This document shows positions 1 through 32,515 of a stretch of 32,515 bases of DNA, one piece after another. The stretch covers positions 1-32,515 of the forward strand of contig WRAZ01000025.1 of the NCBI GenBank assembly GCA_009779925.1, written 5' to 3'. The first letter of the stretch is position 1, and every line of letters begins with the position of its first letter. The position numbers were made by a program, and so were the translations under genes. The notes under the pieces are model-generated. The model saw only the letters and a program-made list of their open reading frames with translations. It was not told the DNA's origin and ran no database searches. Source of the DNA: Chitinivibrionia bacterium. GTDB lineage: Bacteria > Fibrobacterota > Chitinivibrionia > Chitinivibrionales > Chitinivibrionaceae.

Positions 1-144
1 ATGAGTTTGTGAAGGGAAGAGAGAGATAAAAAAAAAGAGGGAGAAAGGATGGAAAAGCGGGGAGGGCAACGTTTGGTATGAGGGGAGAGAGACGGGAAGG
101 GGAAAAATTGGTGGAGGGGGAGGGGGGGGGGGGGGGGGGGGGGG
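1..144. repeat. Low-complexity purine-rich stretch ending in a 23-G run
   Basis: These bases are almost entirely G and A with very few C. They end in GGGGG-A followed by 23 consecutive G (122-144). No frame has coding character. The composition is unlike the rest of the window, where GC is moderate and strand-balanced. It looks like a contig edge or a sequencing/assembly artefact (poly-G read tails), but a real homopurine tract cannot be excluded from sequence alone. Confidence 0.7.
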
Positions 145-399
145 TAATAGCGACAAATGCAATATTTTGAATACTGCATATCGAACATCGCGCATAAATT
201 TTCTTCAAAGATTTTCCAACAATATTTACTTTTTTTGCCATTTAGCACCAATTCCTTGCAAAATCATTCAATTTTACCACGTAAAATAATATTTTGTTAT
301 TATGCAAATGTATCTTTTTATAAAATATAACATAAATTCCCCACAACTTTCTGAAAAAATAGTATTTTCTCTGAAAAATGCATAAAATGGAGAAAAAAA
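145..399. other. AT-rich non-coding leader upstream of gatB
   Basis: This AT-rich stretch has no credible reading frame. The only open frame on the opposite strand is a short run of Phe, Lys and Tyr codons. It presumably holds the gatB promoter, but no hexamer pair with good spacing stands out (a TTGCAA at 256 has no well-placed -10). The last bases carry the gatB ribosome binding site, GGAG, 7 nt before the ATG. Nothing else is recognisable. Confidence 0.5.
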
Positions 400-1824
400 A
401 TGAAATTTGAAACTGTTATAGGATTGGAAATTCACGCGCAGTTGAAAACCAAAACGAAAATTTTCTGCGGCTGTCAGACATCTTTCGGCGACGAGCCCAA
501 CACTCACACTTGTCCTTGTTGTTTAGGCTTACCGGGCGGATTGCCTGTATTGAACATAGAGGTCGTAAAAAAAGCAATTCGCGCAGGACTTGCGACAAAT
601 CATACTATCCGTAAAGAAAGCGTTTTTGAGCGGAAAAACTATTTTTATCCCGATTTGCCGCACGGCTATCAGGTCTCGCAGTATTTAAAACCGATTTGCG
701 AAAACGGATATTTGGATATTGTTGCAGACGGCGCAGAAAAACGCATAGGAATTACGCGAATACACCTCGAAGAAGACGCGGGCAAACTCATCCACGACCA
801 AGACATCGACTCGCTTTTTGACGCAAACCGCAGTAGCGCGGCGCTTATAGAAATAGTAAGCGAGCCCGATATGCGAAGCAGTGAAGAAGCGTATCAGTAT
901 TTGGCGGGAATAAAGAAGATTTTGCAATACTTGGACGTTTGCGACTGCAATATGGAAGAGGGAAGCCTGCGTTGCGACGCGAACGTGTCAATACGCCCCG
1001 TCGGCGAAAGTAAACTCGGCACAAAAGCCGAACTCAAAAATATGAACAGCTTTTCTAACGTAAAAAAAGCGATAGATTACGAAGTGGCGCGCCAAACCGA
1101 ACTTATAGAAAACGGCGGAAAAGTTATTCAGCAGACATTCCTTTGGGAGCCGAACAAAAACATAACCATCCCAATGCGAAGCAAAGAAACGGCGGACGAT
1201 TACCGCTATTTCCCCAACCCCGATTTGAGCACGCTGGTTGTCGAAGACGAAATGATAGAAGAGCAAAGAAATTCTCTGCCCGAACTTCCGAAAGCAAAAG
1301 AAAAGCGTTTTGCCGAACAATATTCATTAGACAACGACGCAATCGCCGTCTTAACGGAAACAATCGAAATCGCCGACTACTACGAAAAAGTCGCAAAATT
1401 CTGCGGCAGTGCAAAAGCAGCAAGCGGTTGGATTTTGACAGACATTCGCAAAATTATGAACGATAAACAATGCAAATTAAGCGAAGTTAATGTAAGCGCC
1501 GAAAAACTTGCAGAAATAATAAACTTGGTGCAAAGCGACAAAATTTCGGCAAGCGCAGGAAAAAAAATCCTTGCGGCTGTCCAAGAAACAGGCAAAGAGC
1601 CTAACGCGCTCATCGAAGAATTGGGCTTGGCGCAAGTAAGCGACAGCGGAGAATTACAAGCAATTATGGAAAAAATATTTGCGGACAATCCCGCGGAAGT
1701 CGAACGCTTCAAAGGCGGCGATAATAAACTTATGTCGTTCTTTGTAGGGCAAGCGATGAAAGCTAGCCAAGGAAAAGCAAATCCGAAAGAGATAAACAGG
1801 ATTGTCGGAGAATTGGTGAAATAA
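400..1824 (+). CDS. gatB: Asp-tRNA(Asn)/Glu-tRNA(Gln) amidotransferase subunit B
   Basis: GatB binds mischarged Glu-tRNA(Gln) or Asp-tRNA(Asn) and phosphorylates the side chain. The GatCAB complex then amidates it with ammonia from GatA. The 474-residue length is normal for the family. The N-terminus carries the signature VIGLEIHAQLKTKTKIFC, followed by the Cys-rich CGC..CPCCLGLPGGLPVLN segment. The catalytic cradle follows, and the C-terminal third is the helical/YqeY-like tRNA-binding part ending in GKANPKEINRIVGELVK. The ATG is preceded by GGAG at 7 nt. gatA and gatC are not adjacent, so the gene stands alone here. It converges on the flagellar locus, with a palindromic repeat between the two stop codons. 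Confidence 0.97.
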   Translation: MKFETVIGLEIHAQLKTKTKIFCGCQTSFGDEPNTHTCPCCLGLPGGLPVLNIEVVKKAIRAGLATNHTIRKESVFERKNYFYPDLPHGYQVSQYLKPICENGYLDIVADGAEKRIGITRIHLEEDAGKLIHDQDIDSLFDANRSSAALIEIVSEPDMRSSEEAYQYLAGIKKILQYLDVCDCNMEEGSLRCDANVSIRPVGESKLGTKAELKNMNSFSNVKKAIDYEVARQTELIENGGKVIQQTFLWEPNKNITIPMRSKETADDYRYFPNPDLSTLVVEDEMIEEQRNSLPELPKAKEKRFAEQYSLDNDAIAVLTETIEIADYYEKVAKFCGSAKAASGWILTDIRKIMNDKQCKLSEVNVSAEKLAEIINLVQSDKISASAGKKILAAVQETGKEPNALIEELGLAQVSDSGELQAIMEKIFADNPAEVERFKGGDNKLMSFFVGQAMKASQGKANPKEINRIVGELVK

Positions 1825-1859
1825 CCGGAAATATTTTTTATGAAACATTGGTGTTTTGC

Positions 1860-1884
1860 GGGCGACCGAGGCGGTCGCCCCTAC
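1860..1884. repeat. Small palindromic repeat with CCCCTAC tail (GGGCGACCG type)
   Basis: Arms GGGCGACCG (1860-1868) and CGGTCGCCC (1872-1880) are separated by AGG, followed by CTAC. The hairpin lies between the convergent stop codons of gatB and the motE-like gene. It could fold in both transcripts, although no T-run follows. The CCCCTAC end is shared with the GGGCGGGTTT palindromes at 7377-7447 and 27853-27877, so it looks like one subtype of a dispersed repeat family. Confidence 0.7.
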
Positions 1885-1885
1885 A

Positions 1886-2518
1886 TTATCTTCTGCCTTG
1901 TGCTCCCGCTCTTACCGCCATCAATTCGGTTAAACTGCTTGCGTTGTCGGTATCCATAGCCGAGATTATTCTGCTTCTTTGACGGTCGTCCGTCATTGCC
2001 AAAAGAATGTCCACGCGTAAATCTTCCGAAAGCGTTTCCATTATTTGCGCGGCTTCGGCAGGGCGCATTGCCTGATAAATTCGCGCCAAATCGGCAACCC
2101 GTCTTGCGGCGCCTGAGTTTTGACGCTCTATCTGATTTTCTATTGCCGTCTCAAAACGCGACCTTTCATTAGATACTCTTTCTCTTTCGGCTGTAATTTG
2201 TTTTCTTTGAGCTTCCAATTCTTCAATCAGAAACTGCATTCTTTCCTGCTCGCGAGCCATTCTTTCGCGCTCGGCGGCAAGTTCCTCTATTGATTGCATA
2301 TTCGCGTGAAAAGAGTAGGCTTGTTCTACAATAAGAGAATCGCGGCGAGCGTCGCCTCTTTGCTGACGGGCAACATTAGAAACTTCAATCATTCGCGCCA
2401 AATCGTTTTCAAAAACCAATCGCGCATTACCTGTCGCCAAAAGCATTACAAGCCACATAAGCGGAAACGAAAGTATCATTACTACCGCGCCGACTATTAT
2501 TAAATCTTGTGTTTTCAT
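1886..2518 (-). CDS. MotE/YlxF-like flagellar protein (TM, coiled coil, MgtE-N-like end)
   Basis: This 210-residue protein has an N-terminal membrane segment (about residues 6-28). A long charged coiled coil (about 60-130, rich in Glu, Arg and Gln) follows. The C-terminal helical module (about 138-195) contains LARIYQAMRPAEAAQIMETLSEDLRVDILLAM, the MgtE-N/FliG-middle-like pattern of MotE and YlxF family proteins. Such proteins sit in flagellar operons and are thought to be periplasmic or membrane-associated helpers of the motor; the role here is inferred from family and position. The ATG at 2518 is chosen over an in-frame upstream start at 2548 because AGAGGA lies 7 nt before it and the hydrophobic segment then starts at once. 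It is the last gene of the flagellar run, 86 bp downstream of fliY. Confidence 0.8.
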   Translation of the reverse strand: MKTQDLIIVGAVVMILSFPLMWLVMLLATGNARLVFENDLARMIEVSNVARQQRGDARRDSLIVEQAYSFHANMQSIEELAAERERMAREQERMQFLIEELEAQRKQITAERERVSNERSRFETAIENQIERQNSGAARRVADLARIYQAMRPAEAAQIMETLSEDLRVDILLAMTDDRQRSRIISAMDTDNASSLTELMAVRAGAQGRR

Positions 2519-2536
2519 ATTGTTGTCCTCTCTTTT

Positions 2537-2608
2537 TTTATGAGACAAGGCGTGGCGCTCCTATCTCTAATTCCTCTTTTTATTAGACAAGGCATGCCTT
2601 GTCTCTAC
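2537..2608. repeat. Two copies of the AGACAAGGC palindromic repeat (one decayed)
   Basis: A perfect 20-bp palindrome (arms AGACAAGGCA and TGCCTTGTCT, 2585-2604) is preceded by TTTATT and followed by CTAC. The same unit recurs at 4861-4890, differing only at the two central bases. A second, degraded copy lies at about 2537-2571: GAGACAAGGCGTGGC is intact but the right arm has decayed. The repeat overlaps the end of fliY, whose TAG stop (2607-2605) is formed by the repeat's own CTAC tail. Confidence 0.8.
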
Positions 2609-3600
2609 TTTAGGCTTCTTATACGTTCTTCGGGTGATACCAGAGAAATAATTCTTACACCAAAGTTTTCGTCTATAACTACAACTTCGCCCTTTGCAAC
2701 AACCTTGTTATTTACAAGCAAATCAACGGGCTCACCCGCAAATCTTTCTAATTCAACAAGCGCTCCGGGCGCCAAGTCCAAGACTTTTTTAATTGCGATA
2801 TTCGTTTTGCCGAGCTCTATTGTTACTTCGAGTTCTACGTCCAAAAGCATATCCACGTTTATTTTGGGCGCTTTGGAAGAGAACATATTTATAGGCGCAG
2901 AGCCGCCTGTGGAAACACCGCCGCTTAACGACGAAGCCGCAGGTGCCGCCGCCGAAGAAGAAGAACTGCCGCCACCTGAACTTGCAGGTTTCGCCTCTTC
3001 TTTTGGCGCCAACGCTTCAACAAGCGTATCATCGGGCGACACCAGCAAAGCAATCGGCGCTTGTGTGCCTTCTATGGTTATGTTGCAAAAAGCCGTAAAA
3101 TCGCCTTCCAAAACTTCGCCGCCTACGCTGTCCATAATTGCGGCTGTGTCCGAACTTACCGAAGAACCGAGTTTTGCGCCCAATTCCGTAGCGAAAGCCC
3201 CTGAAATCTGACCGAAAAATTCACTCATCGCATCTTTGCAATCGTCGGTATAAGGCGCTGTACCATCGCCGCCTACCATAAAGTCGGACATAATTCCGCA
3301 TCCTTCTTGCGAAACTATACAACGCATATTTCCGGAACATCCGCCCGAAAATGGAACGTCCGCCAAAAGATATTTTGCACTGACTTTTTCTGTAATTGCC
3401 GAAACTCGCGCATTATCTACATACTCGATTTCTACGTTTACGGTGCGACCCAAAGTTGCATTCGCCACCGATTTTACGTGTTCGATGTACATATTCAATA
3501 TGTTTGTCGCAATTTCGCCCTTATTTATACTTGGCGCTGTGTCTTCGCTTGTAAGCCCGAGCAGTGCGTCAATATCGTCTTGTGAAAGAAAATCAGACAT
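2605..3600 (-). CDS. fliY: Flagellar motor switch protein FliY (CheC-like plus FliN/SpoA)
   Basis: This 331-residue switch/C-ring protein has three parts. Residues 1-14 read MSDFLSQDDIDALLGL, the EIDALL-type peptide that binds CheY-P in FliM and FliY. Residues about 20-205 resemble the CheC/FliY phosphatase fold. A Ser/Ala/Gly/Pro-rich linker (about 210-245) leads to a C-terminal SpoA domain (about 255-331, ending FGVRIISLVSPEERIRSLK), which is FliN. The fusion is what distinguishes FliY from plain FliN. The phosphatase half-sites look degenerate: the expected E-x-x-N reads EFFG in the second site and has no clear match in the first. The ATG at 3600 is chosen over a TTG at 3606 because GGAGGA sits 6 nt upstream. 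It lies 2 nt after the fliM stop, so the two genes are probably translationally coupled. Confidence 0.9.
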   Translation of the reverse strand: MSDFLSQDDIDALLGLTSEDTAPSINKGEIATNILNMYIEHVKSVANATLGRTVNVEIEYVDNARVSAITEKVSAKYLLADVPFSGGCSGNMRCIVSQEGCGIMSDFMVGGDGTAPYTDDCKDAMSEFFGQISGAFATELGAKLGSSVSSDTAAIMDSVGGEVLEGDFTAFCNITIEGTQAPIALLVSPDDTLVEALAPKEEAKPASSGGGSSSSSAAAPAASSLSGGVSTGGSAPINMFSSKAPKINVDMLLDVELEVTIELGKTNIAIKKVLDLAPGALVELERFAGEPVDLLVNNKVVAKGEVVVIDENFGVRIISLVSPEERIRSLK

Positions 3601-3602
3601 AA

Positions 3603-4847
3603 TCAATCCTCCAAATCTTCGTCGTGTTCAACTGTCATTACATCATCGTCATCGTCATCATCACTATCGCTTTCGTGATCGTTGGGCTGTGGGTTTCGGT
3701 ATTTACTGTATCTTTTTGTCACGCCCGGCACTTCCGGCTCTATAATTTCCGTAATTCTTATCGCTTTTTTACGACCGACGACGCCGCTTTTTCCAAGCAT
3801 TTTACTTTTTCCGCCTATCTGTACGATTAAATCTTCGTCTTTTTGTTTGTCGAGGCAAATAATGTCGTCTTTTTCGAGCTGTAAAAGGTCGCGAACGGTA
3901 AGTTTTGTCTGACCTATAAGAACAGAAAGCGGAACTTGCAACTCCTGTATTTCCTCTTCCATAGTTCTGCGTGTTTCAGCCGTCGTCTGAACTTTCGTCG
4001 TAATCCAGCTTTCCGAAGTCATATATGTAAACAAGCGCTCAATAATCTTGTGCGGGAAACACATACTCATCATACCCATTGATTTTGAGATTTGCACTTC
4101 AAAAGTAATAAGAATAACCGTTTCGTTGGGCGGCGCAATCTGAATAAACATCGGATTTGTCTCAAAATTCGTGATTTTCGGCGAGAAATCCCCCATGTGT
4201 TCCCACGAATTCGCCAAATCGTCAAGCCCACGCGAAACTATATTTCTTATAACGTTCTGCACTATCGGAGTTAGTTCGTTGCTTGTTGCAAACGGTTTTC
4301 CAAAGCCCCCGAAGAGTCTGTCTATGATAAGGAAAACGAGCGAGGGGTTTATCTCAAATATAGCAGTATTTTCAATCGGTTCCATTCTGAAAAGGTGAAT
4401 ACAGCTCGGATTGGAAATCGACATAATAAATTCGGAATAAGTAAACTGCTCAACCGACGCAACCCGAATTTCCACAAGTGTGCGCAAGTAGTTTGTAAGC
4501 GTATTGGAAAATTGACGGGCGTACGACTCATAAAGGTTTTCCAAAATACGCATTTGATCTTTGGAAACACGATCGGGACGGCGGAAGTCATAAGTGTTAA
4601 GCCTTTTTTCACTTAAATCTTCTTCGTCTTCGGCGGCATTGTAATCGTAAAGCCACGAAACAAAACTGTCGGGAGATGGCGCAAAAACATTACTTTCTTC
4701 GCCTGCTAAAGCAAGGTGTGCGCTCGGAGAAACAGGAGACACCGAAACCTCGGAACCCGCAGAAGAAGCCTCCGACAAAATATCGCCGCCGTCGGCAACT
4801 GCCGTTAAGAGCGCATCGATTTCGTCTTGTGATAAAATTTCACTCAT
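3603..4847 (-). CDS. fliM: Flagellar motor switch protein FliM
   Basis: FliM links FliG to FliN/FliY in the C-ring and receives CheY-P. The N-terminus MSEILSQDEIDALLTA is the canonical CheY-P-binding peptide. A linker follows, then the CheC-like middle domain beginning near YDFRRPDRVSKDQMRILENLYESYARQFSNTL. The SpoA domain lies at about 295-375 (LTVRDLLQLEKDDIICLDK). The 414-residue length exceeds the usual 330-350 because of a long N-terminal linker and an unusual acidic C-terminal tail with seven consecutive Asp (about 389-414). The DNA for the tail is a GAT/GAC trinucleotide run at about 3640-3670. The ATG has GGGAGG 6 nt upstream. It sits between fliL and fliY. Confidence 0.97.
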   Translation of the reverse strand: MSEILSQDEIDALLTAVADGGDILSEASSAGSEVSVSPVSPSAHLALAGEESNVFAPSPDSFVSWLYDYNAAEDEEDLSEKRLNTYDFRRPDRVSKDQMRILENLYESYARQFSNTLTNYLRTLVEIRVASVEQFTYSEFIMSISNPSCIHLFRMEPIENTAIFEINPSLVFLIIDRLFGGFGKPFATSNELTPIVQNVIRNIVSRGLDDLANSWEHMGDFSPKITNFETNPMFIQIAPPNETVILITFEVQISKSMGMMSMCFPHKIIERLFTYMTSESWITTKVQTTAETRRTMEEEIQELQVPLSVLIGQTKLTVRDLLQLEKDDIICLDKQKDEDLIVQIGGKSKMLGKSGVVGRKKAIRITEIIEPEVPGVTKRYSKYRNPQPNDHESDSDDDDDDDVMTVEHDEDLED

Positions 4848-4860
4848 TTTGTCCTCCCTG

Positions 4861-4890
4861 TTTATTAGACAAGGCGCGCCTTGTCTCTAC
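4861..4890. repeat. AGACAAGGC palindromic repeat between fliL and fliM
   Basis: Arms AGACAAGGCG and CGCCTTGTCT (4867-4886) form a perfect palindrome flanked by TTTATT on the left and CTAC on the right. It is the same unit as at 2579-2608 except for the centre (CG here, AT there). It fills most of the short gap between the fliM start and the fliL stop, so it would be transcribed as a hairpin within the operon mRNA. Confidence 0.85.
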
Positions 4891-4901
4891 GTATTACCGC
4901 T

Positions 4902-5438
4902 TTATTGAACGAGAAACTCCTCAATATAAACGTTCGATAATCTGCCGATATTTGCAGGCGCTATTACCGAATTTATTTCAGTCAAAAGCATAGAGCGAAT
5001 ATGGTCTCTTATACCGGGATTAGTCGCTTCTTCAAATGACAAAGTGGACAAATAATCGTGCACTTTGCTTCGAATTTGCGTTTCTATTCCCAAAAGCCCC
5101 GACTGAATTCTGGCGTTCGCTCTGTCGGTATTATCGGTAGCAAGCGCAAGCCGCACTCTCATAAAATTCATCCCCTGCGTTCCTGCAATGCTCACGGTTG
5201 TTTCCATATTAAATACTATAGCCTCGTGCATAGGATTTATCTTTTTTACAGCTTCGGGATGATTGATTTCGTCCCAACCTGCTCCGCCGCCGCTGGGAAG
5301 CGCAAATTGCACAAGCACAAACGCCACTAACGCCTGAACCACCAAAAGCACCGCTATAACTACAACAATATTAGGACCCGACTTCGGTTTGGGCGCCTCT
5401 TTAACTTTTTTTTCTCTTTCCTCTTGTTCTTCCGACAT
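4902..5438 (-). CDS. fliL: Flagellar basal body-associated protein FliL
   Basis: FliL is a single-pass inner-membrane protein that surrounds or supports the stator at the basal body. The 178-residue product has a charged cytoplasmic N-terminus (MSEEQEEREKKVKEAPKPK). One membrane segment (about 24-46, VVVIAVLLVVQALVAFVLVQF) follows. The periplasmic domain carries family features: LALATDNTDRANARIQ, RSKVHDYLSTLSFEEA and the terminal VIAPANIGRLSNVYIEEFLVQ. The ATG has GGAG 8 nt upstream. It is separated from motB by 83 bp containing a sigma-54-like promoter and is followed by fliM. Confidence 0.93.
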   Translation of the reverse strand: MSEEQEEREKKVKEAPKPKSGPNIVVVIAVLLVVQALVAFVLVQFALPSGGGAGWDEINHPEAVKKINPMHEAIVFNMETTVSIAGTQGMNFMRVRLALATDNTDRANARIQSGLLGIETQIRSKVHDYLSTLSFEEATNPGIRDHIRSMLLTEINSVIAPANIGRLSNVYIEEFLVQ

Positions 5439-5472
5439 TTTACTACTCCTTCAAAAGGTTTTTGTGTTTATA

Positions 5473-5488
5473 TTCAAAAGTTGTGCCA
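5473..5488 (-). promoter_or_regulatory. Near-consensus sigma-54 promoter upstream of fliL
   Basis: On the minus strand, 5488 to 5473 reads TGGCACAACTTTTGAA. The -24 element TGGCAC is perfect. The spacing to the -12 dinucleotide is the required 10 nt, but the -12 element is TTGA instead of TTGC. A start near 5462 would leave a leader of about 24 nt before the fliL ATG. The match, the position in the only sizeable gap between motB and fliL, and the similar element before fliK support it. The altered -12 base lowers confidence. Confidence 0.5.
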
Positions 5489-5521
5489 AACATAAAAAAA
5501 TATGTTTTTCTTAATTTTTGA

Positions 5522-6247
5522 TTATCGTTTATCAAGATATTCTATATATACTTCAATCCGCCTGTTTTCGCGCCTTCCCGCCTCTGTAGCGTTAGAAGCG
5601 ACAGGACGGAACTCGCCGTAGCCTACTGCCGAAAGACGTGAAGGGGCAACGCCGTTTTGGTATAAATATCTCAGAACGGCTACTGCTCTGGCGGCAGATA
5701 ATTCCCAGTTGGAAGGAAATCTTGCTGTTCTTATGGGGACATTATCGGTATGTCCCTCAACGCGGACTTCGCGGTCGGGCATATCATTGGCTATTCTGGT
5801 GATTTCTTGCAAAATTGTGGAAAAGTCGGCGTGTAATCTGTCGCTTCCGGGGTCAAAACTTACCCTGTCCGATATTCTTATGGCAATTCCCGAGTCGGTC
5901 ACTTCAACTTTAACCGCATCCTGCAAGTTTTCGCGTTGTGCAACTTCTCTGATACGCATTGCGGCGTCGGCGGCAATGCGTTTGTTTTGTGCGTCTCCGC
6001 CAAGTCGCGGACGTATTACTTCTTGATGTATCGGAACTGTCGGCAAGCTTGTCATAACACCGTTAAACGCCTGTTGAAAAGAACTTGCCGCCAAATCGAA
6101 TTTACCCGGATCCACGGTAGAAAGCGCGAAAAGCAAAACAAAGAAACACACAAGAAGCGCCATCAAATCGCTGTACGATGTCATCCATTCTGCTATTTTT
6201 TGTTTACAGGGAGGACATTTTTGCTCTTCTATATTTTCTTCAGGCAT
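5522..6247 (-). CDS. motB: Flagellar motor stator protein MotB
   Basis: MotB is the peptidoglycan-anchored stator subunit that forms the ion channel with MotA. The single membrane segment (about 22-44) begins MTSYSDLMALLVCFFVLLFALS and holds the essential ion-binding Asp27. Plug and linker follow. The OmpA-like peptidoglycan-binding domain (about 120-238) shows VEGHTDNVPI, SNWELSAARA and GYGEFRPVASN. The 241-residue length is typical. A short Cys-rich N-terminal motif, KCPPCK, precedes the membrane segment. The ATG has AGGAGGGG 4 nt upstream. It lies 8 bp after motA, whose stop codon falls inside this ribosome binding site, so expression is tightly coupled. Confidence 0.97.
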   Translation of the reverse strand: MPEENIEEQKCPPCKQKIAEWMTSYSDLMALLVCFFVLLFALSTVDPGKFDLAASSFQQAFNGVMTSLPTVPIHQEVIRPRLGGDAQNKRIAADAAMRIREVAQRENLQDAVKVEVTDSGIAIRISDRVSFDPGSDRLHADFSTILQEITRIANDMPDREVRVEGHTDNVPIRTARFPSNWELSAARAVAVLRYLYQNGVAPSRLSAVGYGEFRPVASNATEAGRRENRRIEVYIEYLDKR

Positions 6248-6255
6248 ATCCCCTC

Positions 6256-7035
6256 CTATCGCTGTTTAATAACCTTTGTCCTGTTTATGGGGTCAAGACA
6301 CGCGGCGAGTTTTTGTTCTACAATTCTTGGGTTATCGCCCGCGACAATCGACATAATTCCTTCTATCATTATGTTTTTTATCAGCATTTCTTTTTTGGTT
6401 TTTTCGGAAAGTGCGTTTGCCAAAGGGGTGAAGACGCAGTTCGACAAAATAGCGCCGTAAAGAGACGTAATAATCGCAATAGCCATATTAGGACCCAAAC
6501 TTTCGATGTCGGTTAGGTTTCCAAGCATCAAAACAAGACCTACGAACGTTCCTATCATTCCCATAGCGGGAGCAAGACCTGACATATATTCAAAAAGTTT
6601 TACGTAGTCTTCGTGGCGCGCTTCTATTCCTGTTAGTTCGGTTTTCATAATGTCGCGAATAAGCCCTGCCTCGGTGCCGTCAACTGCGAGGTTAAGCCCG
6701 CGTTTAAGGAATTCGTCGGGGATTTTGTTTGCGCCGCTCTCTAATGCCAAAATACCTTCTTTACGCGCCTTTTCCGCAAAATCCACCAACGTTTTTATAG
6801 TTCCGATGGGGTCGCCTTTTTCGCCTCCGATTGCCTGCGCCAGAACCGACGGAATTTTAATGGTTTTAGCCAACGGAAAAGAAGCAAACCCGCCCGCAAA
6901 TGTTCCCAATATCACAATCTGAATTGAGGGAATGTCGAAAAAAGCGCCTAATGCCGCAGGTCCTGTTGTTCCCATCATAGCCATAATGACCAAGGCAAGC
7001 ATCGTAACTATTCCGACGATTGTCGCTATATTCAT
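6256..7035 (-). CDS. motA: Flagellar motor stator protein MotA
   Basis: MotA is the four-helix stator subunit that couples ion flow to rotor torque. The 259-residue protein shows helix 1 (MNIATIVGIVTMLALVIMAMM), helix 2 (PSIQIVILGTFAGGFASFPL), and a large cytoplasmic loop with RKEGILALE and IPDEFLKRGLNLAVDGT. Helices 3 and 4 are APAMGMIGTFVGLVLML and GPNMAIAIITSLYGAILSNCVFTPLANAL, with the conserved prolines. The ATG overlaps the flbD stop (ATGA), with GAGGAAG as ribosome binding site. The flbD-motA-motB order is typical of clostridial and spirochaetal loci. Confidence 0.97.
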   Translation of the reverse strand: MNIATIVGIVTMLALVIMAMMGTTGPAALGAFFDIPSIQIVILGTFAGGFASFPLAKTIKIPSVLAQAIGGEKGDPIGTIKTLVDFAEKARKEGILALESGANKIPDEFLKRGLNLAVDGTEAGLIRDIMKTELTGIEARHEDYVKLFEYMSGLAPAMGMIGTFVGLVLMLGNLTDIESLGPNMAIAIITSLYGAILSNCVFTPLANALSEKTKKEMLIKNIMIEGIMSIVAGDNPRIVEQKLAACLDPINRTKVIKQR

Positions 7036-7253
7036 TGTTCTTCCTCACTTTTCTTATTGACTACTCTCAGCGTTCCGCCACAGTTTTTTCGGTATTCCAC
7101 CGCCATTTGAACAACTTCGTCCACGCTGTTTTTCACTACATAAAAGTTTCCTGTATAGAGTTTTATCTTCGTGTCCGGATTTGCCTCTACAGCCTCTATT
7201 AAGTCGGCGTTGAGTATGAATTCCTGACCGTTCAATTTCCGTAAAACTATCAC
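7032..7253 (-). CDS. flbD: FlbD/SwrD family flagellar protein
   Basis: This small 73-residue protein begins MIVLRKLNGQEFILNADLIEAVEANPDTKIKLYTG, the FlbD/SwrD signature. It is unrelated to the Caulobacter response regulator also called FlbD. In Bacillus, SwrD raises motor torque, probably through the stators, which fits its place directly before motA. The start is GTG at 7253, with AGGAG 7 nt upstream. The frame stays open further upstream, but that extension only translates the palindromic repeats at 7377-7447 and is not real. The stop overlaps the motA start by 4 bp. Confidence 0.9.
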   Translation of the reverse strand: MIVLRKLNGQEFILNADLIEAVEANPDTKIKLYTGNFYVVKNSVDEVVQMAVEYRKNCGGTLRVVNKKSEEEQ

Positions 7254-7376
7254 CAAAACACTCCTTTTGCGAAACAAATCCGTGAGAATATAATTTTTGC
7301 CGCAAATCGATGGGGGATTTTTTTTTGTTTTATATATATAAAATTTAACAATATCCCCAAAATGTAGGGGCAGGAT

Positions 7377-7447
7377 GTAGGGGCGGGTTTCAAACCCGCC
7401 CTGTTTCAAAACCGGTGTATAAGGGCGGGTTTGAAACCCGCCCCTAC
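7377..7447. repeat. REPIN-like inverted pair of GGGCGGGTTT palindromes
   Basis: Two 21-bp palindromes with arms GGGCGGGTTT and AAACCCGCCC and a single central base lie at 7381-7401 (centre C) and 7423-7443 (centre G). The outer ends carry GTAG on the left and CTAC on the right, so the two units face each other as in a REPIN. The spacer between them is about 21 bp. A partial GTAGGGGCAGG copy precedes them at about 7364. The element lies in the 207-bp gap between flgE and flbD, 13 bp from the flgE stop. Confidence 0.85.
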
Positions 7448-7460
7448 AAATCACCGTCAA

Positions 7461-9677
7461 TTATCTTACCAAATTCACCAATTCTTGCAAAAGCGAATCC
7501 GAAGTCGATATAATTCTCGCGTTCGATTGATAACCGCGCTGAGTTTTAATCAAATCCGTAAATTCCGCCGCCAAATCCACGTTCGACATTTCGAGCGCAC
7601 CCGGTTTAATCGAGGATTTTGACGATGAGCCGGCTCTCAAAAGTACGCCGTTTCCGCTGTTATGCGATTCCGCCCACATACTGTCGCCTGTTCTCAAAAG
7701 TCCTGCGGGGTTTTGGAATTCAGCAACCAAAATCTGCGCCAAAGTTCTTGAGATACCACTCGAATAGAGCCCGTTTATTTCGCCTGTTTCCGTAATGGAA
7801 ATGTCGAGCAGTTGTCCCATCGGATAGCCGTCCTGTGCTACGATTGCGGTTGTTGTCGGGCTTTCAAACTGGGTTATTCCCAAGTGCGAGCCTGCAAAGC
7901 CTACGTTTAATCTTATTGCCATTTCGCCCGAATCGTTGCGCGGGTCAAATCTGAAATCCGTGCTACCGTCGGCGAATTCCAACGAAGCAGGGCTTCCGTC
8001 GGGTGCAAAACTGAGGCGTCCGTGATTTCCGCTCAAAATCAGCTGTCCTTCGCGAGGCGTGATTTCCCAAAGCCATTCACCGGGAATTCCCGAATGCGTA
8101 AAGGTCATCATAAGAGTATGCGAGGCTCCCGTGTTGTCAAATACTTCTATGGAAGTCGAATGCACTTCTACATCTCTGTTCGCCTGAAACTGCGTTCCGT
8201 TCATATTGGCGTTAAATGCCGATGGCGGAGGAGTGTTCGGAGTAGCATTAGTTGCATTTATGGAAAGTCCCGTTATTGAAAATGCCGAACCGACTTGTCC
8301 GCGAATTACCAAACTTCCGACGGGCGCGCGCAAATCGCCGTCCGCCGCGTTGTTAATTTGAAGAGAACGAACTTCTTCTCCGCTGTCTGTCGGTACCAAA
8401 TCGGGCAAGCGAAGTCGTGTTTGCATATAGAACATCAAATCCCCTATTGTTGTTGCAGGACCTACGGAACCGGCAGTAATACCGCCGTCAGAAAACATAA
8501 GTCCGCCGTCAGCACAAGGAGGTAAAGCAGTATTACCGACATTTGCATTAACCCTTATCTGGTCGCCGTTTTCCAAACCAAGTCCGCGTCCGTTTGAATC
8601 GCGCACCAAATGCAACGGAGTATCTTCATTGGCAGCGGTAAGTAAACCTCCGATAGATGTGTGAGTAGCACCTGCAAGAGCGTCGGGCCACTGAAACACG
8701 TTCGCCACAAAACCGTCCGAAGTAGGTCTTGTAATGTTTCTTACGGCAAGGTTTGTCACATCACTAATTCCAGCTGTGTTGCCAACGCCACTTATTTCCA
8801 ATCTGCCGTCAGGGGTAATATCTACTACCACTGGTGCTCCTCCCGTTGCAATTTCAATCGCCCGCCTCAAATCCTCAAGCGTTGCTACTGTGCCGTCGGT
8901 AGGGTCAGGAGCAGGGGTGGAATTGTAAGCAACAACTCTGAATGTTTGATCCACAGTTGTACCGGTTGCATCTGTAAATGCTACACGAAGCTCATCGTTT
9001 TCCCTAATATTAAGCGAATTTCCGTTATGGTCAAAAAGTCCTGTTAAAAGAGTGTTTTCACGACCTGCCGTCGTATCAAGTTCGTGCGAAGTAAAGAACG
9101 AAGCCGTGTGTATCCAGCTTCCGCGTCCCATACCGTTTGCGTTAAGATTACAAGCAAAAGTAATTTCTTCCGTTGCACGCGCGGGCAATTTGTCCGTAAA
9201 CGGAATTTTAATAGGACCGGGAAGCGCTGAGCCGCGTATTACTCCGCTGCTGTCTGCAGTAAGTCCGAGCAAGTTCATTCCGTTTGTGGGAGATACCAAA
9301 TATCCTTGTGCGTTTAATTGCAATGCGCCGTTTCTGCTGTAAAATGTGCCGCCGCGTCCGTTAGTGAAAGCAAAAAAACCGCGTCCTTCAATAGCCAAGT
9401 CGGTAATTTGACCTGTGCTTTGAAGCGAGCCTTGTTCCATAATGCTGTCTATGGAGCCTACCGCCATTCCGAGACCTACTTGCATAGGGTTAACTCCGCC
9501 GTGGTCTCCTACGGGTCGTTGCGCTCCGCGAAGCATTTGTGTAAACCCTTCTTTCATTGTTATTCTCTGCGACTTAAACGCAGTTGTATTAACGTTTGCA
9601 ATGTTGTGGGACGTTACGTCCATCATAAGTTGGTGGTTTCTTAAACCCGAAACACCTGTGTAAAGTGACCTAACCAT
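7461..9677 (-). CDS. flgE: Flagellar hook protein FlgE
   Basis: FlgE polymerises into the hook joining rod and filament. The N-terminal rod/hook signature (MVRSLYTGVSGLRNHQLMMDVTSHNIANVNTTAFK) and the C-terminal one (MSNVDLAAEFTDLIKTQRGYQSNARIISTSDSLLQELVNLVR) are intact. In between lie TDLAIEGRGFF and the D1/D2 hook domains. At 738 residues it is far longer than the E. coli protein (about 400), with extra surface-domain sequence at about 190-490. Residues 163-176 contain a Lys and a Cys 13 apart (DK...FAC). This resembles the Lys165/Cys178 pair that forms lysinoalanine crosslinks in Treponema FlgE; that comparison is from memory. The ATG has GAAGG 8 nt upstream. Confidence 0.96.
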   Translation of the reverse strand: MVRSLYTGVSGLRNHQLMMDVTSHNIANVNTTAFKSQRITMKEGFTQMLRGAQRPVGDHGGVNPMQVGLGMAVGSIDSIMEQGSLQSTGQITDLAIEGRGFFAFTNGRGGTFYSRNGALQLNAQGYLVSPTNGMNLLGLTADSSGVIRGSALPGPIKIPFTDKLPARATEEITFACNLNANGMGRGSWIHTASFFTSHELDTTAGRENTLLTGLFDHNGNSLNIRENDELRVAFTDATGTTVDQTFRVVAYNSTPAPDPTDGTVATLEDLRRAIEIATGGAPVVVDITPDGRLEISGVGNTAGISDVTNLAVRNITRPTSDGFVANVFQWPDALAGATHTSIGGLLTAANEDTPLHLVRDSNGRGLGLENGDQIRVNANVGNTALPPCADGGLMFSDGGITAGSVGPATTIGDLMFYMQTRLRLPDLVPTDSGEEVRSLQINNAADGDLRAPVGSLVIRGQVGSAFSITGLSINATNATPNTPPPSAFNANMNGTQFQANRDVEVHSTSIEVFDNTGASHTLMMTFTHSGIPGEWLWEITPREGQLILSGNHGRLSFAPDGSPASLEFADGSTDFRFDPRNDSGEMAIRLNVGFAGSHLGITQFESPTTTAIVAQDGYPMGQLLDISITETGEINGLYSSGISRTLAQILVAEFQNPAGLLRTGDSMWAESHNSGNGVLLRAGSSSKSSIKPGALEMSNVDLAAEFTDLIKTQRGYQSNARIISTSDSLLQELVNLVR

Positions 9678-9772
9678 AATAATACCTTCTTTCTTTGTTT
9701 TAGCTGCACGAAAAAAATCAGTCGTTCATTTTTCCGTATGTCTCCAAACCGTTTTAGGTTTTAGGTCCGACA

Positions 9773-10153
9773 TTAAATTATTGCAGCCGAATCAATATTA
9801 GTAAAAACGTTTTCCTTAAAATTTTCACCGTCAATTGCGGTGATTACCGTTCTGCTCGGGACATTCACGATAAATGCGGACTTATCGCCGAATATCAGAG
9901 CGTCTCTTCCGCCCTTTAAAGCAACATCTCTTACCGCTTGGTTGAGTTTTTGCTTTAATTCTTCACAAATTTCAATTCCCCTGCTCTTAATCCTGTTTTC
10001 CGCGTGAGCCGAGAATTTTAATTCCTGCGGGACTACCTTGTCTTTCAGTAAATCGCCGAAATTTAATCCCGTGCCGCGATATTGCTGAATTTTTGTTTGT
10101 AGTAGGTCCGGCGACACTCCCGCTAATTGGTCGCTGACCTTTTTTACGTCCAT
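9773..10153 (-). CDS. TIGR02530-like flagellar operon protein
   Basis: This 126-residue soluble protein has the pattern LKFSAHAENRIKSRGIEICEELKQKLNQAVRDVALKGGRDALIFGDKSAFIVNVPSRTVITAID. It matches the uncharacterised TIGR02530 flagellar operon family that sits between flgD and flgE in several phyla. The biochemical role is unknown; a hook-assembly helper is a guess from position. The ATG is preceded by GGAGG at 6 nt and lies 22 bp after flgD. A 95-bp gap without recognisable features separates it from flgE. Confidence 0.85.
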   Translation of the reverse strand: MDVKKVSDQLAGVSPDLLQTKIQQYRGTGLNFGDLLKDKVVPQELKFSAHAENRIKSRGIEICEELKQKLNQAVRDVALKGGRDALIFGDKSAFIVNVPSRTVITAIDGENFKENVFTNIDSAAII

Positions 10154-10175
10154 ATATACCTCCTTGTTTTATTTC

Positions 10176-11414
10176 CTAAGCCGAATTTTCACTGTCTTCT
10201 TCTTGATTTTTCGGAGCAGTCAATGACAAAATTTTCGTAGCATCCACTTCTACTCTTCCGTTTGCTGTTTGAACTACCATAATCGGCACGCCGTTTTTAT
10301 TTGTGATACCTGTTATGGTTCCGCTTTGGAAAAGTCTTGCACCATTGCCCGAAACTTCTATTGTGTATCTGTCGGAACCGCTGTAGCTTCTTGTCGGCAT
10401 TTCAAATTCTCCGTTTGAGCTTAATTGCGTAGCCAATACCGTTTGACGATGGACTTCTCTGCCCGCAGAATCTCTAACAATAACCTGTGTTGAGGGAGCG
10501 CCTCCCAAATCTATTTGGAATTTAACTTCACCATTCGGACGCGGCTCATATCCGATAGTCTCTTCCCTGAGAATTCTCGTTTCAAATCCGATAAGCGCCA
10601 ACGCCTGTCCCATACTTAAAGAAGACGACGTCGAACCACCGTTTGACACGCTGGGATGTTTCACTTCCAAAATATCGCCTATCGGAAGCTCCACGCCCGA
10701 AACTCGTATCATTGTTCCTTGGTTTGTGTATCGAATACCTGTCACAAAATCTTCTACAAAAGTATAAAGCGACTCGTCGTCGTGTTGTCCTTCAATCATC
10801 AAATTATACGTACCGCTCGGAACTCTCTGTCCTCTGTCGTCTGTTCCGTCCCAAGTAAATCTTACCGTATTTGTGTCGTCTTTTCCTTCCAGTCTTATTG
10901 TTCTCACAACTTCCAAATCACTGTTTACAATGGTCAAAATCGCATTTGAACGCTCGCCGATATGCGCGCTGAATTCTCTGGGACCATCGTTTCGGCTATG
11001 CTCAAAAGTGTTCTGGCGAAGACGAACTTCTTTTCCGACAAGCGATACTGCCGCCGCGTTCGTTGTGGACTGCGAGTTAAACGTCTGCAAATCCATAGAT
11101 TCGCCAAATCTCTGCGCCATTTCTTCCATAGATTGTTGCATAGAAGTCGTGCTTTCGAGCTGTGAAAACTGTGCTAACTGTGCCACAAAATCCGTGTTTT
11201 CCATAGGAGAAAGCGGGTCTTGATACTGCAACTGAGTGGTCAGCAGTGTTAAAAAATCCAACTGCCCCATACCCGCTTGCGCCGCAAAAAGTCCGCTTGT
11301 ACGGTCGCCCGTCATTCGCGTGGTGCTGATTGACCCGCCGTCGCGGTCAATCGAAGCCGTAATCGAATGCGCTTCCGTTTGCCTCATAAGTGAGTTAAGT
11401 GTTTGTGATACCAT
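10176..11414 (-). CDS. flgD: Flagellar hook cap/assembly protein FlgD with duplicated C-terminal module
   Basis: FlgD caps the growing hook and guides FlgE subunits. The N-terminal family motif is LDFLTLLTTQLQYQDPLSPMENTDFVAQLAQFSQLE (about 52-87). Usually one Tudor-plus-Ig (FLG-Ig) unit follows, in about 220-250 residues total. Here the protein has 412 residues with two such units. The first runs from SLVGKEVRL (124) through the Ig part with GQRVPSGTYNLMIEG (195-209) to FVTGIRYTNQGTMIRVSGVELPIGDILEV (223-251). The second runs from ALIGFETRI (273) through VIVRDSAGREV to GTITGITNKNGVPIMVVQTANG..ATKILSLTA (365-400). The ATG has AGGAGGGG 4 nt upstream. It lies 28 bp after fliK. Confidence 0.95.
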   Translation of the reverse strand: MVSQTLNSLMRQTEAHSITASIDRDGGSISTTRMTGDRTSGLFAAQAGMGQLDFLTLLTTQLQYQDPLSPMENTDFVAQLAQFSQLESTTSMQQSMEEMAQRFGESMDLQTFNSQSTTNAAAVSLVGKEVRLRQNTFEHSRNDGPREFSAHIGERSNAILTIVNSDLEVVRTIRLEGKDDTNTVRFTWDGTDDRGQRVPSGTYNLMIEGQHDDESLYTFVEDFVTGIRYTNQGTMIRVSGVELPIGDILEVKHPSVSNGGSTSSSLSMGQALALIGFETRILREETIGYEPRPNGEVKFQIDLGGAPSTQVIVRDSAGREVHRQTVLATQLSSNGEFEMPTRSYSGSDRYTIEVSGNGARLFQSGTITGITNKNGVPIMVVQTANGRVEVDATKILSLTAPKNQEEDSENSA

Positions 11415-11442
11415 ATCCCCTCCTTTAATTTCTCTTTAAGTT

Positions 11443-13458
11443 TCAGGCAAAATATTCGAATGAATTTGTGCCGAAACGTCTTCCCGTATCCATACCCCAT
11501 TCAAACGCGTCGTCCGTCATAACGCCTTCTTCGGCGTTAAATCCCTTTGCATTCTGAGCGCGCAATTTTGCGTTGTGCAAACGCTCCTGCAAATCACGTG
11601 CGTCGTCATTGCCTACATTTACATCGAGCGTGCCTGCCGCCAAATCCTGCTTTGCAAGCGCGTCTCTGAGCTGTTGCAAATTCTGCTCGACAATCGCTTT
11701 CACCTGCAAATTATCAACATTCATAATCGCCGAAACTTTGTTTCCCTCAACCTGTATTCTGAGACGAACTTCGCCGAGTTTTTCGGGGGTAAGCGTAATT
11801 GTTATTTCGTGTGTTCCATTAGATAGGCGAATGCCGTTTTTGTTAATTGCATTAAGAAGCGTTCTTTGAACTTGCTCTATAATTTCCTTATCAAAAAGTT
11901 TCGCAAATCTCGGAGAAACCGTAGATATTTCGCCCGAATCGCTGAATTTTTGCGTTTCAAGCATTACTCCGTCAAGCGCTACGGGAGAAGCTATATTTCC
12001 CTCGTTAGCGCGAACAGTCGCCGCTTTCATTGAAGATACAAATTCGTTTTTAAGCACTTCTTCCGCAGTCATTGCTTGCTTAGCTTCTGCTTTCGCCTGT
12101 TTTTTCGCAACAGTTTGCGTTAAATCTGCAACTGCAGGTTTTGTTTCGCCGTTTTCTTTTCCGCTTTCTTTTGTTTTTGCTTTTACTTCTGCTACTACTT
12201 CGGGCTTAATTTCTGCCTTTGCTTCGGTCTCAACTTCAGATTTGAACACTGTTTTGAACACTGTTTTAATCGCTGATTGAATTTCAGATTTATCTGTTTT
12301 CGCCTTTTCGCTTGTTGGAGCAGTCGTTTCGTCAATTTTCGGCATTTTGTCTTTTGCGATTTCTTTTTTAAGCTCGCTTAATGCCTCTATGACCGGCGCT
12401 TTTGTTGCGGTTGAACCCGAAGCAACATCTACAACAACTTTTTCAGCGGTTGCCGAGCCTGTCGAAGCGTTCGCATTTTCTATTTTTGTTTTGGCATCGC
12501 TCATCATATCTTTCAACTGTTCTACGAGCGCTTTAAGTTCGCTTACCTGCGTTTTTATTAAATCTTGAGGTTGCAACAAAATATTATCTATGGTTTTCGG
12601 CAAAATTTGTTGCGCGGGCGTTCTGCTTTGTAAATCCGCCGCAAAATGCAAATTTTTATCCGCTTCGACACTCGGATTTATTTTCACCGCCTGTTCTGCA
12701 AGAGCCTGACTTATCCCCAACTGCGCAAAACTTAATTCGAGTTTCAACAATTCTTGCTGTAAATATTTCCCCATTTCAAGCGCTTGTTTGGGGCTGAAAA
12801 TTTGACCGTTATTTCCTACTTCTTTACCGTCAAGCCCTGACTGCAAAAACGCGTCGGCTATTTGCTTAAACACAAACAAAACTTGCGCCAAATTCGCGAC
12901 TATTTCTTCGGGCACTTTTTCGCCGTCGTGATAAACCATAGGTAATTCAGTATTAATTTTAAGATTAAGCATTTCGCTGACCGTGCGCAGAATTGCTTCA
13001 ATATTTTCGATGGCGTCCATTCTTATATCGAAACCCAAATCCTCTATGCCTGCCAAATTCACAGCGGCAAAAGACGAATTTGCGTTTTCGATTTCCACAT
13101 CAAAATTTGTTTGCGGAGCGACGAGCGCAAAAGTTTCATTTGAAACGTTTTCTTGCAATAATTGTTGTACAAGCGCGTATTCTTCGCCGGTTATAAAATC
13201 TATATGCTTGTTCATTTCCGCATCGGCTTGCGGATTTACCGCGTTTGCTTGACGACGTTCTCTGAAGCGCAACGCCTCTTCTCTCGGAGCGTCGGGAGCG
13301 CTCGCTCTTCTTGCCCGAACGGTTTGAAGCGCTTGCTGAAATCTTTCGCCGTCGTCCGAACCTAAGTTTTCCGCTCTTCTGTTTTTATGAGTGCTAACCG
13401 TTCTGCTTTCTGCAACAGACTCAAAAAATCCATTTCTTTTTTCCGCTTGCTGTACCAT
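11443..13458 (-). CDS. fliK: Flagellar hook-length control protein FliK
   Basis: FliK is the secreted ruler that measures hook length and switches export specificity. The 671-residue protein has a long low-complexity, Ala/Glu/Lys-rich middle (for example KTVFKTVFKSEVETEAKAEIKPEVVAEVK). The conserved C-terminal domain lies at about 547-606 (THEITITLTPEKLGEVRLRIQVEG, LQVKAIVEQNLQQLRDALAKQDL). Order and spacing, first in the locus and just before flgD, agree. The ATG at 13458 has GGAGGG 6 nt upstream. A consensus sigma-54 promoter lies about 50 bp upstream, so fliK is probably the first gene of the hook operon. Confidence 0.93.
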   Translation of the reverse strand: MVQQAEKRNGFFESVAESRTVSTHKNRRAENLGSDDGERFQQALQTVRARRASAPDAPREEALRFRERRQANAVNPQADAEMNKHIDFITGEEYALVQQLLQENVSNETFALVAPQTNFDVEIENANSSFAAVNLAGIEDLGFDIRMDAIENIEAILRTVSEMLNLKINTELPMVYHDGEKVPEEIVANLAQVLFVFKQIADAFLQSGLDGKEVGNNGQIFSPKQALEMGKYLQQELLKLELSFAQLGISQALAEQAVKINPSVEADKNLHFAADLQSRTPAQQILPKTIDNILLQPQDLIKTQVSELKALVEQLKDMMSDAKTKIENANASTGSATAEKVVVDVASGSTATKAPVIEALSELKKEIAKDKMPKIDETTAPTSEKAKTDKSEIQSAIKTVFKTVFKSEVETEAKAEIKPEVVAEVKAKTKESGKENGETKPAVADLTQTVAKKQAKAEAKQAMTAEEVLKNEFVSSMKAATVRANEGNIASPVALDGVMLETQKFSDSGEISTVSPRFAKLFDKEIIEQVQRTLLNAINKNGIRLSNGTHEITITLTPEKLGEVRLRIQVEGNKVSAIMNVDNLQVKAIVEQNLQQLRDALAKQDLAAGTLDVNVGNDDARDLQERLHNAKLRAQNAKGFNAEEGVMTDDAFEWGMDTGRRFGTNSFEYFA

Positions 13459-13506
13459 ACCATTCCCTCCACCAAAACGTTTACGCGTTTATATTTGGAA
13501 TTGGTA

Positions 13507-13522
13507 TGCAATTTGTATGCCA
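13507..13522 (-). promoter_or_regulatory. Sigma-54 (-24/-12) promoter of the fliK-flgD-flgE operon
   Basis: On the minus strand, 13522 to 13507 reads TGGCATACAAATTGCA. It fits the sigma-54 consensus TGGCAYRNNNNTTGCW at every defined position, with exactly 10 nt between GG and GC. Transcription would start near 13496, leaving a leader of about 38 nt that includes the GGAGGG ribosome binding site of fliK. Sigma-54 control of hook genes is known from other diderms such as Campylobacter and Caulobacter. The activator is not in this window. Confidence 0.8.
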
Positions 13523-13550
13523 GCTGTCTGTTTAATGAGGCAGTGAAAAG

Positions 13551-13583
13551 AATTACAAATTACGAATTACGGATTACGAATTT
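13551..13583. repeat. Tandem 7-bp AATTACG repeat
   Basis: Four 7-bp units (AATTACA, AATTACG, AATTACG, GATTACG) plus a partial fifth run from 13551 to 13583. Just to the right, the 10-mer TTGCCGAGTG occurs twice (13586 and 13609). The array lies about 55-90 bp upstream of the predicted fliK transcription start, in the 204-bp gap before the barrel gene's stop codon. It may be a neutral microsatellite. Confidence 0.75.
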
Positions 13584-13662
13584 TTTTGCCGAGTGAGTTG
13601 GGAAATTATTGCCGAGTGCCTTGCGGAATAATAAAAAGGGTCAAGATAAGCATAAATTATAT

Positions 13663-14997
13663 TCAGAAAGAATAAGCAAATTTAAAGAAAATGGCGTTGT
13701 TTAGCCTTTTTTCTCTGCCTGTATAAAATATATCCTCGTTTGGTCTCAGTGTAAATTTCTCATACGCGGCTGTCCACATTCTGTAGCCAAAAGAAAAACC
13801 GAAATTTAGTATTTCAAAACCTGCCGCCGGACTAAAATAAAAGCTCGGATAACGTCCTATCTCGGAACTTCGGGCTATAGCAATTCCAATATCGGCATCA
13901 ATAACAGGTACAATCAAGCCTCTTCCTATATGAAGTATTGGTCTTACGTATATCGGAACGAGGCGCTCTGTTGTATTAAAAAGAATATCTTCGTTAAAAC
14001 GCCCTTGCATAATAAGCGAATCAAATATTCCGAAAATAGTTTCATCTGATAATTCGTCATAAAATATACCGTTTGTTCTTGCGGAAAGCACTCTATGGAT
14101 ACCGAAGCCGAGAGCAATGGAAAAATGTCTGTTTATTGCTGAGCCCAAAAAAACATTAAACGCCCGAGTGTTTACTCCGTAATCCCCCAGCCCTGCGGCA
14201 AGTCCGAATTCCAGTCCGACAAAAGGAGAAAGTTGTTCGATTATTTCGCTGTTTACTTCGTTGTCAGAAACTCTGCTGAAAGTAGTCATACCGATTCCGT
14301 CTCTTCTTATAGCTCTTGCGTGTGCGGACATTGTGCCTGATACGCTGTTATTGGATATTGTAGATTGCTCTGCCGAAGAAAAAAGCCCGCCTGTCGGAAA
14401 TGAAGAGCCGGGCGATGCTGTAATGTTTCCGTCAAAAGAGCTGTTTTTTATCGTAGTTCGAGAAGCAGAAAACACCAATCCGCCAACACTTCGACCTATC
14501 ACATTAGCAGAAACATTAACGTTATCCAGCGTAGAATTTCTACTGCGCAGTGCAACGGTTGTTTGGATAAATTGCCCTGAAACATTAAGATTTCTAATTT
14601 CTGCGTTTCTTATTATGCCAAATAAAGGGACTTGCCCCAATCCTTTTATAGAATGCCCGTTTCCTTCAAATATCCCGCGAAATTCAACGCGTGTAATATT
14701 ATGCATCGGTAATGTTCCCGGCTCAAAGGCAAGATCATTTTTAAGATGAATTTCCTTTCCGGCAAAGGTATTCCTTTCAATAAAAAGCAACCGCAGAAAC
14801 TCAAGAAAGTCGTTGGGATAGTGAATTTCTAAGATTGTATGCCCTGCCGAAAATTGCTCCCGAAAACCTCCGCGCTCGTTTACCGTCGGTGCTATTTCCG
14901 TTATGATTTCCGTTTCAATTACAGGCTCGATTTCGTCCGCAAAGCAAATTCCGATTGAAAAAAATACTGCGAGCATCGTTATTTTTGATTTGAGCAT
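13663..14997 (-). CDS. Exported GLUG-like repeat protein with outer-membrane beta-barrel end
   Basis: This 444-residue protein has a signal peptide (MLKSKITMLAVFFSIGICFADE, cleavage after about residue 20). Residues about 85-260 resemble GLUG or right-handed beta-helix repeats: IFEGNGHSIKGLGQVPLFG, IRNAEIRNLNVSG, GGLVFSASRTTIKNSSFDGNI and TGGLFSSAEQSTISNNSVSG. From about 265 the pattern becomes alternating amphipathic strands with Gly and aromatic residues, ending in FKFAYSF. A terminal Phe is typical of outer-membrane barrels. It is probably a surface-exposed helix on a barrel anchor; the function is unknown. The ATG has AAGGAG 8 nt upstream. It follows the PorV-like gene by 95 bp and may be cotranscribed with it. 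Confidence 0.65.
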   Translation of the reverse strand: MLKSKITMLAVFFSIGICFADEIEPVIETEIITEIAPTVNERGGFREQFSAGHTILEIHYPNDFLEFLRLLFIERNTFAGKEIHLKNDLAFEPGTLPMHNITRVEFRGIFEGNGHSIKGLGQVPLFGIIRNAEIRNLNVSGQFIQTTVALRSRNSTLDNVNVSANVIGRSVGGLVFSASRTTIKNSSFDGNITASPGSSFPTGGLFSSAEQSTISNNSVSGTMSAHARAIRRDGIGMTTFSRVSDNEVNSEIIEQLSPFVGLEFGLAAGLGDYGVNTRAFNVFLGSAINRHFSIALGFGIHRVLSARTNGIFYDELSDETIFGIFDSLIMQGRFNEDILFNTTERLVPIYVRPILHIGRGLIVPVIDADIGIAIARSSEIGRYPSFYFSPAAGFEILNFGFSFGYRMWTAAYEKFTLRPNEDIFYTGREKRLNNAIFFKFAYSF

Positions 14998-15092
14998 AAA
15001 TTATCTCCTTTTTCATTCTTTACATTCCCTACAATTTCTCGACCTCTTCAACCGAAAACCCTGTCATTTTTGCAATTTTTTATAATAGCCGA

Positions 15093-16085
15093 TTATCTGC
15101 CCCCGAAACCGAGCGAAATACCTGCAATCCACTCTAATTCAACGCTGGTTTCGTAGCGGTTTATTGCGGCGGAAATGTCAAAATCAATTAAGCGGGTGTC
15201 TATCCCGATACCGAAATTGAATATATTGTAATCAGCAAGGATAGTTTTTCCGCCGCGCAATGCTAAAAAGTCGATTGGCGAAATTTCAATACCCAGAGGA
15301 ATTTGTATGCGTCGTCCGAAGTTTTTTGCTCTCCCCTCTTGCGGGTCGTATAAATGCCAATACAGCAAATCGGTTGCAAAGCCGTATCTGACAGACCTTA
15401 TTTTTCGGGAATAATGCGCGCCACCCCTAATTGTTGTCGGAAGTTCTTCGCCGCTCCCCCACCGTTCTCTTCCGTCGTCTTCGTTAATCATCGGAGTTGT
15501 TATTCCGAAATTGTTGAACGCAAGCCCAAGCCGTAAATCGTTGTCGAGCAATTTCCACAAAAAGCCCGCGTTCATAATAAATGCGTATGCGGCTTCGTCC
15601 AAAAATTTGTCGAACGCAAAGCCTGCGCTTATTGCCCAATCGAATGTCGGAGTACGACGAACACCAACCGCAAGCGACACTTGACTAAACTGCCAAGCCG
15701 CCGACAAATCACCGGGTTGAGGCGGCGCTTCAGGAAAAATATCCCTGATAAAAATATTGGAAATCGTGTGATTTTGCGCCGAAAGCGCCATAAAAACAGT
15801 CCGCACGGGCACAAATATTTCAAAGCGATTTATGTTTAAATCAGTGTGTGTTATTCGCCACAGATGTTCAAAAGAAATTCGGTAATTAGTATCGAGCGCG
15901 TAATTTGCAGGGTTTGAATAGAGCGCAAAATTTGACCCAATCGCCGCCCCAACGCCGCCCATCGCCGTCCTTTCCGCTGATGACGAAATCGCCAAAAGCT
16001 GAAATCCGCTCCTTGCCGCCCAGTCGTTTACCGTGGCAAATGAACTTACGATTGTACATATAATAATAAATATAATCCTTCTCAT
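15093..16085 (-). CDS. PorV/PorQ-like outer-membrane protein
   Basis: The 330-residue product has a signal peptide (MRRIIFIIICTIVSSFATVNDW). The motif GFQLLAISSSAERTAMGGVGAAIGSNFALYSNPA follows, as in PorV/PorQ/UPF0164 proteins near the mature N-terminus. The rest is a run of amphipathic beta-strands of FadL-like type, ending IAGISLGFGGR. PorV homologues in Bacteroidota assist type IX secretion; other members are only known as barrels, so a secretion role here is unproven. The ATG at 16085 overlaps the stop of the serine hydrolase gene (ATGA) and has GGAG 6 nt upstream. An in-frame TTG at 16097 is less likely. Confidence 0.75.
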   Translation of the reverse strand: MRRIIFIIICTIVSSFATVNDWAARSGFQLLAISSSAERTAMGGVGAAIGSNFALYSNPANYALDTNYRISFEHLWRITHTDLNINRFEIFVPVRTVFMALSAQNHTISNIFIRDIFPEAPPQPGDLSAAWQFSQVSLAVGVRRTPTFDWAISAGFAFDKFLDEAAYAFIMNAGFLWKLLDNDLRLGLAFNNFGITTPMINEDDGRERWGSGEELPTTIRGGAHYSRKIRSVRYGFATDLLYWHLYDPQEGRAKNFGRRIQIPLGIEISPIDFLALRGGKTILADYNIFNFGIGIDTRLIDFDISAAINRYETSVELEWIAGISLGFGGR

Positions 16086-17128
16086 TCGCCGCTCCAAATC
16101 AAATCTGCGATTTCGCTTCGCAGGTGGTTTATTTGGTCGCGGTTGGGTTTTCTTGTCGGATAACTGTAATCCGTAAGAAGCGCAAATCCGCTTCTTTTTT
16201 TCCTGTCGCCGACAATTACCGAGCCGGTAAAGCCTGTTTTTCCGAATGTGTTTTCGCCACGCAAAGTTCCCATATATTGCTGATTTAATTCAAAGCCCAA
16301 AGCCGCGCTGTCGTTTATTTTTTCGTCGAGATGATTTTTTATTGCAAAATCCAAAAAGCCCGTCGAAAACAGACCGCGTTCCTCCGTCAAAATTTCTTTC
16401 AGATAACGCTGTAAATCGGGGACGGTCGAAAAAATTCCCGCCGCTCCGGGGATTATTATTTCGTTTAGTTTCCACGAACTTTCGTCGTGAATTTCGCCTT
16501 GTATCATTCTTCCGCGCCATTGGTCGATTTCGGTCGGAACAATTTTTGCTTTTAATTCGGCACTTGGGCGAAACTGCGTATCTCGCATTCCAAGCGCTGA
16601 AAAAATCTCTTGTTCGGCAATAACATCAAGCGAATTTTCAAAAATCGCCTCAACAACGCGTGCAAGAATTATAGATGTGGCATTGCAATAATAATACGAC
16701 GTTCCCGCAGGCTTTTTGAGCTCTGCCGTCATAATTGCGCGGTAAATCTCTATTGCGTCTTTGTGTTTCAGTTCGGAGAGCGCAAAATCAAAATCAAGCG
16801 TTTGCGTCAAAAGGTGTTTCAGGCAAATTTCGCTTCGACTTGGACTGTGATATTCGGGCAAAAGCTCGGTAATCGGCGTTGAAAGCGATACTTTTTTCCT
16901 GTCGAGCGCAAGCAAAGCAAGTGTCGAAACAGGAACGGTTTTAGTCAAGGAAGCAACATCAAAAATACTGTCTTGCGAGACAGCAAATTCCGAAATAGTT
17001 CCTTTTGCCGCTGTCCCCAAGGCTATCGGCTCTATAATTTCGCCCGTCTTTATTATCCCCAAAACGGCGCAGTTAAACACGCCGTCGGCAATAGCCCTTT
17101 CAAGGATTTTTTTCGCCTCGCTTCGCAT
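16082..17128 (-). CDS. Class C beta-lactamase-like serine hydrolase
   Basis: This 348-residue member of the beta-lactamase/penicillin-binding-protein-like serine hydrolases has the SxxK nucleophile motif at Ser60-Leu-Thr-Lys63 (DVASLTKTVP). The YxN motif is at Tyr147-Cys-Asn149 (SYYYCNATS). A third KTG-like motif lies in ENTFGKTGFTG near residue 295. No signal peptide is visible, so it is probably cytoplasmic or an esterase or peptidase, not a periplasmic resistance enzyme. The substrate cannot be told from sequence. It lies 12 bp after asd and overlaps the PorV-like gene by 4 bp, so it is within the envelope operon. Confidence 0.85.
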   Translation of the reverse strand: MRSEAKKILERAIADGVFNCAVLGIIKTGEIIEPIALGTAAKGTISEFAVSQDSIFDVASLTKTVPVSTLALLALDRKKVSLSTPITELLPEYHSPSRSEICLKHLLTQTLDFDFALSELKHKDAIEIYRAIMTAELKKPAGTSYYYCNATSIILARVVEAIFENSLDVIAEQEIFSALGMRDTQFRPSAELKAKIVPTEIDQWRGRMIQGEIHDESSWKLNEIIIPGAAGIFSTVPDLQRYLKEILTEERGLFSTGFLDFAIKNHLDEKINDSAALGFELNQQYMGTLRGENTFGKTGFTGSVIVGDRKKRSGFALLTDYSYPTRKPNRDQINHLRSEIADLIWSGE

Positions 17129-17140
17129 AATCGGCGACCC

Positions 17141-18268
17141 TTATCCCAAATACTCCAAAACGATTTTCAGCATTCTGCGCAGTGGTTCTGCCGCGCCCCA
17201 AAGCAACTGGTCGCCTACCGTAAACGCGTTCAGATAAGTATCGCCCATACGCATTTTGCGCACTCGTCCTACAGGCACGGTCAAAGTTCCCGTAATTGCG
17301 GCAGGGGTCAATTCTTTCAGCGTAATTTCTTTAACGTTCGGGACAAATTTCACCCAATCGTTGTGTGTGGAAATTATGTTTTCGATGTCGTTCAGCGGTA
17401 AGTTTTTGTTCAGTTTTATGGTAAGTCCTTGGCTGTGGCAACGCATTGCGCCAATTCGCACGCAAGTACCGTCAACGGGAATTTTATTGTCGGTTTTACC
17501 CAAGATTTTATTGGTTTCTACAAAACCTTTCCATTCTTCTTTGGACTGTCCTGCAAATTCGTCGTATGGTTTGTCTATCCACGGAATTAAGGCTCCCGCA
17601 AGAGGCGCGCCGAAGTTTTCGGTCGGATTTTCGGGCGAAATCATCGCTTGAGAAATGCTTTTGTCCAAAGCAAGAATTGCACTCGACGGTGTTTTAAGGT
17701 AAGGGTCGGCGACATTTCCGAGATATTGCATCTGAGCAAGAAGTTCGCGCATATTTTGAGCTCCCGCGCCGCTTGCCGCCTGATAAGTCATCGAACTGAC
17801 CCACTCGACAAGCCCCTGCTCAAAAAGTCCGCCGATTGCCATAAGCATAAGCGAAACCGTGCAGTTTCCGCCGATAAAATCCTTTTTGCCGTTTGCAAGC
17901 GCGTTATCAATAACTTTTCTGTTTACGGGGTCAAGACAAATAACCGCATTTTCGTTCATACGCAAAGTTGACGCCGCGTCTATCCAATACCCTTTCCAGC
18001 CACTTTCTCTGAGTTTTCCGTAAACTTCGGTCGTGTAATCGCCGCCTTGGCAAGAAAGAATTATATCCATCGCCGAGAGTTCTTTTATATCGTAAGCCGA
18101 AAGCAAATCGGGTGTATCTATACCAACTTTCGGAGCGGGAAGCCCAACTTGTGAAGTGGTAAAAAACTGCACCGAATATGCGCCGTTAAAATCTTTTTCG
18201 GTTATCATTCTTTCCATAAGAACAGAGCCGACCATTCCGCGCCAACCGACAAAACCTACTTTTTTCAT
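17141..18268 (-). CDS. asd: Aspartate-semialdehyde dehydrogenase
   Basis: Asd reduces aspartyl phosphate to aspartate semialdehyde with NADPH, the branch point to lysine/diaminopimelate, threonine and methionine. The 375-residue protein has the nucleotide-binding start [17 protein letters not shown]. The catalytic Cys136 lies in [14 protein letters not shown], and the His motif is [17 protein letters not shown]. These features and the length fit the proteobacterial type rather than the shorter Gram-positive or archaeal type. Diaminopimelate supply links it to cell-wall synthesis, which fits its envelope-related neighbours. It lies 39 bp after fabZ. Confidence 0.97.
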
Positions 18269-18307
18269 TATCTTTTTATCCTCTTAATCTTTGTTTAACT
18301 TTTTTAT

Positions 18308-18745
18308 TTACGCCGCGCTAAACGCCAATTCGCCTTTAGCCACTAAAACGCCGTCAACTTTTGAAACCGCCTCAACCATCGCCATACCGCCGACCGCCGT
18401 AATTATTTTTACCTCAGTCTCAATGGTGTCCCCCGGAACAACGGGCTTTCTGAACGCCATATTTTTGACTTTCCCTAAATAATAAACCTTGCTCGTGTCA
18501 AGCGCACCTGCAGATTTAGAAAGCAGAAAACAAGCCGCCTGCGCCATGTGCTCCGTAATCAAAACACCGGGGAAAATCGGCTCTCCGGGGAAATGTCCCT
18601 GAAAAAGCCCTTCGTTTATCGACACGTTTTTTCTTGCGACGACCCGCGTATTTTCTTCAAATTCCGTAATTCTGTCAATCAAAAGAAACGGGAAACGATG
18701 AGGCACATACTGCATAATCGTCTTAATGTCGAAAAGTCCATTCAT
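18308..18745 (-). CDS. fabZ: 3-hydroxyacyl-ACP dehydratase FabZ
   Basis: FabZ dehydrates beta-hydroxyacyl-ACP in fatty-acid elongation. The 145-residue hot-dog fold protein carries IMQYVPHRFPFLLIDRI near the N-terminus. The active-site helix is GHFPGEPIFPGVLITEHMAQAA, with His51 and Glu65 as the catalytic pair. The ATG has AAGGAG 7 nt upstream. In many diderms fabZ sits with lpx genes; here it lies between a UPF0104-type membrane protein and asd. The 89-bp gap upstream of it is AT-rich with a weak GTGC/GCAC hairpin near 18800. Confidence 0.96.
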   Translation of the reverse strand: MNGLFDIKTIMQYVPHRFPFLLIDRITEFEENTRVVARKNVSINEGLFQGHFPGEPIFPGVLITEHMAQAACFLLSKSAGALDTSKVYYLGKVKNMAFRKPVVPGDTIETEVKIITAVGGMAMVEAVSKVDGVLVAKGELAFSAA

Positions 18746-18834
18746 TTTTTACTCCTTATTTTTTGTAATATTTTGTCTGAAAAATACTATTTGGGTGCTT
18801 GCCGCACGGGCTTTTTTTCATTTATATTTGTATT

Positions 18835-19821
18835 TTAGTGAGAGGCAACCGTTGCCCGACTGTCGCCTTTGTTGTCCGTAAGAAAAAATACCGCCCCCGC
18901 AAGAGAGCCGATAACCCCTGCAATCGCCGCCAAAAACTGCATAACTGTCGCCTGTTGCGCGTCAAATCCCGCCGCCGCAAATATCGCTCCCGCAATCGCA
19001 GGAATTACCCCGAAAGGCAACGGCACAAGCATTAAAATCGCGGTAATCGGGATAATTATAAAAAAGTAGTGAGCTGTGTTGAACGCAAAAACTCCGATGG
19101 CGGCGGCGCAAAAAATATGCGCGCAAATCCTAAGCCCCTGAATTAAAAACGACAGTCCGAAAATCCGCCGAAACATTCTGAGGTCAGCCTTGCGTTTTTT
19201 GTCCAGATAAACAGACGAAACAATATTTTCTATTTTTTTTGCAATATTCGACTGAGGAAATTTAAGCAATATTTTTGAAAACAATTTTTGCACTCGTTTG
19301 GAAAAAAGCACAAAGCAAACCGCTATCAAAACCAGTAAAAAGAACAGCAATATAAGCATTGCCGTATGCAAATACTCGCCACTGTACGACTTTAGTCCAA
19401 GCATAATTACCGCGCCGACAACAGCAAAAATCGACAAAACCGCAAGCCCTGCAAATCTATCCAAAAACGTTGCCGCAAAACCCGATTTCGCCTGTTTTTT
19501 CTTTTTGTACAAAACTGCCACTTTAAATGAGTCGCCTGCAATCGTTCCAAATATAAAATTGTTGAAAAACGTACCCGTGTAATAAAGTTTTAGGGTCTCG
19601 AATTTGCCCATACGCAACCCTCGATTTCTCAGAATAATCCCCCATTGCCACGCCCCGATAAAAATGGACAAAACTTGCAAAAAAATTGCACCGAAAAACC
19701 AACGAAAATCCGCTCCTGCAAGCGTTTGAGAAATTTGCGAAAAACCAAAAGTGCGGTCAATCCACAGGAAAACCAAGCCCGTTATGGCAAGTTTCAGCAC
19801 AAAAACGAGAACTTTTTTCAC
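18835..19821 (-). CDS. Lysylphosphatidylglycerol synthase TM-type (UPF0104) membrane protein
   Basis: This 328-residue polytopic protein has roughly eight hydrophobic segments. It has family features of the LPG_synthase_TM/UPF0104 group: GAWQWGIILRNRGL, YYTGTFFNNFIFGTIAGDSFKVAVL and PLPFGVIPAIAGAIFAAAGFDAQQATVMQFLAAIAGVIGSLAGAVFFL. The catalytic domain of MprF is absent, so it is only the membrane part, a group suggested to flip or transport lipids. The start is taken as GTG at 19821, overlapping the upstream TGA (GTGA). An in-frame TTG at 19851 would add residues that merely read through the end of the upstream gene. Confidence 0.8.
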   Translation of the reverse strand: MKKVLVFVLKLAITGLVFLWIDRTFGFSQISQTLAGADFRWFFGAIFLQVLSIFIGAWQWGIILRNRGLRMGKFETLKLYYTGTFFNNFIFGTIAGDSFKVAVLYKKKKQAKSGFAATFLDRFAGLAVLSIFAVVGAVIMLGLKSYSGEYLHTAMLILLFFLLVLIAVCFVLFSKRVQKLFSKILLKFPQSNIAKKIENIVSSVYLDKKRKADLRMFRRIFGLSFLIQGLRICAHIFCAAAIGVFAFNTAHYFFIIIPITAILMLVPLPFGVIPAIAGAIFAAAGFDAQQATVMQFLAAIAGVIGSLAGAVFFLTDNKGDSRATVASH

Positions 19822-21080
19822 TGTCTCAGCACTCCCGGGGTGCCTAACCAAGCCCTGCCTAAGTCATCTACAAGCGCGGTATCTGTCGAAAGTCGCCAAT
19901 TTCCGCCGAAATTATTGTATTTCGGGTCGGCGACAAGTTCTTTCAGCACCCACGAACGCCGTCCTGTCGAAGCAGTCTGAGCCCAACCCGAATTTGCGTT
20001 ATTGTTAAAATAAATAACATAGTCGAGCAACTCGCCATCACCGTAAAGAAGCAGTGTCGCGGCTGTCGAAACCAAAGCGAGATTTCCTGTAATATCGATA
20101 TTATCCCAAAAATTCGGAGCGGTATGATGTCCGAAAACAAACGTACTCATAGGAGGCATAACAACATTGCGCGCCGTTATGGACAGCGTGCTTGAAGCAA
20201 TAGCCACCAAGCGTAATTCGTTAAAAGCAACAACGCTTTCGGAAAGATTGCCCACTTCCACAAAATCGGCATCTTCCGACCCGTTTACACAAAATTCCGT
20301 TATCAAAACTCCAATGTTTTTCTCGGCGGGTAAAACGTTATTTATGTCGGTAAAAGCGGTAAAAACCGTGTTATACGGGCTACGAATACTAATGCTGACC
20401 CGCATATCGTCTCTTTGCAAAAACGAAAGTTCTCCGTAAACATCTTCCTGTCTGAGCGTAAAATTTGCAGTATCCCAATCAATATAGAACGTCCCGTCCG
20501 TTCGTTGTACTCTTATGGAAAGCGTTCCCGTAGCGCCGTAAGGAACTCGATTGAGCGCGATATAAGTTTGCGTTGCCCTCGGCACATCTGTCGAAAACTT
20601 ACCCGAATCGGAATCAAACTCCATAAAAAAGCGACTGATATTCGACGGAACCGCCGCAAATTGTACGATAATAGACCCAACTCTCGGCTTCAAACTTAAT
20701 ATTACATTTGTATTGGCGTTCGTTTCAACAAAAACCGCTTGCGTATCGGGAGCGTGAATAATATAACCTTGGGCGTCTTGCGTCCAAGCAATTACCCTAT
20801 ATTCTTTTTGAGCGGGAATATTGGCAAAACCGCACAATATTAAATCCTGCGAAGGAGTGATAACAGTATCTCGAACAATCGCGTCCATATCGTCCAAAAC
20901 GCGCAAAAATATCCTGTTGTAAGTGGTGGCGCGCGATTGTCTGTCGTTTCCGTCGTCGGGAAAAGCCGCTAAAACCGCAACGTTTATGCTACCGTTTTTG
21001 GCAAGCAATTCATCGTCGCTACAAGATAAAAATATTGCAAAAATAGTAAAACAGGCAACAACAAACAGTTTTTTCAGCAT
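19818..21080 (-). CDS. Lipoprotein with lamin-tail-like domain
   Basis: This 420-residue protein starts with a lipoprotein signal (MLKKLFVVACFTIFAIFLSC). The Cys in FLSC is the likely lipidation site, followed by Ser-Asp-Asp. Residues about 25-225 are beta-rich repeats without a clear family. From about 245 the sequence resembles a lamin-tail domain: GVLITEFCVNGSEDADFVEVGNLSESVVAFNELRLV and LLLYGDGELLDYVIYFNN, ending in a Gly/Trp-rich stretch. Such domains are common on surface proteins of FCB bacteria; the role is unknown. The ATG at 21080 (GGAG 7 nt upstream) is chosen over an upstream start that would spoil the signal peptide. It is the first gene of the envelope run. Confidence 0.75.
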   Translation of the reverse strand: MLKKLFVVACFTIFAIFLSCSDDELLAKNGSINVAVLAAFPDDGNDRQSRATTYNRIFLRVLDDMDAIVRDTVITPSQDLILCGFANIPAQKEYRVIAWTQDAQGYIIHAPDTQAVFVETNANTNVILSLKPRVGSIIVQFAAVPSNISRFFMEFDSDSGKFSTDVPRATQTYIALNRVPYGATGTLSIRVQRTDGTFYIDWDTANFTLRQEDVYGELSFLQRDDMRVSISIRSPYNTVFTAFTDINNVLPAEKNIGVLITEFCVNGSEDADFVEVGNLSESVVAFNELRLVAIASSTLSITARNVVMPPMSTFVFGHHTAPNFWDNIDITGNLALVSTAATLLLYGDGELLDYVIYFNNNANSGWAQTASTGRRSWVLKELVADPKYNNFGGNWRLSTDTALVDDLGRAWLGTPGVLRQ

Positions 21081-21247
21081 TAGATTTCTCCGCAAAAGCA
21101 AATTTAAGTGTAAATTTTCAAGGTGAAAATAATAAATTATATTGCAAGAATGAGCGATTAAATGATTTTGAAGGTATTTTCTCCCTATTTCACCCCTGAA
21201 ATAATTTATTTTTAAGGATGTAATCTAAAGGCAAAGGAGGCGGTTTT

Positions 21248-22006
21248 ATAGAAAATTCAGCAGAAAAAATTAAAAATCTTGCATTATCTTTAAATTTTGA
21301 CGACTGCGGAATTGCAAAAACAAGCGAAATCCGCGGATTTTACCGTGAACATTTCGATAATTGGCTGAAGAACGGCTACAACGCTCAAATGCAGTGGATA
21401 GAAAAAAACATAGAAATTCGTTTTAACCCAGCCCTTTTACTTGAAAACGCGAAAACCGCGATTGTCGTTCTGCAAAATTACAATATTACGCCAAAAGAAA
21501 CACCAAACGGTAAAATCGCAAGATGTAAATCGCTTGAAAAAGATTATCACATTACAATAAAAAGCAAACTAAATATGCTGTCCGAAAAAATTGCAGAATT
21601 TCTGCCCGAAGCAAAATTTCGCCCCTGTGTCGATAGCGCGCCGATACTCGAAAAATACTGGGCGCAAGAGGCAGGGCTCGGCGTTATCGGAAAAAACACG
21701 CTTTTTATTTCCGACAAAATCGGCTCTTTGTGCAACATCGGAATTTTACTTACAGACATAGAATTACCCGCCGACGAAAAACCGTCGCAAACAAAAAACT
21801 TCTGCAAAGACTGCGACAGATGTATAAATTCCTGTCCTACAAAAGCGCTCGTTTCGCCTTACGCACTAAATTGCAACAGGTGCATTTCGTATCAGACTAT
21901 CCACAAAGCCGACCCGAACTTCGATTTTCACGGCTGGGATTTAGGATGTGATATTTGCCAAGAGGTCTGTCCGAGGAATAGAATACTGCTTAGCGCAAAT
22001 AAGTAA
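21248..22006 (+). CDS. queG: Epoxyqueuosine reductase QueG, short form with ATA start
   Basis: QueG is a cobalamin- and 4Fe-4S-dependent enzyme making queuosine in tRNA. The product has PCVDSAPILEKYWAQEAGLGVIGKNTLFIS (the Asp is the probable catalytic acid). Two ferredoxin-type cluster motifs follow: CKDCDRCINSCPTKAL and CNRCISYQTI..CDICQEVCPRNR. Family-like sequence (KNLALSLNFDDCGIAKTSEI) extends 47 codons before the first ATG at 21389, with no ATG, GTG or TTG in that stretch. AAAGGAGG followed by 7 nt leads exactly to ATA at 21248, which I take as the start, giving 252 residues. An in-frame TAA at 21221 bounds it. The protein ends just after the second cluster, so the usual C-terminal region of about 60-120 residues is missing. 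It converges on nadB with 11 bp between stops. Confidence 0.85.
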   Translation: MENSAEKIKNLALSLNFDDCGIAKTSEIRGFYREHFDNWLKNGYNAQMQWIEKNIEIRFNPALLLENAKTAIVVLQNYNITPKETPNGKIARCKSLEKDYHITIKSKLNMLSEKIAEFLPEAKFRPCVDSAPILEKYWAQEAGLGVIGKNTLFISDKIGSLCNIGILLTDIELPADEKPSQTKNFCKDCDRCINSCPTKALVSPYALNCNRCISYQTIHKADPNFDFHGWDLGCDICQEVCPRNRILLSANK

Positions 22007-22017
22007 TAAATTTTGCG

Positions 22018-23628
22018 CTATCCCCTGCAATCCCCCAACAAACAAATCACCGTATCTTTATCAAACTCTGCGGATTTTTCGGGATAATCAGTAGTAAAAT
22101 GCAGTCCGCGGCTTTCTTTTCGGGAAAGAGCACAACGAATAACGAGTTCGGCGACGCAGGCAATGTTTCTTAACTCCAAAACGGGTGTGCAGATTTTTGT
22201 TTTTTTGTAAAATTCTTCTATTTCTTCGCGAATAAGGCAAATTCTTTTTAATGCTCTTTCCAATCGAATATTATTTCGCACAATTCCTACATAATTCCAC
22301 ATTATTTTTTGAATTTCGTCGAGATTATGCGAAATCAAAACCCATTCGTCTGCAAATTCGGTGCCGCTGTCGTCCCATTTTTTTATTAGATTTTCGTCAA
22401 TGATTTCGCCTGTTTTACTCGCGATTTTATCGACCGTCCGCTTAGAAAAAACCATTGCTTCCGCAAGCGAATTTGAAGCGAGACGATTTGCCCCGTGTAC
22501 TCCCGAACAAGCGCACTCTCCGACCGCATAGAGGTTATTTATATTGGTTTCGCCGTCCAAATTCACCTCTATTCCGCCGCAACAATAATGAAATGCAGGA
22601 ACTACGGGTATCATTTCTTTGGTGATGTCTATGCCGAATTTTAAGCATTGCGCGTAAATCAGCGGAAAATTTTGGATTAAATCTTGCGGCGACGCGTGGC
22701 GAATATCCAAAAACACGCAATTTTCGCCGTTTGCTTTCATTTCTTTGTCGATTGCCCGCGCAACAACATCGCGAGGCGCCAGAGATTGCATTTCGTGATA
22801 TTTCTGCATAAATTCTTTCCCGTCGCGGTTTTTTAGCACTGCACCAAAGCCACGAAGCGCCTCCGAAATCAAAAACGATTTCGCGTCCTGATGATAAAGC
22901 GTTGTCGGGTGAAATTGCACAAACTCCAAATTTGCGATTTTCGCTCCCGCTCGCCAAGCCGCCGAAACTCCGTCTCCCGTTGCGCATTTCGGGTTGGTGG
23001 AATGGAGATAAACTTCACCAATTCCGCCCGTTGCCAAAACCGTAGATTTTGCGCGAATTTCTATAATTTCGCCGACTTTTCTATCCAAAACGTATGCGCC
23101 GAAACAGCCGTTTTTCGACGAATTTATTAAATGGTGCTCGGTTATAAGTTCGATAAGCGTGTGATATTCCAAAAGCGTGATTTTAGGTTCGGATTTTGCG
23201 ACTTCGAGAAGCGTTTTATTTATTTCCAAGCCCGTTTGGTCTTTGGCGTGAACAACCCTTTTTGCGCGATGACCGCCCTCACACCCCAAATCTAAATTTT
23301 CCCAAGCGGCGGACGATGATGATTTTGAAAATTTCGCACCAAGCCTGACAATGTCTTTTATTGCGTCGGCGGCATTCCGAGCCAAATATTCGACCGCGTC
23401 AATTTTACATAGCCCGCCTCCCGTGTCAAGCGTATCGGAAACGTGAAGTTCAACGCTGTCGCTCGGAGACAAAACCGCCGCAACTCCGCCCTGAGCATGC
23501 CGCGTATTGCTGTCGTCAAACGCATTTTTGCAAATAACCACGCTCGAAATCCCTTTGTTCGCGGCATAAATCGCGGTCGATAGCCCCGCCCCGCCGCTTC
23601 CGATTATCAGTAGGTCTGTAGTTTTCAT
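22018..23628 (-). CDS. nadB: L-aspartate oxidase NadB
   Basis: NadB is the FAD enzyme that oxidises aspartate to iminoaspartate, the first step of de novo NAD synthesis. The 536-residue product starts MKTTDLLIIGSGGAGLSTAIYAAN (dinucleotide-binding motif). It then shows SNTRHAQGGVAAVLSPSDS, a capping domain with LEFVQFHPTTLY and GANRLASNSLAEAMVFSKR, and a helical C-terminus. The ATG at 23628 is chosen because the FAD motif starts at once; the in-frame upstream extension is not homologous. nadA and nadC are not in the window. It diverges from oppB across a 122-bp gap. Confidence 0.96.
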   Translation of the reverse strand: MKTTDLLIIGSGGAGLSTAIYAANKGISSVVICKNAFDDSNTRHAQGGVAAVLSPSDSVELHVSDTLDTGGGLCKIDAVEYLARNAADAIKDIVRLGAKFSKSSSSAAWENLDLGCEGGHRAKRVVHAKDQTGLEINKTLLEVAKSEPKITLLEYHTLIELITEHHLINSSKNGCFGAYVLDRKVGEIIEIRAKSTVLATGGIGEVYLHSTNPKCATGDGVSAAWRAGAKIANLEFVQFHPTTLYHQDAKSFLISEALRGFGAVLKNRDGKEFMQKYHEMQSLAPRDVVARAIDKEMKANGENCVFLDIRHASPQDLIQNFPLIYAQCLKFGIDITKEMIPVVPAFHYCCGGIEVNLDGETNINNLYAVGECACSGVHGANRLASNSLAEAMVFSKRTVDKIASKTGEIIDENLIKKWDDSGTEFADEWVLISHNLDEIQKIMWNYVGIVRNNIRLERALKRICLIREEIEEFYKKTKICTPVLELRNIACVAELVIRCALSRKESRGLHFTTDYPEKSAEFDKDTVICLLGDCRG

Positions 23629-23685
23629 AAATATTTCCCGGTTTTTAAGCCAAAGTTTCACCGGAAAATACATTTTCCCGATTAC

Positions 23686-23697
23686 TTGTTGCAACAA
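23686..23697. promoter_or_regulatory. TTGTTGCAACAA palindrome in the nadB/oppB divergent gap
   Basis: This perfect 12-bp palindrome lies 58 bp from the nadB ATG and 54 bp from the oppB-type ATG. The central position between divergent genes fits an operator. I recognise no regulator for this motif, and a 12-bp palindrome can occur by chance. Confidence 0.3.
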
Positions 23698-23750
23698 TTT
23701 AGTATTTTCACCTACGAATAATTAGAAAATCGAACGGAAATTAAAGTTTT

Positions 23751-24734
23751 ATGACAAAATACATAATAAAACGAATACTGACAACAATACCGCTACTTTT
23801 TGCGGTGTCGTTTATTTCGTTTTTCTTTATTCGACTGGCGCCGGGTGATATGTTGGCGCCGTATCGGGCTAATCCGCAGATTTCGCAGGAAACTATTATC
23901 GCGCTCGAACAGCGTTTTCATTTGGATAAGCCGCTTGTTGTTCAATACGGGTATTGGCTGAAAAACGTGCTTCGCGGCGATTTGGGCTTTTCGTTCCTTA
24001 AAAGAGAGCAAGTTTCTACGGTTATAGGCAGTCGAATGGTGAATACGCTCATATTGGCGCTTTTTTCGATTTTTATAACTTGGACGGTCGCCATACCGCT
24101 GGGAATTTACGCCGCCGTCCATCAATATAAACCCATAGACGGCTTTCTTTCGTTTATATCTTATATCGGGATTTCGTTTCCGAATTTCTTTTTGGCGCTT
24201 TTGCTTTTGGCGGCGATTTCGGTAATGCCCGAACTTCCGATTATCGGAAAACTGCCGCTGGGAGGAATGAAATCGCCCAACCACGACGAACTAACGCTTA
24301 TAGGACAATTTTTCGACGTCTTAAAACATCTGCTTGTGCCGGGGATTGTTCTGGCAACGGCTTCTATGGCGGGATTACAGCGGATTATGCGCGGAAATAT
24401 GCTCGAAGAATTGCGCCAGCGATACATTACAACCGCGCGCGCGAAAGGGCTTCCCGAAAACAAAGTGGTTTACAAACACGCCCTGCGAAACGCAATAAAT
24501 CCGCTTATTACAATATTCGGATACGAATTTTCGGCGATACTTTCGGGGGCGGCGCTCACGGAAATCATAACGGGCTACCCCGGGCTCGGCTCGGTAATGC
24601 TCGACGCCGTCCGCGCGCAAGACCAGTTTCTGATAATGGGAAATATGCTGATGAGCGGCGTTTTGCTTATCTGCGGAAACCTGCTTTCGGACATCTTGCT
24701 CGCCGTTTGCGACCCGCGCGTAAAACTTAGTTAA
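23751..24734 (+). CDS. ABC transporter permease, DppB/OppB type
   Basis: This 327-residue inner-membrane permease of peptide/nickel-type ABC importers starts MTKYIIKRILTTIPLLFAVSFISFFFIRLAPGD, as is standard for DppB/OppB. Six membrane segments follow. The ATPase-coupling EAA-like loop is RQRYITTARAKGLPENKVVYKHALRNAINPLIT, and the usual end is NLLSDILLAVCDPRVKLS. The partner permease (OppC), ATPases and binding protein are not beside it, so the rest of the transporter must be elsewhere. The substrate is unknown. The ribosome binding site before the ATG is weak (ACGGAAA). Confidence 0.9.
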   Translation: MTKYIIKRILTTIPLLFAVSFISFFFIRLAPGDMLAPYRANPQISQETIIALEQRFHLDKPLVVQYGYWLKNVLRGDLGFSFLKREQVSTVIGSRMVNTLILALFSIFITWTVAIPLGIYAAVHQYKPIDGFLSFISYIGISFPNFFLALLLLAAISVMPELPIIGKLPLGGMKSPNHDELTLIGQFFDVLKHLLVPGIVLATASMAGLQRIMRGNMLEELRQRYITTARAKGLPENKVVYKHALRNAINPLITIFGYEFSAILSGAALTEIITGYPGLGSVMLDAVRAQDQFLIMGNMLMSGVLLICGNLLSDILLAVCDPRVKLS

Positions 24735-24808
24735 AATATGCAAATTTATGATTTTTGTGATTTTTTTGTAAATTTCGCCTTTGCAAGTATTGAATATATT
24801 ATTTTATG

Positions 24809-24824
24809 TTGTGAAAAATCACAA
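24809..24824. promoter_or_regulatory. TTGTGA-N4-TCACAA palindrome upstream of exported protein gene
   Basis: Perfect 6-bp half-sites TTGTGA and TCACAA are separated by AAAA, 25 bp before the ATG at 24850. The half-sites resemble those of CRP/FNR-family regulators. The 4-bp spacing is FNR-like, whereas CRP sites have 6 bp between TGTGA and TCACA. A related TTTTTGTGATTTTT half-site occurs at about 24752, and others at about 31483 and 31503. Its role is inferred only. Confidence 0.35.
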
Positions 24825-24849
24825 ACTAACCAAATAATTGGAGAGAAAT

Positions 24850-26064
24850 ATGAAAAAAATATTATTAAGTCTTTTGGTTCTCGCAATGGCGGGATTAACT
24901 TATGCAAGCAACTTACCTATGTCGAAACAAGCGACTTTGGTCGAAGTTTTTTCGCCGTCCGAAATTTCGATTAACGCGGTGGGCTTGGGCAGAAACGAAA
25001 GAGCGGCTACAATCGACCTGCAAAAAGCGGCGGTTTGGTTTGCGCTTTACGGCGGAACAGACCCGCTTCTTAACAACGAACAAGCGATAAATAATTTTGC
25101 GCCGAACCAAGAAGCGTTTTTCGCGGACGTTTCGCGCTTTATCACATTCAGAGCGGAGCGGGCTATTTCTTCAACAAGGGCGCGTTTGCCCGACACGGGA
25201 CGAAACGGCTTTCGCATAACCAAAAACGTCCGTGTAAATGTTGCAATGCTCCGCGCAGAACTCGAAAGAATGGGCGTTTTGATTGCCAGAGCGGATTTAG
25301 CGGCGCAGGTTGGACTTCCTATGATTATGGTAATCCCCGAAACACCGAGCGGTCAAACCCCGCTTCAGGTATTTGAGGCAAATCCTCTTGCACGTCAGGC
25401 GGCGGGCGTTATAGAAAGTTTCCTTACGGCGCGCAGATATGACGTTATTGTTCCGCGCGCGGCAGAACAGTTAAACGATTTGGCAAGCGTTCAGTCGCAA
25501 CTTCGCGGCAATGAAGTCGATATTGCATACCAGCTTTCTTTGGCTTTGGGCGCGGACGTTTATATAACGTTTTCGGGTCAAGTCGATAACAATCAGGCGC
25601 GAGTTGTAATACGCGCTTACGAAACCACAACCGCTCGCCTTTTGGGAACGGAAACAGGATTTTCGGAAAGACGTCCCGGTGCGTCGCAAGAGGCATTGGT
25701 CGAAGAAGCGATTAACGGCGCAATCCAAAACGTTCTTGCAAGAATTACGGAATTTTGGATTGAGGACACAAGACGCGGAATTCAATACAAATTGATTTTG
25801 AACGTCATTGGCAGTTTTTCACAAAGACAACTTACCGATTTGCAATTTGCAGTTTCGGACGCTGTTTCGGAGATGTTCAGCACTTCGCGCGAAGTAATTA
25901 TAACCGACGCAACTATGGACTATTTGGTCTGGACGACAAACCCGCAACTTAACAGTTCTATGAATATTTTCAGAGAATTGAGAAACCGTCTTGAGCGTTT
26001 CACGGATGTTCAGCGTATAAATATAAACCGCAAACTTATTATTTTGGGGTTGGATAATCCGTAA
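24850..26064 (+). CDS. Exported protein, possibly DUF6175/FlgT-like, function unknown
   Basis: This 404-residue protein has a signal peptide (MKKILLSLLVLAMAGLTYAS). The N-terminal part AVGLGRNERAATIDLQKAAVWFALYGG resembles the N-terminal fold of LPP20/FlgT-type proteins. The middle part LPMIMVIPETPSGQTPLQVFEANPLARQAAGVIESFLTARRYDVIVPRA..LGADVYITFSG resembles DUF6175-type periplasmic proteins. Both comparisons are from memory and unverified. It has no membrane anchor or lipobox, so it is probably periplasmic. The ATG at 24850 has GGAG 6 nt upstream, preferred over an in-frame TTG at 24838. It is followed after 3 bp by ybeY. Confidence 0.6.
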   Translation: MKKILLSLLVLAMAGLTYASNLPMSKQATLVEVFSPSEISINAVGLGRNERAATIDLQKAAVWFALYGGTDPLLNNEQAINNFAPNQEAFFADVSRFITFRAERAISSTRARLPDTGRNGFRITKNVRVNVAMLRAELERMGVLIARADLAAQVGLPMIMVIPETPSGQTPLQVFEANPLARQAAGVIESFLTARRYDVIVPRAAEQLNDLASVQSQLRGNEVDIAYQLSLALGADVYITFSGQVDNNQARVVIRAYETTTARLLGTETGFSERRPGASQEALVEEAINGAIQNVLARITEFWIEDTRRGIQYKLILNVIGSFSQRQLTDLQFAVSDAVSEMFSTSREVIITDATMDYLVWTTNPQLNSSMNIFRELRNRLERFTDVQRININRKLIILGLDNP

Positions 26065-26067
26065 TTT

Positions 26068-26487
26068 ATGCTGACCATTACAACTGAAGACGGCTGTAAA
26101 TTGCCGAAAATTAGTAAAACCGCTCTGCGTTCTCTCTGCAAAAAAGTATATTTGGGAGAGAACGTGAGCCAAAAACAGGACATAGACCTGATTTTTTGTA
26201 CGGAAGATACAATAAAACGACTCAACCGCGACTACCGAAAAAAAGACAGAATTACCGACGTTTTATCGTTTCGATTTAATGAATTTGACTATTTGGGAGA
26301 GATATATATCTGCGTGCAACGCGCAGATGAGCAACGAAAAGAATACGTCCTTACTTTAGACGAAGAGTTGCAAAGGTTGTTTGTCCACGGACTTTTTCAC
26401 CTTTTGGGTTTTGACCACGAAACCGAAGATGAGCGAAAAGAGATGGAGCGTTGCGAAAAAAAATACATTGACTTTGAAAAGGAGTAA
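26068..26487 (+). CDS. ybeY: Endoribonuclease YbeY (rRNA maturation factor)
   Basis: YbeY is a zinc-dependent RNase needed for 16S rRNA 3'-end maturation and ribosome quality control. The 139-residue protein has the metal-binding motif HGLFHLLGFDHETEDERKEME, with His107, His111 and His117. The preceding RKKDRITDVLSFRF strand is also family-typical. It lies 3 bp after the exported protein gene and 3 bp before the CNNM/CorC gene. The ybeY-corC pairing is common in bacteria. Confidence 0.96.
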   Translation: MLTITTEDGCKLPKISKTALRSLCKKVYLGENVSQKQDIDLIFCTEDTIKRLNRDYRKKDRITDVLSFRFNEFDYLGEIYICVQRADEQRKEYVLTLDEELQRLFVHGLFHLLGFDHETEDERKEMERCEKKYIDFEKE

Positions 26488-26490
26488 TAT

Positions 26491-27834
26491 TTGGAGCCAC
26501 CGAGTTTGCCTCTATTTTATTTAATAACTGCTGCGGTTTTTAACTGCATTTACATTTCTCTTCTATCTTCGACCAAAATCGTTTTGGGGCAAGTAGAAAA
26601 TTACAAAAACAAAGTTGTTGATAATCGCATTTTGCACATTATCAAAAATGTCGAGGAAATCCTCGAAAACCGAATGAAATTTGCAATGGTTGTATCGTTC
26701 GCAAAGTCGGTAGCGGTCGCACTTTTGGGAATTTTATTTTACCTCATTGCAGAGGCGATATTTCCGCAACCCCAATATCTTTGGAAGAGACTTTTAGGCT
26801 GTACGATAACAACAGCGATTATTGCAGGATTTATGTGCTACTCAATTCCGCGCGCATTTGCAATTAAATACGCAAGTCCCCTGCTTGCGCCGATTTACAT
26901 TTTCTACAACATAAACCGAATAATCTTAACAGTCTCATTAGTGGTGCCTGCTATGTATTTGGTGTTGAATTCATTACTTAAAGCGATGAATTACGAAGAA
27001 AAATACAGCTTTTTAACCTCAAAAGAATTAAATAAGCTAAATGAGCCTTCCGACTCCGAAACCTGTTTGGAAAAAGAAGGAAAAGATATGATAAACAATA
27101 TCTTTGAATTCAGCGAAACCTGCGCAAAAGAGATTATGGTGCCGCGAATTGACGTTGTAGCGATTTCGATAAAAGCCACCCTCAAAGAAACGCTCGACCA
27201 AATGAGCGAAAAAGGACATTCGCGCATACCCGTGTACGAAGATACTATCGACTCTGTCGTCGGAATTCTGAATGTAAAAGACCTTGTGAAATGGGTTTCC
27301 AAAGCCGAAACTCTGAGCAATGAAAACTGGTCGCTTCGTCAAGTTATAAGAGAGCCGTATTACATTCCCGCAAGCAAGTCGCTGACTAATCTGATGGAAG
27401 ATATGAAGAAAAAACGTTGCCACATTGCCATAGTTGTGGACGAATACGGCGGAACGGCGGGAATTGTCACAATGGAAGACATTATCGAGGAAATAGTCGG
27501 CGACATAGAAGACGAACACGACGAAGAAGCGTCATCGGTACAAAAGATTGACGAGCGGACATTTTTAGTTGACCCGCACATAGAACTTGACGATTTGGAG
27601 CAAAAAATTCATACGCGTTTCGACTATGACGACGGCAAAGACTACAACACCTTGGGCGGACTTTTTTATCACGAACACGGAAGCGTGCCTAAACAGGGAA
27701 CAGAGCTTGTGTTTAAAGGTATTTCATTGATAATTTCAAAAATGGACGCTCAGAGAATTGAAGAGATTAAGATAGTTCTGCCCGAAAATGGCGACAATTC
27801 CGAAATTGATAATCATCTAAAAGCAGATAAATGA
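26491..27834 (+). CDS. CNNM/CorC-HlyC family transporter with CBS domains
   Basis: This 447-residue protein has the full architecture. An N-terminal CNNM/DUF21 membrane domain (about 1-180, four hydrophobic segments) is followed by a CBS pair (about 205-340) with EIMVPRIDVVAIS, GHSRIPVYEDTIDSVVGILNVKDL and HIAIVVDEYGGTAGIVTMEDIIEEIVGDI. A CorC_HlyC domain (about 355-435) follows, with DYNTLGGLFYHEHGSVPKQGTEL. Family members export magnesium or modulate other divalent cations. The start is TTG at 26491, with GGAG 6 nt upstream inside the end of ybeY. Confidence 0.93.
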   Translation: MEPPSLPLFYLITAAVFNCIYISLLSSTKIVLGQVENYKNKVVDNRILHIIKNVEEILENRMKFAMVVSFAKSVAVALLGILFYLIAEAIFPQPQYLWKRLLGCTITTAIIAGFMCYSIPRAFAIKYASPLLAPIYIFYNINRIILTVSLVVPAMYLVLNSLLKAMNYEEKYSFLTSKELNKLNEPSDSETCLEKEGKDMINNIFEFSETCAKEIMVPRIDVVAISIKATLKETLDQMSEKGHSRIPVYEDTIDSVVGILNVKDLVKWVSKAETLSNENWSLRQVIREPYYIPASKSLTNLMEDMKKKRCHIAIVVDEYGGTAGIVTMEDIIEEIVGDIEDEHDEEASSVQKIDERTFLVDPHIELDDLEQKIHTRFDYDDGKDYNTLGGLFYHEHGSVPKQGTELVFKGISLIISKMDAQRIEEIKIVLPENGDNSEIDNHLKADK

Positions 27835-27852
27835 CGTGAATAAAATAAGTAA

Positions 27853-27906
27853 GGGCGGGTTTCAAACCCGCCCCTACACGCATACACATTTCAGACCCGC
27901 CCCTAC
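27853..27906. repeat. GGGCGGGTTT palindrome with CCCCTAC tail plus partial copy
   Basis: A 21-bp palindrome (arms GGGCGGGTTT and AAACCCGCCC, 27853-27873) followed by CCTAC matches the REPIN-like units at 7377-7447. A partial copy, AGACCCGCCCCTAC, follows at 27893-27906 in the same orientation. It lies between the convergent ends of the CNNM/CorC gene and rnc, where such a hairpin could terminate or stabilise transcripts. Confidence 0.85.
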
Positions 27907-27926
27907 GGAAAATCATTCGTGTTTTT

Positions 27927-27948
27927 TTAGATTTCGCAAGAAGTCTAA
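27927..27948. terminator. Weak hairpin with GCAA loop between corC-like gene and rnc
   Basis: TTAGATTTC (27927-27935), GCAA and GAAGTCTAA (27940-27948) form a 9-bp stem with one T-G wobble and a GNRA-type loop. A T-run precedes it on the plus strand but none follows directly, so termination is doubtful in either direction. It lies 4 bp from the rnc stop. Confidence 0.3.
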
Positions 27949-27952
27949 TATA

Positions 27953-28747
27953 TCACACATTATCCAGTAAGCCTAATTTCTCGGCGGCGATTTTTGCCGC
28001 CAGTTGACCTGCGCATTTTTTAGAATTACCGCTTGCAGTTCCGTATTTTTTTCCGTCGATTTCTATTTCTACGGTGAATATTTTGCAGTGGTCGGGACCG
28101 CTTTGTGAAATTATGTCGTATTTTACGTCTGAAATTTTGTTTTTCTGAGCGTATTCTAAAACAATTGCTTTGTAATTTATGTTATCTTCGCACTCTACAA
28201 GCATTTCTATCTGCGGAAAAAGTTTATCTTTCAAAACTTTACGCACGCTGTCTATTCCGCTATCCAGATAAATTGCCGCAATAAGCGCTTCTAAAGCGTT
28301 TGAAGAAACGTCTGTTTTTACACTTTTTAGTTTTTCGTAGCTTTTACCCAAAATCATCGCGTCCATAATGTTCATACTCTCTGCGATTTCTCCGATAATT
28401 TTTCGGCTGACAATAAGCGACTTTATTTTGCTGATTTCCCCTTCGGTGTATTTGGGATAACGGATATACAATTCTTCAATAAGCAGAAAAGCAAGTATTG
28501 AATCGCCCAAAAGTTCCAAGCGTTCGTTTGAGCCGAGCGCGGCATTATCCTTTTCGGGCACAATAGCCGATTTGTGAGTAAGCGCGTGAAAAAGCAGACC
28601 GATGTTTCTGAAATTATAGCCGAGCGCCTTTTGAAGTTCGCCTATGTTTTTGGCTAAATCGCCGCCGACAATATCTACAGAGTATTTTTTTTGAGTATAA
28701 CTTAAAATTACATTATTTATCTTCTCAAAAAAATTACCCTGCTTCAT
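27953..28747 (-). CDS. rnc: Ribonuclease III
   Basis: RNase III cuts double-stranded RNA in rRNA and mRNA processing. In the 264-residue protein the catalytic domain carries NERLELLGDSIL (Glu78, Asp82) and ALEALIAAIYLDSG (Glu153). The C-terminal dsRNA-binding domain runs from about 192 to 260 (NYKAIVLEYAQ, GTASGNSKKCAGQLAAKIAAEKLG). The position that is Asp in E. coli (DTVEAL, Asp114) is Asn150 here (NALEAL). I believe Asn is seen in some FCB homologues but cannot check. The N-terminus is about 30 residues longer than in E. coli. It lies 15 bp after fabF; fabF-rnc is a widely conserved pair. Confidence 0.95.
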   Translation of the reverse strand: MKQGNFFEKINNVILSYTQKKYSVDIVGGDLAKNIGELQKALGYNFRNIGLLFHALTHKSAIVPEKDNAALGSNERLELLGDSILAFLLIEELYIRYPKYTEGEISKIKSLIVSRKIIGEIAESMNIMDAMILGKSYEKLKSVKTDVSSNALEALIAAIYLDSGIDSVRKVLKDKLFPQIEMLVECEDNINYKAIVLEYAQKNKISDVKYDIISQSGPDHCKIFTVEIEIDGKKYGTASGNSKKCAGQLAAKIAAEKLGLLDNV

Positions 28748-28762
28748 TATTCTGTTTCTTAA

Positions 28763-30004
28763 CTAACCGACAAATTTTTTTACGATTAAAGAACAGTTAT
28801 GTCCGCCAAAACCAAACAAATTACACATTCCCGCGTTTACAATTTTGCTTTTTGACTTGTTCGGAGTGTAATCAAGCGTTAATTCGGGGTCTGGTGTTTC
28901 GTAGTTTATTGTGGGTGGTATGATGTCCTCGGAAACAGTTTTTGTTAATGCTACAAAAGCAGTTCCGCCCGCGGCGCCGAGCAAGTGTCCCGTCATTGAT
29001 TTTATTGAACTGATAGACAATTTTTGCGCGTGGTCGCCAAATACTTTTTGTATGGCAATCGTTTCGTTTCTGTCGTTATGCGGGGTCGATGTCCCGTGTG
29101 CCGAAATGTAATCGATGTCTGTTGTTTGCATACCTGCGGTTTTCAGCGCCATTTTCATTACTCGCTGTGCGCCTTCTCCTTCGGGAGCAGGACTGCTGAG
29201 GTGATACGCGTCGCCTGTTGCGCCGTAGCCTACTATTTCCGCGTATATTTTTGCGCCGCGTTTTTGTGCGTGTTCGAGCGTTTCCAAAACGCAAACTCCT
29301 GCGCCTTCGCCCATTACAAAACCATCTCTGTTAAGGTCGAAGGGAGAACTTGCTTTTTGCGGAATTTCGTTTCGGGTGCTCATTGCTTTCATTGCGCAAA
29401 AACCTGCAAAGCCAAGACGTGTCAGCGATGCCTCCGTGCCGCCGCAAACGCAAGCATCCATCATTCCCGCTCTCAGTGCAAGCATAGCGTCGCCAATTCC
29501 GTGCGCGCCCGAAGCACAGGCAGATACTACGCAGTAATTGGGTCCCTTAAATCCGTATTTCATTGAAACCATACCGCTTGCCATATCCGCAATCATCATA
29601 GGAATAAAGAATGCCGAAACACGACGAGGTCCTTTTTCGAGAAGTTTGCCTGCCTCGGTTTCGAGGTAATTAAGACCGCCTATACCCGACGAAATAATTA
29701 CGCCCACTCTTTCGGGGTCAATACTTGCGTCCATAAGATTTGCGTCTTTTACCGCTTCTTCGCTTGCGGCAATCGCGTGAAGAATGAAGCGGTCTGTTCT
29801 GTTAACTTCTTTTGCATCAACAAAATCTTCAAAATTAACGCCTCTTACTTCGCCGCCGATTTTTGTCGGCAAGTCCGAAGTGTCAAACAAAGATATATTA
29901 TCTATTCCGCTTTTTCCGTTTTTGAGAGAATCCCAAAAATCCGCCACATTGTTTCCGCAGGGATTTACAGTTCCCAACCCTGTAATCACTATTCTTTGGT
30001 TCAT
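28763..30004 (-). CDS. fabF: 3-oxoacyl-ACP synthase II (FabF)
   Basis: FabF condenses malonyl-ACP with acyl-ACP in fatty-acid elongation. The 413-residue protein has the nucleophile Cys163 in VVSACASGAHGIGDAM. His303 lies in ISAHGTSTPHND, Lys335 in SIKSMTGHLLGAAGG, and His340 in the same motif. This is the full Cys-His-His set at the usual numbering. The ATG has AAGGAG 8 nt upstream. acpP, which usually precedes fabF, is missing; the upstream gene is a radical SAM protein 29 bp away. Confidence 0.97.
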   Translation of the reverse strand: MNQRIVITGLGTVNPCGNNVADFWDSLKNGKSGIDNISLFDTSDLPTKIGGEVRGVNFEDFVDAKEVNRTDRFILHAIAASEEAVKDANLMDASIDPERVGVIISSGIGGLNYLETEAGKLLEKGPRRVSAFFIPMMIADMASGMVSMKYGFKGPNYCVVSACASGAHGIGDAMLALRAGMMDACVCGGTEASLTRLGFAGFCAMKAMSTRNEIPQKASSPFDLNRDGFVMGEGAGVCVLETLEHAQKRGAKIYAEIVGYGATGDAYHLSSPAPEGEGAQRVMKMALKTAGMQTTDIDYISAHGTSTPHNDRNETIAIQKVFGDHAQKLSISSIKSMTGHLLGAAGGTAFVALTKTVSEDIIPPTINYETPDPELTLDYTPNKSKSKIVNAGMCNLFGFGGHNCSLIVKKFVG

Positions 30005-30033
30005 TTTATAGTTCTCCTTTTCTTTATACTGAT

Positions 30034-31404
30034 TTAATTGGTTTCTCCGCTTTTCAGACGATCAAGCCCTCTTTGAACCGCGTCTTTAACTTCCTGCGAG
30101 TATTCGAGTGATTGGAGTATTTTGTCCGTATTCATTGTGAAACTCGAAAGCGAATCCAAATGGTTTGCGTCCTTAAAAAATTCTTTCCATACATATACGA
30201 AACCGTCGTTAAGTTGCTGTTCGGTTGTATGTTTCGGCTTAAAAACGACGTTTGCCGCGTTGTATTTCGACCAATCTATAGGCATATACAGACGATTTTC
30301 AGCCTGCAAACGTTTGAACATCGGAGTGTTGGGCCAAGGAGTTGCTATAAAAAACTCCGCCGTTTTAACATTGGCTACACGACAAAACTCCAAAATTTTG
30401 TCGAACTGGTCTTCGTGGCAACAATCAAATCCTACCGCAAACGAGCCGAAAAATCTTATGCCTCTGTCTTCGAGTTGTTTAACCAAATCCACGCATTTGT
30501 TCCAGACGTTTTTGTCGCCTTCGTAAAAGCGCGCGCTGAAAGGGTCGCTTGCAAAAACGGTGTACATACTTTTTGCGCCCGCTTCGGAAATTTTATCCAA
30601 AAATTCGGGATTGCTGTTCATTGCAGGCGAGCAGGAAAGGAACATTTTTACGTTGAAATCCTTGATTTTGTCGCACAATTCCATAACGTATTTTGTTATT
30701 CGCGGACGGTTCAGCATTATCATATCGTCGGTGACATAAAACTCTTGTCCGCTCAGTTCGCGAATGTCTTCCACTACCTCGTCCATCGGGCGAAGACGTG
30801 TGCGCTCCCCCTGATAAATCGGGATATTGCACCATTCGCAACTAAAAGGACAGCCGCGCGTGACACTAACAAGCGAGGCGTGCCAATCGTATTTTTTTTC
30901 TACTTCAAAAATTCCTTTTTTGGGACGAACGATTTCTTCGGGTGTCGGAAAATCCGCCGCCTGATAGCGAGGTTTAAGCCGTCCTTTTCTGTAATCGTCT
31001 ATTTGCTCCAAAAATACGGTGTCGCCCTCCCCTACCGTAAGCGAAGTGCAATGCGGTTGAACATCGTCGGGGATCATTGAGGGGTGCATTCCGCCCATAA
31101 ATACAGTTTTTCCCAGAGACAGGAATTTATCGCCGAGTTCGTAAGCCTTAGCCGCCTGCGGAGTAAAAAAACTTATTGCGATAATATCGCTGTCGTCGTT
31201 AAAATTTATCTCTTCGACGTTTTGGTCTTGGATATGATACTGAATGTCGGACTGAGAGTCGCATAGCTTTGCCAAAATCGGGATAGCCATTGACGGCGGC
31301 ATAGTGTATGCCCAAGTAGCCGCTATGGCGGGAAACTCTGCAAGTTCGGGTCTTGCCTCTAAGAATTTGTAAAATTTCGGATATATGAATTTTATTTTTA
31401 TCAT
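30034..31404 (-). CDS. B12-binding-domain radical SAM protein
   Basis: This 456-residue protein has an N-terminal cobalamin-binding-type domain (about 35-150, IIAISFFTPQAAKAYELGDKFLSLGKTVFMGGMHPSMIPDD..VGEGDTVF). The radical SAM core carries the cluster motif Cys185-x3-Cys189-x2-Cys192 (VTRGCPFSCEWCNI). A C-terminal helical part follows. The class includes methyltransferases and ring-forming enzymes such as BchE and hopanoid-type proteins. The substrate here is unknown. Position just before fabF hints at lipid modification, but this is inference. A 160-bp AT-rich leader with two TTTTTGTGATTTTT-like tracts lies upstream. Confidence 0.88.
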   Translation of the reverse strand: MIKIKFIYPKFYKFLEARPELAEFPAIAATWAYTMPPSMAIPILAKLCDSQSDIQYHIQDQNVEEINFNDDSDIIAISFFTPQAAKAYELGDKFLSLGKTVFMGGMHPSMIPDDVQPHCTSLTVGEGDTVFLEQIDDYRKGRLKPRYQAADFPTPEEIVRPKKGIFEVEKKYDWHASLVSVTRGCPFSCEWCNIPIYQGERTRLRPMDEVVEDIRELSGQEFYVTDDMIMLNRPRITKYVMELCDKIKDFNVKMFLSCSPAMNSNPEFLDKISEAGAKSMYTVFASDPFSARFYEGDKNVWNKCVDLVKQLEDRGIRFFGSFAVGFDCCHEDQFDKILEFCRVANVKTAEFFIATPWPNTPMFKRLQAENRLYMPIDWSKYNAANVVFKPKHTTEQQLNDGFVYVWKEFFKDANHLDSLSSFTMNTDKILQSLEYSQEVKDAVQRGLDRLKSGETN

Positions 31405-31512
31405 AGTTATTAAATCCGTATTCCCCTTTCGGCGTAAAATTTCCGTGCATAAAATACGTTATTGCACAAGGCGTTTGTGATTTTTTATTAAAAATACAAC
31501 GTTTTTGTGATT

Positions 31513-31536
31513 TTTCTTCATAAAAAAAGAACAAAC
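31513..31536. repeat. Imperfect copy of the sequence at 32316-32340
   Basis: TTTCTTCATAAAAAAAGAAC and the following AAAC nearly match 32316-32340, with one extra A and one substitution in the latter. The two copies flank the fic gene in the same orientation. In the right copy the sequence is one arm of a terminator hairpin; here the other arm is missing. Confidence 0.5.
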
Positions 31537-31564
31537 ATTATCATCTGCAAGGTTTTTTCACATA

Positions 31565-32224
31565 CTATTCAATAGTTAATCCGTAAATACAGTCGTCATA
31601 AAGAAAGTTTAACAGTTTCTCGTCGTTGCCCGAATTGTAATAATCTGTTAAATGCTTATTGAAAGCAGGAATGCTCACTTCTTTAATCTTAAAAATACCC
31701 GCTCCGTTCATTATCAGAATTTTATTTGCGGCAAGAGTAGCAGTTCGTTTGTTCCCGTCCCAAAACAATTGGCTTCTTGTTATATATGCAAACATTTTTA
31801 ATGCTTTTTCGGTATGAGAAACTTCTGCCCTTAATATTTTGCCGATTTCTTCTGCCACTTTCTCCTCAGTCGGAATTGCGGGAATATAATCTGTCCCCGA
31901 AATACCGACGTTTCCTTTTCTTAAAGTTCCCCATTCAAGCGACTCATTTCTGCTTATATGCTCATTTATTTTACAGATATACTCCGGCACAAGTTCGTCT
32001 TGTGCTGTTTTCATTACAAATCGCCAAGCGTCTCTCAGGTTTAAAATTGTAGTAATATCATCAAGGGTAATGCTCGGAATATTAACTCCGTCTAAAATTG
32101 TCTGAGTTTCAGGAAAAGTAGTGTTTAGTCCCTCAAGTTTCGCACTGCAATATATATTTTCGACTAATTGTTTTTTAGCCAAAAAAATGTTTTGTTCTAT
32201 TGTTAGCTTATATTTATCTTTCAT
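31565..32224 (-). CDS. Fic-domain protein with inhibitory helix and His-to-Gln core
   Basis: Fic proteins usually transfer AMP from ATP to target hydroxyl groups. This 219-residue protein has an N-terminal inhibitory motif [ST]xxxE[GN], read as SAKLEG at 27-32. Typical Fic sequence LRKGNVGISGTDYIPAIP follows at about 101-118. The core loop is SQLFWDGNKRTATLAANKIL (151-170). The canonical motif is HxFxDGNKR; here the first residue is Gln152, so the general base is missing while Phe154, Asp156, Gly157, Asn158 and Arg160 remain. It may be inactive, or belong to a subfamily with different chemistry. No antitoxin gene is adjacent. The ATG has AAGGAG 7 nt upstream. Confidence 0.88.
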   Translation of the reverse strand: MKDKYKLTIEQNIFLAKKQLVENIYCSAKLEGLNTTFPETQTILDGVNIPSITLDDITTILNLRDAWRFVMKTAQDELVPEYICKINEHISRNESLEWGTLRKGNVGISGTDYIPAIPTEEKVAEEIGKILRAEVSHTEKALKMFAYITRSQLFWDGNKRTATLAANKILIMNGAGIFKIKEVSIPAFNKHLTDYYNSGNDEKLLNFLYDDCIYGLTIE

Positions 32225-32328
32225 TTTCTCTCCTTCTGCCGCTATTTATCCGATAAAATAATATTTGGGCGACGCTTGCCTCTCATTTTTCTCGTTTTTC
32301 TGCGAAAATGCGTTATTTCTTCATAAAA

Positions 32329-32364
32329 AAAAGAACAGACGGCAACAACTCCGTCTGTTCTTTT
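32329..32364. terminator. Strong bidirectional intrinsic terminator
   Basis: AAAAGAACAGACGG (32329-32342) and CCGTCTGTTCTTTT (32351-32364) form a perfect 14-bp stem with an 8-nt loop. It ends in T4 on the plus strand and T8 on the minus strand. It would stop a leftward transcript entering from beyond the window, or a rightward one, and isolates the fic gene from its neighbour. Confidence 0.8.
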
Positions 32365-32454
32365 GGGAAATAAGAGGCAAACACAAAATAACAAAAAAGT
32401 GTCTGCCCCTATGAAGATGGTGCAAAATAACAACAGAAAGCACCGCCCCCAATA

Positions 32455-32493
32455 GAGCGAATATAAAAACATGGAATATACTCGCTCCTTTTT
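32455..32493 (+). terminator. Hairpin followed by T-run at right edge
   Basis: GAGCGAATATA (32455-32465) pairs with TATACTCGCTC (32477-32487) with one mismatch, followed by C and T6. It could be a plus-strand terminator, but the loop is long, the upper stem is AT-only and no plus-strand gene is near. Reading the other way, GGAG and an ATG overlap it. Confidence 0.35.
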
Positions 32494-32515
32494 TGGAGTT
32501 TGCGCAACATGGAGA

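What the first reader, a model, noticed from the sequence alone, without database searches (positions are those of the whole stretch)
31744..32146. Fic protein with intact inhibitory helix but Gln in place of the catalytic His
SAKLEG fits the class II inhibitory motif, yet the core reads QLFWDGNKR instead of HxFxDGNKR. Keeping the inhibitor and the nucleotide-binding residues while losing the general base suggests altered chemistry (as known for some Fic relatives) or a pseudoenzyme.
Basis: partly seen in the sequence, partly recalled or inferred. Interest (0 to 1): 0.5.

Follow-up and report, generated by a model that had tools for sequence, protein, structure and literature searches.

The report
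Fic protein with conserved glutamine motif
This gene encodes a small Fic-type bacterial protein whose usual catalytic histidine is a glutamine; the swap is a conserved hallmark of a large, mobile subfamily that was noted in 2015 but whose job is still unknown, so it is a real feature rather than an error.

Summary
Confirmed. A 219-aa gene (31565-32224, minus) encodes a Fic protein with SAKLEG (27-32) and QLFWDGNKR (152-160); codon 152 is CAA. It is no private mutation: of 95 relatives read, 94 have Gln, one Arg, none His. In 114 rows (110 distinct genes) Glu31 is invariant (111/111), so are Asp156, Asn158, Lys159 and Arg160; Gln is 113/114. Median dN/dS is 0.12. Q- and His-type proteins fall on two sides of one branch even with the motif masked (99/91). 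The predicted fold matches class II FICD over its full length (Z 24.9). Most members also lack the second motif Arg (present in 7/114, against 23/23 His-type rows), the usual partner of the inhibitory Glu. The Gln clade is in print: D2 of Khater and Mohanty 2015, 45 sequences, no assay in the section read. Added here: the invariant Glu, the class II fold, mobile spread, and a canonical Fic gene directly downstream in 5 of 95 loci. Best reading: a maintained ligand-binding Fic that is not an ordinary AMPylase.

The parts
31565..32224 (-). Q-type Fic gene, 219 aa
   Evidence: ORF; Pfam Fic 34.7 bits over cut-off 24; AF2 model mean pLDDT 95.8; best solved-structure match FICD
32129..32146 (-). 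SAKLEG, class II-type inhibitory motif; Glu31 = codon 32134-32132
   Evidence: codon GAG; Glu31 in 111 of 111 Q-type rows that cover it; aligned with Glu274 of C. elegans FIC-1
31745..31771 (-). Fic core motif QLFWDGNKR (residues 152-160); Gln152 = codon 31771-31769 (CAA)
   Evidence: Gln in 113 of 114 Q-type rows, Arg in 1
31736..31738 (-). Thr163 at the position of the second motif Arg (R2)
   Evidence: codon ACT; Arg in 7 of 114 Q-type rows versus 23 of 23 His-type rows
31919..31921 (-). Arg102 (in LRKG), near-invariant
   Evidence: 113 of 114 Q-type rows
32329..32364 (-). Terminator-like hairpin upstream of the gene; not part of the Fic gene itself
   Evidence: 14-pair stem; the region's scan found 5 terminator-like sites versus 0.6 in shuffles

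Best explanation
The gene encodes a probably horizontally acquired, single-domain, class II-fold Fic protein of the Gln-motif subfamily ('Q-Fic' here; the motif fits clade D2 of Khater and Mohanty). Shown: Gln152, Glu31, Asp156, Asn158, Lys159 and Arg160 form a conserved active-site set under purifying selection; the catalytic His and the second motif Arg are absent. Inferred: the site still binds a Mg-phosphate or nucleotide ligand through the DGNKR loop but does not carry out His-dependent AMP transfer, and Glu31 is kept for more than blocking ATP, since its usual partner Arg is missing in the main clade. I think it most likely that Glu31 is a working active-site residue that positions or activates the nucleophile in a different phosphoryl/nucleotidyl transfer or hydrolysis, with Gln152 as a neutral hydrogen-bonding residue. 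The main alternative is a non-catalytic binding pocket (rival 1). The biological role is probably an accessory function of mobile elements, perhaps tied to Fic- or Doc-type modification (inferred, weak).
For: Of 95 relatives read, 94 have Gln; 113 of 114 rows (110 distinct genes). The five zero-entropy columns among Q-type rows are E31, D156, N158, K159 and R160. Median dN/dS 0.12, maximum 0.27, over 157 non-independent pairs with dS 0.05-1.5 out of 162 computed. His-type against the rest is one branch: 97/93 with all columns, 99/91 with the motif masked. Structural match over residues 1-219 to FICD: Z 24.9, 2.1 A over 200 residues (4u04_A) and 2.4 A over 210 (9yz5_A). R2 is Arg in 7 of 114 Q-type and 23 of 23 His-type rows, while in FICD Glu234 engages Arg374 = R2 (PMC6826200, passages). 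Lowest GC of the 28 CDSs I picked in the window, 35.5% against a mean of 44.5%. Among 59 other related genomes the best hit is E 2.2e-9. 448 of 72,556 plasmid records hold a relative.
Against: No ligand, target or activity is known to me for any member, so 'working enzyme' is inference from conservation, and a conserved binding pocket in a non-catalytic protein would look much the same. His mutants of well-studied Fics lose both activities (FICD H363A, passages; Fic-1 H135A, passages). The second Arg was dispensable in Fic-1: R146A kept AMPylation, and among the Fic-1 mutants tested only H135A lost deAMPylation, so its loss here says less about Glu31 than one might wish; the same paper cites simulations in which Glu234 of FICD does not directly affect deAMPylation. 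One relative has Arg at the Gln position (L093). One decayed phage copy (L118, left out of the counts) has Gln but Ile at position 160 and an in-frame stop.
Confidence: 0.45

Rival explanations
1. Natural reader or trap: a non-catalytic Fic that binds nucleotidylated (or otherwise Fic/Doc-modified) proteins, or pairs with a canonical Fic, and so buffers or neutralises a modification system.
For: [quoted passage not shown] A Fic with non-enzymatic action exists (BepC, PMC7842960, passages), and Fic-Fic neutralisation exists in C. fetus (PMC5651007, passages). Fic is the most frequent Pfam family among 150 flanking genes (5; the next families 4). By motif search 9 of 95 loci have a His-type Fic/Doc in the flanks, 5 of them 35-133 nt downstream on the same strand, against 0.93 and 0.06 expected at the Fic density of 15 carrier genomes. 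Q-Fics 71-72% alike (L079, L088, L099) sit next to partner Fics only 26-37% alike, so the pairing arose more than once.
Against: 86 of 95 loci show no such neighbour within the flanks held. In 4 of 15 carrier genomes the Q-family gene is the only Fic hit (draft genomes, completeness not shown; one of the four is the Arg variant). At the density of the richest carrier the excess is modest (9 against 3.7), and shared mobile islands could explain neighbours.
Confidence: 0.3
2. Ordinary Fic AMPylase or deAMPylase in which Gln substitutes weakly for His.
For: Khater and Mohanty cite residual activity in a His-to-Ala Fic mutant and in a His-to-Gln mutant of another enzyme, and suggest that D2 need not be dead (PMC4454073, section 6). 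Loss of the second Arg alone does not stop Fic-1 (passages).
Against: Besides His, the motif Gly (now Lys159), the second Arg and a helix residue (position 87: His in 23 of 23 His-type rows, Asn in 101 of 113 Q-type rows, His in 10) changed as well. H135A abolishes deAMPylation in Fic-1-AntF.
Confidence: 0.1
3. Degenerating pseudogene-like copy with no function.
For: A few members are broken: an in-frame stop in the C. jejuni plasmid copy read and in one Enterococcus phage record.
Against: The window copy is open over its full length; purifying selection between relatives; conserved active-site set.
Confidence: 0.03
4. Sequencing or assembly error (true codon CAC or CAT).
For: One base separates CAA from a His codon.
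Against: None of 95 relatives has His. A pattern accepting His or Gln before xFWDGNK gave 5 hits in 398 genomes, all Gln, and 16 viral hits, all Gln, of which 10 are Fic proteins and 6 unrelated ORFs. These are largely genes already fetched, so the news is only that no His version turned up.
Confidence: 0.01

Closest known systems
Fic/Doc clade D2 (Khater and Mohanty 2015, PMC4454073)
   Same: Same motif class Qx[F/Y]x[D/E][G/V]NKR, His replaced by Gln, usually single-domain, bacterial (section 6 read in full)
   Different: The section gives 45 sequences, places D2 within the Doc subfamily and does not mention an inhibitory Glu for D2. Here the Q-type forms a group apart from both Doc and class II Fics in an unrooted tree, with a class II-type Glu and a FICD-like predicted fold over its full length
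FICD/HYPE and C. elegans FIC-1 (class II Fic)
   Same: Predicted fold over residues 1-219, inhibitory Glu at the equivalent position, DGN-R phosphate loop
   Different: Gln for His, Lys for Gly, no second Arg; 16-20% identity in the structural alignments
C. difficile Fic 0569 (4x2d/4x2e)
   Same: Bacterial solved match of similar size, Z 22.6, 2.5 A over 212 residues
   Different: 19% identity; its motif was not read here
Doc toxins (TIGR01550)
   Same: NKR in the motif and no second Arg: 15 of 15 Doc-type rows read here
   Different: Those rows keep His and are 124-157 aa, without the N-terminal segment; TIGR01550 scores 24.7 against a cut-off of 38.65
phrog_11900
   Same: E 5.4e-37 over residues 14-208
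   Different: Phage protein family of unknown function; its members' motifs were not read
C. fetus Fic1-Fic2 module (PMC5651007)
   Same: Tandem of a class II Fic and a degenerate Fic, with Fic-Fic neutralisation (passages)
   Different: Fic2 keeps its His and needs it for toxicity; it lacks an inhibitory motif
BepC (PMC7842960) and AvrB (PMC10866546)
   Same: Precedents for Fic/Fido folds with non-AMPylating roles (BepC: passages; AvrB: title and start of abstract, and one passage)
   Different: Injected effectors; BepC keeps His and differs at the acidic motif residue; AvrB's motif was not read

Membership tests
Pfam Fic (PF02661) | Score over the curated cut-off (24 bits) | tested here: met
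   34.7 bits
Canonical AMPylating Fic | HxFx[D/E]GNGRxxR with catalytic His | tested here: not met
   QLFWDGNKRTAT: Gln for His, Lys for Gly, Thr for the second Arg
Class II Fic (inhibitory helix N-terminal) | [S/T]xxxE[G/N] before the Fic core, Glu aligned with the known inhibitory Glu | tested here: met
   SAKLEG at 27-32; aligned with Glu274 of FIC-1; it lies at the end of helix 20-30 in the model. Relatives often vary at the first position (S, N, G, T)
Class II Fic (inhibitory helix N-terminal) | Inhibitory Glu pairs with the second motif Arg | tested here: not met
   Position 163 is Thr here; Arg in only 7 of 114 Q-type rows
Class II Fic (inhibitory helix N-terminal) | Glu represses, or enables reversal of, a transfer activity | not testable with these tools
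   Needs biochemistry
Clade D2 (Khater and Mohanty 2015) | Qx[F/Y]x[D/E][G/V]NKR, single domain | tested here: met
   QLFWDGNKR; 219 aa with one Pfam family over its cut-off
Clade D2 (Khater and Mohanty 2015) | Part of the Doc subfamily | tested here: inconclusive
   Core-domain tree, motif masked: Doc (15 rows), Q (24) and His-type (22) are each one side of a branch (Doc 100/99, Q 82/73, H 86/85); unrooted
Doc toxin (TIGR01550) | Score over the curated cut-off (38.65) | tested here: not met
   24.7 bits
SoFic-type defence protein (PADLOC PDC-S04) | Class II AMPylase domain with canonical core plus C-terminal domain (PMC12249575, passages) | tested here: not met
   Model hit E 7.6e-8, but 219 aa, no second domain found by Pfam and no catalytic His

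The most novel reading that the evidence does not exclude
Q-Fics are a separate functional class on the class II Fic chassis: the 'inhibitory' Glu has become an essential working residue of a His-free site, either as a new transferase/hydrolase or as a natural trap that recognises nucleotidylated proteins made by neighbouring Fic or Doc enzymes.
Probability: 0.35. Interest if true: 0.75.

Novelty: new member of a known kind. Interest (0 to 1): 0.4.

Why it matters
Fic catalysis is described as His-dependent, and the N-terminal Glu as an inhibitor. A large, mobile family under selection that keeps the Glu but drops the His, and mostly the Glu's Arg partner too, offers a natural test of what that Glu is for and may reveal a non-AMPylating Fic function. 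Relatives sit on plasmids of common laboratory-friendly Bacillota (Lactobacillaceae, Bacillus velezensis), so tests are within reach.

Tried and rejected
Sequence error and private mutation: rejected. Conserved partner gene or antitoxin: no neighbour family occurs in more than 10 of the 95 loci, and the largest ones look like housekeeping genes shared by related Bacilli. The commonest Pfam family next door is Fic, 5 of 150, presumably the same five loci as; 10 of the 160 neighbours listed were left out of that scan (short or overlapping ORFs, one of them the Fic gene's own first piece in L019). Obligate partnership with another Fic in the genome: not supported, 4 of 15 carriers show no other Fic hit. 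Known defence gene: only a model hit of E 7.6e-8; PDC-S04 overlaps SoFic in one survey (passage), and a PDC-S04 deletion gave no defence phenotype in another study (passages). Placement inside Doc: undecided. Active-site distances were not measured: no model coordinates were found in the Python box.

Limits of the counts. The 95 rows are 5 plasmid, 10 viral and 80 genome loci; the 80 are the best of at least 555, and most of the 448 plasmid records were not read at the motif (10 fetched). The first viral scan used a pattern holding the Gln; the later scans used patterns without it. Four of the 114 Q-type rows repeat another row; L007 (the window gene again) and L118 were dropped there. L118, checked afterwards, has Gln but Ile for Arg160 and an in-frame stop. 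The motif expression accepted only Q, H or R at the key position. The 23 His-type rows are those that the Q profile finds, so they lean to class II and their Glu 23/23 is partly by selection; 4 of the 6 other Fics of the host genome (L003-L006) showed no such motif and are not among them. Every Q-type row scores 106 bits or more on the profile except L115 (64) and L013 (46); no His-type row exceeds 72. L013 comes from a genome of the window's own order. The dN/dS pairs are not independent; genome sizes and hit sums behind the expected numbers were typed in from the tables.

Literature: nine of ten searches used, some listings cut short (25 of 39, 12 of 34). None of the listed titles and abstract openings reports an experiment on a Gln-motif Fic; subscription papers and preprints are not held.

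Full report
WHAT IS THERE. Window 31565-32224 (minus) is an open 219-aa gene. It carries SAKLEG at residues 27-32 and QLFWDGNKR at 152-160; codon 152 is CAA and codon 31 is GAG. Pfam places it in Fic (34.7 bits, cut-off 24); NCBIfam's Doc model falls short of its cut-off (24.7 of 38.65). The PDB sequence search, at weak E-values (0.097 and 0.7), aligns Glu31 with the inhibitory Glu274 of C. elegans FIC-1 (E in 5jj6, G in the E274G mutant chain 5jj7) and Gln152 with the motif His. The host genome holds seven Fic hits; the other six have His. The gene has the lowest GC of the 28 CDSs I picked in the window (35.5%; others mean 44.5%, sd 2.5). Of 60 genomes searched, one being the host, 8 others gave hits, the best at E 2.2e-9. 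So it was probably acquired horizontally (inference).

IS THE GLN REAL AND CONSERVED? Relatives are common: 448 of 72,556 plasmid records (Enterococcus 149, Lactiplantibacillus 73, Latilactobacillus 48, Piscirickettsia 40, Ligilactobacillus 22, Campylobacter 19 and others), 2 of 50,697 phage records, 10 viral-contig loci over two scans, and at least 555 stretches in the species-genome collection, of which the best 80 were fetched. Record titles of fetched loci name Bacillota, Spirochaetia/Spirochaetales, Endomicrobia, Saccharibacteria, Campylobacter, Neisseria, Fusobacterium and Piscirickettsia. In samples of two phyla that include the genome used as centre, hits at E 1e-40 or better occur in 7 of 299 genomes (8 hits) and 4 of 198. 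Of 95 relatives read at the key position, 94 have Gln and 1 has Arg (L093, Desulfosporosinus MAG); the inhibitory Glu is present in the 93 that cover it. A pattern that accepts His or Gln before xFWDGNK gave hits in 5 of 398 genomes, all Gln, and 16 viral hits, all Gln, of which 6 are unrelated ORFs; most of these genes had been fetched before, so the point is only that no His version appeared.

THE ACTIVE SITE. In 114 Q-type rows (110 distinct genes) against 23 His-type rows: Glu31 111/111 and 23/23; Asp156 114/114 and 22/23; Asn158 and Arg160 114/114 and 23/23; Lys159 114/114 where His-type has Gly 23/23; Gln152 113/114 where His-type has His 23/23; second Arg (position 163) 7/114 against 23/23; position 87 Asn in 101 of 113 and His in 10, against His 23/23. 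A decayed phage copy left out of these counts (L118) has Gln but Ile at position 160. The seven rows with the second Arg (L121, L111, L113, L143, L114, L115, L013) lie outside the main Q clade in the tree, so the simplest order is His to Gln first and loss of the second Arg later; this rests on rooting with the His-type proteins and is inference. Median dN/dS is 0.12, maximum 0.27, over 157 non-independent pairs.

PHYLOGENY. With 62 rows (38 Gln, 23 His, 1 Arg) the His-type rows are one side of a branch (97/93); the Arg row sits inside the Gln side. With the motif masked and L013, L138 and L017 left out (59 rows) support is 99/91, and the split is in all 200 bootstrap trees. The tool warns of long branches that meet (L115, L002, L014), so the base should not be over-read. 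A core-domain tree with 15 Doc-type proteins separates Doc (100/99), Q-type (82/73) and His-type (86/85); being unrooted it cannot say whether Q is sister to Doc.

STRUCTURE. AlphaFold2 on the window protein with 58 relatives gives mean pLDDT 95.8 and pTM 0.93. The best solved matches are FICD structures over residues 1-219 (Z 24.9; 2.4 A over 210 residues for 9yz5_A), then C. elegans FIC-1 (Z 23.3), C. difficile Fic 0569 (Z 22.6) and B. thetaiotaomicron BT_2513 (Z 22.1). By architecture it is a compact class II Fic. Distances in the site were not measured.

CONTEXT. No neighbour family occurs in more than 10 of the 95 loci. Among 150 flanking genes the commonest Pfam family is Fic, 5, with others at 4. 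By motif search nine of 95 loci have a His-type Fic/Doc in the flanks, and in five (L038, L079, L088, L099, L111) it starts 35-133 nt downstream on the same strand. Expected numbers at the density of 15 carrier genomes (about 1.2 non-Q Fic per Mb) are 0.93 and 0.06; at the density of the richest carrier (G060, its own Q-type copies counted) 3.7 and 0.22. Q-Fics of L079, L088 and L099 are 71-72% alike while their partners are 26-37% alike, so pairing recurs. Against an obligate link: 86 of 95 loci lack it, and 4 of 15 carriers have no other Fic hit.

MECHANISM. From passages read: in FICD the inhibitory Glu234 engages Arg374, the second motif Arg, and H363A is inactive yet traps AMPylated BiP (PMC6826200); in Fic-1-AntF the antitoxin Glu28 and the Fic His135 are both needed for deAMPylation, while R146A, the second Arg, kept AMPylation and was not among the mutants that lost deAMPylation (PMC13327609); the second Arg binds the gamma-phosphate, and the Glu also touches the ribose in wild-type complexes (PMC3667792). 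A protein without the His cannot use that mechanism as known. Since the remaining loop (D, N, K, R) and the Glu are the most conserved residues, a live ligand site is the best reading; whether it turns over a substrate or only binds one is open. That the Glu has a new task is suggested, not shown, by the missing second Arg, and the Fic-1 R146A result weakens that argument.

PRIOR KNOWLEDGE. Khater and Mohanty 2015 (PMC4454073, section 6 read in full; other passages) describe clade D2: 45 sequences, Qx[F/Y]x[D/E][G/V]NKR, His replaced by Gln, suggested not to be dead. The window protein fits that consensus, so I call it a new member of a known but uncharacterised kind. What I add is the conserved inhibitory Glu mostly without its usual partner, the FICD-like predicted fold, evidence of selection, the spread over phyla and mobile elements, and the recurrent tandem with His-type Fics.

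Noticed in passing
L019:4001-4690 (C. jejuni plasmid NZ_CP014345.1): The Q-type Fic copy read on a C. jejuni plasmid is interrupted by an in-frame stop; ten further C. jejuni/coli plasmid hits at the same or nearly the same identity are annotated as two ORFs or lack a single full-length call.
   Followed up: partly
L038, L079, L088, L099, L111: A canonical His-type Fic gene lies 35-133 nt downstream of the Q-type gene; the partners come from different Fic lineages.
   Followed up: yes
L115 (phage record MT835728.1) and L013 (genome of the window's order): More distant Gln-motif Fics (QPFIDGNKRTSR, QPFEDVNKRVAR) that keep the second Arg: possibly intermediate or separate Gln lineages.
   Followed up: partly
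L093:5001-5654 (Desulfosporosinus MAG): Arg instead of Gln at the key position, the only exception among 95; its genome shows no other Fic hit.
   Followed up: partly
L118 (Enterococcus phage Efs 1-1-1 record): The copy is cut by an in-frame stop and has Ile in place of Arg160: a decayed member.
   Followed up: partly
L022 and L116: Two 'plasmid' records of about 2.1 Mb (Neisseria gonorrhoeae, Fusobacterium vincentii) look like mislabelled chromosomes.
   Followed up: no
window 32329-32364: 14-pair hairpin with T-rich sequence after it and A-rich sequence before it, possibly a terminator working in both directions, between the Fic gene and the contig end.
   Followed up: no
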